Below the pieces are notes generated by a model. It was not told where the DNA came from. It ran no database searches and worked only from the letters and a program-made list of their open reading frames with translations. A DNA stretch of 64,000 nt from Actinomycetota bacterium (lineage in GTDB: Bacteria; Actinomycetota; UBA4738; HRBIN12): the NCBI GenBank assembly GCA_035640355.1, contig DASQWI010000017.1, positions 124,001 through 188,000 of the forward strand. The letters run 5' to 3'. Below, in pieces: positions 1 to 64,000 of this stretch; position 1 is the stretch's first letter; the number at the start of each line of letters is the position of its first letter. The translations under genes were made by a program, and so were the position numbers.

Positions 1-197
1 CCGCTCTCGCGGGGAGACGGGTGACGCCACACACGCTTCGACATTCGTTCGCGACGCACTTGCTGGAGGGAGGGGCAGACATTCGGGCTGTTCAGGAACT
101 TCTGGGGCACGCGAGCGTCGCGACGACCCAGCGGTACACGCATGTCTCTCGTGCGCGCCTGTTCGAGGCGTACCGACAGAGTCATCCGAGGGCATGA
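1..197 (+). CDS. xerC: Tyrosine recombinase XerC/XerD, C-terminal fragment
   Basis: The 5' end lies outside the window; 64 C-terminal residues are visible, read from base 3. They carry the catalytic core end of the phage-integrase family: [14 protein letters not shown] (the H-x-x-R box, with Arg and His), then LLGHAS (second His) and the nucleophile Tyr in TTQRYTHVS. Xer recombinases resolve chromosome dimers at dif. The stop overlaps the next start (ATGA at 194-197), so it is cotranscribed with the sigma factor gene, as in many actinobacteria. XerC rather than XerD is inferred from this neighbourhood only. Nothing suggests a prophage or island integrase. Confidence 0.9.
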
Positions 198-1105
198 TGG
201 CGCGCGCCACGAACACATCGGAGAAGCGGCCGAAGGCCGCGGGCAATGGCTCGTCGAAGGTCGTCGTGAAGGCGTCGACGAAGGTCGATCCGGTAACCGT
301 ATCGACCGCGTCGACAACCGTGCGCAGCGGGCGGCCCCAGCCCGACCCGACCGACGAGCTCTCCCGTCTGTGGCAGGAGTTCAAGCGAACCGCGTCGCCG
401 TCCGCGCGTGAGCGGTTGATCCTCCACTATGCGCCGCTCGTGAAGTACGTCGCGAGCCGTGTCGCGACAGGACTGCCGTCGAGCGTCGAGCAGGCCGACC
501 TCGTCTCATACGGGATGTTCGGCTTGATCGACGCGCTCGAGAAATTCGAGCCGCCGCGGGGCAACAAGTTCGAGACATACGCGATCCCCCGCATCAAGGG
601 CGCGATCATCGACGAGCTCCGCGCGATGGACTGGGTGCCGCGGTCGGTTCGGTTCAAGGCGCGCGAGATCGAGAAGGCGTACGCGGACCTCGAGTCGATC
701 CTGAAGCGCGCGCCGAGCGAGCGAGAGGTCGCCGAACGACTCGGCGTCTCGCTTCGCGAGCTGCACGACGTCATCAACCAGATCTCCTTCGTGTCGGTCT
801 TCGCTCTCGACGAGCTGCTCTCGGTGGGAACCGATCGCGGCGAGCAGATCTCGCTCCTCGACACGCTCGCCGATCGCGGTGTCGACCCCACGACGAGCCT
901 CGAGAGTCAGGAGACGCGCGGCATGCTCGCTGCCGCGATCAACTCGCTCTCCGAACGCGAGAAGATCGTCGTGACCCTGTACTACTTCGAGGGGCTCACG
1001 CTCGCAGAGATCGGCGACGTGCTCGGCGTCACGGAGTCGCGCGTCTGCCAGATCCATACGAAGGCGGTCGGGCAGCTGCGGTTGCAGTTCGTCGAGACCG
1101 ACTGA
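194..1105 (+). CDS. whiG: WhiG/FliA-family RNA polymerase sigma factor
   Basis: A 303-residue sigma-70 family protein. After a basic, low-complexity N-terminus of about 50 residues comes region 2 ([16 protein letters not shown], then [19 protein letters not shown] and [19 protein letters not shown]), the WhiG/FliA-type DWVPRSVR motif, region 3 ([12 protein letters not shown]) and region 4 ([23 protein letters not shown]). WhiG directs early sporulation genes in Streptomyces, FliA flagellar genes in motile bacteria; no flagellar genes are seen here, so the regulon is unknown. The start overlaps the xerC stop by 4 nt, and a second Met follows immediately. The N-terminal extension is longer than in typical WhiG, so translation may begin further in. 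Confidence 0.85.
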
Positions 1106-1204
1106 CGCTTCGCGATACACCATTGCGCTCGTTCGCACTGTGCGGCGCGTCACACCATCCGAAGACCCGTAAGGCTAAGGTTCGATGCCTCGAAGGAGGT
1201 GCGG

Positions 1205-1735
1205 GTGGGCGTCGTGGTTCCCTCCGTCCTCCCCCTTCTGCTCGCGTTGACCGTTACCGTGCCGGTCCGCGTCGTCGTGGAGTTGGGCGCCGCGGCGCCG
1301 ACGTCGGGGACGTGGGCGTGGCCCGTCGTCGGACCGGTCATGGGCACGTTCGATCCACCCGACACACCGTTCGGCGCGGGTCACCGCGGAATCGACATCG
1401 CGACAGGGGTCGGAACCGTCGTGATCGCTCCCGAGCCGGGCATCGTCGCGTTCGCCGGCAGGATCGGCGGTGAGCTGTTCGTGACGCTCGACCACGGTGC
1501 AGGGCTCACCAGCACCTACTCGTGGCTTTCGAGCAGCCTCGTCCGCAAGGGCGACTCGGTTCCCCGGGGCGCCGCCATCGCGTTGAGCGGGCGTGGACAT
1601 CCGGACTCGACAACGGCGCACCTGCATTTCGGCGTCCGGCGGGACGGGGTCTACCTCGATCCGCTGTCGTTCCTCGTGCCGCCGAACGTCTCCGAGTTCA
1701 TCCGCCTCGCGCCGCTGGACGACGTCGCCGCCTGA
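1205..1735 (+). CDS. Secreted M23-family metallopeptidase (LytM-type)
   Basis: A short (176-residue) peptidoglycan endopeptidase-like protein. An N-terminal hydrophobic stretch (VPSVLPLLLALTVTVPV) looks like a signal peptide or membrane anchor. The catalytic domain keeps the zinc ligands: GHRGIDIATG supplies His60 and Asp64, and AHLHFGVR supplies His139 and His141. M23 enzymes cleave cell-wall peptide cross-links; some only regulate other lytic enzymes, but with all ligands present this one is probably active. The start is GTG 1205, 5 nt after an AAGGAGG Shine-Dalgarno at 1193-1199; a GTG at 1199 sits inside that site and is unlikely. A whiG / M23 / rpsB order is common in actinobacteria. Confidence 0.85.
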   Translation: MGVVVPSVLPLLLALTVTVPVRVVVELGAAAPTSGTWAWPVVGPVMGTFDPPDTPFGAGHRGIDIATGVGTVVIAPEPGIVAFAGRIGGELFVTLDHGAGLTSTYSWLSSSLVRKGDSVPRGAAIALSGRGHPDSTTAHLHFGVRRDGVYLDPLSFLVPPNVSEFIRLAPLDDVAA

Positions 1736-1794
1736 CGCAGCTCGCGTCGCGGATCGACGGCGCGTCGATAGGATGAGCCGCTTCTCGACCTCTC

Positions 1795-3282
1795 ATGTCA
1801 CGGACGCGCTCGTTCCTGGCGAATGCATGCCGGCGCACGCCGGTCGTCGTCGTCTTTTCGGTCGCCGCGGTCGTTTCCTATGCGCTCGCCGCCGCGAGCT
1901 CGTTCGCACAAACGAGTGGTGGCGCCGAGTGGCCGCAGTTCCAGGGCGGGCCCGAACATCGTGGAGTATCCGAGAGCGGCCCGGCACCTCCGTATCGAAC
2001 CCGGTGGACGTTCACCAGCCCGGACGGATCGGGGCTCTCGGGCGCCGTCATCGTCGACGGCCTGGCGATCTCCGTTGGCCGCGCATCCGTGTACGCGGTC
2101 GACGTCGCGACGGGCGAGTTGGCGTGGGACGTCGCTCGCGCGGACGGACCGGTCTCGTCCCCCGCGATCGCGTCGGGGAGGCGGCTCACGTTGCTGTACG
2201 TCGACGGGGGAGCTTCGACCACACCGTCGCCGTCGCCCCCGCCCACGGAGGGGTCGCCCTCACCGTCGTCGGACGAGGAGGGCGAGGCGGTCGGCGCATC
2301 CCTCGTGGCGATCGGTCTGGAAGATCAAGCTGAGGTGTGGCGCGTGCCGCTCGGCGCCGAGTCTCGAAGCGGAGTCACGGTCGACGGCCAGGTCGCGTAC
2401 GTCGGAGACCAGGACGGAACGCTCTACGCCGTGGACGTCGCGGACGGCACGGTGCGATGGACGAGCGAGATGCCCGGACGCATCGACATCTCGATCGCGG
2501 CGTCGGACGGCCGCGCCGTGGCGATCTCGCGTGACGACGACTCGCGTCGTGTCGTCGTCGCCGCCTACGACGCCGACGACGGCGAACGCCTGTGGCAGAT
2601 CACGCCGCAGCTGAGCGCGACGGCGGCGTCATCCGCGGCGCTCACCGAAGACGCGGTGATCGTCGGCCTGGCGGACCGGCTCGTTCGCGCGTTCGGCGTC
2701 GAGGACGGAGAGGAGCGGTGGTCCTCGCTGGCGCTTCAGCTGTTCTCGCCGCTCACGGCGCCCGCCGTGGGCGAGGACGCGGTGTACGTGGCGGACATCG
2801 GCGGAGGGCTGTATCGGCTCGATCCCGTGGACGGCGATCGTGGATGGAGCTTCCAGTTCAACGAGGTCGTCGTGCGCAGTTCGCCCGTGATCATCGATCG
2901 CTGGGTGCTGCTCGGGCTCAACGATGGCCGACTGGTGGCCGTGGACGCGGCGTCCGGTCGACTCAACTGGCAGAGTGCCCCGTCGGAGGGGCTGGCAGGC
3001 ACGATCGCCGCCTCGTCCGAGGCGATCGTGGCGGTGAGGGGAGGCAACGACCCGGGACTCGTCGCGTTCGAGAACGACCCCGATGGCCGACTCATCGACG
3101 AGCCGTCGCCCACCGAGCTCGAGGCGGGCACGACGCTGACTCGTATCGCGGTCGCCAGCGTCATCGTGCTCGCCGCGGCGCTCGTCCCAGGCGTCCTGAT
3201 CCGCCGCCGCATGGGTGATCGGGCGCTCGTCGCCGCCGATGCCGGCGATGAAGCGGATGAAGAGCGGGAGGACGAAGCGTGA
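1795..3282 (+). CDS. Membrane-anchored PQQ-type beta-propeller protein
   Basis: A 495-residue protein with an N-terminal signal or anchor (residues about 15-40, ending ASSFAQ), repeated propeller blades and one C-terminal transmembrane helix (about 452-470, [20 protein letters not shown]) followed by RRRMG and an acidic tail. The blades show the PQQ/pyrrolo-quinoline-like pattern of repeated short strands, such as [26 protein letters not shown] and [14 protein letters not shown] Ser/Pro-rich acidic insert (about 140-160) interrupts one blade. This fits an extracytoplasmic scaffold (BamB-like fold) tethered to the membrane; no enzyme residues are evident. The stop overlaps the next gene by 4 nt, so the two products probably act together. 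Confidence 0.75.
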
Positions 3283-4265
3283 GCTCGCGGAAAGGACGGC
3301 GACGAACCGGCCCTGCCCCCAAGGACGGACGGCGCGCGCCCGCGACGGATGCGGACGACGTTCGCGCCGCCGACCGGCCCCGAGGCCTGTTCGGTGGCGC
3401 GCTGTTCGGCTCCGGTCCGTCGCCATTGCCGCCGCTCGGGCGCTCCCTAGGGCGGGGGCTCCTCGCCGTCGCGTCGCAGCCGGCGCTCGTGGGGCTGGCC
3501 ATCGCACTCGTCGTCGCGGCGTGGATCGGCCTGATCACGCTCGGCTTCGAGGGGTCGCCCGGCAGGACTGTGGACCTGCTCGCGATGCCGCCGATCAGCA
3601 CGTACTTCGACCTCGGAACCGGCGCGAGCGTCTTCGGGTTCGGCTCGTCGTTCCTCATGTTCACCGGCCTCGCTCTGCTGCTGCGCGCGATCATCACGTC
3701 GGTGCTGACCGGCATGATCCTCGAGTCGCTGGAGGCTGGCCGAGTGACGCTCACCGGTGCGATCCTCGGGCTGCGCGCCTTCCCCACCGCGCTCGCCGTC
3801 TCGGTGCTGTCGTTCAGCCTGATCGTCGCGGGGAACATCGTGTTCCCCATTCTCGGGCCGGGGATCGGGTTCCTCGGCTTTGTGGCCGCGCTCGTCGCGG
3901 GCCTGTTCTTCCTGGGATTCGCCCCCGCGGCTGCGATCCGGGAAAGCCGTGGCGTCACCGAGTCACTGCGGCGATCGGGACGTGCCGCGATGCTTCCGGG
4001 GGGGCGACATCTCCTGCTGTGCACGCTCTACTTCTTCCTGGCACTCCCCGTCGTGGTCGGATTCGCCCCCGGCGGGGGCGAGATCACCGCGAATCCATCT
4101 CTGGTGTCGTGGGTGTTCGTGCTGGGCGTCAACGTCCTTCACGTGGCATTCATGGCCGCGTTCGCGTACCGGTGGGTGATCGCCGAGCCCAACGTGCCGG
4201 AGCAACCCGTCCCCCGGCGGCGGCAACCGGCCCGAGCGTCGGCCGGAGCGCGCGGGCGGCGGTAA
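3279..4265 (+). CDS. Multi-pass membrane protein of unknown function
   Basis: A 328-residue protein starting at GTG 3279 within the previous stop (GTGA). A basic, Pro-rich cytoplasmic N-terminus (residues 1-50) is followed by about six hydrophobic segments near residues 65-90, 115-140, 165-185, 190-215, 245-265 and 270-295, then a very Arg-rich tail ([17 protein letters not shown]). I do not recognise a specific family. The long insertion-rich core resembles actinobacterial YihY/DUF-type integral membrane proteins only in general character. Translational coupling to the propeller protein argues for a shared membrane complex. Basic N- and C-termini suggest both ends are cytoplasmic. Confidence 0.6.
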
Positions 4266-4283
4266 GCCCTCGCGCATCGTCGC

Positions 4284-4411
4284 TGCTAGACTGCCCTCCG
4301 CCGGCGCCCAGAGGCGCCGAGCTCACACGTCCGAGGAGTCCTCGCGGGGTCCCGGCAACGGGCCGCGGCGGGCAGATCCGGGCGGAGGATGCAACCAGAA
4401 GGAGGAACATC
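4284..4411 (+). promoter_or_regulatory. rpsB promoter and structured leader
   Basis: The 146-nt gap before rpsB contains TGC-TAGACT (4284-4292), an extended -10 element with no convincing -35. It would start a leader of about 110 nt. Right after the expected start site is a perfect 7-bp GC stem, CGGCGCC (4302-4308) and GGCGCCG (4313-4319), with a CAGA loop and no T-run, so it is not an intrinsic terminator. S2 leaders are autoregulatory in other bacteria; that role here is inference. The ribosome-binding site AAGGAGG lies at 4399-4405. Confidence 0.45.
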
Positions 4412-5197
4412 GTGCCCGTCGTCACCAGACGGGAGCTCCTCGAGGCGGGCGTTCACTTCGGGCACCAGACGAGACGCTGGAACCCAAAGATGGGCCGCTA
4501 CCTGTACGGGGAACGCTCCGGCATCTACATCGTCGACCTCGAGAAGACCCTGTCGGGCCTAGAGGAGGCATACGGATTCGTCCGCGATGTCGGCCGGCGG
4601 AACGGCGTCGTGCTGTTCGTGGGGACGAAGAAGCAGGCGCAAGAGGTCATCGCGGAGAGCGCCACGCGCGTCGGCATGCCCTACGTCACGACCCGGTGGC
4701 TCGGCGGCATGCTCACGAACTTCCAAACGGTCTCGCGGCGACTGCTCCGGCTGCGCGAGCTACGCGAGATGGAGCGGACGGGCGCCTTCGACTACCTACC
4801 GAAGAAGGAGGCCATCAGACTCCGGCACGAGAAGGAGAAGCTCGAGCGGAACCTGGGTGGGATGCAGAGCCTGGAGCGCCTTCCCGACGCCGTCTTCGTC
4901 ATCGACACCAAGAAGGAGCACATCGCCGTGAACGAGGCGCGCAAGCTCGGCGTGCCCGTCATCGCCATCGTCGACACGAACTGCGACCCCGACGAGGTCG
5001 ACTTCGTGATCCCCGGCAACGACGACGCCATCCGTTCGGTCGCCCTCGTCACGAGGATCGTTGCCGACGCGCTCGCCGAAGGTCGGCAGATCGGGCGCGA
5101 GGCCGTCGTCACCCGCGCCACCGGTCCGGAGATCGAGCCGGAGCCCGAGCCAGCTACCCCCGCCATGCAGGCCGCGACGACCGAGGCGACCGACTGA
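4412..5197 (+). CDS. rpsB: 30S ribosomal protein S2
   Basis: A 261-residue S2 with typical landmarks: [19 protein letters not shown] at the N-terminus, then IDLEKT-type segment [30 protein letters not shown], the long helical hairpin around residues 115-150 and [13 protein letters not shown]. It assembles late on the small-subunit body and helps S1-type interactions. The start is GTG 4412, placed by AAGGAGG about 6 nt upstream; an open frame extends further upstream but lacks S2 similarity. A Glu/Pro-rich C-terminal tail ([11 protein letters not shown]) is common in actinobacteria. The stop overlaps the tsf start by 1 nt (TGATG). Confidence 0.97.
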
Positions 5198-5805
5198 TGG
5201 CCGATATCCCGGCGGCGCTCGTCAAGCAGCTCCGCGACATGACCGGCGCGGGGATGATGGACGCCAAGCGCGCCTTGCAGGACGCGGACGGCGACGTCGA
5301 CAAGGCCGTGGTGCTACTCCGCGAACGCGGCCTGGCCTCGATCGGCAAGCGCGCCGGTCGCGCCGCCAACCAGGGGCGGATCGAGTCGTACATCCACTTC
5401 AACAACACGGTGGGCTCACTCGTCGAGGTGAACTGCGAGACCGACTTCGTCGCCAACACCGATGACTTCAAGCAGCTCGCGAAGGACATCGCGCTGCACG
5501 TCGCGAGCCCGCTCGCGCCTCAGTACCTCACGCGTGACGACGTTCCGTCCGCCGTCGCCGACGGCGAGCGCCACGTCTACGAGGTGCAGGCGAAGGAGAC
5601 GGGAAAGCCGGACCACGTCCTGGCGAACATCGTCGAAGGGAAGATGAAGTCCTTCTACGAGGAGACCGTCCTGCTCGACCAGAAGTTCGTGAAGGACGAC
5701 GGCCGGACGATCCAGCAGTTGCTCGACGAGGTCTCGACCAAGGTCGGCGAGAAGGTGGCCGTGCGCCGCTTCGTCCGGTACAGGCTCGGCGAGGATGCGG
5801 GCTGA
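5197..5805 (+). CDS. tsf: Translation elongation factor Ts
   Basis: A 202-residue EF-Ts, the short form also found in Thermus and many actinobacteria, with a single core subdomain rather than the longer E. coli type. The N-terminal UBA-like module carries [20 protein letters not shown], followed by the core motif [11 protein letters not shown] and the C-terminal [11 protein letters not shown]. It recharges EF-Tu with GTP. ATG 5197 overlaps the rpsB stop, the classic rpsB-tsf operon arrangement. The gene runs almost directly into pyrH, ensuring coordinated expression. Confidence 0.97.
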
Positions 5806-5815
5806 AGGGGGGCCG

Positions 5816-6565
5816 GTGTCGGAGGATCCTCACGTCGAGAACGCCGCCCGGCCGATGTACCGCCGCGTCCTGCTGAAGCTTTCCGGGGACGCGTTCGCTC
5901 CCGCCGACACCGGGTACGGCATCTCGACCGCCGCGACCGGGATGCTCGCCCATGAGCTCGCCGACGTCGTCGACATCGGAGTCCAGTGCGCGGTCGTCGT
6001 CGGCGGGGGCAACATCTTCCGCGGGCGTCAGGCGCCCGACATCGACCGCTCCCGTGCCGACTACATGGGCATGCTGGCGACGGTGATGAACGCGCTCGCG
6101 CTGCAGGACGCGCTTGAGAAGGTCCACGTGGCGACGCGGGTTCAGACGGCGATCCACATGGCTCAGATCGCCGAACCTTACATCCCGCTCCGCGCGACGC
6201 GGCACCTCGAGAAGGGCCGGGTGGTCATCTTCGCCGCGGGCATCGGCGTGCCGTACTTCTCGACCGACACGACGGCCGCGCAGAGAGCGCTCGAGATCGG
6301 CGCACAGGCGCTGCTGAAGGGCACGAAGGTGGATGGTGTCTACACGGCTGACCCGCACGTCGATCCGAACGCCAGCCGGTTCGACTCGATCGAGTACCTC
6401 GACGTGCTCCGCGAGGGCTACCAGGTGATGGACGCCACCGCGATCACCCTCTGCATGGAGAACAAGCTGCCGATCATCGTCTTCGACTTCCGTACGGAGA
6501 ACAACATCCGGCGCGCCGTCGCGGGCGAACCGATCGGAACGCTCGTCCACGGTGGTGGGGCGTGA
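5816..6565 (+). CDS. pyrH: Uridylate kinase (UMP kinase)
   Basis: A 249-residue amino-acid-kinase fold protein that phosphorylates UMP to UDP. Visible signatures are [13 protein letters not shown] (phosphate loop), [30 protein letters not shown], and the nucleotide-binding [15 protein letters not shown] and [13 protein letters not shown] segments. GTG 5816 is preferred because GAAGGGGGG ends 4-5 nt upstream; an ATG at 5795 would overlap tsf and lacks a site. Neighbouring tsf, pyrH and frr is one of the most conserved bacterial clusters. The stop overlaps the frr start (GTGA). Confidence 0.97.
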
Positions 6566-7122
6566 CCGTCGACTCCGCGCTCAAGGACGCAACCGACAAG
6601 ATGAACAAGGCCATTTCGGTGCTCAAGGACGAGTTGGCCGGGATCCGGACGGGACGAGCGACGCCGGCCTTGCTCTCACGGATCGTGGTGGACTATTACG
6701 GGACGCAGGTGCCCATCCAGCAGCTCGCGTCGTTCAGCGTTCCCGAACCCCGGACCCTCGTCATCACGCCGTACGACCGGAACGCGATCGCCGCCATGGA
6801 AAAGGCCATCATGTCGAGCGACGTCGGGATCACGCCTGGCAACGACGGAACCGTCATCAGGCTGAGCTTCCCACCCCTGACGGAGGAGCGCCGCAAGGAC
6901 CTCATCAAGCTGGTCCACAATCGCGGCGAGGAGGGCAGGGTTGCCGTCCGGAACATCCGCCGGCACACCAAGGAGGAGCTCGAAGGGCTTGAGCGCGAAG
7001 GCGGCATCTCCCAAGATGACCTGGTCCGGTCGGAGAAGGAGCTCCAGAAGGTCACCGACAAGCACGTGGCCGAGATCGACGAGGTCGTCGCGCACAAGGA
7101 CCGCGAGCTGAAGGAGATCTAG
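6562..7122 (+). CDS. frr: Ribosome recycling factor
   Basis: A 186-residue RRF of standard length, mimicking tRNA shape: a three-helix bundle (N-terminal [20 protein letters not shown] and the C-terminal half from about 105) and a small domain near residues 31-104 that includes [14 protein letters not shown] and [18 protein letters not shown]. Together with EF-G it splits post-termination ribosomes. The GTG start at 6562 overlaps the pyrH stop by 4 nt and the frr stop overlaps cdsA by 1 nt, so translation is coupled along the whole operon. Confidence 0.97.
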
Positions 7123-8651
7123 TGCCGGAGGACGAGGAGCGGGGCCAGGGCGAACAGCTCTTCGAGGACCTGGACAAGTTCTTCGCGCCCATTCAAGACG
7201 TCGACTGGCCCGAGTCGACCGACGATCGGTCGGCGGAGACCGGATCGCGCGCCGCTCCGCGCCCGGAGGAAACGGCCGGATCTGAAGCCGAGCAGCCGCT
7301 CCGCATCCAGGACGTCGACGAGGACGAAACCGAGACGTCGTCGGTCGGTCAGGAGGACGTGTTCGCGTCGCCTCCGACCGAGCGCGACGAGCCGAATGAC
7401 GACGCTGACGGGGTATCCGCGCACCTGCTCGAGTCCGAGGCGGACGATGACGATGCGATCACCCGGGAGGCGTTGTCACGGGCGCCCGGAGCATACGTCG
7501 ACCTCCCGGGCCCCGACGAGAACGACGACGAACCGGTCGTCGCCGAGCTCGACGAACCGAGCGCCGCTACCGACCGCGCCCCCGACCTCGAGTCGGTCGA
7601 GGCGGCCGCGGACCGATTCGCCGCATCGGTCCGCGACGAGGTGAATGTGGGCGCGCCATCCGGCGCGACGGAGGAGATCCAGATCGCGGCCCTCCTCGGG
7701 GACGAGGAGGACGAAGAGGTCGAACCGGCTCGAGTCGAGGCTTCACGCACCGTGCGACTCGGTTCAGAGGGACTCGGCGGTCCCAGCTGGCAGGAACCGA
7801 CCGCGCTCGAGGTCGGCGCCGATACCGAGCGCGTCAGCGCCGGACGCGACGTGCCGATGGCGTTCCTCACCGGGCTGGTACTCACCGTTCTCGCGCTCGG
7901 CGCGATCGCGATCGGGCCGGGGCCATTCGCGGTGGTGGCAAGCATCTTGGTTCTGCTCGCGCAGGGCGAGTTCTACTTCGCGTTGCAAAAGCGCCATTAC
8001 CAGCCGGCAACTGCGCTCGGTCTCGCGGCGGGTGCGCTCATGCTCGGCGCCGCGTACTACCGGGGCGAGGCGGCGATGCTGGTCGTCCTGGCACTCACGG
8101 TCGTCGCGACGTTCCTTTGGTACATGACGGTGCCGCCGCCGCATCGTCGCAACGTCGTGTCGAACATCGGGCTGACGCTCCTCGGCGTGGCGTACATTCC
8201 GCTGCTGGCGGGGTACGCGCTCGCAGTTCTGGAGCTCACGGACGGACGAGCCTTGGCGCTCTCCATCATCGGGCTCACCGTGGCGTACGACATCGCCGCG
8301 TTCGTCGTCGGAACGTGGTGGGGAAGCCGGCCGCTCGCACCCAACATCAGTCCCAAGAAGTCGTGGGAGGGGGCGATCGGCGCCACCTTCGTCGTCGCGG
8401 CCATCGCGATCGGAGCCGTCGCGCCGGCGGTCGGGCTGCTGGACACGATTCCGGCCTCGGTCGGTCTCGCCGTCGTCGTCAGTATCTTCGCCCCGCTCGG
8501 CGACCTGGCCGAGTCGCTGTTGAAGCGGGACCTCGACCTCAAGGACATGGGCGGCGTGCTTCCGGGTCACGGCGGCGTGCTCGACCGTATCGACGCTCTG
8601 CTGTTCGTGGCGCCCGCGGCGTTCATGTATCTGCGCGTCCTGCTGCTCTAA
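7122..8651 (+). CDS. cdsA: Phosphatidate cytidylyltransferase with long acidic N-terminus
   Basis: A 509-residue protein. The C-terminal half (about 245-509) is CdsA, the membrane enzyme making CDP-diacylglycerol from phosphatidic acid and CTP. It has about eight hydrophobic segments and the family signature SLLKRDLDLKDMGGVLPGH, with the acidic/His metal-binding residues continuing through GGVLDRID. The N-terminal about 240 residues are strongly acidic, low in hydrophobics and probably disordered; actinobacterial CdsA often carries such an extension, but this one is long. The start overlaps the frr stop by 1 nt (TAGTG). No uppS lies between frr and cdsA, which fits actinobacterial rather than proteobacterial order. 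Confidence 0.93.
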   Translation: MPEDEERGQGEQLFEDLDKFFAPIQDVDWPESTDDRSAETGSRAAPRPEETAGSEAEQPLRIQDVDEDETETSSVGQEDVFASPPTERDEPNDDADGVSAHLLESEADDDDAITREALSRAPGAYVDLPGPDENDDEPVVAELDEPSAATDRAPDLESVEAAADRFAASVRDEVNVGAPSGATEEIQIAALLGDEEDEEVEPARVEASRTVRLGSEGLGGPSWQEPTALEVGADTERVSAGRDVPMAFLTGLVLTVLALGAIAIGPGPFAVVASILVLLAQGEFYFALQKRHYQPATALGLAAGALMLGAAYYRGEAAMLVVLALTVVATFLWYMTVPPPHRRNVVSNIGLTLLGVAYIPLLAGYALAVLELTDGRALALSIIGLTVAYDIAAFVVGTWWGSRPLAPNISPKKSWEGAIGATFVVAAIAIGAVAPAVGLLDTIPASVGLAVVVSIFAPLGDLAESLLKRDLDLKDMGGVLPGHGGVLDRIDALLFVAPAAFMYLRVLLL

Positions 8652-8756
8652 CACTCGGCACTTCACTCGGGGCCGCAGATCGTTCGCCTTCGCTCACCGC
8701 GCGACCCGCACCCGGGCTCCGGTGAACTGGTTCCCGTGAATCCAGCCGCTCCGGGG

Positions 8757-8762
8757 TACTCT
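8757..8762 (+). promoter_or_regulatory. -10 element (TACTCT) for leaderless dxr
   Basis: TACTCT ends exactly 7 nt before the GTG of dxr and there is no Shine-Dalgarno, so the transcript would start at or within a base or two of the start codon. No clear -35 is visible. The rest of the 118-nt cdsA-dxr gap (8652-8769) shows nothing else recognisable. Confidence 0.5.
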
Positions 8763-8769
8763 TGAGTCC

Positions 8770-9930
8770 GTGCGCACGCTCATCATCCTCGGGTCGACGG
8801 GGTCGATCGGCACGCAGGCGCTCGACGTCGTCAGGCGCAACCCCGACCGATTCCGCGTGGTTGGACTGTCGGCGGGAACCAACCATGAACTTCTCGTCGG
8901 TCAGATCCGCGAGTTCCTGCCGCCGCACGTCGCCATCGCGGACGAGGAGGCCGCCTCGGATCTTCGAGAGCGGCTCGCCGGCATCCGCGGCGTGGAGGTC
9001 CACGTCGGCCCGAACGCCGCCGAGACGCTGGCGCGCGACGCGGAGGCGGACATGGTCCTCAACGCGCTCGTCGGTGCGGCCGGGCTGGGGCCGACACTGG
9101 CCACGCTTCAGGCGGGCAAAACGCTCCTGCTCGCGAACAAGGAGAGCCTCGTCGTCGGCGGCGAGCTCGTCTTGGACCTCATCAAGGGCGAGCCCGAGCG
9201 GCTGATCCCGGTCGATTCCGAACACGCCGCGCTCGCGCAGTCGTTGCGTGGCGAGCGGCGCGAGGACGTCAAGCGCGTGATCCTGACCGGCTCGGGCGGT
9301 CCGTTCCGCGGGTGGACCCGCTCGGAGCTGGCGAAGGCCTCGGTGAAGGAGGCGCTCGCGCACCCGGTGTGGCAGATGGGCCCCAAGATCACGATCGATT
9401 CGGCGACGCTCATGAACAAGGGCCTCGAGGTGATCGAGGCGCACTACCTGTTCCGCCTCGATTACTCGCAGATCCATGTGGTGATCCACCCTCAAGGTCT
9501 CATCCACGCGCTCGTCGAGTTCCGCGACGGGTCGATGCAGGCGCAGTTCTCGTTGCCGGACATGCGTCTTCCGATCCAGCACGCGCTCGCGTGGCCCGAG
9601 CGGCTGCCGACCGGCGTCGGCTCGGTTCCGCTCGTCGACAGCACGCTCACCTTCGAACCCGTCGATCGCGAGGCATTCCAGGCCATCGACCTCGCCTACC
9701 GCGTGGGCGAGCTCGGCCTGACGTTTCCCGCGGTGATGAGCGCGGCGAACGAGGTGGCGGTCATGGGGTTCCTGGAGGGGAAGATCCCGCTCACCCGCAT
9801 CGTCGAGATCGCGCAGGCGGTCGTCGACGAGCACCAGGCGCCGTCATCGGTGGTGTCCGTAGTGAACCTCGAGCGCGCCGACGCCTGGGCGCGCAAGCGC
9901 GCCGCCGAGATCATCGAGGCGCCGCGGTAA
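8770..9930 (+). CDS. dxr: 1-deoxy-D-xylulose 5-phosphate reductoisomerase
   Basis: A 386-residue enzyme of the MEP isoprenoid pathway, converting DXP to MEP with NADPH and a divalent metal. The N-terminal Rossmann motif is ILGSTGSIGTQALDVV; the metal/substrate region includes VDSEHAALAQSL (Asp and Glu ligands), LTGSGGPFRGW and ALAHPVWQMGPKITIDSATLMNKGLE with conserved His, Trp, Met and Asn-Lys-Gly-Leu-Glu. It begins a transcription unit with rseP just 9 nt downstream, and ispG of the same pathway lies about 4 kb further on. The GTG start is supported by a -10 hexamer 7 nt upstream, giving a probably leaderless message. Confidence 0.96.
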   Translation: MRTLIILGSTGSIGTQALDVVRRNPDRFRVVGLSAGTNHELLVGQIREFLPPHVAIADEEAASDLRERLAGIRGVEVHVGPNAAETLARDAEADMVLNALVGAAGLGPTLATLQAGKTLLLANKESLVVGGELVLDLIKGEPERLIPVDSEHAALAQSLRGERREDVKRVILTGSGGPFRGWTRSELAKASVKEALAHPVWQMGPKITIDSATLMNKGLEVIEAHYLFRLDYSQIHVVIHPQGLIHALVEFRDGSMQAQFSLPDMRLPIQHALAWPERLPTGVGSVPLVDSTLTFEPVDREAFQAIDLAYRVGELGLTFPAVMSAANEVAVMGFLEGKIPLTRIVEIAQAVVDEHQAPSSVVSVVNLERADAWARKRAAEIIEAPR

Positions 9931-9939
9931 GGCCCAACA

Positions 9940-11052
9940 GTGGGCGCGCTCGGCCAGGTCTCGTTCTTCGTTGCGCTTGTCATCGTCATCGTCATCCACG
10001 AGGCCGCGCACTTCGCAGTGGCGCGCGCGTTCGGGATCAAGGTGAACGAGTTCTTCATCGGGTTCGGTCCCAAGATCTGGTCGACGATGCGAGGCGACAC
10101 GGAGTTCGGATTCAAATGGATCCCCGCGGGGGGCTACGTGAAGATCGCGGGGATGAGCCCATACGAGACGATCGCTCCGGAGGATCTTCCGCGAACGTAC
10201 GGGGCGAAACCGAAGTGGCAGCGAGCGCTGGTGATCGTCGCGGGACCTGCTACGCACTTCGTCCTCGCCATCGCCTGCTTCGCGCTGTGGCTCGGCTTCG
10301 TCGGCCAGCCGACCACGAACAGTCCGCAGATCGTCGCGGTCGAACGACGACTTGAGGGACAGACGTCGCCCGCCGTCGAGGCGGGTCTTCGCGCCGGCGA
10401 CCGCGTGGTCGCCGTCGACGGTGTCGACGACCCCTCAACCGACGTGGTCCTGGCGCGCACGCAGGAACACGTCGGCGAGCCCCTCGCGTTCACGTTCGAG
10501 CGCGACGGCGAGCGGTTCACGGTGGATATCGTGCCGGTGCCTGCCCAGGTGGACGGTGAGGAGGTCGCGCGGATCGGCGTCCGGCTCGGCGAGGGCAGGC
10601 GCGAGACAAGCGGACCGATCGGCGCGCTCTCGGGGGGTGCGGACCTCGTTGGAGAGCATGCCGTCGGCACGATCAAGAACGTCGGACGCATCTTCGGACC
10701 GGAGGGGGTCGGCCGCGTGTTCGAGCTCGCGTTCACCGACGCTCCCAGGCGGAACGAGGACGTGTCGAGCGTCGTCGGCGTGGGGCGGTTCGCGGGCAGC
10801 CTCGCGTCCGAGGGGCGTTTCGGCGACATCTTGTTCCTGTTCGCCATCGTGAACGTGTTCGTCGGTGTGCTGAACCTGCTGCCGTTGCCTCCGTTCGACG
10901 GCGGTCATCTCGCGCTTCTCGTCGTCGAGAAGCTCCTCGGCAGGCCGGTCGACATGCGTAAGGTCGTCCCGGTGTCCGCCGCCGTCGCAGCGTTCCTCAT
11001 CGTGTTCACGATCGCCGTCGTGTACGTCGACATCGTGAAGCCTCCGGTCTGA
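9940..11052 (+). CDS. rseP: Site-2 intramembrane metalloprotease RseP/RIP
   Basis: A 370-residue integral membrane zinc protease that cleaves membrane-bound anti-sigma factors and remnant signal peptides. The active site His-Glu motif HEAAHFAVAR (HExxH) lies in the first transmembrane helix, a single PDZ domain spans about residues 125-205 (EAGLRAGDRVVAVDGV), and the third ligand sits in NLLPLPPFDGGHLAL near the C-terminus. Length and single PDZ match actinobacterial Rip1-type enzymes. It follows dxr by 9 nt; dxr-rseP-ispG is a common order, here interrupted by a two-component system before ispG. Confidence 0.95.
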   Translation: MGALGQVSFFVALVIVIVIHEAAHFAVARAFGIKVNEFFIGFGPKIWSTMRGDTEFGFKWIPAGGYVKIAGMSPYETIAPEDLPRTYGAKPKWQRALVIVAGPATHFVLAIACFALWLGFVGQPTTNSPQIVAVERRLEGQTSPAVEAGLRAGDRVVAVDGVDDPSTDVVLARTQEHVGEPLAFTFERDGERFTVDIVPVPAQVDGEEVARIGVRLGEGRRETSGPIGALSGGADLVGEHAVGTIKNVGRIFGPEGVGRVFELAFTDAPRRNEDVSSVVGVGRFAGSLASEGRFGDILFLFAIVNVFVGVLNLLPLPPFDGGHLALLVVEKLLGRPVDMRKVVPVSAAVAAFLIVFTIAVVYVDIVKPPV

Positions 11053-11117
11053 GCACGCGGCATCGCGCCGTCACGATTTCTCAACAACGCTCCCACGGGC
11101 TCCCCATGGCGCGCGGA

Positions 11118-11123
11118 TACGAT
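11118..11123 (+). promoter_or_regulatory. -10 element (TACGAT) for leaderless response regulator
   Basis: TACGAT is 7 nt before GTG 11131, the same spacing as at dxr, ribF and the gene starting at 53930 on the other strand. The 78-nt gap after rseP has no Shine-Dalgarno near the start and no obvious -35. Confidence 0.5.
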
Positions 11124-11130
11124 TCCGAAC

Positions 11131-11826
11131 GTGACCCCCCAAACCGTCCTGGTCGTCGACGACGAGGAGGCGATCGCGGAGGCCGTTCGCGCACGCCTCG
11201 AGAGCGAGGGATACCGGGTCGTGGTCGCGGCCGACGGCGCTCAGGCCCTCGACGCGGCGGAGCGAGAGCCACCCGACCTCGTGGTGCTAGACCTGATGCT
11301 TCCGGGCATGGACGGGCTCGAGGTGTGCAAGCGACTGCAGCGCGACCGGTGGGTTCCCGTACTGATGCTCACCGCTCGGACGGAAGAGGCCGACAAGGTC
11401 GCGGGCTTCGCCGTCGGAGCCGACGACTACCTCACCAAGCCGTTCAGCCTACGGGAGCTCGCCGTCCGTGTGCGCGCCATCCTTCGACGATCGGAGCGCG
11501 TGGCGCAGGCGACGTCGGGTGAGACGCTTGGCCTCGGGGCGCTCTCGATCGACGCCGCGCGGCGCCGGGTATATGTGGACGGCATCGAGGTACAGCTCAC
11601 GCCGCTCGAGTTCGAGATCCTTCTCACACTCGCACGCGACCCCGGCGTGGTGTTCACGCGGGAGCAGCTGATGGATCGCGTGTGGGGCTACCGCGACTAC
11701 GCGGGAGGGCGCGTCGTCGACTCGCACGTCGCGAGGTTGCGGCGCAAGCTGGGTGAGGACGGAACGACACGGTTCGTTCGAACCGTGCACGGCGTCGGCT
11801 ACGCGTTCCGCGACGACGCGGCTTGA
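11131..11826 (+). CDS. OmpR/PhoB-family response regulator
   Basis: A 231-residue DNA-binding response regulator. The receiver domain (1-120) has the acidic pocket VVDDEE, phospho-acceptor Asp54 in VVLDLMLPGMDG, Thr81 in LMLTAR and Lys103 in LTKPFS. A winged-helix output domain (about 135-230) ends with FVRTVHGVGYAF, typical of OmpR/PhoB. The histidine kinase partner starts 13 nt after its stop, so they form one operon. Its signal and targets cannot be read from sequence; the adjacent YjbQ and ispG genes are not obvious targets. Confidence 0.93.
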   Translation: MTPQTVLVVDDEEAIAEAVRARLESEGYRVVVAADGAQALDAAEREPPDLVVLDLMLPGMDGLEVCKRLQRDRWVPVLMLTARTEEADKVAGFAVGADDYLTKPFSLRELAVRVRAILRRSERVAQATSGETLGLGALSIDAARRRVYVDGIEVQLTPLEFEILLTLARDPGVVFTREQLMDRVWGYRDYAGGRVVDSHVARLRRKLGEDGTTRFVRTVHGVGYAFRDDAA

Positions 11827-11839
11827 GCGGAGGCCGCCG

Positions 11840-13195
11840 GTGAGAATGCGACCGTTCGAAAAGCTCCCCACGATCCGCGCCAAGCTGGGTTCGGTGATCG
11901 TGTTCGCCGTCGGGCTCACCGTCGCGCTCGTGTACTTCCTGCTCGGGTTCGCGCTGCGGAACTCGTTCCGCGACGCGGACCTCGTCGAGCTGCTTCGTCT
12001 TGCGCAGACACAGAGTCGCAGCGACGCCTTCGCCGACGACGGCACCACGTCCTACGCCTGGACGGAGGGAGGCGTCCTCAGGTGGATCGGAGGGCCGCTC
12101 GGAGAGCTTCCAACGTTCGACGGCGGCGTCCACGTCGGCGTGCAGGACGGGGTCATGTTCGCCGCCGTGCCGTGGCGCCAGCAGGGTGCCGGCGGGATGT
12201 TCTATGCCGCGCGCGAGGAGCCCGGCTTCTGGGTGGCCTCGACGAGGTTCCCGTTCGAATTCTGGTGGCAGCTCGTCGTCGCCGGCATCGCCGCGGCGGC
12301 GATCGCGCTGGCCGTGGCGAGATGGCTCGCCCGCGGGATGACGCAGCCCCTTCGCGACATGGCCAAGGCCGCGCAGCGGATGCAGACCGGCGACTACCGT
12401 CAGCGCGTTCAAACGGCATCGCGCGACGAGGTCGGACAGCTCGCCGTCGCGTTCAACACGATGAGCGGCGAGCTCGAGAGCCTCGAACGCCTCCGGCGGG
12501 ACCTCGTGGCCAACGTGTCGCACGAGCTCAAAACGCCGATCTCGGCGCTCCGAGCGCACCTGGAGAACCTGCTCGACGGCGTCGAGCGGCCCGATGCCCA
12601 CACGCTCCAGATGATGCTCGCGCAAACGGAACGTCTGACGCGCTTGGTGGAGCAGCTTCTCGAGCTGTCGCGTCTGGAAGCGGGCGACGTGCCGATGATG
12701 CGTGAGCGGCTCTCGCTCCGCCCCCTCGTCGACCGCGTCCTTTCGGAGTTCGAGGTCGTCCGGGCGCGTCGCGCGGTCGAGCTCGACGAGCGGGTTCCCG
12801 ACGACCTGCCGCTCGTATACGCGGACGCCGAACGCGTCCACCAAGTCCTGTTCAACCTGCTCGACAACGCCGTGCGGTTCACGCCGTCGGGCGGTCGCGT
12901 GACGATCACGGCGTCCGGGCGGAACGGTGCGGTCGACGTCGCCGTCGCGGACACGGGTCCGGGGATCGCGCCGGAGCATCTGCCGCGGTTGTTCGAGCGC
13001 TTCTATCGGGTGGACAGCGCGCGCTCTCGCGACGAGGGAGGTACGGGGATCGGCCTGGCCATCGCGCGTTCAGTGGTCGAGGCGCACGGCGGCCGCATCT
13101 GGGCCGAGAGCGAGCCCGGGAAGGGAAGCACGTTCACGTTCGAGTTGCCGGTCGCGACCGAGGCGAACGTGCCGGAGACAAGGAGGAGCCGTTGA
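11840..13195 (+). CDS. Sensor histidine kinase (HAMP, HisKA, HATPase)
   Basis: A 451-residue kinase. Transmembrane helix 1 (about 15-40) and helix 2 (about 143-162) bracket a short extracytoplasmic sensor of about 100 residues with no recognised fold. A HAMP linker (about 163-215), dimerisation helix with phospho-accepting His228 in [13 protein letters not shown], and an ATPase domain with N box [11 protein letters not shown]1 [10 protein letters not shown] box LFERFYR and G2 GGTGIGLAI follow. The start is GTG 11840, 6 nt after GGAGG; open frame extends upstream inside the regulator gene but is out of context. Its stop overlaps the next gene (TTGA). Membrane sensing of envelope signals is plausible. 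Confidence 0.93.
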
Positions 13196-13641
13196 AATCC
13201 GCCACCACCGCCGTCGAGGTCACCGCGCCGGGCCGGCACACGTACCTCGATCTCACCGACGAGCTCGAACGGGCGATCAAGGACTCTGGCGTGACCGAAG
13301 GCGCGGTCGTCGCGTTCTGTCCGCACACGACGTGCGCGCTTCTGATCAACGAATGGGAGGACGGCGCGCTTCGGGACTTCCGCGAGCGGGTTCTCCGTCT
13401 GATCCCCCAGGATGCCTACTACGCGCACGACGACCTCGACCGGCGCACGCAAAACTTGGCCGAATCGCACGAGCGGCAGAACGGGCACTCGCACGTCACC
13501 TCGATGCTCCTATCGGCGACGTCGCACGCGATCCCCGTCTCGTCGGGCGAGCCGATGCTCGGGCGGTGGCAGCGGCTGATCCTGTTCGAGATGGACGAGC
13601 CGAAGGAACGCCGCGTGGTGTTCCACGCGTTCGGCGTATAG
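13192..13641 (+). CDS. YjbQ/UPF0047 family protein
   Basis: A 149-residue protein of the YjbQ family (UPF0047), whose E. coli and archaeal members have weak thiamine-phosphate-synthase-like activity but no settled role. Family landmarks are [13 protein letters not shown] (conserved His and Glu), the Asp-rich [13 protein letters not shown] and ENGHSH-like [31 protein letters not shown]. Residues probably bind a metal or phosphate. A TTG start at 13192 overlaps the kinase stop and is preceded by AAGGAGG 5-6 nt away, so it is translationally coupled to the two-component system, an unusual pairing. Confidence 0.85.
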
Positions 13642-13661
13642 CCGTCTGGGAGACTGATCTC

Positions 13662-14816
13662 ATGCAGGCGGAACGACGGAAGAGCCGGCAGATCTCCATC
13701 GGCGCGGTGACGATCGGCGGAGACGCGCCCGTTCGCGTCCAGTCGATGACGACGACCAAGACCGCCGATGTCGACGCGACGCTGCAGCAGATCGCGTCGC
13801 TCGTCGCCGCCGGCGTCGACATCGTGCGAGTGGCCGTCCCACACTGGGAGGACGCGAACGCGCTTCGTGCGATCGCGGCGAAGTCGACCGTGCCGGTCGT
13901 CGCCGACATCCACTTCCAGTGGAAGTACGCGATGGCGGCGCTCGAGGCGGGCATCCAGGGCCTGCGGATCAACCCCGGCAACATCAAGTATCAGGACAAG
14001 GTCCGGCTGATCGCGCGCGAGGCGAAGTCGCGGGGCGTTCCCATCCGGATCGGCGTCAACGCCGGCTCGCTCGAGAAGGAGATCCTCGAACGCCACGGCT
14101 CGCCGACGGCCGACGCCCTCGTCGAGAGTGCGCTCGCCGAGGCGAGGATCCTGGAGGACGAGGACTTCTTCGACATCAAGATCTCGGTCAAGCACTCGAA
14201 CCCCCGCGTGATGATCGAGGCGTATCGCCTGCTTGCCGAGTCGTGCGACTACCCATTGCACCTCGGCGTCACCGAGGCGGGGCCCATGCCCACCGGGGCG
14301 GTGAAGAGCGCCGTCGGCATCGGGGCCCTGCTGGCCGAAGGGATCGGCGACACGATCCGGGTGAGCCTCACCGACGACCCCGTCGAGGAGGTCAAGGTGG
14401 GTATCCAGATCCTGCAGTCGCTCGGACTTCGGCGTCGCGGCCTTGATCTGGTCGCCTGCCCGAGCTGCGGGCGTGCGGAGGTCGACGTCCTGGGGCTCAC
14501 CAAGCAGGTGAACGAGGCGCTCGAGCGCGAGGGGATGAAGGTTCCGATCCGTGTCGCGGTGATGGGCTGCGTCGTGAACGGACCGGGCGAGGCGCGCGAG
14601 GCCGACCTGGGGATCGCCGCGGGGAAGGGCCAAGGATTTCTCGTCGTCCGCGGCGAGGTCGTCGACAAGATCCCCGAGGATCGCTTCGTCGATCGGCTCA
14701 TCGAAGAGGCTCGGAAGATCGCGGCCGAGCGCGCATCCGACGACGGCGTCGGCGACGACGGAGCGACAGCCGGACCAGTCATTCCGGAGCCGGCGGTGTC
14801 CCCCTCGAAGGCCTGA
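13662..14816 (+). CDS. ispG: 4-hydroxy-3-methylbut-2-enyl diphosphate synthase (flavodoxin-type)
   Basis: A 384-residue MEP-pathway enzyme (GcpE) reducing MEcPP to HMBPP with a [4Fe-4S] cluster. The TIM-barrel part carries [29 protein letters not shown] and LRINPGNI; cluster-binding cysteines are in ACPSCGRAE and [14 protein letters not shown]. Length matches the actinobacterial single-TIM-barrel form. The start at ATG 13662 leaves 20 nt after the YjbQ gene; a weak GGGAG precedes it. A C-terminal acidic Pro-rich tail ([12 protein letters not shown]) extends past the catalytic domain and is probably not functional. Confidence 0.95.
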
Positions 14817-14827
14817 ACAGTCTCGGT

Positions 14828-14846
14828 CGTTCGCGGCGCGCGAACG
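14828..14846 (+). terminator. GC hairpin after ispG, possible terminator
   Basis: CGTTCGCG (14828-14835) and CGCGAACG (14839-14846) form a perfect 8-bp stem with a GCG loop, 12 nt after the ispG stop. No T-run follows, so it is at best a weak or Rho-assisted terminator. The remaining bases to 14916 contain no confident promoter. Confidence 0.35.
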
Positions 14847-14916
14847 CGTTCGGTCGTTGTCGTTCGCCGTCTGTCGCGACATCATGCGTTGACTTCTGAC
14901 AGGGGAGAAAGACCGG

Positions 14917-17040
14917 TTGCCCGCTCCGTTGGCCCGCCGCGTCGTCGTCGCGGGGACCTCGCTGTTGTTTGTAGTTGGTTCTGGCGCATCCACGTCTGCG
15001 GTCGCATCTCGCGCCGGAGCCGCCGGGCGCGCCTTATTCGCCACGAGACTCACGACGGTCTTCAGGGCAGACACCGCGTCGACCGGTGGCGCGAGCGTCG
15101 ATCGGCGTGTTCCCCTAGCGGTTGCGCGGAACGGCCGTGCCGAGGCCCTCCTCGTCCTGAGCGGGGACGCGACGCTGGCTCGCGCGCGCGCTTCGATCCC
15201 CGACGGTAATTCGCGTGCGCTCCTTCGCTCCGTCGTGCCGGCGTACGCGCAGCTGAAGCGTGCCGTTCGGGCCCGGATCCCCCGGCTCGACGTCGTGCAC
15301 GACTACCAAACGCTCCCGATCCTGCATGTCCGCGTTTCCTCGCGGGCCGTCCTCGAACGCGCTGCCGCCGATCCCTCGGTGGTGGGGATCGCGGCGAACG
15401 GCGCGTATCGGGCGTTCCTCGATGAGAGCCTCCCGCTCATCAACCAGCCGGCCGCCGTGGCGGCCGGCCACACCGGCGCCGGCACCGCGGTTGCCGTCCT
15501 GGACAGCGGCGTCGATCACACACGCGCCGACTTCGGCGACTGCGCGGCTGGCCCCGGTGCCGAAACGTGCGCGGTGGTTGTTTCGGAGGAGATGGCGCGC
15601 CCCGACGGTCGGTTCGACGACCCCGTCTTGCATGGGACGAACGTCGCCGGCACCGTCGTGGGGGTCGCGCCCGATACGAAGATCCTCGCGCTCGACGTGT
15701 TCGATCGGAACGTCGCGTTCGCCTCCGACGTCCTCGAAGCGATCGACTTCACGATCGCCAATCAATCGATCTACAACGTTCGGGCGATGAACCTCAGCTT
15801 CGGTGACCTGTCGTTCCACACATCGCAGTGCGGAGGGCCGAGCAACCCCTACGTCGCCGCGTTCGCGAACGCACGCGCAGCGGGCATCGTTCCCGTCGTC
15901 GCCGCCGGGAACTCCCGATTCAGCACCGGCTCCGAACGCGCGGGGATCGCTCGGCCGGCATGTACGCCGGGAGCGGTCAGCGTCGGCGCGGTCTACGACT
16001 CCGACCTCGGTTCGGTGACGGCCGGCTCGGGCAACGGCGCGTGCACCGACAGGACCACGTCGGCCGACAAGATCGCGTGCTTCTCGCAGGTCGCCAACTT
16101 CCTCACCGTGCTGGCGCCCGGCGTGCTCATTACCGCGGCCGACGTGACGTATGGCGGCACGTCCCAAGCCGCGCCCCACGTGGCCGGGGCCGTGGCAGCG
16201 ATCGCCGACGCCTCGCCGACGGCCGACCCGACCACCGTCGACAATGCCTTTCGAGTCTCCGGTCCCGTGCTGAACGATCGGCTCGTGAACCGCGGTTTCC
16301 ATCGACTCGACATCCCGGCGGCGATCGCGGCGCTAGGCTCGGCGCCACCACCACCGCCGGTCGGTTCGTGCACGATCGAGGGGAGCAACCGCGGCAATCT
16401 CTTGGAGGGAACGCCCGGCGACGACGTGATCTGCGGCAAGGGTGGCGACGACGTGCTGCTTCCGAGCGGCGGGACGGACACGGTGATCGGCGGTGGCGGA
16501 ATCGACCTCGTCTCCTTCGAGAACGCCTCGTCCGGAGTGGCGGTCGATCTCGCTGTGGGTAGCGCGACGACCGGATCGGACGTCGTTACGCTACAACAGG
16601 TCGAGGGCGCGATCGGAAGTCCGTTCGCCGACGAGCTCGTCGGGAACGGCGGCCAGAACGACCTCGTCGGCCTGGGTGGCAGGGACTTCCTGGACGGTGG
16701 TGGGGGGTTCGATCTCGCCCGGTTCGACTTCGCGACCAAGCCGATCCGCGCGAGCCTCGCCGGCGGGGTGGCACACGGGGAGGGGGCCGACCGGCTCCTT
16801 CGGGTCGAGGGCATCGTGGGCGGTTCTGGCTCCGACGAGCTGGAAGGGAGCGGCGCCCGCGACGTGCTGGACGGACGCAACGGCAACGACGTGATCTCGG
16901 GCCTGGCCCGGGCCGACACGCTGTTCGGCGGCGATGGGGCGGACGCGTTGCTGGGGGGCCGCGGTGAGGACGAGTTGTTCGGCGGCCCCGGCGCGGACAC
17001 GTGCGACCAGCAGTCGGGTGACGGAACGATCTCCTGCTGA
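14917..17040 (+). CDS. Secreted S8 subtilisin-like protease with RTX-like repeats
   Basis: A 707-residue exported protease. A signal peptide (about 1-35) precedes a long pro-region (to about 175), then the peptidase with Asp196 (AVLDSGVDH), His239 (LHGTNVAGTVVG, with Asn where most have His-Val), oxyanion Asn332 (AAGNS) and Ser416 (GGTSQAAPHVAG). The C-terminal about 250 residues contain Gly/Asp-rich nonapeptide repeats such as GGDDVLLPSGG, GNGGQNDLVGLGG and NGNDVISGLARADTLFGGDG, typical of calcium-binding RTX beta-rolls. No type I secretion genes are nearby and the signal peptide suggests Sec export. The TTG start follows GGGGAGA by about 10 nt. Confidence 0.88.
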   Translation: MPAPLARRVVVAGTSLLFVVGSGASTSAVASRAGAAGRALFATRLTTVFRADTASTGGASVDRRVPLAVARNGRAEALLVLSGDATLARARASIPDGNSRALLRSVVPAYAQLKRAVRARIPRLDVVHDYQTLPILHVRVSSRAVLERAAADPSVVGIAANGAYRAFLDESLPLINQPAAVAAGHTGAGTAVAVLDSGVDHTRADFGDCAAGPGAETCAVVVSEEMARPDGRFDDPVLHGTNVAGTVVGVAPDTKILALDVFDRNVAFASDVLEAIDFTIANQSIYNVRAMNLSFGDLSFHTSQCGGPSNPYVAAFANARAAGIVPVVAAGNSRFSTGSERAGIARPACTPGAVSVGAVYDSDLGSVTAGSGNGACTDRTTSADKIACFSQVANFLTVLAPGVLITAADVTYGGTSQAAPHVAGAVAAIADASPTADPTTVDNAFRVSGPVLNDRLVNRGFHRLDIPAAIAALGSAPPPPPVGSCTIEGSNRGNLLEGTPGDDVICGKGGDDVLLPSGGTDTVIGGGGIDLVSFENASSGVAVDLAVGSATTGSDVVTLQQVEGAIGSPFADELVGNGGQNDLVGLGGRDFLDGGGGFDLARFDFATKPIRASLAGGVAHGEGADRLLRVEGIVGGSGSDELEGSGARDVLDGRNGNDVISGLARADTLFGGDGADALLGGRGEDELFGGPGADTCDQQSGDGTISC

Positions 17041-17053
17041 GCGGCAGAGGCGG

Positions 17054-17620
17054 CTAGCGCGCCAGAGCGAGGAAGTTCCTGATGATCTTCGGCCCGTCGG
17101 GCGTGAGGATCGACTCGGGGTGGAACTGCACGCCGAAACGCGGACGCGTCCGATCGCGCGTCGCCATCACCAAGCCGTCGTCGCTCCACGCCGTGAGCTC
17201 GAGACCGTCGGGCAGGCCGACCCGTCTCACCACGAGCGAGTGGTATCTCGCCGCCTCGAAGGGGTTCGGTACTCCGTCGAACAGGCCCTTCCCGTCGTGG
17301 TGCACGAGTGACGCCTTCCCGTGGACCGGCGTCGCGCGCTCGACGATGCCACCCGCCGAAACGCCCAGAGCCTGGTGGCCGAGGCACACGCCGAGAACGG
17401 GAGTCTCCTGGGGAAGGATCTCCAGCAGTTGGGGGAAGCACCCGGCGTCCTCAGGCCGTCCGGGCCCGGGCGACAGGACCACCGCCGACGGTTTGCGCTC
17501 GAGCAGACGCGCGGCGGGCTCGGCGTCGCTCTTGACGACCTCGGTCCGTTCGCCGAGGCTCTCGATCAGCTGCACCAGGTTGAACGTGAAGCTGTCGTAG
17601 TGGTCGACGACGAGGATCAC
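17054..17620 (-). CDS. trpG: Anthranilate synthase component II (glutamine amidotransferase)
   Basis: A 188-residue class I glutamine amidotransferase that feeds ammonia to TrpE. The catalytic triad is Cys79 (GVCLGHQALG), His167 and Glu169 (VQFHPESILT); the oxyanion strand SPGPGRPEDAG is present. The GTG start at 17620 overlaps the trpE stop by 4 nt and is preceded by GAGGAG inside the trpE tail. PabA (folate) is the alternative, since the subunit is often shared, but the Trp leader peptide upstream of trpE favours tryptophan. No other trp genes follow; the unit ends against the convergent protease gene with 13 nt between stops. Confidence 0.93.
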   Translation of the reverse strand: MILVVDHYDSFTFNLVQLIESLGERTEVVKSDAEPAARLLERKPSAVVLSPGPGRPEDAGCFPQLLEILPQETPVLGVCLGHQALGVSAGGIVERATPVHGKASLVHHDGKGLFDGVPNPFEAARYHSLVVRRVGLPDGLELTAWSDDGLVMATRDRTRPRFGVQFHPESILTPDGPKIIRNFLALAR

Positions 17621-19152
17621 GTTCCCCGCTCCTCGTCACGGGGGGCTACGCTCGCTCGCTCTCGCTCGCTCGCTTCTTGAGCCCCCCGCACGCCCCGCAT
17701 GCTCTCCGCGTCGACGACCGCCGGCAGCAATGCGGCCGCCTTCGCATTCGTCTCCTCGAGCTCCACATCGGGATCCGAGTCCGCAACGATCCCCGCACCG
17801 GTTTGGACGTGCGCCCGGCCGTTCGCTACGACCGCGGTTCGGATCGTGATGCAGAAGTCGAGGTCGCCTGCGAAGGTGCAGTACCCCACGGCGCCCGCGT
17901 ACGGTCCGCGCGGGGTCGGCTCATGTTCGGCGATCAGTTCCATCGCCCGCCGCTTGGGGGCACCGGTCACGGTACCTGCGGGGAACGTTACCGACAGGGC
18001 GTCGAGCGGATGACAGTCGTTTGCGAGCTCGCCTTCCACGGTGCTCACGATGTGCATCACCTTCGAGAAGCGCTCAACGACCATGAGCTCAGTCGGTCGG
18101 ACGGTCCCCGGCACGCAGACGCGACCGAGGTCATTTCGAGCCAAGTCGACGAGCATCGCGTGTTCCGCGCGCTCCTTCGGGTCCGCGAGAAGCTCGTGCT
18201 CGTACAGACGGTCGCGGAGCTCGGTTTCCCCCCGCGGCCGCGTGCCCGCGATCGGTCTGCTCACGACAGTTCGTCCCTCGACGCGCACGAGCGGCTCCGG
18301 CGACGAACCCGCGAGCTCCAGTCCGAGCATCCGCACGAAGAACATGTACGGCGCCGGATTCGTTACGCGGAGACGCCGGTACACGGGAAGGCCGCCGCGC
18401 GACGAGGTGAAGCTGACGCGACGCGACGGAACGACCTGATAGACGTCGCCCGCGTAGACGTGCTCCTTCATCGTCCGGACGATGTCGCGGAAGTGGTCGT
18501 CCGTCATGTTCGCGTCCCCGCCCGAGTCGATGAGTCCGTCGCCGAGCGGCTCGGGGGAAGGAGCTGCAGGCGATGAGACGCGGTTGGAGAGCTCCTCCAG
18601 CGCGTCGACGGCGCCGTCGTAGCCGCCGGCCGGAACGTGCGCGACGAGCAGCAGCCGCTGCCGCCAGTGGTCGAACACGATCGCCCGGTCCACGACAAGC
18701 AAGCCGATGGGAGGCGCCGGGGTCTCGCCGGGGGGGACGGGATGTCCGTCGACGAGCTGCGCGGCCTCGTAGGAAAGGAAGCCGACGAGTCCACCAGTGA
18801 GCGACGGGAGCCCATCGACGCGCGGAGCTCGAAGGCGTGTCGCCAGAGAAACGAGATCGCGGCGAGCGTTGCCGCTCGAACGAACGTCGAAGCCGAGATC
18901 GCGGACGACGTCGTGAACGTGGAGGCCGCCTTCATCCAGGACGACGACGGCGGCAGGATCCCCAGCGACGAACGAGTACCGGCCCCACCGCTCGGAACGC
19001 TCCACACTCTCGAGCAGGACACCGGGCCCGTCACCCGCGAGTGCAGGGAAGACTCCGACCGGCGTCGAGACGTCGGCGAGCAGCTCTGTCCACACCGGCG
19101 CGAGCGCGCCCGCAGATGCGAGGGCGTCGAACGCTTCTCGGTTGGGGAGCAC
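17617..19152 (-). CDS. trpE: Anthranilate synthase component I
   Basis: A 511-residue chorismate-using enzyme making anthranilate. Family motifs: LLESVERSERWGRYSFV (feedback Trp site region), GGLVGFLSYEAAQ, AGDVYQVVPSRR, PEPLVRVEGRTVVSRPIAGTRPRG, DLARNDLGRVC, FPAGTVTGAPKRRAMELI and VQTGAGIVADSDPDVE. The start is GTG 19152; an AGGAG sits 17 nt upstream, unusually far, so the start is slightly uncertain. The C-terminus runs about 26 residues past the usual end and that extension is encoded by a palindromic repeat shared with pduO (17640-17687). Expression is probably attenuated through the leader peptide at 19261-19305. Confidence 0.94.
   Translation of the reverse strand: MLPNREAFDALASAGALAPVWTELLADVSTPVGVFPALAGDGPGVLLESVERSERWGRYSFVAGDPAAVVVLDEGGLHVHDVVRDLGFDVRSSGNARRDLVSLATRLRAPRVDGLPSLTGGLVGFLSYEAAQLVDGHPVPPGETPAPPIGLLVVDRAIVFDHWRQRLLLVAHVPAGGYDGAVDALEELSNRVSSPAAPSPEPLGDGLIDSGGDANMTDDHFRDIVRTMKEHVYAGDVYQVVPSRRVSFTSSRGGLPVYRRLRVTNPAPYMFFVRMLGLELAGSSPEPLVRVEGRTVVSRPIAGTRPRGETELRDRLYEHELLADPKERAEHAMLVDLARNDLGRVCVPGTVRPTELMVVERFSKVMHIVSTVEGELANDCHPLDALSVTFPAGTVTGAPKRRAMELIAEHEPTPRGPYAGAVGYCTFAGDLDFCITIRTAVVANGRAHVQTGAGIVADSDPDVELEETNAKAAALLPAVVDAESMRGVRGAQEASERERASVAPRDEERGT
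17640..17687 (-). repeat. Palindromic coding repeat, copy A (in trpE)
   Basis: GGGGGGCT (17640-17647) and AGCCCCCC (17680-17687) are a perfect inverted repeat around a 32-nt core rich in GCTC. On the trpE strand it reads GGGGGGCTCAAGAAGCGAGC and onward to GCGTAGCCCCCC, translated in frame as GAQEAS, ERER, ASVAPR. Similarity with the pduO copy extends beyond the palindrome to about 17627-17698, including a right flank with GAGGAG that serves as the trpG ribosome-binding site. The insertion lies exactly at the end of the conserved TrpE domain. Confidence 0.75.
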
Positions 19153-19183
19153 CTTCAGCGCTCGCTCACCTCCTGTCGGGCGG

Positions 19184-19221
19184 CACCGGAAACGGTGAAC
19201 CCCGGGACTTCGCCCGGGGCT
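19184..19221 (-). terminator. Candidate trp attenuator hairpins
   Basis: Between the leader peptide and trpE, on the minus strand, AGCCCCGGG (19221-19213) pairs with CCCGGGGTT (19206-19198) around a 6-nt loop, giving about 9 bp including one G-U. A second hairpin, CACCG-TTTC-CGGTG (19197-19184), follows directly, and the AGGAG of trpE comes after it. The first has only a short T-poor tail, so the switch could act on transcription or on translation. An antiterminator partner was not resolved by eye. Confidence 0.5.
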
Positions 19222-19260
19222 CTCGTGTGATGCGGATTCGTCGAGCGAGGATGCCGGACG

Positions 19261-19305
19261 CTAGACCCCCTTGGGCCAGGACCAGACCATCGCTCGAACG
19301 CTCAT
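19261..19305 (-). CDS. trpL: Trp operon leader peptide (MSVRAMVWSWPKGV)
   Basis: A 14-codon open frame starting ATG at 19305 and ending TAG at 19261, about 108 nt upstream of the trpE start on the same strand. It holds two Trp codons separated by one residue (W-S-W), followed shortly by Pro, the arrangement of ribosome-mediated attenuation peptides. Its -10 candidate GACCAT lies 9 nt upstream, so the message would start almost at the ATG. In actinobacteria trpE is often preceded by such a peptide. The frame is too short for statistical support; the call rests on Trp codons, position and hairpins. Confidence 0.65.
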   Translation of the reverse strand: MSVRAMVWSWPKGV

Positions 19306-19314
19306 GTGGTGCCG

Positions 19315-19344
19315 ATGGTCGCACCGCCGGGACGAACCCGTCAA
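19315..19344 (-). promoter_or_regulatory. trpL-trpE-trpG promoter
   Basis: On the minus strand TTGACG (19344-19339) is a near-consensus -35, followed after 18 nt by GACCAT (19320-19315), a weaker -10. Transcription would begin near 19308, just before the leader-peptide ATG. It is divergent from the gene starting at 19455. Confidence 0.5.
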
Positions 19345-19370
19345 CGGCGTTGCGTCGTTGCGCCGGTGCC

Positions 19371-19400
19371 TGGACGCGAAATCGAGTCGTCGGCTAGGGT
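19371..19400 (+). promoter_or_regulatory. Possible promoter for the secreted protein at 19455
   Basis: TGGACG (19371-19376) and TAGGGT (19395-19400) are separated by 18 nt. The start site would be near 19407, giving a leader of about 48 nt. The intergenic 302 nt to trpE are thus shared by two divergent promoters plus the trp leader. Confidence 0.35.
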
Positions 19401-19454
19401 CACCTGCCTGCCGGGGGAGCCGAGCACGAGCGCCACAGGGACATCGGGACGCAC

Positions 19455-21047
19455 ATGAGGACGAGGGCTCCCTTGCTCCTCGCCCTGTTCGTGGTTATCG
19501 GCGCAGTGGTCGCCGCGCCCGCCTCCGGAGGTGACCACCACCGTCGGGACCGCCGGGTCGCCGCCCGCGTCATCGGTCGGCCCGTCGATCACGTGGAACC
19601 CTCGCCGCTCCATCGATCGTCACTGAGCGATCCGCGAGCGCCTCGACTCGACGCGAAGCTCGCGAGCTTCGCCAGGCCAAGCGTCGAGCCGGCGCAGCAC
19701 CCCGCAGCGCCGGCCATCGCCACGGGGTTCGACGGGATCGGCGACATCGACGGCAGGACACCCGCGGACCCCACCGGCGCGCTCGGCGACACCTGGTTCT
19801 TCACCGCGATCAACGTGTCCTGGGCGCTGTTCGACCGGACGGGCGTACCGGTGCTCGGTCCGGAGTCGCTCGAGAGCATCGATCCCACGCTCGGCGACGG
19901 CATCCTGTTCGACCCGAAGGTGATCTACGACCAGTACAACGACACCTTCGTCTTGGTGTTCCTCGAGTTCGGCGTGTCTCCGCAACTGTCACGGATCATC
20001 GTGACGACGATCCCCGATGCCACCGCGGCAGACACAACGACGTGGTGCACCACGGTCCTCAAGGGTGATCAGCTGCGGGGAGACGGTGAGCAGTGGGCGG
20101 ACTACCCAGGTCTCGGGTACACGGTAGACCGCGTTACGGTAACCACCAACCAGTTCGGGTTCGGCCGCAAGGTCCGATTCCGCTACGCGCAGGTCCTCTC
20201 GTTCAACAAGGCGGAGCTGTACGACTGCACCGACGGGAACGTCGCAGTAGACGTGATCACCGGGCGTCGGACGCGCAACCCCGACGGCTCTCTGGCGTTC
20301 ACGCTGCAGCCGGCGCAGACCGTCGGCGCCCTGGGGACCGATCAGTACCTGTTGTCGTTCGAGCCGCGCGGCCGTCGTTCGTTCCACACGATCTGGCGCG
20401 TTCGGCCCACGCCGACCGGCGTGATCGTGACGAAGGACAGGATCCCCACGGGTCCCACGCGGCCGCCGTTCGCCGCGCTCCAGGCGGGCGCGCCGAACCC
20501 GTTCGATCCCGACTACTGGTGGGACGCCGGCGACTTCCGCCTGGTGAACGCGTTCTACGACGCCGACCGGAACCTGCTGTACGCAGCGCACGCGGTGCGG
20601 AAGAACTTCAAGCCGGACATCGGATTCGATGGATACATCGAGGCGGCCGCACGCTGGTACGAGATCGCCCCCGGCGTCGAGCTCGAGAGCGCGGCGATCG
20701 TGCGCAGAGGCGTGATCGGAGGACCGGACGTTGAGATCGGCTGGCCCGTCGTCGCGACCGACGTGCTCGGCAACCTGTTCGTGACCTACAACCGCGCGAG
20801 CTTCACGTTCGACGAGTTCCTCTCGGCGTGGATCGCGTCCATCCCCCCCGGCTCGACGGAACCATCGGAGCAGGTGCTCGTGGCGGGCGACGACCTGTAC
20901 AACGCACGCCTGGGGCCGGAGCGATGGGGCGACTTCAACGCGATCGGACGGGACCCGACGCAGGGCGCGGTGGTGTTCGCCATCAACCAGTACGCGACGG
21001 CGAACAACGTGTTCCAGCAGAGCGTCCACACCGTTTCAGGGGCCTGA
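19455..21047 (+). CDS. Large secreted protein, probable beta-propeller
   Basis: A 530-residue exported protein with a signal peptide (LLLALFVVIGAVVAAPASGG). The mature part is rich in aromatic and Asp-Gly motifs in repeating short strands (INVSWALFDRTG, FDPKVIYDQYNDTFVLVFLE, FDPDYWWDAGDFRLVNAF, NLFVTYNRASF), resembling sialidase-like or other propeller folds. No Asp-box series or catalytic residues could be assigned with confidence, so no enzyme name is given. It is read away from trpE and is followed by proS after 51 nt. Substrate binding or matrix function at the cell surface is only a guess. Confidence 0.6.
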   Translation: MRTRAPLLLALFVVIGAVVAAPASGGDHHRRDRRVAARVIGRPVDHVEPSPLHRSSLSDPRAPRLDAKLASFARPSVEPAQHPAAPAIATGFDGIGDIDGRTPADPTGALGDTWFFTAINVSWALFDRTGVPVLGPESLESIDPTLGDGILFDPKVIYDQYNDTFVLVFLEFGVSPQLSRIIVTTIPDATAADTTTWCTTVLKGDQLRGDGEQWADYPGLGYTVDRVTVTTNQFGFGRKVRFRYAQVLSFNKAELYDCTDGNVAVDVITGRRTRNPDGSLAFTLQPAQTVGALGTDQYLLSFEPRGRRSFHTIWRVRPTPTGVIVTKDRIPTGPTRPPFAALQAGAPNPFDPDYWWDAGDFRLVNAFYDADRNLLYAAHAVRKNFKPDIGFDGYIEAAARWYEIAPGVELESAAIVRRGVIGGPDVEIGWPVVATDVLGNLFVTYNRASFTFDEFLSAWIASIPPGSTEPSEQVLVAGDDLYNARLGPERWGDFNAIGRDPTQGAVVFAINQYATANNVFQQSVHTVSGA

Positions 21048-21083
21048 CCCCGCCCGAACGTGAGCGGGCTGCGGGCCGGACGC

Positions 21084-21089
21084 TATCCT
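21084..21089 (+). promoter_or_regulatory. -10 element (TATCCT) for proS
   Basis: TATCCT lies 9 nt before ATG 21099, without any Shine-Dalgarno; the transcript would carry a leader of only about 2-3 nt. The hexamer also decides the start, because an upstream in-frame ATG at 21060 would lie before the promoter. Confidence 0.45.
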
Positions 21090-21098
21090 TTCCGCCCC

Positions 21099-22808
21099 AT
21101 GAGGCTTTCGGCATTCTTCGCGCCTACCCTGCGCGAGGACCCCGCCGAGGCAGAGGTGCCCTCGCATCGCCTCTTGCTCCGCGCCGGGTTCGTCCGCCCC
21201 GTCGCCGCCGGCGTCTATACGACGCTGCCACTCGGACTCCGCTCGATGCGCAAGATCGAGCGCATCGTCCGAGAGGAGATGGAAGCCTCGGGTGCCATCG
21301 AGCTCCGTATGCCGATCCTGCTCCCCGCGGACCCGTGGAAGGCGACGGGGCGCTACGAGCTCTACGGCGAGACGCTGTTCCGGCTGACCGACCGGCACGA
21401 GCGCGACATGCTCCTCGGGCCCACACAGGAAGAGGTCGTCACGGAGATCGTCGCCGCCGAACTGCCGTCGTACCGAGATCTTCCGATCAACCTGTACCAG
21501 GTGGAATGGAAGTACCGCGACGAGTTCCGACCTCGGTTCGGCCTCCTCCGCGGCCGCGAGTTCCTCATGAAGGATGCGTACACGTTCGACCGCGACGAGG
21601 AAGGCATGCGGCGCTCCTACGACGCGATGCTGCGGGCATATCACCGCATCCTCGACCGATGTTCGCTGTCGTACGTCGTCGTCGAGGCCGAGCCGGGACA
21701 GATCGGCGGTGGCGTGAACCATGAGTTCATGGCCCGTGCCGACGTCGGCGAGGATCTCTTCGTCGAATGCGCGAACGGTGACTACCTGGCCGACCGCAAG
21801 GCGGCCACGCCGATGCCGCCGGAACCCGTGGACGTGGTCGACCCGCACCCGCTGGAACGAGTGCACACGCCGGACGCGGCGACGATCAACGCGGTGTCGG
21901 CGCTCCTCGGTCTTCCCGCCGAGCGGATGCTGAAGACCATGCTGTACGACGCCGGTGGACGAACCGTCGCGGTGCTGGTGCCCGGCGATCGCGAGGTCGA
22001 GGAGGCGAAGCTCGAGCGTGTGCTGTTCCCGGCGCCGGTCCGGCCGTTCGAGGAGAACGACTTCCGCGTGCGCGGGTTCGTCCGTGGCTATGTCGGCCCG
22101 CAGGGACTCGACGGCGAGGCAACGGTCCTGGCCGACCACTCCGTTCGCGGCGGCGCCGACTGGGTGACCGGGGCGAACGAGGCGGATCACCACGTCACAG
22201 GGGCGAACACGCCGCGCGACTTCCGGATCGACCGGTACGAGGATCTCGTCGCGCTCCGCGACGGCGACCGCTGTCCCGTCGACGGGGGCGAGCTCCACAT
22301 CGGACGGTCGATCGTCGTCGGTCACATCTACCAGCTCGGTACTCGATACTCGGGCCCGCTCGGAGCGACCTTCGTCGACGAGGACGGTACGAACCGTCTC
22401 TATCAGATGGGATCGCATGGGATCGGCATCTCGCGCATCCTCGCCGCGGCCGCCGAGCAGTTCCATGACGACGGGGGCCTGCGCCTGCCCAAGGCCCTCG
22501 CGCCGTTCGAGGTCGTGGTCATCAGCGCGAACGCCGACGACGACCGCGTCGCGGCCGAGACGGAGCGGATCTACGACGAGCTGTCGTCGCGCGGCGTCGA
22601 CGTCGTGGTGGACGACCGGGCCGAACGCGCCGGAGTGAAGTTCGCCGACGCCGACCTCGTCGGTTACCCCGTGCACATCGTCGTCGGGTCGCGCGGCGTC
22701 GCGGCGGGTACGGCAGACCTCAAGCTGCGGGCGAGCGGTGACCGGTCGCAGGCCTCGCTGACCGATGCTGCCGAAGCGGCGGTGACCCTGCTGTCGAGCG
22801 CACCCTAG
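21099..22808 (+). CDS. proS: Prolyl-tRNA synthetase
   Basis: A 569-residue class II synthetase of the bacterial type with an editing domain. Motif 1 covers about 20-60 (LLLRAGFVRPVAAGVYTTLP), motif 2 is NLYQVEWKYRDEFRPRFGLLRGREF, the YbaK-like INS editing insertion occupies about 235-380 (VADHSVRGGADWVTGANE), motif 3 is MGSHGIGISRILAA, and the anticodon-binding domain follows from about 460. It charges tRNA-Pro. It sits before the rimP-nusA operon, as in many actinobacteria. The start is ATG 21099, near the -10 hexamer. The stop codon TAG is reused inside the next gene's -10. Confidence 0.96.
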   Translation: MRLSAFFAPTLREDPAEAEVPSHRLLLRAGFVRPVAAGVYTTLPLGLRSMRKIERIVREEMEASGAIELRMPILLPADPWKATGRYELYGETLFRLTDRHERDMLLGPTQEEVVTEIVAAELPSYRDLPINLYQVEWKYRDEFRPRFGLLRGREFLMKDAYTFDRDEEGMRRSYDAMLRAYHRILDRCSLSYVVVEAEPGQIGGGVNHEFMARADVGEDLFVECANGDYLADRKAATPMPPEPVDVVDPHPLERVHTPDAATINAVSALLGLPAERMLKTMLYDAGGRTVAVLVPGDREVEEAKLERVLFPAPVRPFEENDFRVRGFVRGYVGPQGLDGEATVLADHSVRGGADWVTGANEADHHVTGANTPRDFRIDRYEDLVALRDGDRCPVDGGELHIGRSIVVGHIYQLGTRYSGPLGATFVDEDGTNRLYQMGSHGIGISRILAAAAEQFHDDGGLRLPKALAPFEVVVISANADDDRVAAETERIYDELSSRGVDVVVDDRAERAGVKFADADLVGYPVHIVVGSRGVAAGTADLKLRASGDRSQASLTDAAEAAVTLLSSAP

Positions 22809-22811
22809 GCT
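22806..22811 (+). promoter_or_regulatory. -10 element (TAGGCT) overlapping the proS stop
   Basis: TAGGCT begins with the proS stop codon TAG and ends 6 nt before GTG 22818. No Shine-Dalgarno is present, so the small downstream gene is likely expressed as a leaderless message. Confidence 0.5.
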
Positions 22812-22817
22812 CCCTTC

Positions 22818-23102
22818 GTGCCATCCGAGCGCGCGCCGAACCACCTCCGCGACTTCGTCAAGATGGGCGAGGAGGTCGAAGGCGTTATCCAGCACGTCGG
22901 ACGGGAGACCTGGGATCTCGTGCTGATCGACGTGAACGGACGATGGGTCCGTGACGAATTCCCCACCGAAGACGCCGCCGAGGCGGCGTGCCGAGAGCTC
23001 GGCGTGCGGATGCACCGAGGCTGGGACGACGCGAGGATCGTTCGCCGGATGAATGCCCGCGACCACTGGAACCGCCCCGGTGGGCAGCGCCGGGCGCTGT
23101 AA
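22818..23102 (+). CDS. Small conserved-looking protein of unknown function
   Basis: A 94-residue soluble protein between proS and rimP. It has one compact alpha/beta-looking stretch (EEVEGVIQHVGRETWDLVLIDVNGRWV, here described only in part) followed by a helical segment (TEDAAEAACRELGV) and a basic tail ending RPGGQRRAL. I do not recognise the family. Codon use has the same strong third-position GC bias as its neighbours, so it looks real and native. Its own leaderless promoter sits on the proS stop. Position beside the ribosome/transcription operon hints at RNA-related work, but nothing in the residues proves it. Confidence 0.6.
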   Translation: MPSERAPNHLRDFVKMGEEVEGVIQHVGRETWDLVLIDVNGRWVRDEFPTEDAAEAACRELGVRMHRGWDDARIVRRMNARDHWNRPGGQRRAL

Positions 23103-23157
23103 GTCACAGCCGACCGCGCGACGAACGCGTGGTGCCGCCTCACGAAACGCTGTCGGC

Positions 23158-23163
23158 TATACT
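23158..23163 (+). promoter_or_regulatory. -10 element (TATACT) of the rimP-nusA-infB operon
   Basis: TATACT is close to consensus and one of the strongest -10 hexamers in the window. Transcription would start near 23170, about 25 nt before the leader terminator. No convincing -35 is visible 17-18 nt upstream. Confidence 0.6.
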
Positions 23164-23194
23164 CGTTTTCAGTAAACGGAGCGGCTGTCACCCG

Positions 23195-23221
23195 AAGTGG
23201 GCTCGCGCCCACTTTCTTTTT
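23195..23221 (+). terminator. Intrinsic terminator in the rimP-nusA leader (attenuator)
   Basis: AAGTGGGC (23195-23202), loop TCGC, GCCCACTT (23207-23214), then TCTTTTT: a complete Rho-independent terminator placed between the TATACT promoter and the operon, with the GGAGGG ribosome-binding site starting at the next base. A terminator before its own operon implies premature termination as control. NusA stimulates such terminators, so feedback by NusA is a natural inference. Leaders with terminators before rimP or nusA are known in other bacteria. Confidence 0.8.
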
Positions 23222-23240
23222 GGAGGGTGCGCTCAAAAAG

Positions 23241-23777
23241 GTGGGCGAGCGGGAGCGCGCGAACGTCGTCCCCGCGGCGCGGGGGGTGCGCTCGGTGGGT
23301 GCGACAGATCGAGGAGCCGTCGAGGAGATGGTCCGGCCGGTGGTCGAAGCGGCCGGGCTCGAGCTCTGGGACGTGGAACTTCGTGGCCAGGAGGGCCGGC
23401 CGGTCCTGCGGGTCACTGTCGACCGCGAGGGCGGCGTCGATCTCGACGCCGTCGCCGAGGTGTCGGAACGACTGTCCCGACGCCTCGACCTCGAGGACTT
23501 CTCGGATCGGCCGTACCAACTGGAGGTCAGTTCGCCCGGCGTGGAGCGGGCGCTGCGCGAGCCGCGCCACTTCGAGCGGAGCATCGGGCGGACGCTGAAG
23601 GTGAAGACGGCGGTGCCCGTCGATGGGCAGCGGGTGCATGAGGGCGCGTTGGTCTCGGCCGACGCGGAGGCGATCGTGATCGCATCCGACGGCGGAGAGC
23701 TGCGCGTCCCGTACACGGACGTCGCGTCCGCGAAGACGAAGTTCGAGTGGGGCGCAGAGAAGAGGAACCGACGATGA
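23241..23777 (+). CDS. rimP: Ribosome maturation factor RimP
   Basis: A protein of up to 178 residues needed for 30S maturation. The family core is VRPVVEAAGLELWDVELRG, RPVLRVTVDREGGVDLDAVAEVSERLS and YQLEVSSPGVERALREPRHF, with the SH3-like C-terminal domain ending at about KFEWGAEKR. The start is uncertain: GTG 23241 is 13 nt from GGAGGG; GTG 23295 gives about 160 residues, has GGGGGG 8 nt upstream and fits the usual RimP N-terminus best; a TTG at 23220 lies in the terminator T-run and is unlikely. The stop overlaps nusA (ATGA). Confidence 0.9.
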   Translation: MGERERANVVPAARGVRSVGATDRGAVEEMVRPVVEAAGLELWDVELRGQEGRPVLRVTVDREGGVDLDAVAEVSERLSRRLDLEDFSDRPYQLEVSSPGVERALREPRHFERSIGRTLKVKTAVPVDGQRVHEGALVSADAEAIVIASDGGELRVPYTDVASAKTKFEWGAEKRNRR

Positions 23778-24946
23778 ATCAGGACATGATCGCGGCGCTG
23801 AAGGAGCTCGAGCGCGAGAAGGGCATCGCGTTCGAGACGATCCTTGCCGGTCTCGAGGAGGCCATGGCGTCGGCATACAAGTCGTGGTGGAAGCAGCAGC
23901 ACCCCGAGCTGGAGGAGGAGTCGTTCGGGGTGCGCGCGAGCATCGACCCCGAGTCGGGCGACCTCCGAGTCTGGCTCCAGCAGCTCGAGGTCACCGAGCA
24001 CGAGGACGAGGAGACCGGCGAGATCACGACCGACTCCAAGGTGCTGTCCGAGGAAGAGGTCGAGGTCACCGACGAGTTCAAGGGCCGCATTGGCGCGCAG
24101 ACGGCGAAGCAGGTGATCTTCCAGAAGCTCCGCGATGCCGAGCGCGAGATGACCTACGAGGAGTTCGCCGGCCGCGAGGGCGACATCGTCACCGGCATCG
24201 TGCAGCAGTCCGAGCGCCGGTACACGCTGCTCGACCTGGGCAAGGTGGAGGCTCTGCTGCCGCAGGCCGAACAGGTACCGTCGGAGCCGTACAGAAACGG
24301 CGAGCGTCTCAAGGCGTACATCACCGAGGTCCGCCGGGGCACCAAGGGTCCGCAGATCGTCGTCTCGCGCACGCATCCGGGACTGCTGAAGAAGCTGTTC
24401 GAGCTCGAGGTACCCGAGATCGAGGAGGGGATCGTCGAGATCAGGGCGGTAGCCCGCGAGCCGGGTCACCGCTCCAAGATCGCGGTGGCCTCCCGTGAGC
24501 CGGCGGTCGATCCGGTCGGCGCGAGCGTCGGGCCGAAGGGTTCGCGCGTTCGGAACGTCGTCACGGAGCTCCGCGGCGAGAAGATCGACGTCGTGCCGTG
24601 GGCGGCCGACCCGGCCACGTTGGTGGCGAACGCCCTCCAGCCGGCCAAGGTCAAGGAGGCGCGCGTCGACGACCAGACGCAAACGGCGCTCGTGATCGTC
24701 CCCGACTACCAGCTGTCGCTGGCGATCGGGAAGGAGGGGCAGAACGCGCGCCTCGCGGCGCGTCTCACGGGATGGCGGATCGACATCAAGAGCGAGACGC
24801 AGTTCGCGGACGAGCAGCGGGGATCGCGGAGGGCCGCGCCGGCGAGCCTCGACGGAGGTTCGCACAGGCAGACGGAGGCGCCGACCGCCGATGGGCCGGT
24901 CGCGGAGCAGCCCGCCGCCGAGGAGTCCAAAGCCGCAGAAGCGTGA
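23774..24946 (+). CDS. nusA: Transcription elongation/termination factor NusA
   Basis: A 390-residue RNA polymerase-binding factor. The N-terminal domain (about 1-125) is followed by S1 (GDIVTGIVQQSERRYTLLDLG), KH1 (GLLKKLFELEVPEIEEGIVE) and KH2 (ALVIVPDYQLSLAIGKEGQ), with the conserved SVGPKGSRVRNVVTELRGEKID between. It lacks the C-terminal acidic repeats of gamma-proteobacteria, like other actinobacterial NusA. A Glu/Ala-rich tail ends the protein. It modulates pausing, termination and rRNA antitermination. ATG 23774 overlaps the rimP stop, and the leader terminator may let NusA control its own operon. Confidence 0.96.
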   Translation: MNQDMIAALKELEREKGIAFETILAGLEEAMASAYKSWWKQQHPELEEESFGVRASIDPESGDLRVWLQQLEVTEHEDEETGEITTDSKVLSEEEVEVTDEFKGRIGAQTAKQVIFQKLRDAEREMTYEEFAGREGDIVTGIVQQSERRYTLLDLGKVEALLPQAEQVPSEPYRNGERLKAYITEVRRGTKGPQIVVSRTHPGLLKKLFELEVPEIEEGIVEIRAVAREPGHRSKIAVASREPAVDPVGASVGPKGSRVRNVVTELRGEKIDVVPWAADPATLVANALQPAKVKEARVDDQTQTALVIVPDYQLSLAIGKEGQNARLAARLTGWRIDIKSETQFADEQRGSRRAAPASLDGGSHRQTEAPTADGPVAEQPAAEESKAAEA

Positions 24947-25223
24947 CCGTGAAGGCGGCGCGCGAGCCCGAGCGCACGTGCGTCGGCTGTCGCGAGCGTT
25001 CGTCGAAGCGATCGTTGCTGAGGATTGCTGCGACGCCGTCGGGCGAGATCCTCGTCGACCCGAGCGGTAGGACGCCGGGGCGCGGGGCCTACGTGCATCG
25101 GGACCCGGCGTGCGTCGCCGCCGCGTTCGCCCGGGGTGGTGCGCTGTGGCGCGCGTTGCGAGCGCAAGCGAGCACGGACGCAGCCGCTAGGCTTAGGCAC
25201 GAGATGGAGCGGGAGCTGCAGGC

Positions 25224-25227
<4 letters not shown>
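24943..25227 (+). CDS. ylxR: YlxR (DUF448) RNA-binding family protein
   Basis: A 94-residue protein of the YlxR family, nearly always encoded between nusA and infB. The signature is REPERTCVGCRER near the N-terminus, then LLRIAATPSGEILVDPSGRTPGRGAYVHRDP described here by its key residues (the GRGAYV motif). Members bind nucleic acid or RNase P and affect translation; the exact role is unsettled. GTG 24943 overlaps the nusA stop (GTGA); GTG 24949 is an alternative. The stop overlaps the infB ATG by 4 nt. Confidence 0.9.
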
Positions 25228-27302
<2,075 letters not shown>

Positions 27303-27315
27303 CCCGGCGGAGTCC

Positions 27316-27366
27316 GGGGGGTCGGAAGCGAGAGAGGTGGGCGAGTTACCACCCCCGAAATGGAGG
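27316..27366 (+). repeat. Diverged candidate copy C of the palindromic repeat
   Basis: In the 68-nt infB-ylxP spacer, GGGGGG (27316-27321), AAGCGAG (27326-27332), GGCGAG (27340-27345), CCCCCG (27352-27357) and GGAGG (27362-27366) occur in the same order and similar spacing as in the trpE and pduO copies. It is non-coding here and its GGAGG is the ylxP ribosome-binding site. Identity is patchy, so this could be chance within a GC-rich spacer. Confidence 0.4.
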
Positions 27367-27370
27367 CGAC

Positions 27371-27664
27371 GTGCTCGTCGCGCTGCAACGGTTCGACCTC
27401 CGGATCCCCGGTTGCACGTCGCTCAAGGAGAAGCGTCACGTCGTGAAGACGCTCACGTCCGCCATCCGTCAGAAGTTCAATGTTTCGGTCGCCGAGGTCG
27501 ACCACCACGACTTGTGGCAGCGAACCGCTCTCGCCGTGGCCGTCGCATCGGGGGACGGCTATCACGCCAAACGCGTGCTCCACGAGGTCGAGAGGCTCGT
27601 CGAGCGGTGGGCCGAGGTGGAGATGATCGACGCTCAGCTCACGCTGCATGCGCCGGAGGACTGA
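27371..27664 (+). CDS. ylxP: YlxP/DUF503 family protein
   Basis: A 97-residue DUF503 protein. Family motifs include LRIPGCTSLKEKRHVVKTL, KFNVSVAEVDHHDLWQRTALAVAVAS and a C-terminal helix with a conserved RLVERWAEVEMID pattern. It occurs between infB and rbfA in most firmicutes and actinobacteria; a ribosome-associated role is presumed but unproven. The GTG start at 27371 is fixed by GGAGG 4 nt upstream; longer open frame upstream belongs to the infB end. The gene overlaps or nearly abuts rbfA. Confidence 0.9.
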   Translation: MLVALQRFDLRIPGCTSLKEKRHVVKTLTSAIRQKFNVSVAEVDHHDLWQRTALAVAVASGDGYHAKRVLHEVERLVERWAEVEMIDAQLTLHAPED

Positions 27665-27671
27665 GACGCCC

Positions 27672-28031
27672 ATGACCGGTGGAGCACGACCGAGCCGCGT
27701 GTCCGAGGAGTTCCGCGAGATCTTGGCCGAAGAGATCCCCCGGCTGAAGGACCCACGGATCGGCTTCGTCACCGTGGTCGGCGTGAGGGTGACGCCCGAT
27801 CTTCGGCGAGCCCGTGTGTTCTACACGACGATGGGGGACGAACGCGCTCGGCGTGCGACCGCCGCTGCGCTGCGCTCGGCGCGCGGGCACCTTCGGAAGG
27901 TGGTCGGCGATCAGGTGCGCATGAAGGTGCTCCCGGACCTCGAGTTCGAGGAGGACGAGTCGGTCGAGACCGCGGACCGCATCGAGCAGTTGCTCCAGCA
28001 GGTTCGGCCGCCGGACGAGGGGTCGGGATGA
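27672..28031 (+). CDS. rbfA: Ribosome-binding factor A
   Basis: A 119-residue KH-type 30S assembly factor. Signatures are VSEEFREILAEEIPRLKDPRIGFVTVVGVRV and the C-terminal RMKVLPDLEFEEDESVE, given here by position and key residues (the PRIGFVTVV strand and FEEDES turn). It binds 16S rRNA near helix 1 and is needed at low temperature. ATG 27672 is chosen because GGAGGA lies 11 nt upstream and the family begins near this point; ATG 27648 would overlap ylxP by 17 nt. The stop overlaps nrnA (ATGA). Confidence 0.93.
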   Translation: MTGGARPSRVSEEFREILAEEIPRLKDPRIGFVTVVGVRVTPDLRRARVFYTTMGDERARRATAAALRSARGHLRKVVGDQVRMKVLPDLEFEEDESVETADRIEQLLQQVRPPDEGSG

Positions 28032-29005
28032 ACGAGCTCGTCGAGAAGGCCGCGACCGCGCTCGGCCGGGCCGAGTCCGTCGCCATCGCCTGTCACGTGA
28101 ATCCGGACGCCGATGCGCTCGGCGCGACCCTCGGCCTGTCGAACTTCCTCCGGGCGAGGGGCGCCCGAACGATCTGCTCGTTTCCGAACGAACCGTTCGA
28201 GCCGCCGAGGTGGCTCTCGGTGCTCCCGGGGGCCGATGCGCTCGTTCGACCCGCCGAGTTCCCCATCGAACCGGCCTTGATGGTGACGTGCGACGTCGCG
28301 TCGATGGATCGCCTCGGCATACTGGCGCGCTCTGCCGCACGCGCGCAGACGCTGATCTGGATCGACCATCACGTGAGCAACGAAGGGCTCGGAACCATCC
28401 CCCTGATCGATCCGCGCGCCAGCTCGACGTGCGAGATCGTCTGGCGGCTCATCCGGGAGATCGGCGGCGACGTGCCGGTCGAGACGGCGACGTGCCTGTA
28501 CGCGGGGATCGTCACCGATACCGGCAGGTTTCAATACGAGGCCGTCACGCCCGAGACGCTGCGGCTCGCCGCGGAGCTGCGGGAGTACCCGTTCGACCAC
28601 ACACGGCTGGTACAGGCGCTCTACGAGGACAACCCGGCCGCGTACCTCCGCCTGCTAGGGACGGCGCTCGATCGGATCACCGTCGAGGGCGACCTGATCT
28701 GGACCTACCTGACACAGGCGGATCTGGCCGCCGCGGACGTTCACGCCGCGGAGACCGACGACCTGATCGACATCGTGCGAACGGCGCGAGAGGCAGATGT
28801 CGCTGCCGTTTTGAAACAGCAGCGAGACGGGCGGTTCAAGGTGAGCGTTCGTTCGAAGGGCGGCCACGACGTGGCGACGGTCGCCTCGACGTTCGGCGGC
28901 GGCGGGCATCGGCTGGCCGCGGGGTACACGTCGAAGCATGGGCTGGCGGAGACGATCCATCGGTTGAAGACGGCGCTCCGCGGGGAACCCGCGGCCGAGG
29001 GATGA
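28028..29005 (+). CDS. nrnA: DHH/DHHA1 phosphoesterase (nanoRNase/pAp phosphatase NrnA)
   Basis: A 325-residue manganese phosphoesterase. The DHH domain carries HVNPDADALGATLGL, TCDVAS and the name motif IDHHVS; the DHHA1 domain ends with the substrate-binding GGGGHRLAAGY. NrnA-like enzymes degrade very short RNAs and convert pAp to AMP. All metal ligands are present. It is encoded between rbfA and truB, as in many firmicutes and actinobacteria, with 4-nt overlaps on both sides. The main uncertainty is substrate preference. Confidence 0.92.
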   Translation: MNELVEKAATALGRAESVAIACHVNPDADALGATLGLSNFLRARGARTICSFPNEPFEPPRWLSVLPGADALVRPAEFPIEPALMVTCDVASMDRLGILARSAARAQTLIWIDHHVSNEGLGTIPLIDPRASSTCEIVWRLIREIGGDVPVETATCLYAGIVTDTGRFQYEAVTPETLRLAAELREYPFDHTRLVQALYEDNPAAYLRLLGTALDRITVEGDLIWTYLTQADLAAADVHAAETDDLIDIVRTAREADVAAVLKQQRDGRFKVSVRSKGGHDVATVASTFGGGGHRLAAGYTSKHGLAETIHRLKTALRGEPAAEG

Positions 29006-29850
29006 GCGCGGTCGACGGCGTGCTGCTCGTCGACAAACCATCGGGCGTGACGTCCCACGACGTCGTCGACGTCGTGCGACGGCGCCTCGATACGCGGAAG
29101 GTCGGTCACGCCGGAACGCTCGATCCGATCGCAACGGGGCTCCTGATCATCGGCGTCGGTCGCGCGACCAGGCTGCTCCGTTTCTTCGGGGACCTGTCGA
29201 AGACGTACGAGGGCACCGCGCGGCTCGGCGTCGAGACGGACACGCTCGACATGGAGGGGGTGGTGGTGCGAACGACGTCGGTCGACGTCACGCCGGAGGA
29301 CATCGAGCGCGGGTTCGCGGCGCTCGTCGGCGAGTCACTGCAGCAGCCTCCGGCGTACTCGGCGGTGAAGGTCGGCGGCCGAACGTTGCACTCCGCAGCT
29401 CGGCGGGGTGAGCGGCTCGAGGCGGTGCCCCGGCCGATCAGGGTGGACTCGTTCGAACTTCGGGCGTACACGGTCCCGGACGTCGAGTTCCGCGTGACGT
29501 GCTCGGGCGGGACGTACGTGCGGGTCCTGCTCGCTGACGTGGGGCGCGCCCTGGGGTGCGGTGCGCATCTCACCTGTCTTCGACGAACGGCGATCGGGCG
29601 GTACACCGTCGACGACGCCGTGACGCCCGACGCCGTCGGGCCGCCGCGCCCCGTCGAGGATGCGGTGGCGCACCTTCCTCGGATCGAGCTGGAGGTCGAC
29701 GAGGCGCGAGCGGCCTCGCATGGGAGCGTCCTGGCGCCGGCGGGCATCGAAGGCCCGTACGCGGTGTTCGGACCCGACGCGGCGCTCGTCGGCATCTACC
29801 GCGATGAGGGAGCGAAGGCCCGTCCCCAGGTCGTGCTCGCGCCCGCGTAG
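29002..29850 (+). CDS. truB: tRNA pseudouridine-55 synthase
   Basis: A 282-residue enzyme making pseudouridine at position 55 of the T arm. Motifs: VDKPSGVTSHDVVDVVRR, the catalytic HAGTLDPIATGLL with active-site Asp, YSAVKVGGRTLHSAARRGE, and CSGGTYVRVLLADVGRALG. The C-terminal PUA-like domain is short. ATG 29002 overlaps the nrnA stop; upstream open frame in the same phase is antisense-like and lacks similarity. It ends the rimP-truB operon: ribF begins 18 nt later with its own -10 hexamer. Confidence 0.95.
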   Translation: MSAVDGVLLVDKPSGVTSHDVVDVVRRRLDTRKVGHAGTLDPIATGLLIIGVGRATRLLRFFGDLSKTYEGTARLGVETDTLDMEGVVVRTTSVDVTPEDIERGFAALVGESLQQPPAYSAVKVGGRTLHSAARRGERLEAVPRPIRVDSFELRAYTVPDVEFRVTCSGGTYVRVLLADVGRALGCGAHLTCLRRTAIGRYTVDDAVTPDAVGPPRPVEDAVAHLPRIELEVDEARAASHGSVLAPAGIEGPYAVFGPDAALVGIYRDEGAKARPQVVLAPA

Positions 29851-29854
29851 TCGC

Positions 29855-29860
29855 TACCCT
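29855..29860 (+). promoter_or_regulatory. -10 element (TACCCT) for leaderless ribF
   Basis: TACCCT lies in the 17-nt truB-ribF gap and ends 7 nt before GTG 29868. No Shine-Dalgarno is possible in this gap other than the promoter itself. It implies ribF can be expressed separately from the truB operon. Confidence 0.5.
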
Positions 29861-29867
29861 CCGGCGC

Positions 29868-30812
29868 GTGGATCGGATCCTCGGCCTTGACGCGCTCCCC
29901 GTCCCGCATCAAGCGACGGTGGCGACGATCGGGTTCTTCGACGGCGTTCACCTGGGGCACCGTGCGGTGCTCTCCGCGACCGTCAGTGCCGCTCGCGAGG
30001 AAGGCGTGCCCGCCGTCGCGGTCACGTTCGACCGGCACCCCCGCGAGGTCCTCACGCCCGACCGGGTCCCCAGGCTCCTCACGACGGTCGATCGAAAGGC
30101 GGCGCTGATCCAACAGAGCGGCATCGACGTGCTGGTCGTCCTCGAGTTCACCAAGGAGTTCTCGCGGTGGCCGGCAGAGCGCTTCATGTCCGAGGTCATT
30201 CGGGACGGCCTCCAGGCCGTCCGATGCGTCGTCGGCGCGAACTTCACGTTCGGGTACAAGGCGCTGGGCACGTTCACGACGTTGGCGACCGAAGGGGAGC
30301 GATTCGGGTTCCGCGCGGAGGCTGTCGAGATCCAACAGGCGGGCGAGCGCCCCATCTCGTCCTCGTCGATCCGCGAAGCGCTCTCGCGCGGCGACCTCGA
30401 GTGGCCGCGCGTCGCGTTGGGTCGAAGGTTCGTCCTGGACGGAACCGTCGTCAGCGGCGCGGGTCGGGGTCGCGGGCTCGGCTATCCGACGGCCAATCTG
30501 CAGACGTGGCCTCGACTGCTGCTCCCCGGCCAGGGCGTCTACGCGGGCGCGGTCGGGTTCGGCGGCGAACGCCACGTAGCCGCGATCGACGTCGGAACGA
30601 ATCCGACGTTCGGCACGGAACCGCTCCACGTGGAGTCCTATCTATTGGACTTCGACGGCGACCTCGTCGGACGGGAGATGGCGGTGGAGTTCTGGGCATA
30701 CCTTCGGCCCGAGGTGCGGTTCGAGACCCCCGACGACCTCGTCGGAGCGATCGATGAAGACGTCCGGCGGACCCGTGACATCGTCGACCTCGTGACAGGA
30801 TCGGATCCGTGA
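29868..30812 (+). CDS. ribF: Bifunctional riboflavin kinase / FAD synthetase
   Basis: A 314-residue enzyme turning riboflavin into FMN and FAD. The N-terminal adenylyltransferase has [15 protein letters not shown] (HxGH-like), [14 protein letters not shown] and [14 protein letters not shown]; the C-terminal kinase has [27 protein letters not shown] (key residues GYPTAN) and GTNPTFG with [14 protein letters not shown]. All motifs look intact. The truB-ribF-rpsO-pnp order is widely conserved. GTG 29868 is supported by its leaderless -10. Confidence 0.95.
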
Positions 30813-30850
30813 CCGGCCCGCACGTTGCGAGTCGGAACGAGAGCGTCTGG

Positions 30851-30856
30851 TAGCCT
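30851..30856 (+). promoter_or_regulatory. -10 element (TAGCCT) for rpsO
   Basis: TAGCCT ends 11 nt before ATG 30868; a possible TTGCGA -35 lies 20 nt further up (30825-30830), a long spacing. The resulting leader would be only about 4-5 nt and no Shine-Dalgarno is visible, so this ribosomal protein gene may also be near-leaderless. Confidence 0.4.
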
Positions 30857-30867
30857 TTCCGCTGGTC

Positions 30868-31137
30868 ATGACGCTTACGAAGACCCAAAAAGCCGACATC
30901 ATCCAGTCGCACCGCCGCTCGGAAGCCGATACCGGCTCCGCCGAGGTGCAGATTGCCGTGATGAGCACGCGGATCTCCGCGCTCACCGAGCATCTGAAGG
31001 CGCACGAGAGGGACCACTCGTCGCGCCGTGGCCTGCTGAAGCTCGTCGGCCGCCGCCGCAGGTTGCTGGAGTACCTGCGGCGTGAGGACATCGAGCGGTA
31101 CCGCGATCTCGTGGCCCGCCTGGGACTCAGGCGATAG
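30868..31137 (+). CDS. rpsO: 30S ribosomal protein S15
   Basis: An 89-residue S15 of standard length. Motifs are [30 protein letters not shown]-type helices with the 16S-binding [21 protein letters not shown] stretch, given here by key residues (the conserved Gly-Ser, His-Asp-His and Arg-rich turn). It nucleates the 30S platform. It is followed by pnp after 244 nt, as in most bacteria; in E. coli S15 and PNPase are both autoregulated through their leaders. The C-terminal [13 protein letters not shown] is typical. Confidence 0.97.
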
Positions 31138-31381
31138 GGATCGGCGCCGCTCTCGTAGGAGGGATGCCGATACCTCACTGATCCGTCTCGGAGGCAGACC
31201 TCCGGTCGGTTCTCAGTCGCGAACCTCCGATGGGGTGTCGGGCTAGCACGGCAGCGAAGCGAGTGTCGTGCGCGCGGTGACAACCCCGGCGGTTCACCAC
31301 TGACAACCGGCCGCTCCGCCTCCTCAAGCTCGTGCGGCGAGTGGCGCCGCGCGACCCAGCTGTACGAAGGAGGAATGGCCG
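31138..31381 (+). promoter_or_regulatory. rpsO-pnp intergenic region with hairpins
   Basis: This 244-nt gap has no coding potential. GCACGGCA (31246-31253) and TGTCGTGC (31264-31271) form a stem with one mismatch around a GCGAAGCGAG loop; ATCGGC (31141-31146) and GCCGAT (31168-31173) can also pair shortly after rpsO. The pnp ribosome-binding site AAGGAGGA lies at 31367-31374. PNPase leaders are RNase III/PNPase targets in other bacteria, which makes the 31246-31271 stem a candidate processing site. No clear promoter was found. Confidence 0.4.
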
Positions 31382-33655
31382 ATGGCCACCACCACACTGT
31401 CCCGACAGTTCGGGAATCAGACACTGACGTTCGAGGCCGGCAGGCTCGCTCCGCAGGCCGAAGGCTCGTGCGTCGTCACGTACGGCGAGACCCAGGTGCT
31501 CGCGACGTGCACGACCGCTGCTCCGCGGGAGGGCATCGACTTCTTCCCGCTCACGATCGACGTCGAGGAACGGATGTACGCCGCCGGCAAGATCCCCGGC
31601 GGCTTCTTCCGTCGCGAAGGGCGGCCCTCCGAGACCGCGATCCTCACCGCCCGCCTCATCGACCGGCCGATGCGACCGAGCTTCAAGGACGGCTACCGCG
31701 ACGAGGTGCAGGTCGTCATCACCGTGCTCTCGGTCGACATGGCGAACCCGTACGACATCGCCGGCATGAACTCCGCGAGCCTTGCCACGATGATCAGCGG
31801 CATCCCGTTCGAGGGACCGGTCGGGTCCGTTCGGCTCGGGCTGATCGACGGCGAGTGGGTCGTGAACCCCACGTTCCAGCAGGTGGACGGGGCGACGTTC
31901 GACATCGTCGTCGCCGGGCGCCGCAACGACGCGGGCGACATCGACATCCTCATGATCGAGGGCGAGGCACCCGACAACGCGATGCAACTCCTCGGGGCCG
32001 GCGAGGCTGCCACCGCGCCCACCGAGGAGGTCGTCGCTCGAGGGCTCGACGAGGCCAAGCGCGCGATCGGTGAACTGATCGACTTCCAGCTCGAGTTCGT
32101 CGCGAAGCTGGACGTGAAGCCGCAGCCGTTCGACCCGCGCCCTCTCTACGGCGCCGACACGTGGACGATCGTGGAGGCGTTCGCCAAGGAGCGGCTCGAG
32201 ACGGCGATCGTGCCCGACAAGCAGGAGCGGGAGACCGCCTTCGAGGAGATCAAGGAGTCGCTGAAGGGCCACCTGCTCGAGACGTGGGGCGAACAGGCGT
32301 ATCAGGCGAGACAGTCAGAGATCGCGCCGGCGTGGAAGGACCTCCAAAAGAAGGTCATGCGGGCGCGCGTCGTCGAGCACGGCGTGCGACTCGACGGGCG
32401 CGGGCCTCGAGACATCCGTCCGCTGTCCGCGGAGGTCGGTCTCGTGCCGCGCGCTCACGGCTCGAGTCTGTTCCAGCGGGGCGAGACGCAGGTCCTGAAC
32501 GTCACCACGCTCGGGATGCTGCGCATGACCCAGATGATCGACACGCTCGACCCCGAGGACACCAAGCGCTACATCCACCACTACAACTTCCCGCCGTTCT
32601 CGACCGGCGAGGTGGGGCGGATCGGATCGCCGCGCCGCCGGGAGATCGGTCACGGCGCGCTCGCCGAGCGAGCGCTGGTTCCGGTCATCCCACCGGAGGA
32701 GGAGTTCCCCTACACGCTTCGGCTGGTGTCGGACGTGCTCGGATCGAACGGATCGACGTCGATGGCGAGCGTGTGCGCGTCGACGCTGTCGCTGATGGAT
32801 GCGGGCGTCCCGATCAAGGCGCCGGTCGCGGGGATCGCCATGGGGATGATCGCCGACGAGGGAACGTTCGTGACGCTGACGGACATCCTGGGGGCGGAGG
32901 ACGCTCTCGGTGACATGGACTTCAAGGTGGCCGGGACCAAGGACTTCGTCACGGCCATCCAGCTGGACATGAAGGTCACCGGCCTTCCCGGCGACGTCCT
33001 TGCCGGCGCGTTGCAGCAGGCGAAGGACGCTCGCCTGAAGATCCTCGACGTCATGCAGCAGGCCATACCGGTGCCTCGTACCGAGGTGAACCCGAAGGCG
33101 CCGCGCATCCTCACGCTGCAGATCCCCGTCGACAAGATCGGCGAGGTGATCGGACCCAAGGGCAAACGGATCAACGAGATCGTCGCGATGACCGGAGCCG
33201 ACATCGACATCCAGGACGACGGCACGGTGTTCATCGGCGCACGGGAGGGCGCCGGGGCCGACGAGGCCGCGAGGATCATCGACGAGATCGCCAACCCACG
33301 GCCGATCACGGTCGGTGAGCACTTCACCGGAACGGTCGTGAACACGACGACGTTCGGTGCGTTCGTGAACCTGGTTCCCGGACGCGACGGCCTGATCCAC
33401 ATCTCCAAGCTCGGCCGCGGGAAGCGCCTCGCGAGCGTCGAGGAGGCCGTGAAGGTGGGGGACACGATCGAGGTCGAGGTCCAGGACATCGACGATCGGG
33501 GGAAGATCTCGCTCCGGCCGGTCGGTGAGGAGTGGGCAATCCCCGAAGGCATGGAGCCGGAGGTCTCGCAAGATCGTCCACCGCGGCGGGACCGCGATCG
33601 ACGGGGTCCGCGCGATCGTGACCGCCGTCCGCGCGAACGCCGAGAGCGGGACTGA
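31382..33655 (+). CDS. pnp: Polyribonucleotide nucleotidyltransferase (PNPase)
   Basis: A 757-residue phosphorolytic 3'-5' exoribonuclease of the RNA degradosome. Two RNase PH domains (about 10-230 and 325-560; FFRREGRPSETAILTARLIDRP type and GSNGSTSMASVCASTLSLMDAG, with TDILGAEDALGDMDFKVAG) flank the helical domain; KH (IPVDKIGEVIGPKGKRINEI) and S1 (GEHFTGTVVNTTTFGAFVNL) close the protein, followed by a basic Arg/Asp-rich tail as in actinobacteria. ATG 31382 is 7 nt after AAGGAGGA. Long quotes here are split by position; all catalytic Asp residues look present. Confidence 0.97.
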   Translation: MATTTLSRQFGNQTLTFEAGRLAPQAEGSCVVTYGETQVLATCTTAAPREGIDFFPLTIDVEERMYAAGKIPGGFFRREGRPSETAILTARLIDRPMRPSFKDGYRDEVQVVITVLSVDMANPYDIAGMNSASLATMISGIPFEGPVGSVRLGLIDGEWVVNPTFQQVDGATFDIVVAGRRNDAGDIDILMIEGEAPDNAMQLLGAGEAATAPTEEVVARGLDEAKRAIGELIDFQLEFVAKLDVKPQPFDPRPLYGADTWTIVEAFAKERLETAIVPDKQERETAFEEIKESLKGHLLETWGEQAYQARQSEIAPAWKDLQKKVMRARVVEHGVRLDGRGPRDIRPLSAEVGLVPRAHGSSLFQRGETQVLNVTTLGMLRMTQMIDTLDPEDTKRYIHHYNFPPFSTGEVGRIGSPRRREIGHGALAERALVPVIPPEEEFPYTLRLVSDVLGSNGSTSMASVCASTLSLMDAGVPIKAPVAGIAMGMIADEGTFVTLTDILGAEDALGDMDFKVAGTKDFVTAIQLDMKVTGLPGDVLAGALQQAKDARLKILDVMQQAIPVPRTEVNPKAPRILTLQIPVDKIGEVIGPKGKRINEIVAMTGADIDIQDDGTVFIGAREGAGADEAARIIDEIANPRPITVGEHFTGTVVNTTTFGAFVNLVPGRDGLIHISKLGRGKRLASVEEAVKVGDTIEVEVQDIDDRGKISLRPVGEEWAIPEGMEPEVSQDRPPRRDRDRRGPRDRDRRPRERRERD

Positions 33656-33666
33656 GGCTCGCTTCG

Positions 33667-34935
33667 GTGGCGATCGGTCGAACGGAGTTCGGCTCCGGCC
33701 TGCGCGTCGTGACCGAACGTATGCCCGACGTGCGTTCGGTCGCGCTCGGCTTCTGGGTTCTCGCGGGGTCACGCGACGAGCCGCCGCCGGTCAGCGGCTC
33801 GAGTCACTTCCTGGAGCACCTCCTGTTCAAGGGAACGAAGACGCGCAGCGCCCGCGACATCGCCGAGGCGTTCGACGCGATCGGCGGCGAACTGAACGCG
33901 TTCACCGCGAAGGAGTACACGTGCTTCTACTCCCGCGTACTCGATCGCGACCTTCCGATGGCGGTCGAGCACCTGACCGACATGCTGCAGCGCTCGGTGA
34001 TCCGTGAAGGCGATTTCCAGTCCGAGAAGCAAGTGATCCTGGAGGAGATCAACGTCCACGAGGACACTCCGGACGACCTGATCCACGACCTGTTCACCGA
34101 GACGCTGTGGCCGAACCATCCGTTGGGCCGGCCGATCCTCGGCACCAAGAAGAGCATCCGCGCGGCCACCCGCGATCAGGTCCGCCGGTACTGGCGCAAG
34201 CACTACGTGCCCCGGAACATCGTGGTGGTCGCCGTCGGCAACCTCCAGCACGAGCAGGTGCTCGAGCTCCTCGCCTCGGGCATGGAAACGGGAGCGGTTC
34301 GGAGCGAGGGACCGGTGGCGTGGAAGGTGCGCAAGGCGGGCCCCGCGCCCGAATCGTCGGGTCGCACGCTGGTCAAACGGCGCGACACCGAGCAGGCGCA
34401 CATCTGCATCGGCACGACGGGTCTCTCGCGCAACGACGATGATCGGTTCGCGTTCGGGGTGGTCAACAACGCGATCGGGGGCGGGATGAGCTCGCGGCTG
34501 TTCCAGGAGGTGCGCGAGAAGCGCGGTCTCGCCTACAGCGTCTACAGCTACCACTCGATGTACGCGGACGCCGGCATCTTCAGCGCCTACGCGGGGACCA
34601 CGCCGGCGCGCGCCAAGCAGGTCCTGTCGATCGTGCGCGCGCAGCTCGAGGACGTCGCCGAGAAAGGCCTGTCGCCCGACGAGTTCGACCGCGCGAAAGG
34701 CCACATGCGGGGCTCGCTCGTACTCTCCCAGGAGGATCCCGGCGGGCGGATGTCCCGCCTCGGCAAGTCCGAGATCAGCCAGGGCGAGATCCTGACGGTG
34801 AACCAGTTGCTCTCCAGGATCGCCGCCGTGACTCCGGATGACGCGATGCGGGCGGCCGAGCGGGTACTCTCGCAGCCCATGACGACGACGGTGCTCGGGC
34901 CCGTTGACGGGAGTATCGGGCGGGCAGCGCGGTGA
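33667..34935 (+). CDS. M16-family zinc peptidase (processing protease-like)
   Basis: A 422-residue pitrilysin-family protein. The inverted zinc motif HFLEH (SSHFLEHLLFKGT) and the distal Glu in EEINVHEDTPDD are intact, and the C-terminal half has the R/Y pair near GLAYSVYSYHSMYADAG, so it should be active rather than a scaffold subunit. Such enzymes (YmxG/PepR) are encoded next to pnp and dap genes in many actinobacteria and firmicutes. It starts at GTG 33667, 11 nt after pnp. Substrates are unknown; degradation of small peptides or signal fragments is likely. Confidence 0.9.
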   Translation: MAIGRTEFGSGLRVVTERMPDVRSVALGFWVLAGSRDEPPPVSGSSHFLEHLLFKGTKTRSARDIAEAFDAIGGELNAFTAKEYTCFYSRVLDRDLPMAVEHLTDMLQRSVIREGDFQSEKQVILEEINVHEDTPDDLIHDLFTETLWPNHPLGRPILGTKKSIRAATRDQVRRYWRKHYVPRNIVVVAVGNLQHEQVLELLASGMETGAVRSEGPVAWKVRKAGPAPESSGRTLVKRRDTEQAHICIGTTGLSRNDDDRFAFGVVNNAIGGGMSSRLFQEVREKRGLAYSVYSYHSMYADAGIFSAYAGTTPARAKQVLSIVRAQLEDVAEKGLSPDEFDRAKGHMRGSLVLSQEDPGGRMSRLGKSEISQGEILTVNQLLSRIAAVTPDDAMRAAERVLSQPMTTTVLGPVDGSIGRAAR

Positions 34936-34981
34936 TCGAAGCGACGGGTGCGCCGACCCCCGGCGCAGGGGGCGCGCTCGG

Positions 34982-35788
34982 GTGATCCGCGTCGGCGTCA
35001 TCGGCGCCTGCGGTCGGATGGGCCTGATGGTGTGCCGGGCGATAGCCGAGGCCGACGACCTCGCGCTCGTCGCGGCGATCGATCGTTCCAAGGTCGGCGA
35101 GAACGTCGGAGCCCTGATCGGCCAGCCGAAGCTGGGGATCCCCGTGAGCGACGAGCTCGAACGGCTCCTCGAGGCCGAGGCGGAGATCGCCATCGACTTC
35201 ACGCACCCGGACGTGGTGATGGAAAACGTTCGCTGGTGCATCGACCATGGCGTTCACCTCGTCGTCGGGACGACGGGAATCACGGAAGAGGACCTGCAGT
35301 CGATCGAGAAAGCGATAGCCGACGAGGGGTCCGAAACGCACGTGATCGTCGCGTCGAACTTCGCCCTGGGCGCCGTGCTGATGCTGCGGTTCGCGTCCCA
35401 GGCCATTCAGTTCTTCCCCGCCGTGGAGGTCGTCGAGCTCCATCACGACAACAAGGCCGACGCGCCGTCCGGGACGGCGATCGCCACCGTGAACCGCCTG
35501 AACGACGAGCGCTCCAAGCCGTGGCGCGGCCCGACGCCCGAGAGTGTCGACGGCGTCCGAGGAGGGGATTTCGACGGGATCCGCGTGCATTCGGTTCGGC
35601 TGCCGGGCCTCGTCGCCCACCAGGAGGTCATCTTCGGCGGGCAGGGGCAGACGCTGACGATCCGTCACGACTCGACCGACCGAAGCTCGTTCATCCCCGG
35701 CGTCCTGATGGCGGCGCGCGCCGTCATGACGCGGCCCGGCCTCACGGTGGGGCTGGAACCGCTGCTCGACCTTCCACCCGTCGGGTGA
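34982..35788 (+). CDS. dapB: 4-hydroxy-tetrahydrodipicolinate reductase
   Basis: A 268-residue NAD(P)H-dependent enzyme of lysine/meso-diaminopimelate synthesis. The dinucleotide motif is VGVIGACGRMGLMVCRAI; the substrate region has VVGTTGITEEDL, VASNFALGAVLM, the catalytic ELHHDNKADAPSGTA with His-His and Lys, and VHSVRLPGLVAHQEV. The start is GTG 34982 (AGGGGG 11 nt upstream); longer frame upstream overlaps the M16 gene and is not conserved. dapA lies about 4.5 kb downstream and dapF at the window end, so three DAP genes are within one region. Confidence 0.95.
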   Translation: MIRVGVIGACGRMGLMVCRAIAEADDLALVAAIDRSKVGENVGALIGQPKLGIPVSDELERLLEAEAEIAIDFTHPDVVMENVRWCIDHGVHLVVGTTGITEEDLQSIEKAIADEGSETHVIVASNFALGAVLMLRFASQAIQFFPAVEVVELHHDNKADAPSGTAIATVNRLNDERSKPWRGPTPESVDGVRGGDFDGIRVHSVRLPGLVAHQEVIFGGQGQTLTIRHDSTDRSSFIPGVLMAARAVMTRPGLTVGLEPLLDLPPVG

Positions 35789-35789
35789 C

Positions 35790-36569
35790 ATGACCCGCCG
35801 GGTCGCGTGCGTGCTCGCGCACCCGGACGACGACACCTACGGCGTCTCGGGTTCGCTCGCAACGATCGCCGGAGACGACGTCGAAGTCACGCTGGTCATG
35901 ACGACGAGCGGTGACGCCGGCCAGATCGCCGACCCAATCCTGGCGACGCGAGAGACGCTCGGCACCGTCCGAGAAGCCGAGGATCGCGCGTCATGGGCTG
36001 CCCTTGGGCTGGAGCCCGAGATCCACTTCCTTCGCTATCCGGACGGAGGCGTCGCCGACGTCGCGCAAGAGTCGCTCGTCGCCGTGTACCTGGACCTGCT
36101 TCAGCGCGCCGCGCCCGATGTCGTCGTGACGTTCGGCCCGGACGGAATCACCGGGCACGCGGATCACGTCGCCGTCGGCGCCGCGGCGACGGCCGCGTTC
36201 CATTCCGCCCGCGCTGCCGGCGCGGACGGCTTTCACCGACTCCTTCACATCTGCTTCCCGCAGTCGCGGCTCGATCGATTCAACGAGTTGTTGCGCGTGC
36301 GCGGCTTGCCCGCGATCGACTCGACGCAGCCGTTCCAGCCTCGCGGCGTACCCGACGAGTCGGTCGGGATGATCGTCGACTGCTCGAACGTGTACGACGG
36401 GAAGCTCGAGGCGCTCCGGGCGCACCGGACGCAGGCCGAGCTGCAGGACGTCCCGTTCGAGGTGTGGCCCGAGATCCTGGCCACCGAGGCGTTCGTCGTC
36501 GGGTTTCCCGAGTCACACGCTCGAGCTGCCGCGCTGACCGGCCTGTTCGACGGGTTGCCCGGCTCGTAA
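35790..36569 (+). CDS. PIG-L family N-acetylglucosamine-type deacetylase
   Basis: A 259-residue zinc deacetylase of the LmbE/PIG-L family. The catalytic HPDD motif is His11-Pro-Asp-Asp14 (AHPDDDTYGVSG) and the second metal site is GHADH (His123, His126). Members remove acetyl from GlcNAc conjugates, including MshB and Mca of mycothiol metabolism in actinobacteria, or from bacillithiol precursors. The neighbour to the right is an Eis-like acetyltransferase, so a small-molecule acetylation/deacetylation pair is possible. The start is 1 nt after dapB, so they are cotranscribed. Exact substrate is unknown. Confidence 0.85.
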   Translation: MTRRVACVLAHPDDDTYGVSGSLATIAGDDVEVTLVMTTSGDAGQIADPILATRETLGTVREAEDRASWAALGLEPEIHFLRYPDGGVADVAQESLVAVYLDLLQRAAPDVVVTFGPDGITGHADHVAVGAAATAAFHSARAAGADGFHRLLHICFPQSRLDRFNELLRVRGLPAIDSTQPFQPRGVPDESVGMIVDCSNVYDGKLEALRAHRTQAELQDVPFEVWPEILATEAFVVGFPESHARAAALTGLFDGLPGS

Positions 36570-36572
36570 GCT
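36567..36572 (+). promoter_or_regulatory. -10 element (TAAGCT) overlapping the PIG-L stop
   Basis: TAAGCT begins with the TAA stop of the deacetylase gene and ends 8 nt before ATG 36581. There is no Shine-Dalgarno in between, so the acetyltransferase is a leaderless candidate. Confidence 0.45.
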
Positions 36573-36580
36573 CGTCCGCC

Positions 36581-37792
36581 ATGGACGTCGAGATCCGCAC
36601 GATCGCCGAGGACGAGTTCGAGACGTGGATGCGGGCCATCGAGAGCGCGTTCGGTGGTCATGTCAGTTCTGAGGACGTTGAGAACGAGCGCAAGGTGATC
36701 GAGCCGGCGCGCTGTCTTGCTGCGTTCGACGAAGAAGACATCGTCGGGTGCGCCTCCTCCGTTGTGTTCGAGATGACCGTGCCCGGCGGAACGACCCCGA
36801 CGGTCGGTATCACCGGCGTCGGCGTCGTTCCGACGCACCGCCGGCGAGGCGTCAACACGGCGCTGATGCGCCGTCAGCTCGACGACATCCGGGACGAGGG
36901 ATGTGCCATCGCGGCGCTGTTCGCATCGGAGGGCGGCATCTACGGTCGCTTTGGCTACGGCCTCGCGACATTCGATGCGTCCGTCGACATCGAGCCATCG
37001 AGAAGCGCGTTCATCCCCGGCTCCGACGGCGACGGACCGGTCCGGTTGCTCGAACGCGAAGCGGCCAAGGAGCGATATCTATCGATGTACGACCGCTCAC
37101 GGCTGACGCGGCCAGGGGCGATGAAGATGACGCCGAGCTGGTTCGACTACGAGTTCGCTGACAAGCACTTCGGCGAGGAGCGCAAGTTCTTCTTCGCTCT
37201 GCACGAGACGGGGCACGACTGCGACGGCGTAGCCGTCTACACGATCAAGCACGAGTGGGACCTCGTGCCCAAGAACATCGTGGAGCTCTACGAGCTCGAC
37301 GCGCTGACGCCTTCGGTTTATGCCCAGATGTGGCGCTTCGTCCTCGATCTCGATCTGGTGTCGAAGCTCACGGCGTGGAGCCGTCCCGCCGACGAGCCGC
37401 TGCTGCACCTGCTGCGCGAGCCGCGCAGGCTCAACATGCGCCTGAAGGACGGAATGTGGGTGCGCCTGCTCGACATCCCCCGCGCCCTGACCGCCCGTCG
37501 CTACTCCTCCGATGGACGTGTCGTGTTCGACGTGCGCGACGCGTTCTGCCCGTGGAACGAAGGGCGCTATGCGCTGGAGTCCGGTGCTGAAGGCGCGACG
37601 TGCGAACAGACCGAGGACGACGCCGACCTGCTCCTCACGACGAACGAGCTCGCCGCCGCGTACCTCGGAGGATCCACCCTCTCGCAGCTGCATCGCGCCG
37701 GGCGTGCGAGCGAGGAGCGAGCGGGTGCGATCGGGACGGCGGACGCGATGTTCACGTGGGACCCGCCGCCTTGGGCGATGCTCCACTTCTGA
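36581..37792 (+). CDS. Eis-like GNAT N-acetyltransferase
   Basis: A 403-residue protein with the length and layout of the Eis family: an N-terminal GNAT domain with acetyl-CoA site (VGVVPTHRRRGVNTALM, about residues 80-96), a second GNAT-like domain, and a C-terminal SCP-like sterol-carrier domain with an aromatic C-terminal Phe (PPWAMLHF). Eis enzymes acetylate aminoglycosides and protein amines; whether this one does is unknown. The C-terminal carboxylate reaching the active site is a known Eis feature. It ends tail-to-tail with the phosphatase gene, 1 nt between stops. Confidence 0.85.
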   Translation: MDVEIRTIAEDEFETWMRAIESAFGGHVSSEDVENERKVIEPARCLAAFDEEDIVGCASSVVFEMTVPGGTTPTVGITGVGVVPTHRRRGVNTALMRRQLDDIRDEGCAIAALFASEGGIYGRFGYGLATFDASVDIEPSRSAFIPGSDGDGPVRLLEREAAKERYLSMYDRSRLTRPGAMKMTPSWFDYEFADKHFGEERKFFFALHETGHDCDGVAVYTIKHEWDLVPKNIVELYELDALTPSVYAQMWRFVLDLDLVSKLTAWSRPADEPLLHLLREPRRLNMRLKDGMWVRLLDIPRALTARRYSSDGRVVFDVRDAFCPWNEGRYALESGAEGATCEQTEDDADLLLTTNELAAAYLGGSTLSQLHRAGRASEERAGAIGTADAMFTWDPPPWAMLHF

Positions 37793-37793
37793 G

Positions 37794-38252
37794 CTACCGC
37801 AGGCGAAGCTCTTCTTCCAGTTCCACGGCGGACTCATCGTCTCGCTTCGTCAGCACGACGCCCTCGCACTCGCGGAGCGGCTCGATGTCACGCGCGAGCA
37901 GGCCGAGAACGCCTCGTTCGATCAGGGGCATGTGGGAGATGGCGAGCCCGCGACCGCCCTCGGGAACCGCGTCGACGAGGGCAGACAGCACTCCGCCCAT
38001 CGCCAGAGGCGAACCGTCGTTGTCGCGCGCCGAGAGCCCCGGAATGACCGCATGCGGCGGCAGCTGCGCGCCCTTGCCTCGAAGCATCCACGCCGCGGTC
38101 TCGGCGGCACGCTGCGCCGGCGAAACGAAGATGACGTCGTAGGAGTGCTCGAGCGACCGGCCGACGTCCTCGGCCTGTGCGCGACCCGCTTCGGAGAGCC
38201 GGTCAGCAGCCGGATCCCGTTTCGCGTGGCGACGGATCTCCAGCGTCCTCAT
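37794..38252 (-). CDS. SixA-like histidine phosphatase
   Basis: A 152-residue protein of the histidine phosphatase superfamily. The RHG-type motif appears as IRRHAKRD near the N-terminus, followed by DVIFVSPAQRAAETA and a second His in ISHMPLIERGV. The short size and Ala-Lys after His match the SixA subfamily, which removes phosphate from histidine phosphotransfer proteins. Its partner here is not evident. The ATG start at 38252 lacks an obvious promoter or Shine-Dalgarno. Confidence 0.8.
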   Translation of the reverse strand: MRTLEIRRHAKRDPAADRLSEAGRAQAEDVGRSLEHSYDVIFVSPAQRAAETAAWMLRGKGAQLPPHAVIPGLSARDNDGSPLAMGGVLSALVDAVPEGGRGLAISHMPLIERGVLGLLARDIEPLRECEGVVLTKRDDESAVELEEELRLR

Positions 38253-38330
38253 CGTCGATCCGGCGTCCGCGCAACCGAAGCTTGGTTCATCGTGCTACCC
38301 GCTGCACGCTGATCTCCTCATGGCGTCGTG

Positions 38331-38336
38331 TAGCAT
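38331..38336 (+). promoter_or_regulatory. -10 element (TAGCAT) for the lipoprotein
   Basis: TAGCAT ends 10 nt before GTG 38347 and thereby favours this start over in-frame ATGs at 38320 and 38335, which lie inside or before the hexamer. The transcript would have a leader of about 3-4 nt. Confidence 0.4.
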
Positions 38337-38346
38337 GCCGCGACCC

Positions 38347-38817
38347 GTGAAGCCTATCCGTCGTTCCATCGTGTTCTCCGTCGGTATCGCGTTGCTGCTG
38401 TCCGCATGTACGGGCGACGACGGCGGCTCCAACCCGAACGGTGCAACCGGTGAACCGACCGGCGGAACCGGCGTGACGAACGGTGGACCGACGCCGGTCG
38501 AGTCGGGATCCGCGACGGCGGGCACGTATGAGTACGTCAACGCCGGCCTCCACGTCACGATCACGATCGACGGGAACGAGGGCACGATGGAGGTCGAGAA
38601 CGGGACCGATCGCGAGCTGCCGCGACCCGACTTCTACATCCTCGACGCGCGCGACGGAACCGAGATCTCCGGAGACGTCGCCGATCCGGCGCCGATCCCC
38701 GCGGGGGAGACTGGCACGTTCGACGTCGCGTTCGAGGGGGTCGAGGTCCGAAACATCGGCCTTCTCATCCTGTTGTTCGGCAGCGACAACTACGGCGCGT
38801 CCGTTCGAACCGCGTAG
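38347..38817 (+). CDS. Small secreted lipoprotein of unknown function
   Basis: A 156-residue lipoprotein. The N-terminus MKPIRRSIVFSVGIALLLSAC is a clear type II signal (positive start, hydrophobic core) with lipobox LLSAC; the lipidated Cys is residue 21. A Gly/Asn/Thr-rich linker follows, then a single about 100-residue beta-rich domain (VTITIDGNEGTMEVENG, FYILDARDGTEISG, VRNIGLLILLFG) resembling FxLD/DUF4352-type immunoglobulin-like domains found in actinobacterial lipoproteins. Function is not known. It ends 2 nt from the convergent pduO stop. Confidence 0.7.
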   Translation: MKPIRRSIVFSVGIALLLSACTGDDGGSNPNGATGEPTGGTGVTNGGPTPVESGSATAGTYEYVNAGLHVTITIDGNEGTMEVENGTDRELPRPDFYILDARDGTEISGDVADPAPIPAGETGTFDVAFEGVEVRNIGLLILLFGSDNYGASVRTA

Positions 38818-38819
38818 GC

Positions 38820-39419
38820 TCAGCGGCTCCTCGGTTCGGCCTCCCCGGCGGCGATCCGCGCGAGCACGAACAGAAGGTCCGAAAGCCGGTTGAGGTAGCG
38901 CACCACCGCGTCGTTCACTCTCCCGCCACCCTCTTCGCGGGGGCGAACGCTCGCCTGGTGGCTCGCTTCTTGCGCCCCCGCCGCGCCTCGCCACTCGACG
39001 ACGCGGCGCTCGGCACGGCGAACGATCGCGCGCGCGACGTCGAGCGAAGCGGAGACCGGGTTCGCGCCTGGCACGACGAACGCGTTCGGCAGCGGATGCG
39101 TCCGTACATGCTCGTCGATTGACGATTCGAGTCGTTCCACCATCTCGTCCGTAACGAGCGAGACGTCCGGTTCCAGCCGGTGGCGCTCGTCGGGGTTCGT
39201 CGCGAGATCGGCGCCGACGACGAACAGCTCACGCTGCCTCGCGAGGAGCTCCTCGCGAAGGTCTTCGTCGCCGCTCAGCGCGCGGGCGAGACCGATGGCC
39301 GCGACCGCCTCGTCCACCGTCCCGTACGCGTCCGTAGCGACATCCGATTTGGAGACCCGTCCGCCGTACAAGAGCCCCGTCGTGCCATCGTCGCCCGTCT
39401 TCGTGTAGATGCGCGGCAC
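38820..39419 (-). CDS. pduO: PduO-type ATP:cob(I)alamin adenosyltransferase
   Basis: A 199-residue trimer-forming enzyme that makes adenosylcobalamin. Landmarks: the N-terminal ATP-binding IYTKTGDDGTTGLLYGGRV, DAYGTVDEAVAAIGLARA, FVVPGANPVSASLDVARAIVRRAERRVV and the C-terminal YLNRLSDLLFVLAR, all intact. Between RRVVEW and VNDAVV, where homologues have about six residues, sits an insertion of about 24 residues encoded by the palindromic repeat (38937-38981); it lies between helices near the C-terminal active-site helix. Activity is plausible because the catalytic ends are preserved. GTG 39419 has a -10 hexamer 6 nt upstream, so the gene is likely leaderless. Confidence 0.9.
   Translation of the reverse strand: MPRIYTKTGDDGTTGLLYGGRVSKSDVATDAYGTVDEAVAAIGLARALSGDEDLREELLARQRELFVVGADLATNPDERHRLEPDVSLVTDEMVERLESSIDEHVRTHPLPNAFVVPGANPVSASLDVARAIVRRAERRVVEWRGAAGAQEASHQASVRPREEGGGRVNDAVVRYLNRLSDLLFVLARIAAGEAEPRSR
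38937..38981 (-). repeat. Palindromic coding repeat, copy B (in pduO)
   Basis: GCGGGGGCG (38937-38945) and CGCCCCCGC (38973-38981) form a perfect 9-bp inverted repeat around a 27-nt core. Read on the pduO strand it begins GGGGGCGCAAGAAGCGAGC and ends GCGTTCGCCCCCGCGAAGAG, translated GAQEASHQASVRPREE. It aligns with the trpE copy from about 38923 to 38993: by eye 26 of 31 bases match in the left part and most of the right part. Same relative strand, same reading frame. Confidence 0.75.
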
Positions 39420-39424
39420 GCGGC

Positions 39425-39431
39425 TAGGATA
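39425..39431. promoter_or_regulatory. Bidirectional -10 element between dapA and pduO
   Basis: CTAGGATAG contains TAGGAT on the plus strand (39425-39430) and TATCCT on the minus strand (39431-39426). On the minus side the hexamer ends 6 nt before the pduO GTG (leaderless); on the plus side it would start a short leader containing CAGGAGG (39451-39457) for dapA. Overlapping, near-symmetric -10 elements are the signature of divergent bidirectional promoters. No -35 is evident on either side. Confidence 0.55.
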
Positions 39432-39462
39432 GCCCCGGTGAACCCGACCTCAGGAGGCACAC

Positions 39463-40347
39463 ATGGCCGGTAGGTTCGGGGCGGTCGTCACCGCCATGGT
39501 CACGCCTTTTCGCGACGATCACTCGCTCGATCTGGACGCCGCGAGCGCGCTTGCGGCGCATCTGTACGAGCACGGCTCGGACTCGATCGTCGTTGCCGGC
39601 TCGACCGGTGAATCGCCCACGCTCACACACAGGGAGAAACTCGACCTGTTCCGCGCGGTGATCGAGACCGCCGAGGGCAAGGGCAAGGTCGTCGCGGGAA
39701 CCGGGACGTACGACACGGCCGAGACGCTCGAGCTCTCGCGCGAGGCCGAGCGGCTCGGCGCCGACGGGTTGCTGCTCGTCACGCCGTACTACAACCGGCC
39801 GCCCCAGCGAGGGCTGCTGGAGCACTTCAAGCGGGTGGCGAACGCGGTCGACGTCCCCGTCGTCGCGTACAACATCCCGGGACGAACCGGGATCCGCATC
39901 GAGCACGACACGCTGCTCAAGATGGCCGAGGTCCCCAACATCGTCGGCGTCAAGGACTCGACCGGCGACTTCCAGGCGATCTCCAAGCTGATCAGCGAGG
40001 CACCGCCCGACTTCGAGGTGTACTCGGGCGACGACTGGGCAACGTTCGGGTACCTGTGCCTCGGCGGTGTAGGGATCGTGTCGGTCGCGTCGCACCTGGT
40101 CGGCGATCGCATCCGGCAGATGTGCGACCTGATCTTCGCCGGTGACATCACGGGCGCGCGGAAGATCCACGAGGAGCTCACGCCGTTGTTCAACGCACTG
40201 TTCATCACGAGCAACCCGATCCCGGTGAAGACGGCACTCGCACTCGTCGGGCGCCCTTGCGGTCCGCCGCGGTTGCCGCTCGTGCCCGCGACCAGCGACG
40301 AGCGCGAGCGCATCCGCAAGGCATTGGTGGATGCAGCGCTCCTCTGA
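39463..40347 (+). CDS. dapA: 4-hydroxy-tetrahydrodipicolinate synthase
   Basis: A 294-residue TIM-barrel aldolase condensing pyruvate with aspartate semialdehyde for lysine and peptidoglycan. Key residues: Thr-Thr-like AGSTGESPTLTHREK, Tyr110/Tyr111 region TPYYNRPPQ, catalytic Tyr136 (VVAYNIPGRTG) and Schiff-base Lys164 (VGVKDSTGD). The start ATG follows CAGGAGG by 5 nt. The order dapA-rnj-ftsK is standard for actinobacteria and firmicutes, and rnj starts 17 nt inside the dapA end. Confidence 0.96.
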   Translation: MAGRFGAVVTAMVTPFRDDHSLDLDAASALAAHLYEHGSDSIVVAGSTGESPTLTHREKLDLFRAVIETAEGKGKVVAGTGTYDTAETLELSREAERLGADGLLLVTPYYNRPPQRGLLEHFKRVANAVDVPVVAYNIPGRTGIRIEHDTLLKMAEVPNIVGVKDSTGDFQAISKLISEAPPDFEVYSGDDWATFGYLCLGGVGIVSVASHLVGDRIRQMCDLIFAGDITGARKIHEELTPLFNALFITSNPIPVKTALALVGRPCGPPRLPLVPATSDERERIRKALVDAALL

Positions 40348-42058
40348 GTCGAACCAGGGACTGCGGGCCTCGAGCAGCGAAGCGGTAGGCGCGCCACCTG
40401 AGACATCGGCGCGCGTCGTCTTCCTCGGCGGTGTCGGCGAGGTCGGCCGGAACATGGCTTGCGTGGAGCTCGGCGGACGCATCTTGATCGTCGACGTTGG
40501 CCTGTCGTTCCCGCACGCAGAGATGCCCGGCGTCGATCTCGTCCTTCCCGATTTCGAGTACGTCCGCGAACGGATGGGCGACGTCGAGGCCGTCGTGCTC
40601 ACGCACGGGCACGAGGATCACATCGGTTCCCTCCCGTACCTGCTGCGCGAGACGCAACGGCAACTGCCGGTCTACGGGACGCCGTTCACGCTGGCGCTGC
40701 TCGAGCGCAAGCTCGAGGAGCACGAGGTGCGCGACCGTGCCGAGCTCCGGCAGGTGACGCCGGGGGAGGCCGCGTCGGTGGGGCCGTTCTCGATGCGATT
40801 CCTCCGGGTGGCGCACTCGATCCCAGACGGAATGGCCGTCGTGATCGATACGCCCTTTGGCTCGATCCTGCACACCGGCGATTTCAAGATCGATCAGACG
40901 CCACTGGACGGGCGACCGACCGACCTGCACGCACTCGCGGAGGAGGCCGGCCGCGGCGTCCACCTGCTGCTGTCGGACTCCACGAACTCAGAGGAGGCCG
41001 GGTATACCGCGAGCGAGCGAAGCGTCGGGCCCGTCCTTCAGGACATCATCGCCCGCGCGCCGCAGCTGGTCGTCGTGGCCTGCTTCAGCAGCCACATCCA
41101 CCGGATCCAACAGGTGGTGAACGCCGCACGCGCGGACGAGCGCGTCGTCGCGTTCCTCGGCCGTTCGATGCACCAGAGCGTCGACGCGGCGCGAGAGCTC
41201 GGGCTGCTGCATGCGCCGGAGCAGGACGTGATCTTCATCGAACAGCTCGACGAGTTCGATCCGTCGCGCGCCGTCGTGATCTCTACCGGCTCGCAGGGTG
41301 AGCCCCTCTCCGCGCTCTCATTGATGGCGGCGCGAGAGCACAAGTGGGTCAAGCTCCGCGAGGGCGACACGGTGGTGCTCTCGAGCAGCCTGATCCCGGG
41401 GAACGAGCCGGCGATCCACCGGGTCATCGACGGTCTGTACCGAACGGGCGCGGACGTGTTCCACCTGCCGGCGTACCCCGTGCATGCCAGCGGCCACGCC
41501 GCGGTGGAGGAGCTACGCCTGATGCTCTCGTTGGTTCGCCCCCGCTGGTTCGTCCCCATCCACGGCGAACGCCGGCAGCTCGCGCACCACGCGAAGATCG
41601 CGACAGAGGTGGGCATACCCGCTGACCACGTCCTGATCTGCGAGGACGGCGACGTGGTCGAGGTGGGAGAGAAGGTCCAGCTCGCGGGGCGCGTCCCGGC
41701 CGGGATGACCTTCGTGGACGGCCTCGGCATCGGAGACGTCGGCCAGGTCGTCCTCCGAGATCGCCGCAAGCTCTCCTCGGAGGGTGTCGTCGTTGTCGTC
41801 ATCGCCATCGACGCCCACCACGGGCAGCTCGTGGCCGGCCCCGACATCGTGAACCGAGGGTTCGTGTTCGACGAGGCGTCGGGCGACATCCTTGAAGAGG
41901 CGCGCGAACGCGTCATGCTTTCCCTGCGGGAGTCCGCCGTGGCCGAGGTCGTGGACCGGGGCGTCCTGGAGCAGAACGTGCGCCGGGCGCTGGCGAAGTA
42001 CTTCTACGACGTCACCCAGCGCAAGCCCGTGATCCTGCCCGTCATTCTGGAGGTGTAG
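40331..42058 (+). CDS. rnj: Ribonuclease J
   Basis: A 575-residue metallo-beta-lactamase/beta-CASP exo/endoribonuclease, the main 5'-3' exonuclease in bacteria that lack RNase E-type turnover. The metal motif HGHEDH is at 92-97 (LTHGHEDHIGSLPYLL), followed by HTGDFKIDQTP, the beta-CASP region with SDSTNSEEAGYT, and HASGHAAVEELRLML with the PIHGERRQL motif. A 25-residue Ser/Glu-rich N-terminal leader precedes the domain. It overlaps dapA by 17 nt. Together with RNase Y and PNPase in this window, it completes a firmicute-like RNA decay set. Confidence 0.95.
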   Translation: MQRSSESNQGLRASSSEAVGAPPETSARVVFLGGVGEVGRNMACVELGGRILIVDVGLSFPHAEMPGVDLVLPDFEYVRERMGDVEAVVLTHGHEDHIGSLPYLLRETQRQLPVYGTPFTLALLERKLEEHEVRDRAELRQVTPGEAASVGPFSMRFLRVAHSIPDGMAVVIDTPFGSILHTGDFKIDQTPLDGRPTDLHALAEEAGRGVHLLLSDSTNSEEAGYTASERSVGPVLQDIIARAPQLVVVACFSSHIHRIQQVVNAARADERVVAFLGRSMHQSVDAARELGLLHAPEQDVIFIEQLDEFDPSRAVVISTGSQGEPLSALSLMAAREHKWVKLREGDTVVLSSSLIPGNEPAIHRVIDGLYRTGADVFHLPAYPVHASGHAAVEELRLMLSLVRPRWFVPIHGERRQLAHHAKIATEVGIPADHVLICEDGDVVEVGEKVQLAGRVPAGMTFVDGLGIGDVGQVVLRDRRKLSSEGVVVVVIAIDAHHGQLVAGPDIVNRGFVFDEASGDILEEARERVMLSLRESAVAEVVDRGVLEQNVRRALAKYFYDVTQRKPVILPVILEV

Positions 42059-44281
42059 TTGACGTCCAAGGCTACTCGGCCCCGCCCACCCCGCGGCGCA
42101 GCCGCGAGCCGTGCCCGCGCACGCACGCCGGTTCGTCAGCACCTCCGACCGTGGGCCCGAGACGCGACCGGGATCGGTCTGGTCGTGCTCGCGCTGCTTA
42201 CGGTGCTCGGCCTGTGGTTCGACGCGGCGGGGCCGGTCGGGACCGGGCTCGAATGGCTGCTCCACGCGACGATCGGATCGGCGGCGATCGCCTTCCCCGT
42301 CCTCGCGCTGTACTGGGGGGCGCTCCTGCTCCGCGCCGGGGCGTCCGACGACCAGGTCAGGATGCTCATCGGGTTCGTGCTCGCGTTCATCGGCGTGCTC
42401 GCGCTGATGTCGCTCGCGTCGGGAAACCCCAGGCCGTTCGCCGGCTACGAGAGGCTGCGGGATGCGGCCGGGGTGATCGGCGCGTTCGCGGCGTGGCCGC
42501 TCGGCAAGCTCGTGTCGAAGGTCGGCGTCTCGATCGTGTGGCTCGGGGGGATCGTTCTCGGCCTGGTGATCTTCACCGGAACGCCGTTAGCGGCCGCGTG
42601 GAACCGCGTGCGCGAGGCGTTCAGCTTCGAGCGCGACGAGGACGAGGAGGTTGAACCCGCAGCCGAGACGGCCAAGCGCCGCGACGGCCCGGTGATCAAC
42701 ACCGAGGTGCCGATCGTTGAGCTCCTCGAGGAGCCGCCGATCGAGGAAGAGGAACTGCCCGCGCCCGTCCCGATCGACATCCCCGAGATCGCCCGCGTGA
42801 AGCCATCCGGCGGCCGATACGAGCTGCCGTCCCTCGAGCTCCTTCGGACGTCACCACCCTCGGCCGGGAGCGAACGGGACGAGGCGCACACCACTGAAGC
42901 GCTCGAGCGCACGTTCCATACGTTCGGCGTACCGGCGCACGTCACCGCGGCGCATCGCGGGCCGACCGTCACGCTGTTCGAGGTCGAGATCGAGGCCGGC
43001 ACGAAGGTCAACAAGGTCCTCGGCCTGGCCGACGACATCGCGTACGCGCTGGCCACGCCGGACGTGCGCATCATCGCGCCGATCCCGGGCCGGTCCGCGA
43101 TCGGTGTCGAGGTGCCCAACCGGGTTCGCGACTTCGTGATGCTGGGCGACGTTCTGCGCTCGCGCGCAGCGCAAGACGACACGCACCCACTCTCGGTCGC
43201 GCTGGGGAAGGACGTGCACGGGCGCGCGCAGCTGGTGAACCTCACGTCCATGCCCCACCTGCTGATCGCCGGCGCCACCGGGGCGGGCAAGTCGAGCCTC
43301 ATCAACTCGTTCATCACGTCGGTGCTGATGCGCGCGTCGCCCGACGACGTGAAGCTCGTGCTCGTCGACCCCAAGCGCGTCGAGCTCATCCACTTCGCGG
43401 ACCTGCCGCACCTGCTCGTGCCGGTGATCGTGCACCCCAAGCGCGCAGCCGAGGCGCTGTCGTGGGTCGTTCGTGAGATGGAGCTGCGGTACGAGGTGCT
43501 GGCGATGGTCGGCGTACGCGACTTCGACGGCTACCGCGCGGGTCTTTCCGAGGGAACGCTCCGAATCCCGCCGGGCCAGGACGACCGCGTCACCGAGTTC
43601 CCCTACCTCCTCGTGGTGATCGACGAGCTCGCCGACCTGATGATGGTCGCTCCTCGCGACGTCGAGGATGCGATCTGCCGGATCGCACAGATGGCGCGGG
43701 CCGTCGGCATCCACCTCGTGGTGGCGACCCAGCGTCCGAGCGTCGACGTGGTGACCGGTTTGATCAAGGCGAACATCCCCAGCCGTATCGCGCTCATGAC
43801 GTCGTCGCAGGCCGACTCGCGGGTGATCCTGGACATGAACGGCGCCGAGAAGCTCGTCGGCCACGGCGACCTGCTGTTCGCGCCCTCGAACGTGTCGAAA
43901 CCGACGCGCCTCCAGGCCGCCTGGGTGACGGAGAAGGAGATCGGCGCGATCTCCGAGTGGATCCGGGAGCAGCGCCCAGCCGAGTACGCGGTGAGCGTCG
44001 AGGGGCTGGCCAAGCCGGCGGCGTCCGACGACGCCGACGACGGTGGGCTCGGCGGCGACGACGAGCTTCTGGAGCAGGCGGCCGAGCTGGTCATCCGCTC
44101 GCAGCTCGGTTCGACGTCGATGCTGCAGCGCAAGCTCAAGGTGGGGTTCGCGCGCGCGGGCCGGCTCATGGACCTTCTCGAGGAGCGGGGGATCGTTGGA
44201 CCGTCCCTCGGGTCGAAGGCGCGTGACGTGCTCCTCACGCCAGAGGAGTGGGAGGAGTCACACCCGAGCCGAGTCGGGTGA
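42059..44281 (+). CDS. ftsK: DNA translocase FtsK/SpoIIIE
   Basis: A 740-residue septal DNA pump. Four transmembrane segments occupy about residues 40-175, an acidic linker runs to about 275, then the motor: alpha domain, Walker A AGATGAGKSSL (405-412 region), Walker B LLVVIDELADLMM and ATQRPSVDVVTGLIKANIPSRIA, and the C-terminal gamma winged helix (AAELVIRSQLGSTSMLQRKLKVGFARAGRLMDLLEE), which reads KOPS-like sequences and activates XerCD. The TTG start abuts the rnj stop and follows GGAGG by 5 nt. The gene meets lacI tail-to-tail with 6 nt. Confidence 0.95.
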   Translation: MTSKATRPRPPRGAAASRARARTPVRQHLRPWARDATGIGLVVLALLTVLGLWFDAAGPVGTGLEWLLHATIGSAAIAFPVLALYWGALLLRAGASDDQVRMLIGFVLAFIGVLALMSLASGNPRPFAGYERLRDAAGVIGAFAAWPLGKLVSKVGVSIVWLGGIVLGLVIFTGTPLAAAWNRVREAFSFERDEDEEVEPAAETAKRRDGPVINTEVPIVELLEEPPIEEEELPAPVPIDIPEIARVKPSGGRYELPSLELLRTSPPSAGSERDEAHTTEALERTFHTFGVPAHVTAAHRGPTVTLFEVEIEAGTKVNKVLGLADDIAYALATPDVRIIAPIPGRSAIGVEVPNRVRDFVMLGDVLRSRAAQDDTHPLSVALGKDVHGRAQLVNLTSMPHLLIAGATGAGKSSLINSFITSVLMRASPDDVKLVLVDPKRVELIHFADLPHLLVPVIVHPKRAAEALSWVVREMELRYEVLAMVGVRDFDGYRAGLSEGTLRIPPGQDDRVTEFPYLLVVIDELADLMMVAPRDVEDAICRIAQMARAVGIHLVVATQRPSVDVVTGLIKANIPSRIALMTSSQADSRVILDMNGAEKLVGHGDLLFAPSNVSKPTRLQAAWVTEKEIGAISEWIREQRPAEYAVSVEGLAKPAASDDADDGGLGGDDELLEQAAELVIRSQLGSTSMLQRKLKVGFARAGRLMDLLEERGIVGPSLGSKARDVLLTPEEWEESHPSRVG

Positions 44282-44287
44282 GCTCGC

Positions 44288-45352
44288 CTAGGACCGTGTT
44301 CTTCGCTCGGTCTCGGACGGACGCGTGTCGCTCGGGGCCGAGCGAGCCGGCGGCGGGCCCGTCGAGCCCCGAACGACGAGGGTTGGAGGGATCACGACGT
44401 GGCGGCTCTGCCCACGTCCGCCATCGAGGCGATCGAGCAGCAGACGGACCGCCTCGGCCCCCATCTCGCGCCTCGGCTGCTCGATCGTCGTCAGATCGAC
44501 GTGGTCGAGTCCGGCGATCGAAACGTTGTCGTAGCCGACGACGGAGACGTCGCCAGGGACCTCCAAGCCATGCTCTCGGAGGACGCGAAGCGCGCCGACA
44601 GCGGCCAGGTCGTTCGCGACGAACACGGCGGTCGCGCGCCTCGACTGCTTGAGCAGTTGGTCGACGCCTGCGGCGCCGCCGTCCTCCGTGAATGCGCCGG
44701 GGACGACGACGGCCTCCGACGTCAGGCCGTGGCGCCGAATGCCCGTCAGGAATCCGCTCCGCCGGTCGGCGGCGCCAGCGCCTCGACCGCCGTCGACGTG
44801 CGCGATCCGCCGATGCCCGAGCGATACGAGATGATCGACGGCCAGCCGTGCGCCCGCCCGATCGTCGTTCGTCACGGAGTCGATCGCCGGCCACCGTGAG
44901 GCGCGTGCGACGAGTGCGACCGGGGCGTTCGCTGCTGCAGCGACGATCGCCCGCGGGGGCAGGACCGTCCCTGCCAGGATCACTCCGTCGACGCGGAGCT
45001 GCAGGAGCGTCTCGAGCGCTTCGGACTCACGCCCCGGAGACCGGCTGCCCGTGTTGAACAGCGCGCGGTGATGCGAGGCGATCGCTTCCTCCTCGATGCC
45101 GTCCACCACCTCGACGAAGAACGGATTGTGCAGATCCGAGAGCACTACGCCCAGGACGTTGCTGCGGTTCCGAACTAGGCTCCTGGCGACGGCGTTCGGC
45201 CGGTAGCCGAGCTCGCTCGCCGCGAGCAGAACCGCGCGTCGGCGCTCTTCGCTCACCTGGGGCGCGCCGCGCATCACCAGCGACACCAGAGACTTCGACA
45301 CGCCGGCGCGAGCGGCGACGTCGTGGATCGTGGGATGGCGCCCCGACGGCAC
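44288..45352 (-). CDS. LacI-family transcriptional regulator of inositol genes
   Basis: A 354-residue repressor. The N-terminal HTH reads HPTIHDVAARAGVSKSLVSLVMRG (key residues Thr-Ile-His-Asp-Val and Val-Ser), followed by the hinge ELGYRPNAVARSL and a type I periplasmic-binding ligand domain (RSNVLGVVLSDLHNPFFVEVVDGIEEEA). It is encoded 1 nt after iolD on the same strand and next to the iol genes, and a perfect palindrome suited to a LacI protein lies in the iolD-iolG spacer. Probable ligand: an inositol catabolite. GTG 45352 is chosen; a longer frame overlaps iolD and is spurious. Confidence 0.9.
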   Translation of the reverse strand: MPSGRHPTIHDVAARAGVSKSLVSLVMRGAPQVSEERRRAVLLAASELGYRPNAVARSLVRNRSNVLGVVLSDLHNPFFVEVVDGIEEEAIASHHRALFNTGSRSPGRESEALETLLQLRVDGVILAGTVLPPRAIVAAAANAPVALVARASRWPAIDSVTNDDRAGARLAVDHLVSLGHRRIAHVDGGRGAGAADRRSGFLTGIRRHGLTSEAVVVPGAFTEDGGAAGVDQLLKQSRRATAVFVANDLAAVGALRVLREHGLEVPGDVSVVGYDNVSIAGLDHVDLTTIEQPRREMGAEAVRLLLDRLDGGRGQSRHVVIPPTLVVRGSTGPPPARSAPSDTRPSETERRTRS

Positions 45353-45353
45353 G

Positions 45354-47201
45354 TCAGACGCCCGGGCGCTGGTGCTTGCGCTCCGCCTCGTGCTCGGCCT
45401 TGGCCACACGGACCTCGTCGCGCTCGGAGACCTCGGGGACCCCCACGTCCCACCACGCGTCTCCGCCGGTCCAAGCGTTCGGATCGGTTCGGATCACGAT
45501 GACGCTCGTGCGATCGGCGGTCCGAGCGCGTTTCAGCGCGTCACGCAGCTCGTCCAGCGTCGTCGCCGGTTCCGCGATCGCGCCCATCGAGGCCGCGTGC
45601 GCGACGAAGTCGACGATCAAGGGCTCACGGACCTTGGAGTCGTCGATCATGTTGTTGAACGCCGCGCCGCCCTTGGACACCTGCAGCCGGCGGATCACCG
45701 CGTACCCGCCGTTGTCGCAGAGCACGATGACGAACGGGTGACCGGACAGAACCGAGCTGTACACCTCCGAGTTCGCCATCAGGTACGAGCCGTCGCCGCA
45801 GAACGAGATGACCGTCCTGTCGGGCATGGCCATCGCCGCGCCCCACGCGCCGGCGATCTCGTACCCCATGCAGCTGAACCCGTACTCGCAGTCGAACGAC
45901 CCGACGGAGCGCGACCGCCAGTGCTTGTTCAGCTCGCCCGGCAGCCCGCCGGCGGCCGTCACCGCGTAGTCGCCGTCATCGCCGGCGTCGTTCACCGCTC
46001 GGACGACGGCGGCGTACGACGGAAGTCCGGTCTCGGTGGGTGCGGTCGCCTGCGTGTCGAGGTAGGCGTTCCACGTCCGGTACTCGTCTCTCGCGCGCGA
46101 TATCCACACGTCGGGCGCGCGGTGATCGCCGAGAGCGGTCGCCAGCTCCTCGAGTCCGCGCCGTGCGTCCGCCACGAGCGGGAGCGCGAGGTGCTTCGTG
46201 GCGTCGAATCGAGCGGTGTTGAGCGCGATCAACCGCATCCGGTCGTTCCGGAAGACCGACCACGAGCCCGTCGTGAAGTCCTGGAGGCGCGTCCCGATCG
46301 CCAAGACCACGTCCGCGTCGGCGGCGAGTGCGTTCGCGGCGGTTCCGCCGGTCACGCCGATCGGGCCGACGGCGTTCGGGTGGTCCCACCGGAGCGACGA
46401 CTTTCCGGCGACGGTCTCGGCGACGGGCAGCCCATGCCGCTCGACGAACGACGCCAGGTCGTCCGAAGCGAACGAGTAATGCACGCCGCCCCCGGCGATG
46501 ACGAGCGGGCGTACCGCCCCCCGAAGCACGGCAACCGCGTCCGCGAGCTCCTCCGGGTCCGGACCCGGACGCCTCACGCGATGAACCCGCGGTTCGAAGA
46601 AGGACCCCGGATAGTCGAACGCCTGCGCTTGCACGTCCTGCGGGAGGCCGATGAACGCGGGGCCACACTCGGCCGGGTCGACCAGCGTCCCCACGGCGTG
46701 TGGCAGCGAGTGCAGCACCTGAGCGGGATGGGTGATGCGATCCCAATACCGAGTCACGGCGCGGAACGCATCGTTGACCGTCGTCGTCGGGTCGTCGACG
46801 TGCTCGACCTGTTGCAGCACTGGATCCGGGATGCGGTTCGTGAAGGTATCGCCGGACAGGACGAGCAGCGGAAGCCGGTCCGCATGGGCGATGCCCGCGG
46901 CGGTGACGACGTTCGCGGCGCCCGGACCGATCGACGTGGTGACGATCATCACCTGACGCCGCCGCTTCGCCTTCGCGAACGCGACCGCCGCCATGGCCAT
47001 CGTCTGCTCGTTCTGTCCACGCCACACGGGCAACCGGTCGCGAACCGGTTCGAGCGCCTCGCCGAGCGACGTGACGTTGCCGTGACCGAAGATCGCGAAC
47101 ACGCCGGGGAACAGTGGGACCTCGTGGCCGTCCACGGTCGTTCGCTGGGCGATCAGATACCGGACGATCGCCTGCGCGGTCGTCAAGCGGATCGTCTGCA
47201 T
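45354..47201 (-). CDS. iolD: 3D-(3,5/4)-trihydroxycyclohexane-1,2-dione hydrolase
   Basis: A 615-residue thiamine-diphosphate enzyme opening the inositol-derived ring to 5-deoxyglucuronate. N-terminal pyrimidine domain: FGHGNVTSLGEAL, WRGQNEQTMAMAAVA (activating Glu); C-terminal ThDP domain: YEIAGAWGAAMAMPDR, FCGDGSYLMANSEVYSSV (GDG...N metal motif) and DNGGYAVI. Length and motifs match IolD rather than acetolactate synthase. ATG 47201 follows GGGAGG. It is transcribed away from iolG, probably under the same palindromic operator. The lacI gene follows 1 nt later. Confidence 0.94.
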   Translation of the reverse strand: MQTIRLTTAQAIVRYLIAQRTTVDGHEVPLFPGVFAIFGHGNVTSLGEALEPVRDRLPVWRGQNEQTMAMAAVAFAKAKRRRQVMIVTTSIGPGAANVVTAAGIAHADRLPLLVLSGDTFTNRIPDPVLQQVEHVDDPTTTVNDAFRAVTRYWDRITHPAQVLHSLPHAVGTLVDPAECGPAFIGLPQDVQAQAFDYPGSFFEPRVHRVRRPGPDPEELADAVAVLRGAVRPLVIAGGGVHYSFASDDLASFVERHGLPVAETVAGKSSLRWDHPNAVGPIGVTGGTAANALAADADVVLAIGTRLQDFTTGSWSVFRNDRMRLIALNTARFDATKHLALPLVADARRGLEELATALGDHRAPDVWISRARDEYRTWNAYLDTQATAPTETGLPSYAAVVRAVNDAGDDGDYAVTAAGGLPGELNKHWRSRSVGSFDCEYGFSCMGYEIAGAWGAAMAMPDRTVISFCGDGSYLMANSEVYSSVLSGHPFVIVLCDNGGYAVIRRLQVSKGGAAFNNMIDDSKVREPLIVDFVAHAASMGAIAEPATTLDELRDALKRARTADRTSVIVIRTDPNAWTGGDAWWDVGVPEVSERDEVRVAKAEHEAERKHQRPGV

Positions 47202-47256
47202 CTCGCCTCCCGCGCGGGCGCGGCGACGCGTTCGTCGACGCCCACCCGCTCGCATC

Positions 47257-47311
47257 TTGACAGCCTTCGACGAGCGGACCTATGGTACGCGCCTGTCTTG
47301 GAACGTTCCAA
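47257..47311. promoter_or_regulatory. iolD/iolG divergent promoters and LacI-type operator
   Basis: On the plus strand TTGACA (47257-47262) and TATGGT (47281-47286) are 18 nt apart, a near-consensus promoter for iolG. On the minus strand TTGGAA (47311-47306) and TACCAT (47287-47282), also 18 nt apart, would drive iolD-lacI; the two -10s overlap. TTGGAACGTTCCAA (47298-47311) is a perfect 14-bp palindrome covering the minus -35 and positions about +5 to +18 of the plus transcript, so one repressor could block both. The central CG suits LacI-family proteins. Confidence 0.65.
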
Positions 47312-47363
47312 TCCGGTGGCGGCGCATTCGGGGACGGGTCCGGCAGTCGGAGGGGAGACGCGT

Positions 47364-48359
47364 GTGCGGATCGGCGTGATCGGCGTGGGCCGAATGGGCA
47401 TCGTGCATGCCGGCACGCTGGTCGCGCACCCCGGTGTCGATACCGTCTTCGTCACCGACCTCGACCGGGACCGCGCCGAGGCCGTCGCCGCAAAGGTCGG
47501 TGCGGAGATCGCCGACAGTGTCGAGAACCTGTTGCGCTCGGTCGATGCAATCGTCATCGCCGCGGCGACGTCCGAGCACGCGCCGTTGATCCGCAAGGGG
47601 GCGGACGCCGGGCTCCCCACGTTCTGTGAGAAGCCCATCACGCTCGATCTCGACTCCACCGCCGACGTCGCTCGGCACGTCGCAGAGCGCGGGATCCAGC
47701 TGCAGATCGGGTTCCAGCGCCGGTTCGATGCGGGCTTTCGGGCCGCGCGTGAGCTCGTCAATAGCGGCGGGCTGGGAACGCTCTACGTCGTGCGCATGGC
47801 CGGACACGACCCCGAGCCCCCGCATGAGGAGTACATCCCGGCCTCCGGTGGGATTTTCCGGGATTTCAGCGTGCACGACTTCGACGCGCTCCGCTTCGTG
47901 ACCGGCGAGGAGGTCGTGGAGGTCTACGCGGACGGCGGCGTCATCGCGTTCCCCGTCTTCGCCAAGTATGACGACGTCGACACGGCGGTCGCCACCCTCC
48001 GCCTTTCGAGCGGCGCATTCGGGATCCTCTCGGTCACGCGTCACGATCCCCTCGGGTACGACGTGCGGATGGAGCTGCTCGGCTCGGGCGACAACGTCGT
48101 CGTGGGGCTCGACGGGCGAGCCCCGATCCGTTCGCTCGAGGGCGGTGGCGCTCCGCCTCCTCCCGACGCGTACACCCATTTCTCCGAGCGGTTCCGCTCG
48201 GCCTACGTCGCCGAGATGGAGGCGTTCGTCGACGTCGCCGCGGGCCGTCGAGAGAGCCCGTGCACGGCGGAGGAGGCGTTCCAGGCGCTCCGCATCGCCG
48301 TCGCCTGCGACTTGTCGCGCAAGGAGCACCGACCGGTGAGCCTCGAGGAGGTGGCGTGA
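47364..48359 (+). CDS. iolG: Inositol 2-dehydrogenase (Gfo/Idh/MocA family)
   Basis: A 331-residue NAD-dependent oxidoreductase starting inositol catabolism. The Rossmann motif is [17 protein letters not shown]; the C-terminal domain has the catalytic Lys-Pro ([19 protein letters not shown]), Asp/His pair in [14 protein letters not shown] and [11 protein letters not shown]. All key residues are present. GTG 47364 follows GGAGGGG by about 8 nt. It heads the plus-strand iol operon: iolE-like, ABC transporter genes and iolC follow without promoters of their own. A 5' leader of about 70 nt carries the operator. Confidence 0.9.
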
Positions 48360-49315
48360 GGCGACCGTTGTCCGAGCGGATCGCGGGTGCGCCCATCACG
48401 TGGGGGGTGTGCGAGGTCCCGGGCTGGGGCCACCAGATGTCGGCCGAGCGAGCGCTCGGCGAGATGGCGGCGATCGGACTTCGAGCCACGGAGCTCGGGC
48501 CGGACGGGTTCTTGCCGATGGACCAGGCCGGGCTGCGGGACGTGCTTCGCTCGTCCGGTCTTGCGCTCGTCGGCGGGTTCGTCCCGATCGTGTTGCACGT
48601 GCCGAGCGTGCTCCGATCGGAGCTTGCCGGGATGTCTCGGCAGGCCGATCTGCTCGCATCCGCAGGCGCGCACGTCGTGGTGCTCGCCGCGACGACCGGG
48701 TCGACGGGCTACGAGCGCTCGCGCGCGATCGACGAGGACTCGTGGCGCGCGTTGGTCGACGGCCTCGACGCGGCTTCCGCCGACGCCACCTCGCACGGCC
48801 TGGTCGCGACGTTGCACCCCCACCGCGGGACCGTGATCGAGCGACCGGACGAGGTCGATCGACTGCTGGAACGGTCGAGCATCCCGCTGTGCCTCGACAC
48901 GGGACACATCGCCATCGGAGGGGCGGATCCCGTCACCGTGGCGATCAAGGCCGCCGGACGGGTCGCCCACGTACACCTGAAAGACGTGTCGATGGAGCTG
49001 AGCGAGGGGGTGCGGTCGGGTCGTCTCGGCTACCAGGAGGCTGTCGGCGCGGGCATGTACCGACCGCTCGGACGGGGGGACCTCGACATCGCGGGCGTCG
49101 TGACGACGCTGGAGCGATCCGGCTACGACGGTTGGTACGTGCTCGAGCAGGACACCGTCATCGCCGCGGAGCCGGCGAAAGACGGCGGGCCGATCGAGAA
49201 CGCCCGCGCGAGTTACGAGTTCCTGTTGGAGCTCGCTTCGGTGTTGGATGGACAAGGGCAACAGCGCGACGCAGGCGTTCGCGCAGGGCGGGGGAGTCGT
49301 GGGGTAGCACGGTGA
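48356..49315 (+). CDS. iolE: TIM-barrel isomerase/dehydratase, IolE-like
   Basis: A 319-residue sugar-phosphate isomerase/epimerase-type TIM barrel. [16 protein letters not shown] and [15 protein letters not shown] resemble the start of inosose dehydratase IolE; metal-binding acids appear as [30 protein letters not shown] and YVLEQD. In the pathway an IolE must dehydrate scyllo-inosose before IolD, and none is seen elsewhere here, so this is the likely candidate. An IolH/IolI-type role is possible. GTG 48356 overlaps iolG (GTGA) with GAGGAGG 6 nt upstream. Confidence 0.75.
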
Positions 49316-49362
49316 GCGATGCGAACGTCGTGCGAATCCCCGCAGAGAAAGGAGGAGGGGGC

Positions 49363-50367
49363 ATGAAGCGAAGCAGGTGGGTGGTACTGCTGCTCGTGCT
49401 CGCCGTCGTGGCGATGGCGTGCACGGGCGACGACGAAGGTGGCGGCGGCGGTGACGGCGCCACCGCACCGGACGGTGGCGTCAGCCAACGTGACTTCCGC
49501 TTCGTCGTGGTCACGCACGGGCAGGCGTCCGACCCGTTCTGGTCGGTCGCGGCCAACGGCGTGAACGCCGCGGCCGAAGACATGGGCGTCGAGGTCGAGT
49601 ATCAGGCGCCCGAGACGTTCGACATGGTGGCCATGAGCCAGCTGATCGACGCCGCCGTGGCGTCCCAGCCCGACGGCCTCGTGGTCAGCATCCCCGATGC
49701 CGACGCGCTCGGCCCGTCCATCGAGGCCGCGGTCGACGCGGGGATCCCCGTGATCTCCATGAACTCCGGCTCGGACGTGTTCGCCGATCTCGGGGTCCTG
49801 TTGCACGTCGGCCAGACCGAGTTCGAGGCAGGGCTGATCGCCGGCCAACGGTTCGCGGAAGAAGGGGTGGAGAACCCGATCTGCGTCAACCAGGAGGTCG
49901 GCAACGCCGCGCTCGACCTGCGCTGCGAGGGATTCTTCGAGGGCGTCGGCGTGGAGGGTGAAGTTATCCCGGTCGACCTGAACGATCCGTCCAGCATCAC
50001 CGAGACGATCGCCGGCGCGCTGCAGGCAGATGACACGATCGACGGCCTGCTCACGCTTGGTCCGACCGCGTCGACGCCGGCGATCCCGGCGCTCGACCAG
50101 GCCGGGCTGCTCGGCGAGATCGCGTTCGCTACGTTCGACCTCTCGCCCGAGGTGCTGGAGGCGATCGAGGCCGGTGACATGCTGTTCGCGATCGACCAGG
50201 CGCAGTTCCTGCAGGGGTACCTGCCGATCGTGTTCCTGACGAAGTACCTGGAGACCGGCGCCCTGCCGCTCGGGAGCGAGAACAGGGTCCTCATGACGGG
50301 TCCTCAGATCGTGACGCAGGAGACCGCTGCCGACGTCATCGCGTACACGGAGGAAGGCGTCAGGTAG
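49363..50367 (+). CDS. Sugar (inositol) ABC transporter substrate-binding lipoprotein
   Basis: A 334-residue periplasmic-type binding protein. Signal peptide [22 protein letters not shown] with lipobox VAMAC, then a Gly/Asp-rich linker. The mature part is a ribose/inositol-type two-lobe binder ([58 protein letters not shown]). The start ATG 49363 is 4-5 nt after AAAGGAGGAGG. It sits inside the iol operon, so inositol or a related polyol is the probable ligand. A strong hairpin lies between it and the permease gene. Confidence 0.9.
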
Positions 50368-50384
50368 TCGCGTTCGAGAACCGC

Positions 50385-50417
50385 GTCCGGGGCCGGCGGC
50401 GTGCGCCGGCCCCGGAC
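50385..50417 (+). other. Strong 13-bp hairpin between binding-protein and permease genes
   Basis: GTCCGGGGCCGGC (50385-50397) and GCCGGCCCCGGAC (50405-50417) are perfect complements around GGCGTGC. There is no T-run, so it probably stabilises the upstream message or causes partial termination, giving more binding protein than permease, as seen in malE-malF and other transporter operons. Confidence 0.6.
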
Positions 50418-50455
50418 ACTAAGCTTCCGCCCACGAGTCGAGGAGTGGCCGCCCC

Positions 50456-51526
50456 ATGGCGACGGAGACCGCACCTCCGCCCACAGCGGTAACGGACGAA
50501 CGGGTCCGGCGCGTCAGCGGGCTGGCCAGGCTCCTGTCTCGCCCCGAGCTCGGCGCCGCACTCGGCATCGTGATCGTGTGGGTCTTCTTCGCGATCGTCG
50601 CGTTCGACAACAACTTCGTCAGCTGGGCGACGACCGCGTCGATCCTCAATCGGACGGCGCCGCTCGGAATCCTTGCCGTCGCCGTTGCCCTGCTGATGAT
50701 CGCCGGCGAGTTCGACCTTTCGATCGGGTCGATCCTGGGGTTCGCCGGTATGGCGCTGTTGATCCTGGTCAGCCCGGTCGACGCCGGGGGCTTCGGGTGG
50801 ACGATGGTGCCGGCCGTCGGCATGGCGCTGCTCCTGGCGCTCCTGATCGGCACCGTGAACGGGTTGTTGGTGGTGACCACGAAGCTCCCCTCGTTCATCA
50901 TCACGCTCGGCACGCTCCTCATCGTTCGAGGGCTCACCGTCGCCCTCTCTCGGTTGCGGACCAACCGGACGCAGCTCGGCAACCTCGACGAGGTGTCCGG
51001 TTTCGAGCTGTTCCACGACGTCTTCGGAGCGAAGTTCTCCATCTTCGGAAGCAACTTCAACGCCTCGATCCTGTGGTGGGTGGCCCTCGCCGTGGTCGCG
51101 ACGTGGCTGCTCGTTCGAACCCGCCAGGGGAACTGGATCTACGGAACGGGAGGAGCCGTCGAGGCAGCGCGCAACGTCGGCGTGCCGGTTCGCCGTGTGA
51201 AGATCGCGCTGTTCCTCACCACGGCGTTCGCCGCGTTCTTGGTGGCGCTGATCCAGGCCATCGAGTTCACGGGGGCGGACGCACTGCGAGGGACCGACCA
51301 GGAGTTCAACGCGATCATCGCGGCGGTCGTTGGCGGCTGTCTGTTGACTGGTGGATACGGGTCGGCCGTGGGAGCCGCGCTCGGCGCGCTCCTGTTCGGC
51401 ATGGTGCAGCAGGGCATCGTGATCACCGGGATCGACGGCGACTGGTATCGCGTCTTCCTGGGCGGGGTGCTGGTCGTCGCAGTGATCTTCAACAACTTCA
51501 TCCGACAGCGGGCGTCCAGGCGATGA
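50456..51526 (+). CDS. Sugar ABC transporter permease (RbsC/FrcC type)
   Basis: A 356-residue permease with about nine hydrophobic helices. The family signature [16 protein letters not shown] is near residues 80-95, and [25 protein letters not shown]-type motif ([14 protein letters not shown]...GGYGS) near 280-305 marks the ribose/fructose class. It would translocate the ligand bound by the upstream lipoprotein. The stop overlaps the ATPase gene by 4 nt (ATGA). No EAA loop of the maltose class is present, which is normal for this family. Confidence 0.9.
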
Positions 51527-52419
51527 GCACGAACGGCGCGCTGCTTCTCGAGGTGGACGGGCTCTCGAAGTACTTCGGCTCGGTCATCGCGGTCAAGGAC
51601 ATCTCGATGTTCGTTCGCGCCGGCGAGGTGACGTGTCTACTTGGCGACAATGGAGCGGGCAAGTCGACGCTCATCAAGATGCTCTCAGGCGTGTACAAGC
51701 CGGACGCCGGCGAGTACCGATTCGAGGGCGAGCGCATGGATTTCTCTTCCCCCAGGGAGGCATTGGAGCGCGGGATCGCCACGGTCTACCAGGACCTGGC
51801 GATGATCCCGCTGATGTCGATCTGGCGGAACTTCTTCCTGGGCTCGGAGCCGACGAAGGGCGTGGGTCCGTTCCGCCGCTTCGACGTGGGGCTCGCCAGG
51901 GAGACGACGCGGAACGAACTCTCGAAGATGGGGATCGACATTCGCGACCCCGACCAGGCGGTCGGAACGCTGTCCGGCGGCGAGCGACAGTCGGTGGCCA
52001 TCGCTCGCGCGGTCCACTTCGGAGCGAAGGTGCTGATCCTCGACGAGCCCACAGCCGCGCTCGGCGTCAAGCAGGCCGGCGTCGTTCTCAAGTACATCGT
52101 TCAGGCCAAGCGCCGCGGTATCGGCGTGATCTTCATCAGCCACAACCCGCACCACGCGTACCCCGTCGGTGATCACTTCGTCATCCTCCGGCGAGGTCAG
52201 GTGTACGGCGACTTCGCACGAGACGAGCTCGCGCTGGAGGGGCTCGTCCAGATGATGGCGGGCGGTGAGGAGCTCGAAAATCTCGCGCACGAGCTCCAAC
52301 GGGCCGCAACCGACGACGCCGAGCTGAAACGCGCCGTCGAGGAGCTGACCCAGCAGGCGGGCGCGGCGACCGCCGCGCTCCCGACGCAGGACGCCGAGGG
52401 CGATCGTCCGGACGGCTGA
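51523..52419 (+). CDS. Sugar ABC transporter ATPase, single-domain (FrcA-like)
   Basis: A 298-residue ATPase with one nucleotide-binding domain: Walker [20 protein letters not shown]-loop [11 protein letters not shown], signature [14 protein letters not shown], Walker [13 protein letters not shown] and H-loop [10 protein letters not shown]. Ribose-type transporters usually use a double-domain ATPase of about 500 residues; the short form matches FrcA of the fructose/inositol class, so two copies must dimerise. A Glu/Ala-rich tail (about 245-298) is extra. Overlaps the permease gene by 4 nt. Confidence 0.9.
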
Positions 52420-52420
52420 C

Positions 52421-53365
52421 GTGGGCGACGTCTTCGACGTCCTCACGATGGGTCGCGTCGGCGTCGACCTGTACCCGGAACAGTCGGGTGTTCCACTCGC
52501 CGACGTCCGAACGTTCGCCAAGTTCCTCGGCGGCAGCGCGACGAACGTCGCCGTCGGTGCGGCGCGGTACGGGCACCGCTCGGCCGTCATCACCAAGGTC
52601 GGAGACGACGGCTTCGGGGCGTACGTCCGTCAGGCGTTGCGAGGCTTCGGTGTCGATCCCCGCTTCGTGGGCACCGATCGCGACCTCCGGACGCCGGTTG
52701 TGTTCATCGAGCTCCTGCCGCCGGAGTCGCCGCCGATCCTGTTCTACCGACAACCGAAGGCTCCCGACATGAACCTGACGGTCGACGGTCTCGACCTCGA
52801 CGCCGTCCGCTCGGCGCGAGTGTTCTGGACGACGGGGACCGGGCTATCCGACGAGCCGAGCAGGTCGGCGACGCTCGCCGCCTTGCGGGAGCGGGGGAGG
52901 AAGAGCTTCACGGTCCACGACCTCGACCACCGGCCGACGTTCTGGCGTTCGCCGGAGGAGGCCGGTCCGCTCGCTCGGCAGGCGCTCGGGTTCGCGACCG
53001 TGGCAGTGGGGAACGTCGACGAGGTCACCGTGGCGGTGGGATCGGGAACGCCCGAGGCGCAGGCGTCGCGGCTGCTCGATCTCGGATTGGAGCTGGCGAT
53101 CGTGAAGCTCGGGGGCGACGGCGTGCTCGCGGCATGGGACGGCGGGGCCGAACGCGTGACCCCCGTCGAGGTCGAGGTGGTGAACGGGCTCGGCGCCGGG
53201 GACGCCTTCGGCGCGGCGCTGTGTCACGGTTTGCTCGAGCGGTGGGAGGTCGTCGACACGGTTCGGTTCGCGAACGCGGCGGGCGCGTACGTCGCCGGTC
53301 AGCTCGCATGCGCCGATGCGATGCCGAACGAAGCGCAGGTTCGAGCGGTCCTCGTCGATGCGTGA
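52421..53365 (+). CDS. iolC: 5-dehydro-2-deoxygluconokinase (IolC)
   Basis: A 314-residue PfkB/ribokinase-family kinase. N-terminal substrate motif GGSATNVAVGAARYGHRSA and C-terminal NGLGAGDAFGAAL with the catalytic Asp are intact. IolC phosphorylates the deoxygluconate product of IolB in the inositol route; LTMGRVGVDLYPEQ is typical of IolC. GTG 52421 starts 1 nt after the ATPase stop. It ends tail-to-tail with the secreted HExxH gene (1 nt apart), which separates it from iolB. Confidence 0.88.
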   Translation: MGDVFDVLTMGRVGVDLYPEQSGVPLADVRTFAKFLGGSATNVAVGAARYGHRSAVITKVGDDGFGAYVRQALRGFGVDPRFVGTDRDLRTPVVFIELLPPESPPILFYRQPKAPDMNLTVDGLDLDAVRSARVFWTTGTGLSDEPSRSATLAALRERGRKSFTVHDLDHRPTFWRSPEEAGPLARQALGFATVAVGNVDEVTVAVGSGTPEAQASRLLDLGLELAIVKLGGDGVLAAWDGGAERVTPVEVEVVNGLGAGDAFGAALCHGLLERWEVVDTVRFANAAGAYVAGQLACADAMPNEAQVRAVLVDA

Positions 53366-53366
53366 C

Positions 53367-53930
53367 TCAGGAGCCCACGGCCCAGCGTTCGATCTCGTCG
53401 AGCGCCTCGCGCGGGACGCTCACCCGCAGGTGCGAGGGACGTTCGTCGAGCACGTACACGGTCACGGCCTCCGCGTACCGCTCCGACGGGACGTGCTCCC
53501 AGTCATGTCCACCGAACCAGGGCGACTTCGGAGCGGAGCCGGTCGCGACGAGGAACGGTCGTCGCAGCGACGCGTGGGCGGCGCACGTGGACTCGAGGTG
53601 GTGAGCGAACTCGTGCACGAGCGACGCGCGCAGGTTGGGCGCGGTTCCCGGAACGCGGAGAACCACGGCGCGTTCGGCGGGGTCGTAGGCGGCGCGGTCG
53701 GCGAACTCCCACGCGCTACTGAGGGTGACCGGCGGGATGCACGCGCGCCTGGCGGGGAACGCATCCAGGAACAGGTCCCAGGTGTCGAGCGCGAGCGCGC
53801 GAACGTCGTTCGGAACGTCGTCCGCGACGACGAGCACCGGACCGACCGGATCGCGTTCGGCGCTCGCCGCTCCCCCAACGAGCGTGGCCGTCACGCCCAG
53901 CGCGAGGACGAACGTGACGGAGCGACGCAC
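53367..53930 (-). CDS. Secreted protein with HExxH zinc-peptidase motif
   Basis: A 187-residue exported protein. A signal peptide (FVLALGVTATLVGGAASA) is followed by a domain containing LVHEFAHHLEST, with the zinc-type motif His106-Glu107-x-x-His110, and a downstream SERYAEAV that could supply a third ligand (Glu150 or Glu154). It looks like a small gluzincin-type metallopeptidase, but no family is recognised and activity is unproven. It lies antisense between iolC and iolB with its own leaderless promoter, so it is not part of the inositol pathway. Two Cys residues (64, 116) might form a disulfide. Confidence 0.6.
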   Translation of the reverse strand: MRRSVTFVLALGVTATLVGGAASAERDPVGPVLVVADDVPNDVRALALDTWDLFLDAFPARRACIPPVTLSSAWEFADRAAYDPAERAVVLRVPGTAPNLRASLVHEFAHHLESTCAAHASLRRPFLVATGSAPKSPWFGGHDWEHVPSERYAEAVTVYVLDERPSHLRVSVPREALDEIERWAVGS

Positions 53931-53937
53931 GATCCGA

Positions 53938-53943
53938 ACGATA
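53938..53943 (-). promoter_or_regulatory. -10 element (TATCGT) for the HExxH protein
   Basis: On the minus strand TATCGT ends 7 nt before GTG 53930, the same spacing as at dxr, the response regulator and ribF. No Shine-Dalgarno is present. Confidence 0.5.
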
Positions 53944-53962
53944 CCGACGAGGCTTCCACAGC

Positions 53963-54826
53963 GTGAGCGCCGATGTGTTCCGCCCGGCGGGAACGCTGGG
54001 CGACGGGCCCGACCCGGTTCGACTGAGCGCGCGTGACGCCGGCTGGTCGTTCGCGGGTCTGCGCGTACTCTCGCTCGCCCCGGGCGAGCGCCGTGTCGTT
54101 GAGCTCGAACGCGTGGAGGCGGCGATCCTGCCGCTTTCCGGTTCGTGCCGCGTGGAGGTCTCCTCGAAGCGGTTCGAGCTCGAGGGACGGCGTGACGTGT
54201 TCTCGAGGGTGACCGACTTCGTCTACGTCCCCACGGGAACCGAGGTCGTCATCTCTTCCGACGGCGGAGGCGAGTTCGCGTTTCCCACCGCCGGTGCCGA
54301 GCGCCGACTCGAACCGGCGCACGTCCCTGCTCGGGCGGTCTCCGTCGAGGTACGCGGCGGCGGCGTCGCGACGCGCCAGGTCAACAACTTCCTCGCCGCC
54401 GACGCGTTCGAGGCCGAACGCCTCATCGCGGTCGAGGTGCTCACGCCCGACGGCAACTGGTCATCGTTCCCGCCCCACAAGCACGACGAGCACACCGCCG
54501 ACGAGGTCCCCCTCGAAGAGGTCTACTACTTCCGCATCGCCGGCGAGGCCGGTTTCGGCCTCCATCGCACCTACACGAAGGACGGCGAGATCGACGAGAC
54601 CGTCACGGTCCGGGACGGGGACGTCTTCCTGATCCCTCGCGGCTTCCACGGCCCGTGCGTCGCAGCGCCCGGCTACCCCATGTACTACCTGAACGTGATG
54701 GCCGGCCCTGCCGAGCGCGCCTGGCAGGTCTGCCTGGATCCCGCCCACGACTGGATCGCAGCTCTTCTCGCCGAACAGGGGCCCGACCCGAGGTGCCCGA
54801 TGACGACCGCGGAGGGCGTCGCGTAG
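53963..54826 (+). CDS. iolB: 5-deoxy-glucuronate isomerase
   Basis: A 287-residue double-cupin isomerase converting 5-deoxyglucuronate to 5-keto-2-deoxygluconate. The C-terminal cupin carries ATRQVNNFLAADAFEAERL, LTPDGNWSSFPPHKHDEHT (metal His residues), LEEVYYFRIAG and RDGDVFLIPRGFHGPC. This family is specific, so the pathway assignment is firm. GTG 53963 has no clear ribosome-binding site; the antisense gene separates it from iolC, so either read-through or an undetected promoter drives it. It ends the iol island. Confidence 0.92.
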   Translation: MSADVFRPAGTLGDGPDPVRLSARDAGWSFAGLRVLSLAPGERRVVELERVEAAILPLSGSCRVEVSSKRFELEGRRDVFSRVTDFVYVPTGTEVVISSDGGGEFAFPTAGAERRLEPAHVPARAVSVEVRGGGVATRQVNNFLAADAFEAERLIAVEVLTPDGNWSSFPPHKHDEHTADEVPLEEVYYFRIAGEAGFGLHRTYTKDGEIDETVTVRDGDVFLIPRGFHGPCVAAPGYPMYYLNVMAGPAERAWQVCLDPAHDWIAALLAEQGPDPRCPMTTAEGVA

Positions 54827-54857
54827 GCACGTTCCACGGAACGGGTCCAGGCATGAC

Positions 54858-54863
54858 TAGAAT
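54858..54863 (+). promoter_or_regulatory. -10 element (TAGAAT) upstream of rodZ-like gene
   Basis: TAGAAT would start transcription near 54870, giving a leader of about 20 nt before ATG 54890. A GTG at 54873, 9 nt after the hexamer, opens only a 10-codon out-of-frame peptide overlapping the rodZ start and is probably not meaningful. Confidence 0.4.
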
Positions 54864-54889
54864 CGAGGACCCGTGGCCGGAAGAACGCG

Positions 54890-55606
54890 ATGCAGCACGG
54901 CGTGACGGACCTCGGTCCGAGCCTGCGCAAGGTCCGCACGGCGCGGGGCCTCACTCTCGAGGAGGCGGCCCGAGACACGCGGATCCGCTCCGAGTTCCTC
55001 GACGCGATCGAGAACGAGGACTACGAGCGCCTCCTGGGCGATGTCCACGTGCGAGGGTGCCTGCGCACGTACGCGTCGTACCTACGTCTCTCGCCCGACC
55101 GCGTCGTCGATGTCTACACCGAGAACCGCCCCGAACCGCTGCTCACGAAGACGCCGCCGCCCGCCCAGCCCGAGCCGATCATGGGGATGGGGACTCCTCG
55201 CCGGCGTGACGACCACCGGCTGTTCGTCATGGTCGCCGCGACCTTGCTCGTCCTCGCCGCGGCGTTCGGTGTGCTGTCGGCTCGGCAGCCCGCTCCGCCG
55301 CCCGCCGAGCTTCCGTCCGCAGCGCCGCCGGTCGAAACGGGATCGGCCCGCCCCATCACCGTGGCCGTCCTGGCGGAGGATCCCGTCGACGTCGCGATCG
55401 AATCCGACGGCAGCGCTGCGGAGCCGTTCAGCCTGGACGCCGGCGAGGGGCGAACGTTCGAGGCCGATCGAACGATCACCGTGCGTCTATCCGAAGGAGG
55501 AACAACGCAGGTCAGCGTGAACGGCACCGACTACGGCGTCGTCGGGCGCGAGGGGCGCCCGTGGCAGCGCACCTTCGAGTACCAACCCACCTCGCCCTCG
55601 TCGTGA
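54890..55606 (+). CDS. RodZ-like helix-turn-helix membrane protein
   Basis: A 238-residue protein with RodZ layout: cytoplasmic Xre-type HTH (LGPSLRKVRTARGLTLEEAARDT... IRSEFLDAIENEDY, key residues about 5-75), a transmembrane helix (about 105-125, LFVMVAATLLVLAAAFGVL), then an extracytoplasmic domain (DUF4115-like, about 160-230). RodZ links MreB to the cell-wall elongation machinery, but mreB is not in this window. The HTH/TM/DUF4115 arrangement is also called a cytoskeletal protein in actinobacteria. The stop overlaps cinA (GTGA). Confidence 0.8.
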   Translation: MQHGVTDLGPSLRKVRTARGLTLEEAARDTRIRSEFLDAIENEDYERLLGDVHVRGCLRTYASYLRLSPDRVVDVYTENRPEPLLTKTPPPAQPEPIMGMGTPRRRDDHRLFVMVAATLLVLAAAFGVLSARQPAPPPAELPSAAPPVETGSARPITVAVLAEDPVDVAIESDGSAAEPFSLDAGEGRTFEADRTITVRLSEGGTTQVSVNGTDYGVVGREGRPWQRTFEYQPTSPSS

Positions 55607-56868
55607 GGGCCGAGGTCGTTGCGGTGGGCACCGAGATCCTCCTAGGGCAGATCTCGAACTCCAACGCACAGTGGATCGGCGAGCGTCTGGCGGCGATCGG
55701 CGTCGACGTACTCCATCACCAGACGGTGGGCGACAACGTCGAGCGCATCGTCGACGGTCTTTCGCTCGCGGCGTCGCGCGCCGATGTGGCGATCGTCACG
55801 GGCGGACTCGGTCCGACACAGGACGACGTCACGCGCCAAGCGCTCGCCAAGCTCGCCGGCGTGGAGCTCGAACGCCGTCCCGAGCTCGAACGGGCCATCC
55901 GCGACACGTTCGCCCGTGCCGGCCGGGAGATGCCGAAGTCCAACCTCGTGCAGGCCGACGTGCCGGTTGGGGCGCGTTCGATCCCGGCGGAGCGAGGCAC
56001 GGCGCCCGGCATCGTGCTCGAGCTCGACGGATCGCGGATCTACACGCTCCCGGGCGTTCCTGCAGAGATGCGCGAGATGATGGAACGCACGGTCCTCCGC
56101 GAGCTCGAATCGCTGGCGGGTCCGGCCACGATCGTCTCCAGGACGATCCGGTGCGTGGGGATCGCGGAGTCGCGCGTCGCCGAGATCCTCGACGAGCTGT
56201 TCCACGGCTCGACGAACCCGACCGTGGCGTATCTCGCCGGCGGGGGAGAGGTCCGCGTTCGCCTCACCGCGAAGGCTGCATCCGTGGAGGAAGCCGGAGC
56301 GCTCCTCGCACCGCTCGCTCGCGACGTCGCCGAACGCATCGGCGAGTTCGTCACGTCGACGTCGGACGAGGAATTGGACGAGGTGGTCGGTCGGCTGCTC
56401 CGCGCCGCGGGGAAGACGATCGCGTGCGCCGAGTCCCTCACCGGCGGCGCGCTGTCCGCGCGGTTGGCGCACGCGCCGGGCGCGTCCGACTACCTGCTCG
56501 GTTCGGCGGTGTGCTACTCGGTCGAGGCAAAGCGCCAGATCCTCGACGTCTCGCAGGAGACGATCGACGGTCCGGGCGTCGTGAGCCGAGAAACTGCAGC
56601 CGAGATGGCGGCCGGCGCACGGCGGCTGTTCGGCGCCGACGTCACGCTGTCGACGACGGGAGCCGCCGGTCCCGAACCACACGACGGCGCCGAGCCCGGA
56701 ACGGTGTGGGTCGGGATCCAAGCGGACGGTGTGGCCCACCAGCGGCGCATCCGCGCGCCCGGCGATCGCGACATGGTCGTTCGGTGGTCGGAGCAGGCCG
56801 CGCTCGATCTGGCACGAAGGCACCTCGAAGGCCTTCCCCTCCCCGACGCCGATCGCGTCGTCCACTGA
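55603..56868 (+). CDS. cinA: CinA: competence/damage-inducible protein, NMN deamidase
   Basis: A 421-residue two-domain protein. The N-terminal MoCF-like domain (AEVVAVGTEILLGQISNSN, IVTGGLGPTQDD) acts as an ADP-ribose pyrophosphatase; the C-terminal PncC domain (IACAESLTGGALSARLA, YLLGSAVCYSVEAK, STTGAAGPEPHDG) is NMN deamidase, both in pyridine nucleotide recycling. In many actinobacteria and firmicutes cinA is cotranscribed with recA and linked to DNA repair or competence. GTG 55603 overlaps the rodZ-like stop. A 26-nt tandem duplication spans its stop codon. Confidence 0.92.
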   Translation: MRAEVVAVGTEILLGQISNSNAQWIGERLAAIGVDVLHHQTVGDNVERIVDGLSLAASRADVAIVTGGLGPTQDDVTRQALAKLAGVELERRPELERAIRDTFARAGREMPKSNLVQADVPVGARSIPAERGTAPGIVLELDGSRIYTLPGVPAEMREMMERTVLRELESLAGPATIVSRTIRCVGIAESRVAEILDELFHGSTNPTVAYLAGGGEVRVRLTAKAASVEEAGALLAPLARDVAERIGEFVTSTSDEELDEVVGRLLRAAGKTIACAESLTGGALSARLAHAPGASDYLLGSAVCYSVEAKRQILDVSQETIDGPGVVSRETAAEMAAGARRLFGADVTLSTTGAAGPEPHDGAEPGTVWVGIQADGVAHQRRIRAPGDRDMVVRWSEQAALDLARRHLEGLPLPDADRVVH

Positions 56869-56909
56869 TGCCGCGCGACCGCGTCCTCGACTGATGGCGC
56901 GCGACCGCG
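56864..56909 (+). repeat. 26-nt tandem duplication at the cinA-thpR junction
   Basis: ACTGATGCCGCGCGACCGCG at 56864 is followed 26 nt later (56890) by ACTGATGGCGCGCGACCGCG, one mismatch in 20. Each unit contains a stop-start TGATG. The first, at the cinA stop, opens an 8-codon frame (MPRDRVLD) that ends exactly at the second TGATG, where thpR starts. A slippage event has therefore duplicated the stop-restart junction. Confidence 0.75.
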
Positions 56910-57478
56910 CGACGCGCCCCGAAGCCAGACCGTTGCGACTGTTCGTGGCGTTCGACATCCCCGAGGACATCCGGAACGCCGTCGAGAGCGCCGTCGCGCC
57001 GTGGCGGGAGCGCTACCCGAGGGCGAAGTGGGTGCCAAAGCCGAACCAACACGTGACGCTCAAGTTCCTCGGCGCGACGTGGCCGAGGCTCGTCGAGTGG
57101 GTACGCGACAGCGTGGGACAAGCGGCGCGGGCGAACGAACGAGCGCGAACGCGGGTCACCGGGCTCGGCGCGTTCCCGAACGAACGACGTGGCCGGGTCC
57201 TGTGGGCGGGTCTCGACGACGATGGTCGCCGGCTTGCACGGATCGCGGCCTCGCTCGACGAGGGGCTGTTGCGGGAGTTCGCTGCGGAGAAGCGAGCGTT
57301 CACCCCACACCTCACCGTCGCGCGGTTCGAACCGTCTGTCGAGCTCCAGGGGCTCGAGGACGTGACGTTCGAGAGCGATCCGTTCGACGTGGACCGGATC
57401 GTCCTGTACCGCAGCCACCTCAGGCGACCCGCGCCGCTCTACGAACGGCTCGCGACGTTCGGGCTCGCGGATGCTTGA
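56894..57478 (+). CDS. thpR: RNA 2',3'-cyclic phosphodiesterase (2H family, ThpR)
   Basis: A 194-residue 2H phosphoesterase with both HxTx motifs: HVTLKFLG (about residue 53) and HLTVARF (about 138). These enzymes open 2',3'-cyclic phosphates on RNA or, in reverse, ligate tRNA halves; the biological substrate in bacteria is unclear. Position between cinA and recA is recurrent in actinobacteria. ATG 56894 overlaps the duplicated stop. The recA SOS promoter begins inside its last codons, so it is not under LexA control itself. Confidence 0.9.
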   Translation: MARDRATRPEARPLRLFVAFDIPEDIRNAVESAVAPWRERYPRAKWVPKPNQHVTLKFLGATWPRLVEWVRDSVGQAARANERARTRVTGLGAFPNERRGRVLWAGLDDDGRRLARIAASLDEGLLREFAAEKRAFTPHLTVARFEPSVELQGLEDVTFESDPFDVDRIVLYRSHLRRPAPLYERLATFGLADA

Positions 57479-57503
57479 CCTCGAACACCTGTTCGAATAG
57501 CGT
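57475..57503 (+). promoter_or_regulatory. recA promoter with LexA (SOS) box in the spacer
   Basis: TTGACC (57475-57480), a 17-nt spacer, TAGCGT (57498-57503). The spacer is almost entirely the perfect palindrome TCGAACACCTGTTCGA (57481-57496), matching the actinobacterial/firmicute LexA consensus TCGAAC-N4-GTTCGA. LexA binding would exclude RNA polymerase; RecA filament formation after DNA damage would relieve it. The -35 overlaps the thpR stop codon. Confidence 0.88.
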
Positions 57504-57646
57504 TGGAGTTGCGTCGAACGGGTTTCACCGCTGTAATCACAGGAGCGTCATTCATGTCGGACCCTCGCGGTAGCGTGCGCGGCTCACGAGAGGAGCTCGC
57601 CGGCGTGGTCGCGCGGTGGGCGCAGGAGAGGAAAGGGGCTTCGCGG

Positions 57647-58774
<1,128 letters not shown>

Positions 58775-58777
58775 GTC

Positions 58778-59275
58778 GTGCGCAGAACCGCTCGAGCGAA
58801 GAACCCGCTCGACTGTCACGAACGCGCGTTGCGCCTCCTCGCCGTGCGCCCCCGGGCTCGCCGGGAGCTCGAGATCCGGCTGCTCCGAGCGGGGTTCGAG
58901 CGTGACGAGGTCGAGGGAGAGCTCGCTCGCCTCGAGGCGGTCGGCCTGATCGACGACGAGGACTTCGCTCGCCAGGCCGCCGAGCACGAGCTCACCGTTC
59001 GCCGGTCGGGACGGCGCGCGGTGACGTCGAGGCTGGCGGCTAGGGGCGTCGGCCGAGAGACGATCGAGCGAACGCTTACCGAGCTCGACGCAGGTGACGA
59101 AGAGGATCGGGCGCTGGAGCTCGCCCGGGCTCGGATCACCCGCCTCGGCGCACTCGACCCGCAGGCCGCGTACCGAAGCCTCGTCCCGTTCCTCCAGCGG
59201 CGGGGGTACGCGCCCGGCGTCGCCCACCGAGCGGCCTCGCGAGCGCTCGGGCTCGACGATGGAGACGCCTTCTGA
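58778..59275 (+). CDS. recX: Regulatory protein RecX
   Basis: A 165-residue modulator that caps and limits RecA filaments. Three-helix RecX repeats are visible: ALRLLAVRPRARRELEIRLLRAGF, VGLIDDEDFARQAAEHEL and SLVPFLQRRGYAPGVAHRAASRAL, given here by their conserved R-x-R-x-E-L and DDxxFAR-like cores. Directly downstream of recA as in most bacteria, and so likely SOS-induced with it. GTG 58778 starts 3 nt after the recA stop. The N-terminus is basic. Confidence 0.9.
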   Translation: MRRTARAKNPLDCHERALRLLAVRPRARRELEIRLLRAGFERDEVEGELARLEAVGLIDDEDFARQAAEHELTVRRSGRRAVTSRLAARGVGRETIERTLTELDAGDEEDRALELARARITRLGALDPQAAYRSLVPFLQRRGYAPGVAHRAASRALGLDDGDAF

Positions 59276-59308
59276 CCTGCGGCGATGGCGCGCGGCGGGG
59301 TCTCACCC

Positions 59309-59337
59309 TTGCCCTTCCCGGCCACAGGCCGTAGATT
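59309..59337 (+). promoter_or_regulatory. rny promoter
   Basis: TTGCCC (59309-59314) and TAGATT (59332-59337) are 17 nt apart, a good sigma-A-type promoter. Transcription from about 59344 would give rny an untranslated leader of roughly 200 nt. A degenerate SOS-like half-site overlaps the start region (59359-59374). Confidence 0.5.
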
Positions 59338-59424
59338 CGAATCAAAGACGGCTCATCGACCAACAACTGTTCGACACGTGCCTGAGACGTATCTGACCGA
59401 CCAGTCCACGCAGGGAACACATCG

Positions 59425-59470
59425 GATCTGGGGCCGAGAGGGGCCTCCGGGCTTCGGTTCACCCTAGATC
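59425..59470 (+). promoter_or_regulatory. Structured rny leader hairpin
   Basis: In the long rny leader, GATCTGGGG (59425-59433) pairs with CCCTAGATC (59462-59470) with one G-U, enclosing GAGGGGCCTCC-type inner pairing. The gap before the ATG (59471-59542) contains GGAGGAG 6 nt upstream of the start. Nothing else was recognised in the 267-nt recX-rny spacer. Autoregulation of RNase Y or RNase E through their leaders is known elsewhere. Confidence 0.4.
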
Positions 59471-59542
59471 ACCACCTCGGACGCTTGGCCGAACAGGGCC
59501 CGATGGGCCTGCATTCGGTCGTTTGCGTTTGGAGGAGTAACG

Positions 59543-61075
59543 ATGGATGCGGTCGTGGTGGGCGTGGTGGCGCTCGCGGTGGGTTTCGGCGTCGGGTTCC
59601 TCGTCAGGAAGGTTCTCGGGCAGACCCAGGCCGAGAGCGCCGAGGCTCGTGCTCAGAAGGTGATCCTGGAAGCTGAGCGGGAGGCCGAACGCCTCACCCG
59701 CGAGGCGCTGGTCGAAGCCAAGGACGAGATCGGAGCGATCCGCAGGGACACGGAGGAGGAGTTCCGCACCCGGCGCGAGGAGGTCAAGCGTCAGGAGGAA
59801 CGGCTCTCCCAGAAGGACCAGGCAGCCGAGGCCAAGATCGACGAGCTCGCTCGACGGGCCGAGGAGCTCGACGACCGCGACCGGACCCTCCAGATGGTCC
59901 GGCAACAGCTCGAGCACGCTGCCGAACAGCACCGCAGGCGTCTCGAGCAGGTCGCGCAGATGACCGCACAGGAAGCGCGCGACGCCCTGAAGGCGCAGGT
60001 GATGGACGAGGCTCGCCGCGACGCCATGGCCACCGTCCGCGAGATCGAGCAGCGGGCGCGAGAGCAGGGCGAGGAGCGTGCGCGCAAGATCGTCACGATC
60101 GCCATCCAGCGCGTCGCTTCCGAACATACGAGTGAGTCGACCGTCTCCGTGTTCTCGCTCCCGTCCGAGGACATGAAGGGACGGATCATCGGTCGTGAGG
60201 GACGGAACATCCGCGCGTTCGAGAGCACGACCGGCGTGAACCTCATCATCGACGACACGCCCGAGGCGGTGGTGCTGTCGTCGTTCGACCCGGTCCGGCG
60301 GGAGACGGCGAGGCTGACACTCGAGAAGCTCGTTCAGGACGGCCGGATTCATCCTGCTCGGATTGAGGAGACCTTCGAGCGCTCACAGCGTGAGATCGAT
60401 GAGCAGATCAAGCGCGCCGGCGAGGAGGCCGTGCTCGACGTCGGCATCACCGACATGCACCCCGAGATGATCCGGCTGCTGGGGCGATTGCAGTTCCGAA
60501 CCTCGTACGGGCAGAACGTGCTGAAGCATCTCGTCGAGTCCGCACACATCGCGTCGGCGATCGCGTCGGAGCTCGGCATCGATCCGGCGATCCCCAAGCG
60601 GGGCGCCCTCCTGCACGACGTCGGGAAGGCAGTGACGCACGAGATCGAGGGGTCCCACGCGATCATCGGCGCCGAGATCGCCCGCCGGATGAAGGAATCG
60701 CCGGAGGTCGTCCATTGCATCGAGTCGCACCACGGCGAGGTCGAGCAGCGCACCGTCGAGGCGGTGATCGCGCAGATCGCCGACGGCATCTCGGGCGGCC
60801 GGCCCGGCGCTCGTCGGGAGAGCCTGGAGACCTACATCAAGCGGCTCGAGCGGCTCGAGGAGATCTGCAACACGTACCCGGGCGTGGAGAAGGTCTACGC
60901 GATGCAGGCCGGACGAGAGGTCCGCGTCATGGTCAAGCCGCAGGACGTGGACGATCTGGCCGCGCAGATCCTCGCCCGCGATATCGCCAAGCAGGTGGAG
61001 GAGGAGCTCCAGTACCCGGGCCAGATCAAGATCACGGTGGTGAGGGAGACGCGCTCGGTCGAGTACGCGAAGTAG
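59543..61075 (+). CDS. rny: Ribonuclease Y
   Basis: A 510-residue membrane-anchored endoribonuclease initiating mRNA decay. One N-terminal transmembrane helix (about 4-22), a long charged coiled coil (about 30-200), a KH domain with GRIIGREGRN (213-222) and the HD domain with catalytic His358-Asp359 (LLHDVGKAVTHE), flanked by other HD ligands (HIASAIASELG, ESHHGE). Full length and intact. RNase Y is typical of firmicutes and of some deep actinobacteria. ATG 59543 follows GGAGGAG. The gene is followed by miaB whose -10 overlaps its stop. Confidence 0.95.
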   Translation: MDAVVVGVVALAVGFGVGFLVRKVLGQTQAESAEARAQKVILEAEREAERLTREALVEAKDEIGAIRRDTEEEFRTRREEVKRQEERLSQKDQAAEAKIDELARRAEELDDRDRTLQMVRQQLEHAAEQHRRRLEQVAQMTAQEARDALKAQVMDEARRDAMATVREIEQRAREQGEERARKIVTIAIQRVASEHTSESTVSVFSLPSEDMKGRIIGREGRNIRAFESTTGVNLIIDDTPEAVVLSSFDPVRRETARLTLEKLVQDGRIHPARIEETFERSQREIDEQIKRAGEEAVLDVGITDMHPEMIRLLGRLQFRTSYGQNVLKHLVESAHIASAIASELGIDPAIPKRGALLHDVGKAVTHEIEGSHAIIGAEIARRMKESPEVVHCIESHHGEVEQRTVEAVIAQIADGISGGRPGARRESLETYIKRLERLEEICNTYPGVEKVYAMQAGREVRVMVKPQDVDDLAAQILARDIAKQVEEELQYPGQIKITVVRETRSVEYAK

Positions 61076-61078
61076 CCT
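61073..61078 (+). promoter_or_regulatory. -10 element (TAGCCT) overlapping the rny stop
   Basis: TAGCCT begins with the rny TAG stop and ends 9 nt before the miaB ATG at 61088, without a Shine-Dalgarno. A leader of only about 2-3 nt is implied. Confidence 0.45.
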
Positions 61079-61087
61079 GATCGAACG

Positions 61088-62410
61088 ATGAGCGATCGCC
61101 GGTACCTCCTGCGCACCTTCGGGTGTCAGATGAACGAGCACGACTCCGAGCGGATCGCCGGCCTGCTCACCGCCGACGGGTACGTGCCGACGGACCAGGC
61201 GGTGGATGCGTCCGTGGTCGTGTTCAACACGTGCGCCGTGCGCGAGAACGCCGACAACCGCCTGTACGGCAACCTGGGTCACCTCCGCCCGCTGAAGGAG
61301 AAGAACCCGCGGATGCGGATCGTCGTGGCCGGATGCCTGGCACAGAAGGACGGCGGCTCGATCCAGCGGCGGGCGCCCTGGGTGGACGTCGTCATCGGCA
61401 CGCACGCCCTCCCCGGGTTGCTCGACCTGTTGCATCGCGCCGAGATCGACGGGCCGCAGCTCGACGTTCGCGAGCAGACCGAGACCTTCCCCAGCGCGTT
61501 GCCGGCGCTCCGTGAGGTCGAGCACCACGCGTGGGTTTCCATCGCCGTGGGGTGCGACAACGCGTGCACGTTCTGCATCGTCCCGCTCGTGCGGGGTCCG
61601 CAGCTGTCGCGCCCGATCGGCGACATCCTTGCCGAGGTGCAGGCGCTCGGGCGGCGGGGCGTCGTCGAGGTCACCCTGCTCGGCCAGAACGTCAACACGT
61701 ACGGCCGTGACCTGACCGTTCCCGACTCGCCGCGCAGGCCGCTGTTCGCGGAGCTGCTCCGAGCGGTCAACGACGTCGACGGTCTTCGCCGGATCCGGTT
61801 CACCAGCCCACACCCGCACGACTTCACACCGGACGTGATCGACGCCATGGCCGACAGCGACAAGGTGTGCGAGCACATCCACTTCCCGCTGCAATCAGGG
61901 TCCGATCGCGTCCTGCGGGTGATGCGCCGTTCCTACCGGCGCGAGCGCTACCTCGGCTGGCTCGATCGGATCCGCGCCGCCATCCCGCAGGTCGCGGTGA
62001 GCACCGACATCATCGTTGGGTTCCCTGGAGAGACCGAAGACGACTTCGAGGACACGCTTGACGTCGTCGCGCGCGCGCGGTTCGACCAGGCCTATACGTT
62101 CCAGTACTCGCCGAGGCCGGGGACGACCGCGGCTGCGATGCCCGATCAGCTCCCGAAAGACGTCGTGCAGGCGCGGTTCGATCGACTCGTCGCCCTGCAG
62201 CAGGAGATCTCCCTCGAGCGGATGCGTGAACAAGTCGGCACCACGGTCGAGATCCTCGTCGAGGGCACCGGCCGGAAGGGGCGTCTCCAAGGTCGAACGC
62301 GAACGAACCGCGTGGTCCACCTGGATGGCGATCACGCGCCCGGAACGTTCCTCGACACTCGGATCGTGGCCGCGCGCTCGCATCACCTCGAGGGTGAGCT
62401 CGTCGGCTGA
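61088..62410 (+). CDS. miaB: tRNA-2-methylthio-N6-dimethylallyladenosine synthase
   Basis: A 440-residue radical-SAM methylthiotransferase acting on tRNA position 37. Two Fe-S clusters are evident: the auxiliary one from Cys13 (FGCQMNEHD), Cys49 (NTCAV) and Cys83 (AGCLAQK), and the radical cluster Cys156-x3-Cys160-x2-Cys163 ([11 protein letters not shown]). A C-terminal TRAM domain (about 375-440, [20 protein letters not shown]) binds tRNA. It acts after MiaA, encoded immediately downstream with a 1-nt overlap. Complete and probably functional. Confidence 0.96.
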
Positions 62411-63336
62411 TGGCTGCGGGCGGCGAGCCCTTCTTCGCGCTCGTCGGTGCCACCGCATCAGGTAAGACCGAAGCGGCCATCTCGCTCGCCGAACGCCTCA
62501 GCGCCGAGATCGTTTCCGTGGACTCGATGCTCGTCTACCGCGGCATGGACGTGGGGACGGCGAAGCCGACCGTCGCCGAGCGGGCCCGCGTCCCGCATCA
62601 CCTGATCGACGTGGCCGAGCCATCCCAGCCGTTCAGCGTCGCCAGGTACCAGGCGCTGGCGCGAGACGCCGTCGCGCGGATCCGTTCACGTGGCCGACGC
62701 GTGCTCCTCGTCGGCGGAACCGTCCTGTACTACCGCGCTGTCGTCGACGATCTCTCGTTCCCGGCGACCGATCCGATACTGCGGGGAGAGCTCGAGCGGG
62801 AAGCCGAGCGCGTCGGGGCGCGGACGATGTACGAGCGGCTCGCCGCGATCGATCCGATCGCCGCCTCCAAGATCGAAGAGGGGAACGTCCGGCGTACCGT
62901 TCGAGCGCTGGAGGTAGTGGAGCTCACCGGTCGTCCGTTCTCCAGCTTCGCGTCCGAGTGGGAGAGCTACGCGCCCGAACGGGTGCGAGCCGCCGGGGTG
63001 CAGGTGCCACGCGACCTGCTGTGGAAACGGATCGAGGCGCGGGTGACGGGACAGCTCGAGAACGGCGTTCTCGACGAGGTTCGTGCGCTGATCGACCGAG
63101 GTTTCGGCGGATGGCTCACGTCGTCGCAGGCCATCGGGTACGCTGAGTTCGCCCAGCACGTGACCGGCGGCATCACGCTCGACGACGCGGTCGCGGCGAT
63201 CGTGAAGCGGACGAAGGGTCTTGCACGCCGGCAGCTCGCCTTCCTTCGGAGGGATCCGAGGATCCGATGGTTCGAGGCGGGAGCCGACGGTGCGGCGGCG
63301 CTCGTCGATGACATCGCGGAGTACCTCGATGGATGA
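62410..63336 (+). CDS. miaA: tRNA dimethylallyltransferase
   Basis: A 308-residue transferase adding the isopentenyl group to A37 of tRNA. The P-loop is GATASGKT (13-20), substrate motifs are SVDSMLVYRGMDVGTAKPT (Asp catalytic) and the insertion domain with VGGTVLYYRAVVDDL and GNVRRTVRALEVVELTGRPFS. The C-terminal arm ends in a short basic tail. Its substrate dimethylallyl diphosphate comes from the MEP pathway represented here by dxr and ispG. The start overlaps miaB by 1 nt; the end overlaps dapF by 8 nt. Confidence 0.96.
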   Translation: MAAGGEPFFALVGATASGKTEAAISLAERLSAEIVSVDSMLVYRGMDVGTAKPTVAERARVPHHLIDVAEPSQPFSVARYQALARDAVARIRSRGRRVLLVGGTVLYYRAVVDDLSFPATDPILRGELEREAERVGARTMYERLAAIDPIAASKIEEGNVRRTVRALEVVELTGRPFSSFASEWESYAPERVRAAGVQVPRDLLWKRIEARVTGQLENGVLDEVRALIDRGFGGWLTSSQAIGYAEFAQHVTGGITLDDAVAAIVKRTKGLARRQLAFLRRDPRIRWFEAGADGAAALVDDIAEYLDG

Positions 63337-64000
63337 GCTGAAGATCTGGAAGTACCACGGCACCGGCAACGACTTCGTCATGCTCGAGGATCTCGAAGAC
63401 GTGCGGCCGCTCGACCCCGCGCTCGTCGCTGCGCTGTGCGACCGTCACCTCGGCGTCGGCGGCGACGGCGTGATCCGTGTGACGCGCGACCGGGAAGGCA
63501 ACGACTTCTTCATGGACTACCGCAACGCCGACGGCTCGCTCGCGGAGATGTGCGGCAACGGCATCCGTTGCTTGGCGGCCTTCGCCATCGACCGAGGACT
63601 CACGGATGCAACGGAACTCAGGGTGGGCACGCGCGACGGGACGAAGGACGTGTCGCTCGACGTCGACAACGGCCGTGTGAGGTCGGTCACCGTCGGGATG
63701 GGGCCCCCGGCGTTCGCCCGCGGTGACATCCCCATGGAAGGAGCGGCAAACGACACGTTCCTGACCGAGCCCTTCGATGTCGACGGCAGGACGTTCAAGG
63801 CGAGCGCCGTGTCGATGGGGAACCCGCACCTCGTGCTGTTCGTCGACGACGATCCCGACGACGTCGACGTGCGGACGATCGGACCACGTATCGAGAACGA
63901 CGCGCGGTTCCCGGAGAAGGCGAACGTTGAGTTCATCGCCGTTCACGACGGCGGCGTGAAGGCCCGGGTGTGGGAACGCGGCTCCGGCGAGACGATGGCG
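63329..64000 (+). CDS. dapF: Diaminopimelate epimerase, cut by the window end
   Basis: The first 224 residues of a LL/meso-DAP epimerase: KYHGTGNDFVMLED at the N-terminus, RHLGVGGDGVI, and the first catalytic Cys75 in EMCGNGIRCLAAF. The frame runs to base 64000 ending GSGETMA, just before the second catalytic Cys that normally follows Ala/Met in GETxACGTG. ATG 63329 overlaps the miaA stop by 8 nt. The enzyme supplies meso-DAP for peptidoglycan and lysine, joining dapB and dapA in this region. Confidence 0.95.
   Translation, partial: MDELKIWKYHGTGNDFVMLEDLEDVRPLDPALVAALCDRHLGVGGDGVIRVTRDREGNDFFMDYRNADGSLAEMCGNGIRCLAAFAIDRGLTDATELRVGTRDGTKDVSLDVDNGRVRSVTVGMGPPAFARGDIPMEGAANDTFLTEPFDVDGRTFKASAVSMGNPHLVLFVDDDPDDVDVRTIGPRIENDARFPEKANVEFIAVHDGGVKARVWERGSGETMA

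Follow-up and report, generated by a model that had tools for sequence, protein, structure and literature searches.

How did two unrelated genes, trpE and pduO, come to contain the same palindrome and to translate it into similar peptides? The question arises in a window of 64,000 nucleotides, the whole stretch of DNA analysed here, which is part of contig C17 of a draft genome (G000; 2.79 Mb, 97% complete). Protein-decorating palindromes are known mainly from Rickettsia and from a set of REP-bearing bacteria. A reading of this DNA from its letters alone (hereafter the sequence-only reading) had proposed a mobile or duplicating palindrome that survives by being translatable, in an actinobacterium. 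WhiB was detected in 9 of 9 element-bearing genomes tested and, within the control set, matched Corynebacterium only; with WhiB in all nine, the host is an actinobacterium.

Copies of the palindrome and their anatomy

The arms of the homologous palindrome were found in trpE and pduO where the sequence-only reading had placed them. It had described the two copies as being on the same strand relative to the gene, and in both this is the coding strand, here the minus strand (Table 1). The translations agree with the GAQEAS-type peptides that it reported, reading GAQEASERERASVAPRDE in TrpE and GAQEASHQASVRPREE in PduO. The TrpE copy encodes a C-terminal extension, RGVRGAQEASERERASVAPRDE, at the trpE/trpG junction, and the insertion in PduO is genuinely internal. 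A third, decayed copy after infB scores weakly in the window alone (E=0.94), and its orthologous copy in the sister species G001 reaches E=0.0013. The element-like sequence at the start of rimP lies in the same operon region as this decayed copy.

Table 1. Element copies, their stem arms and the genes around them (positions in the window)
Feature	Position	Strand	Basis or remark
Copy 1 of the palindromic element	17633..17696	-	covariance model 62.9 bits, E=8e-12 (within model training set)
Copy 1, outer stem arms	17639..17647 with 17680..17688	.	9/9 complementary
Copy 2, in-frame inside pduO (corrinoid adenosyltransferase)	38932..38989	-	58.9 bits, E=7e-11 (in training set)
Copy 2, outer stem arms	38937..38945 with 38973..38981	.	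9/9 complementary
Copy 3, decayed	27306..27363	+	fills infB / DUF503 gene gap, co-oriented with both (neighbours: Pfam)
Copy 4, doubtful, decayed, at rimP start	23222..23282	+	E=0.16 in window; gene: Pfam
trpE, host gene	17617..19152	-	ORF and orthologues
trpG-type glutamine amidotransferase, overlaps trpE end	17054..17620	-	ORF; Pfam GATase
pduO-type cobalamin adenosyltransferase, host gene	38820..39419	-	ORF; Pfam Cob_adeno_trans

A blastn search of the genome with its own trpE copy gave 15 matches at E<=0.01, the pduO copy among them, with unlinked copies at E = 9e-15, 6e-11 and 4e-10. A covariance model trained on 14 copies over 60 positions found 27 copies (E<=0.01) in the same genome and 24 in G001 (67% complete), all counted in draft genomes, the most decayed copies scoring weakly and being uncertain. 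The family thus extends far beyond the two copies from which the sequence-only reading started. Copies at E<=0.001 by the same model occurred in 5 of the 27 genomes of the class, and most relatives of the same family had none.

The element begins with a 5' tail of GGGGGGTNC or similar, of the GGGGTNC type, and ends with a purine-rich 3' tail. Its outer stem is rich in G and C, GGGGGGC(C/T)...(G/A)GCCCCCC, and is followed by the 5' internal loop CAAGAA and the inner stem. The latter reads GC-GA-GCGC...GCGC-GA-GC, and its GA steps stand opposite each other as G-A mismatches. The inner part exists in two main versions within the genus. Compensatory changes were seen at the top of the outer stem (CG/UG/GC/UA) and in the inner stem (CG/UA), and the stem covariation score of 0.163, against a shuffle mean of 0.100, was reached by 0 of 500 shuffles, a score that kinship among the sequences can inflate. 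The T run of an intrinsic terminator is absent after the stem, where purine-rich sequence is found instead, and eight element loci gave no Rfam match at E<=1. In tandem, the copies repeat every 62-63 bp. One array, with a period of 62 bp, has two units in G000 (L048/L050) and three in G001 (L147/L181) and might serve as a strain-typing marker.

Across the phylum, the pattern GGGGTNCGGGGGGCY-N(4,34)-RGCCCCCC matched 26 times in 7 of 397 genomes, against a single match for the reversed control, and the families that bear it are f13 and f16 besides f1, the family of the window's host. The f16 copies are mostly shorter, about 45 bp, with a reduced inner hairpin and cores of 30-39 nt. These shorter relatives have the tails and the outer stem in common with the genus copies, a likeness to be read with the fact that f16 copies were chosen by a pattern that fixes a GGGGTNC-like foot, whereas copies in the genus (g1) were found without that constraint; the f16 3' tail is conserved over about 12 nt. 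A copy in G066, in the gap between an atpG-like and an atpD-like gene (names read from translations), is almost identical to the long form. In-frame copies in f16 were found in acetoacetate-CoA ligase, where the extra residues correspond to a gapped region in the alignment to PDB 4wd1, and in GlnE, a BTAD/AAA regulator and a DHODB-type protein. The GlnE copy of G052 is an in-frame antisense element just before the conserved GMGKLGG motif (L206, near 1501-1530). A match of the strict pattern in Elusimicrobia (L180) was rejected as a chance match at a gene end with no palindrome, and two strict patterns found no match among the viral contigs of IMG/VR.

Filled and empty sites in two sister species

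Empty sites were sought by searching G001 with the joined flanks of the G000 copies, and then in reverse. At eleven sites one of the sister species has the element where the other has an empty site, with the neighbouring genes kept. Seven of them are filled in G000 (trpE, recG, glgB, the ffh-rpsP gap, L047, L053 and L054) and four in G001 (L069, L075, L148 and L150, one of these a tandem pair); the joined-flank search of G001 also found copies common to both species. At the trpE site G001 reads AGCATG-TT-GGAGCGGGG, and G000 has 65 bases replacing TT. The pduO insert is present in G000 and G001 only; in 24 other genomes of the class a short loop occupies its place. The insertions that the sequence-only reading had supposed to be absent from relatives are indeed missing, from the sister species in TrpE and from these 24 relatives in PduO.

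The junctions of the 11 pairs have a sharp 5' edge at the G run and a 3' edge at which 0-9 target bases are replaced. No target-site duplication was consistent across the pairs; L047 alone is ambiguous, a 4-bp GCGG duplication being possible there, though the element itself begins G-rich. Neither a common target word nor a common tetranucleotide was found before the 11 insertion sites. The net insertion length at coding sites was 63 in TrpE, 60 in RecG, 60 in GlgB and 63 at L069, all multiples of three, and at other sites 54, 57, 58, 59, 61 and 65, with 129 for the tandem pair.

Insertion appears far more likely than repeated loss as the origin of these differences, because the pduO outgroups lack the insert, sites are filled in both directions, the element is nearly absent elsewhere in the class and the tandem number changes. 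The direction of the change at a given site would follow from parsimony, except in pduO, where many outgroups lack the insert. Comparison of the filled and empty sequences shows a unit of about 54-65 bp in the genus that inserts at new sites, can sit in tandem and keeps its hairpin with the GGGGTNC-type 5' tail, and whose insertion makes no consistent target duplication and replaces 0-9 bases at the 3' junction. The reading that we prefer, with a probability of about 0.78, takes the copies as short mobile palindromes of one non-autonomous family, which behave like REPs and RPEs, are moved by something other than a resident Y1/RAYT transposase and encode peptides that are tolerated. The central proposal of the sequence-only reading, a mobile, dispersed and translatable palindrome in an actinobacterium, is borne out by the 27 copies, the empty sites and WhiB in nine genomes. 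With eleven filled and empty pairs between close species, insertion boundaries, strand preference and frame tolerance are directly measurable.

Placement, strand and reading frame

Gene calls and orientation counts were made with a simple home-made codon-score gene finder. Most copies lie in gaps between co-transcribed genes, where the distance to a stop or start codon is often 0-10 nt. About 3 of the 27 copies lie deep inside genes, against genes making up 77% of the window (p about 9e-13). Translatability, which the sequence-only reading had taken as the means of survival, is thus not the main way, since most copies in the genus sit between genes. In the genus, 28 of 32 sites have the G-rich strand as their coding strand (p = 2e-5); a site was counted once, provided that its neighbours or its host gene gave a consistent direction, and the strand was taken from the model matches. 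The f16 copies have the same orientation in 15 of 17 cases and the opposite one in 2.

Within proteins, internal copies were found in RecG, where the insert separates the motif I region from the conserved block that follows, and in PduO; C-terminal extensions in TrpE and GlgB; and likely N-terminal extensions in MazG, cytochrome b and a HerA-type protein. Two sense frames are in use, and RecG, GlgB and others (GGPRSERERASVGPP) differ in this from TrpE and PduO. The common reading frame described earlier therefore holds for trpE and pduO and fails as a rule for the family, and the shared peptide is no conserved feature of it, given the two sense frames and the antisense in-frame copy in GlnE. 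To judge by the translations, the frame has to be open but no particular peptide is required, and the peptide common to TrpE and PduO is a by-product, because in-frame copies use two reading frames.

Under the preferred reading of a mobile palindrome, purifying selection would remove most intragenic insertions, and the survivors would be found between the genes of an operon, at the ends of genes, or in loops whose frame is open and whose net gain in length is divisible by three. The encoded peptides would be tolerated and are probably flexible by-products. The copies in RecG, TrpE, PduO and GlnE suggest that housekeeping enzymes keep receiving insertions of 15-20 residues. The strand bias may arise because transcripts with the C-rich orientation are selected against (Rho-type polarity), or because insertion is coupled to transcription.

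Two observations concern what adjoins the element. Its purine-rich 3' tail can offer a Shine-Dalgarno-like GGAG to the downstream gene (L044, L051; the ffh-rpsP gap and others). In two distant lineages the element starts right behind the C-terminal Gly-Gly of a protein of the ThiS/MoaD family, whose members normally need a free Gly-Gly end. In G000 and G001 (L035 ORF 441-2135, minus / L061) the frame is open into a BNR-repeat protein, and in G066 (L202, ORF 1404-1883, minus) three tandem units follow.

Placement and strand also speak to a different explanation, in which the element is a conserved functional RNA hairpin between operon genes, selected for a role in mRNA stability, processing or translation coupling, and its mobility is incidental. 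Several findings are in keeping with such a role: in two distant lineages the copies are strongly biased in strand with respect to transcription, the stems show compensatory changes, stop or start codons lie within 0-10 nt, and the 3' tail can provide a GGAG. They have to be set against 11 lineage-specific sites at which the neighbouring genes were not lost, the lack of copies in most same-family relatives, copies in RecG, PduO and GlnE that have no obvious operonic role, and the lack of an Rfam match in the loci searched, so that we regard a selected RNA as rather doubtful, although it is the strongest of the rivals.

Candidate movers and known systems

An ordinary REP family whose RAYT (Y1 tyrosine) transposase was later lost, or escaped notice because the genomes are incomplete, would have much the same appearance, namely short, mostly intergenic hairpins with conservation in the 5' tail, in part tandem and in some cases intragenic (PMC3733652), inserted without clear target duplication. 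We consider it unlikely, since PF01797 (Y1_Tnp, which includes RAYT) was absent from all nine element-bearing genomes searched (G000, G001, G007, G009, G010, G035, G038, G049 and G052, with G066 outside the set), drafts in which a gene could be missed, while the same search was positive in ten other genomes of the phylum. In addition, the foot of the hairpin is GGGGTNC, with no GTAG or CGTC tag, and the sequence before the 11 insertion sites has no tetranucleotide that recurs consistently. The family is REP/RPE-like and falls outside the REP class in the sense of PMC3733652, because the GTAG/CGTC tag is lacking and the search detected no RAYT.

Short, non-autonomous, dispersed copies with inverted repeats could also be expected of a MITE, that is, a deletion derivative of a DDE insertion sequence. 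This origin seems quite improbable given 11 filled and empty pairs without consistent target duplication and inverted repeats that form one central hairpin with extra tails and are not terminal. The absent duplication argues against a DDE transposase as the mover, a conclusion drawn from the junctions.

Spread through a reverse-transcribed hairpin RNA, of the retron or intron type, would suit the strand bias relative to transcription, and a single RVT_1 match is indeed present in G000 (C7:79339-79746, in L227). Reverse transcriptase occurs, however, across most of family f1 with or without copies, including the copy-free relatives G002, G004 and G005, and RVT_1 was not found in the copy-rich G052 and G038. 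With no correlation between gene and copies, reverse transcriptase was rejected as the mover; no element at a good score lies adjacent in three reverse transcriptase loci, and this route is very improbable indeed. Finally, that the two peptides are a coincidence, which the 69% G+C of the window might favour through G/C palindromes, or orthologous residues kept by descent, is refuted by the blastn E-values down to 9e-15 between unlinked copies, the empty sites in the sister species and the absence of the PduO insert from 24 relatives.

What, then, moves a duplication-free hairpin in genomes without a detected RAYT gene? The least certain steps of the preferred mechanism are that the mover would be other than a resident Y1/RAYT transposase, and that the hairpin may be joined in as a single strand, without target duplication, by a trans-acting enzyme or by host repair. 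A bolder and tentative extension is that mobile hairpins of one class span the phylum and spread with neither RAYT nor DDE transposase nor resident reverse transcriptase, for example by single-strand hairpin capture during repair or transcription. If true, hairpin capture would explain together why no duplication is seen, why a few bases are replaced at one junction and why the strand bias is so strong.

In the open papers searched, no described actinobacterial family of such palindromes was found, and the comparison is with systems known from other bacteria. The element resembles bacterial MITEs (Correia, ERIC, BOX, RUP) as a non-autonomous short intergenic repeat that can fuse to genes, and it differs from them in having neither the usual terminal inverted repeats nor a consistent target duplication. 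The likeness to REPs of the GTAG and CGTC superfamilies (PMC3733652) is closer, as these too are short dispersed hairpins, mostly intergenic beside coding ends, that occur in tandem or in clusters and are intragenic in several species, repair genes included. The present element differs from REPs in its GGGGTNC foot in place of a GTAG or CGTC tag, its longer unit with a second inner hairpin and conserved 3' tail, the lack of a detected RAYT gene, its strong orientation bias relative to transcription and its host in the Actinomycetota. The sequence-only reading had named Rickettsia as the place where translatable mobile palindromes are known, which is right for the RPEs but too narrow, as intragenic REPs, including some in repair genes, are known in several bacteria outside Rickettsia (PMC3733652). 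RPEs are about 150 bp long, with nearly half of them inside genes (PMC10969869). Like RPE-1 to RPE-10, the element is a palindromic insert that lies in frame in unrelated housekeeping genes and is tolerated at variable positions, here RecG, PduO, TrpE, GlgB, GlnE and others, as known from their open frames. At 45-65 bp, rich in G+C and intragenic in only a minority of its copies in the genus, it differs from the RPEs as described in length, base composition and placement.

Follow-up and report, generated by a model that had tools for sequence, protein, structure and literature searches.

The rimP-nusA-infB operon in the window (the whole 64,000-nucleotide stretch of DNA analyzed here, part of contig C17 of a 2.79-Mb genome) is headed by a short terminator hairpin that, judged from its sequence, is a rimP-leader and not new in kind. 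What this analysis adds is that the rimP-leader can be followed across Actinomycetota, including families that have no rimP, where the hairpin appears to go with nusA rather than with rimP; this association is the new angle of the study. The element is probably an attenuator of the operon with NusA feedback. Lineages that have no rimP and yet keep the hairpin and its promoter before nusA are a natural experiment on whether RimP or NusA is the reader.

The features of the element and the operon are collected in Table 1. The hairpin stem has 8 bp, five of them G-C, around the core GTGGGC (23197-23202) and GCCCAC (23207-23212); the last bases of the leader before it belong to a CGGAA block kept across the order, and the first two T's of the U-tract also pair within the stem. 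The stem by itself has a folding energy of -12.6 kcal/mol. A strict terminator scan (at least 8 bp, at least 5 G-C, 6 T in 9) had 23195-23221 as its sole match on both strands of the 64 kb, bearing out the terminator that the preliminary description had placed in the nusA-operon leader; in 20 first-order Markov controls of 64 kb each, the scan gave no site in 18, one site in one, and two in another. A lax scan of 19 kb gave five sites where 5.7 were expected, a number not above chance, and such matches carry little meaning. Against shuffles, the stability of the 61-nt leader region does not stand out (z -0.52), and the case therefore rests on the combination of hairpin and T-run together with conservation. 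The preliminary description also spoke of a strong TATACT promoter: the -10 box is a good one, but "strong" does not hold, as no -35 reaches consensus and a sigma-70-type promoter scan gave 0 matches. It is position and conservation, and not a -35 box, that support the putative promoter. A likeness of CACCCGAAG to helix 44 of 16S rRNA was dropped since it is without conservation in the order.

Table 1. Features of the leader and of the operon behind it in the window
Feature	Position	Strand	Basis
-10 box TATACT	23158..23163	+	sequence; TATACT 28-38 nt before GTGGG in 22/22 distinct leaders of the order
Short leader before the hairpin	23170..23194	+	predicted start about 6-7 nt past the -10 box, from the -10 position
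Terminator hairpin AAGTGGGC-tcgc-GCCCACTT	23195..23214	+	sequence, strict scan, covariation
U-tract TTTCTTTTT	23213..23221	+	sequence; T-run conserved in the order
GGAGGG, Shine-Dalgarno-like	23222..23227	+	sequence; G-rich block after the T-run in the order
rimP open frame	23220..23777	+	PF02576, PF17384; sister-species comparison; start codon uncertain
nusA (NusA_N, S1, KH domains)	23774..24946	+	PF08529, PF00575, PF13184
ylxR	24943..25227	+	PF04296
infB (IF2)	25224..27302	+	PF11987 and others
ylxP (DUF503)	27344..27664	+	PF04456; approximate start
rbfA	27648..28031	+	PF02033
nrnA-like DHH phosphoesterase	28028..29005	+	PF01368, PF02272

The rimP-leader of Naville and Gautheret is a short terminator before rimP-nusA-infB, built of a conserved GGGc...gCCC stem and a U-stretch, without a larger conserved structure or a visible antiterminator and at a distance of 4-130 nt from the gene start; the motif is described there as absent from other terminators and the element as the most ubiquitous attenuator, with NusA as the best candidate factor, RimP raised as possible, and the choice of reader between the two left undecided (PMC2965389). 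The window shares the operon position, GTGGGC-tcgc-GCCCAC followed by TTTCTTTTT, and the G-rich 5' arm, and its distance from the stem end at 23214 to the candidate starts from TTG 23220 to GTG 23295, about 5-80 nt, falls within that range. Absence from other terminators is mostly true here as well (70 of 77 places at the operon, 7 elsewhere). The legend of Figure 2b in that paper names Firmicutes and Gammaproteobacteria, whereas the present cases are from Actinomycetota, including the families without rimP. No functional difference from the published element was found.

In Streptococcus agalactiae, the leader of gbs0413-gbs0418, the rimP-nusA operon, produces both a short and a long RNA from a single start site, the terminated RNA ends 31 nt past that site, and NusA feedback has been proposed (PMC4448216). 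As in the window, the terminator lies directly behind the start site, although the 31-nt RNA was observed while that of the window, about 50 nt, is predicted. A "minimal" leader of about 50 nt, singled out in the preliminary description, is thus not a distinguishing trait: the same spacing of promoter and hairpin is found throughout the order, forms a peak in the rest of the phylum, and has its 31-nt counterpart in S. agalactiae. The remark that a large antiterminator would not fit is no contrast either, as this is already the known form of the rimP-leader. The leader of the Escherichia coli metY-nusA-infB operon is far more complex than that of the window, with several promoters, metY, and two terminators upstream of rimP; NusA controls the operon's own transcripts, which rise on reduced termination by NusA (PMC6511841). 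The Rfam family RF01770 (rimP) has by name the same operon position and is a 102-position model; it had no match at gathering score in the window and none in 296 Actinomycetota genomes, and of 14 controls only E. coli matched. The element is missed by this model here, and a simple pattern would allow wide annotation. The E. coli metY-nusA-infB operon is reportedly also covered by Bylund 2011, and the NusA-dependent termination in Bacillus subtilis reported by Mondal 2016 may include the rimP leader. The text of PMC8060035 names neither rimP nor ylxS and does not speak of autoregulation.

The hairpin, sought in relatives as the preliminary description had proposed, is kept in the order and in the phylum, with compensatory changes at its outer pairs. 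The window's order was represented by 27 genomes (G000-G026), and the hairpin is present in 24: in 21 through 22 distinct leaders, in G004 and G025 at contig ends, and in G024 by pattern. No rimP match was obtained in G015, G016, and G023, which are 66-84% complete. Among the order leaders the core GTGGGC/GCCCAC is constant and the loop variable; further conserved columns are CGGAA before the stem, the T-run, and the G-rich block behind it, and the distance from TATACT to the core stays within the range in Table 1 in all 22. No larger conserved element or antiterminator was found in these 22 leaders, and the sole alternative stem tested is without support.

Across Actinomycetota, rimP was matched in 234 of 296 genomes, and 163 matches (160 genomes) were used, 150 of them among the matches listed and 13 others. 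The three matches of G024 were left out, giving 160 upstream regions chosen regardless of the motif, three of which end at contig ends (54, 106, and 247 nt). The motif, defined as G[TC]GGG...CCC[AG]C and then a T-run, is present in 111 of the 160 regions among the matches listed; for the same number of regions, mononucleotide shuffles gave a mean of 0.24 and a maximum of 2 in 100, and the antisense strand gave 8. The core G-C pairs are no evidence of covariation, since the search pattern itself fixes them. Among the 103 distinct hairpins in the matches listed, the first pair outside the core is A-T in 80, C-G in 10, G-T in 6, G-C in 5, T-G in 1, and A-C in 1, and the second is A-T in 46, G-T in 31, G-C in 22, T-A in 1, and other combinations in 3; in the rimP-less family f8 the second pair is typically T-A. 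Because the T-run favors A-T and G-T at these positions, the C-G and G-C pairs carry the weight. The outer pairs of the hairpin covary.

Searching the 296 genomes for the strict hairpin pattern gave 77 places, spread over 73 genomes, and 70 of these places head the rimP/nusA operon: 59 (57 genomes) are at most 600 nt upstream of rimP among the matches listed, nine others are followed by nusA, and two are at contig ends. The seven copies elsewhere (in G218, G103, G133, G205, G089:C6, G067:C160, and G248:C242; loci L290-L295 and L305) are possibly ordinary terminators, and two of them are readable in both directions. Outside the order, 49 of 87 leaders among the matches listed have a -10-like box 15-70 nt before the hairpin, compared with 13.0 for shuffled sequences, and the distances peak at 30-39 nt, so promoter, short gap, and hairpin form the usual layout.

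Not all lineages have this element. The motif is absent from 49 of the 160 rimP upstream regions among the matches listed, including all eight of family f22 (Streptomyces-like, and grouping with Streptomyces in the NusA tree), so the loop would be dispensable in part of the phylum. In family f5 the polarity is reversed: a hairpin whose C-rich arm comes first (AGCCCCTC-like/GAGGGGCT) stands at a similar place to the usual one, which it replaces, in 14 of 14 regions among the matches listed (L166, L176, L189-L192, L194, L197, L201, L208, L209, L216, L227, and L228), and the G-rich-first core is accordingly not universal. Upstream of nusA in genomes with no rimP match, the motif was found in 0 of 12 regions of f14, 0 of 2 of f46, 0 of 2 of f61, and 0 of 1 of f32, where only 139 nt were available.

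Sixty-two genomes had no rimP match. NusA was searched for in 58 of these (G015, G016, G023, and G025, of the window's order, were left out) and found in 53, and the region upstream of nusA was examined in 50; G227 and G100 were inspected on their own, and the G270 region was left out. Four families account for 29 genomes; in 28 of these the hairpin stands directly before nusA with no rimP between them, and the 29th is truncated by the end of its contig. The distance to the NusA domain is 42-61 nt in f8 (23/23), 126-237 nt in f27 (3/3), 61 nt in f6 (1/1), and 42 nt in f20 (1/2, the other region ending at the contig end); none of these gaps has room for rimP, and all three in f27 are riddled with stops. 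A TATAAT-like box precedes GTGGG by 32-42 nt in all 23 nusA leaders of f8. Searches of the 29 genomes for RimP_N, at E up to 10, and for the RimP C-terminal domain gave nothing over the cut-off, while the rimP-bearing controls G000, G031, and G045 gave matches. A relocated RimP in f8 was considered and rejected: four of the sub-threshold PF02576 matches (G044, G122, G229, and G248) lie in frames of 169-194 aa that, recognized by eye, we take to be YbeY-like. In the NusA tree (62 rows) f8 groups with f27 (99/95) and f6 with f20 (100/97), which would fit two losses of rimP best, a single loss being possible. Family f17 is probably a different case. Four of its genomes have no Pfam RimP_N match and have the hairpin 517-581 nt before nusA; an open frame fills this gap in three of three examined, so that rimP is probably present there but divergent. 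Family f8 as a whole lacks a recognizable RimP domain; its members are Actinomycetota whose genomes measure 1.2-2.1 Mb, and the loci that include it are L309, L311-L319, L321, L323-L327, L333, L335-L338, L340, and L341. With names given by resemblance, the gene order in G044 of this family is hairpin, nusA, infB, rbfA, and nrnA-like, and ylxR is seemingly also missing between nusA and infB.

In the mechanism favored here, RNA polymerase would start about 6-7 nt past TATACT and transcribe about 25 nt to the hairpin; part of the polymerases would stop at the hairpin and U-tract, releasing an RNA of about 50 nt, and the remainder would read through into the rimP-nusA-infB operon, with less read-through the more NusA, encoded by the second gene, is present. 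NusA promotes pausing and termination at hairpins. It is favored as the known operon product with this effect on hairpin-dependent termination, and also because less termination by NusA raises the level of the operon's transcripts in E. coli (PMC6511841). The anatomy, conservation, covariation, operon link, fixed promoter distance, and persistence before nusA without rimP are read directly from the DNA; we infer termination in vivo, its partial extent, and the setting of the fraction by NusA, and negative feedback by NusA in this organism is plausible.

Sensing by RimP or another ribosome-assembly factor in place of NusA is improbable. RimP was raised as possible by Naville and Gautheret (PMC2965389) and the operon usually begins with rimP, but the hairpin survives before nusA in the 28 rimP-less genomes, and the weak RimP_N matches looked at in four f8 genomes are in the presumably YbeY-like frames. 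RimP is thus unnecessary as a sensor, which favors NusA feedback; persistence without rimP removes RimP as a required sensor, yet does not by itself point to NusA over the other products of the operon, and IF2 or RbfA is a possible sensor. Retention could also mean merely that promoter and leader stayed with the operon when its first gene disappeared. A terminator of fixed efficiency, which would give constant read-through or block upstream transcription without feedback, is unlikely, though less so than sensing by RimP. Regulation is not evident from the anatomy alone, and the hairpin would also halt read-through from the open frame at 22818-23102 on the same strand. Against fixed efficiency, the core is kept far past the needs of a terminator, phylum-wide and specifically at the rimP/nusA operon, and NusA feedback has been reported for the E. 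coli operon (PMC6511841).

It is very improbable that the hairpin mainly controls translation by adjoining GGAGGG in the full-length mRNA and blocking the ribosome. The G-rich, ribosome-site-like block directly behind the T-run would suit such a role, but the T-run itself is conserved and the RimP domain lies more than 100 nt downstream in the window's genus. An outer CACCC/GGGTG stem over the ribosome site was rejected, as pairing within species was no better than between species in a permutation of partners scored by duplex energy (p 0.19), that is, shuffled partners pair equally well. That the hairpin is a mere terminator of the upstream gene, with TATACT a chance match, is barely credible: the -35 consensus is absent, but the fixed distance of TATACT in all order leaders, the -10 boxes in 23 of 23 f8 nusA leaders, and the enrichment of such boxes in the rest of the phylum speak for a promoter at this place.

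A bolder version of NusA feedback, which we hold only tentatively and think doubtful, takes the element to be a nusA leader whose shortness is the mechanism that reads free NusA, an ancient thermostat of Actinomycetota and Firmicutes that outlasts the loss of rimP. With the hairpin about 25 nt past the start, termination would occur only if NusA loads within the first 50 nt or so, and a promoter with one hairpin would sense free NusA without an antiterminator or ligand. That the early hairpin position makes timely NusA loading the measured quantity is speculation.

The operon content given in the preliminary description agrees with Pfam for rimP, nusA, ylxR, infB, ylxP/DUF503, rbfA, and nrnA/DHH; truB was left out of the scan. 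Its placing of GGAGGG immediately before rimP is a better fit to the sister species than to the window's genus, as the RimP domain begins about 115 nt past the hairpin in the window and 32-60 nt past it in most family members. Besides the two outermost candidate starts of rimP named above, there are GTG codons at 23241 and 23286. The window's genus has about 70-90 more bases between T-run and RimP domain (23222-23330 in the window) than family members have, and indels in this interval between sister species sum to three bases, so the extra bases may be a coded N-terminal extension of RimP. The rimP start region also has an 80% match over 60 bases to a repeat elsewhere in the genome, in GC-rich sequence. 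The open frame at 22818-23102 (+), of 94 aa and without a Pfam match, lies just upstream of the promoter; similar frames are also upstream in L303 and L304, and it may be a conserved unnamed neighbor.
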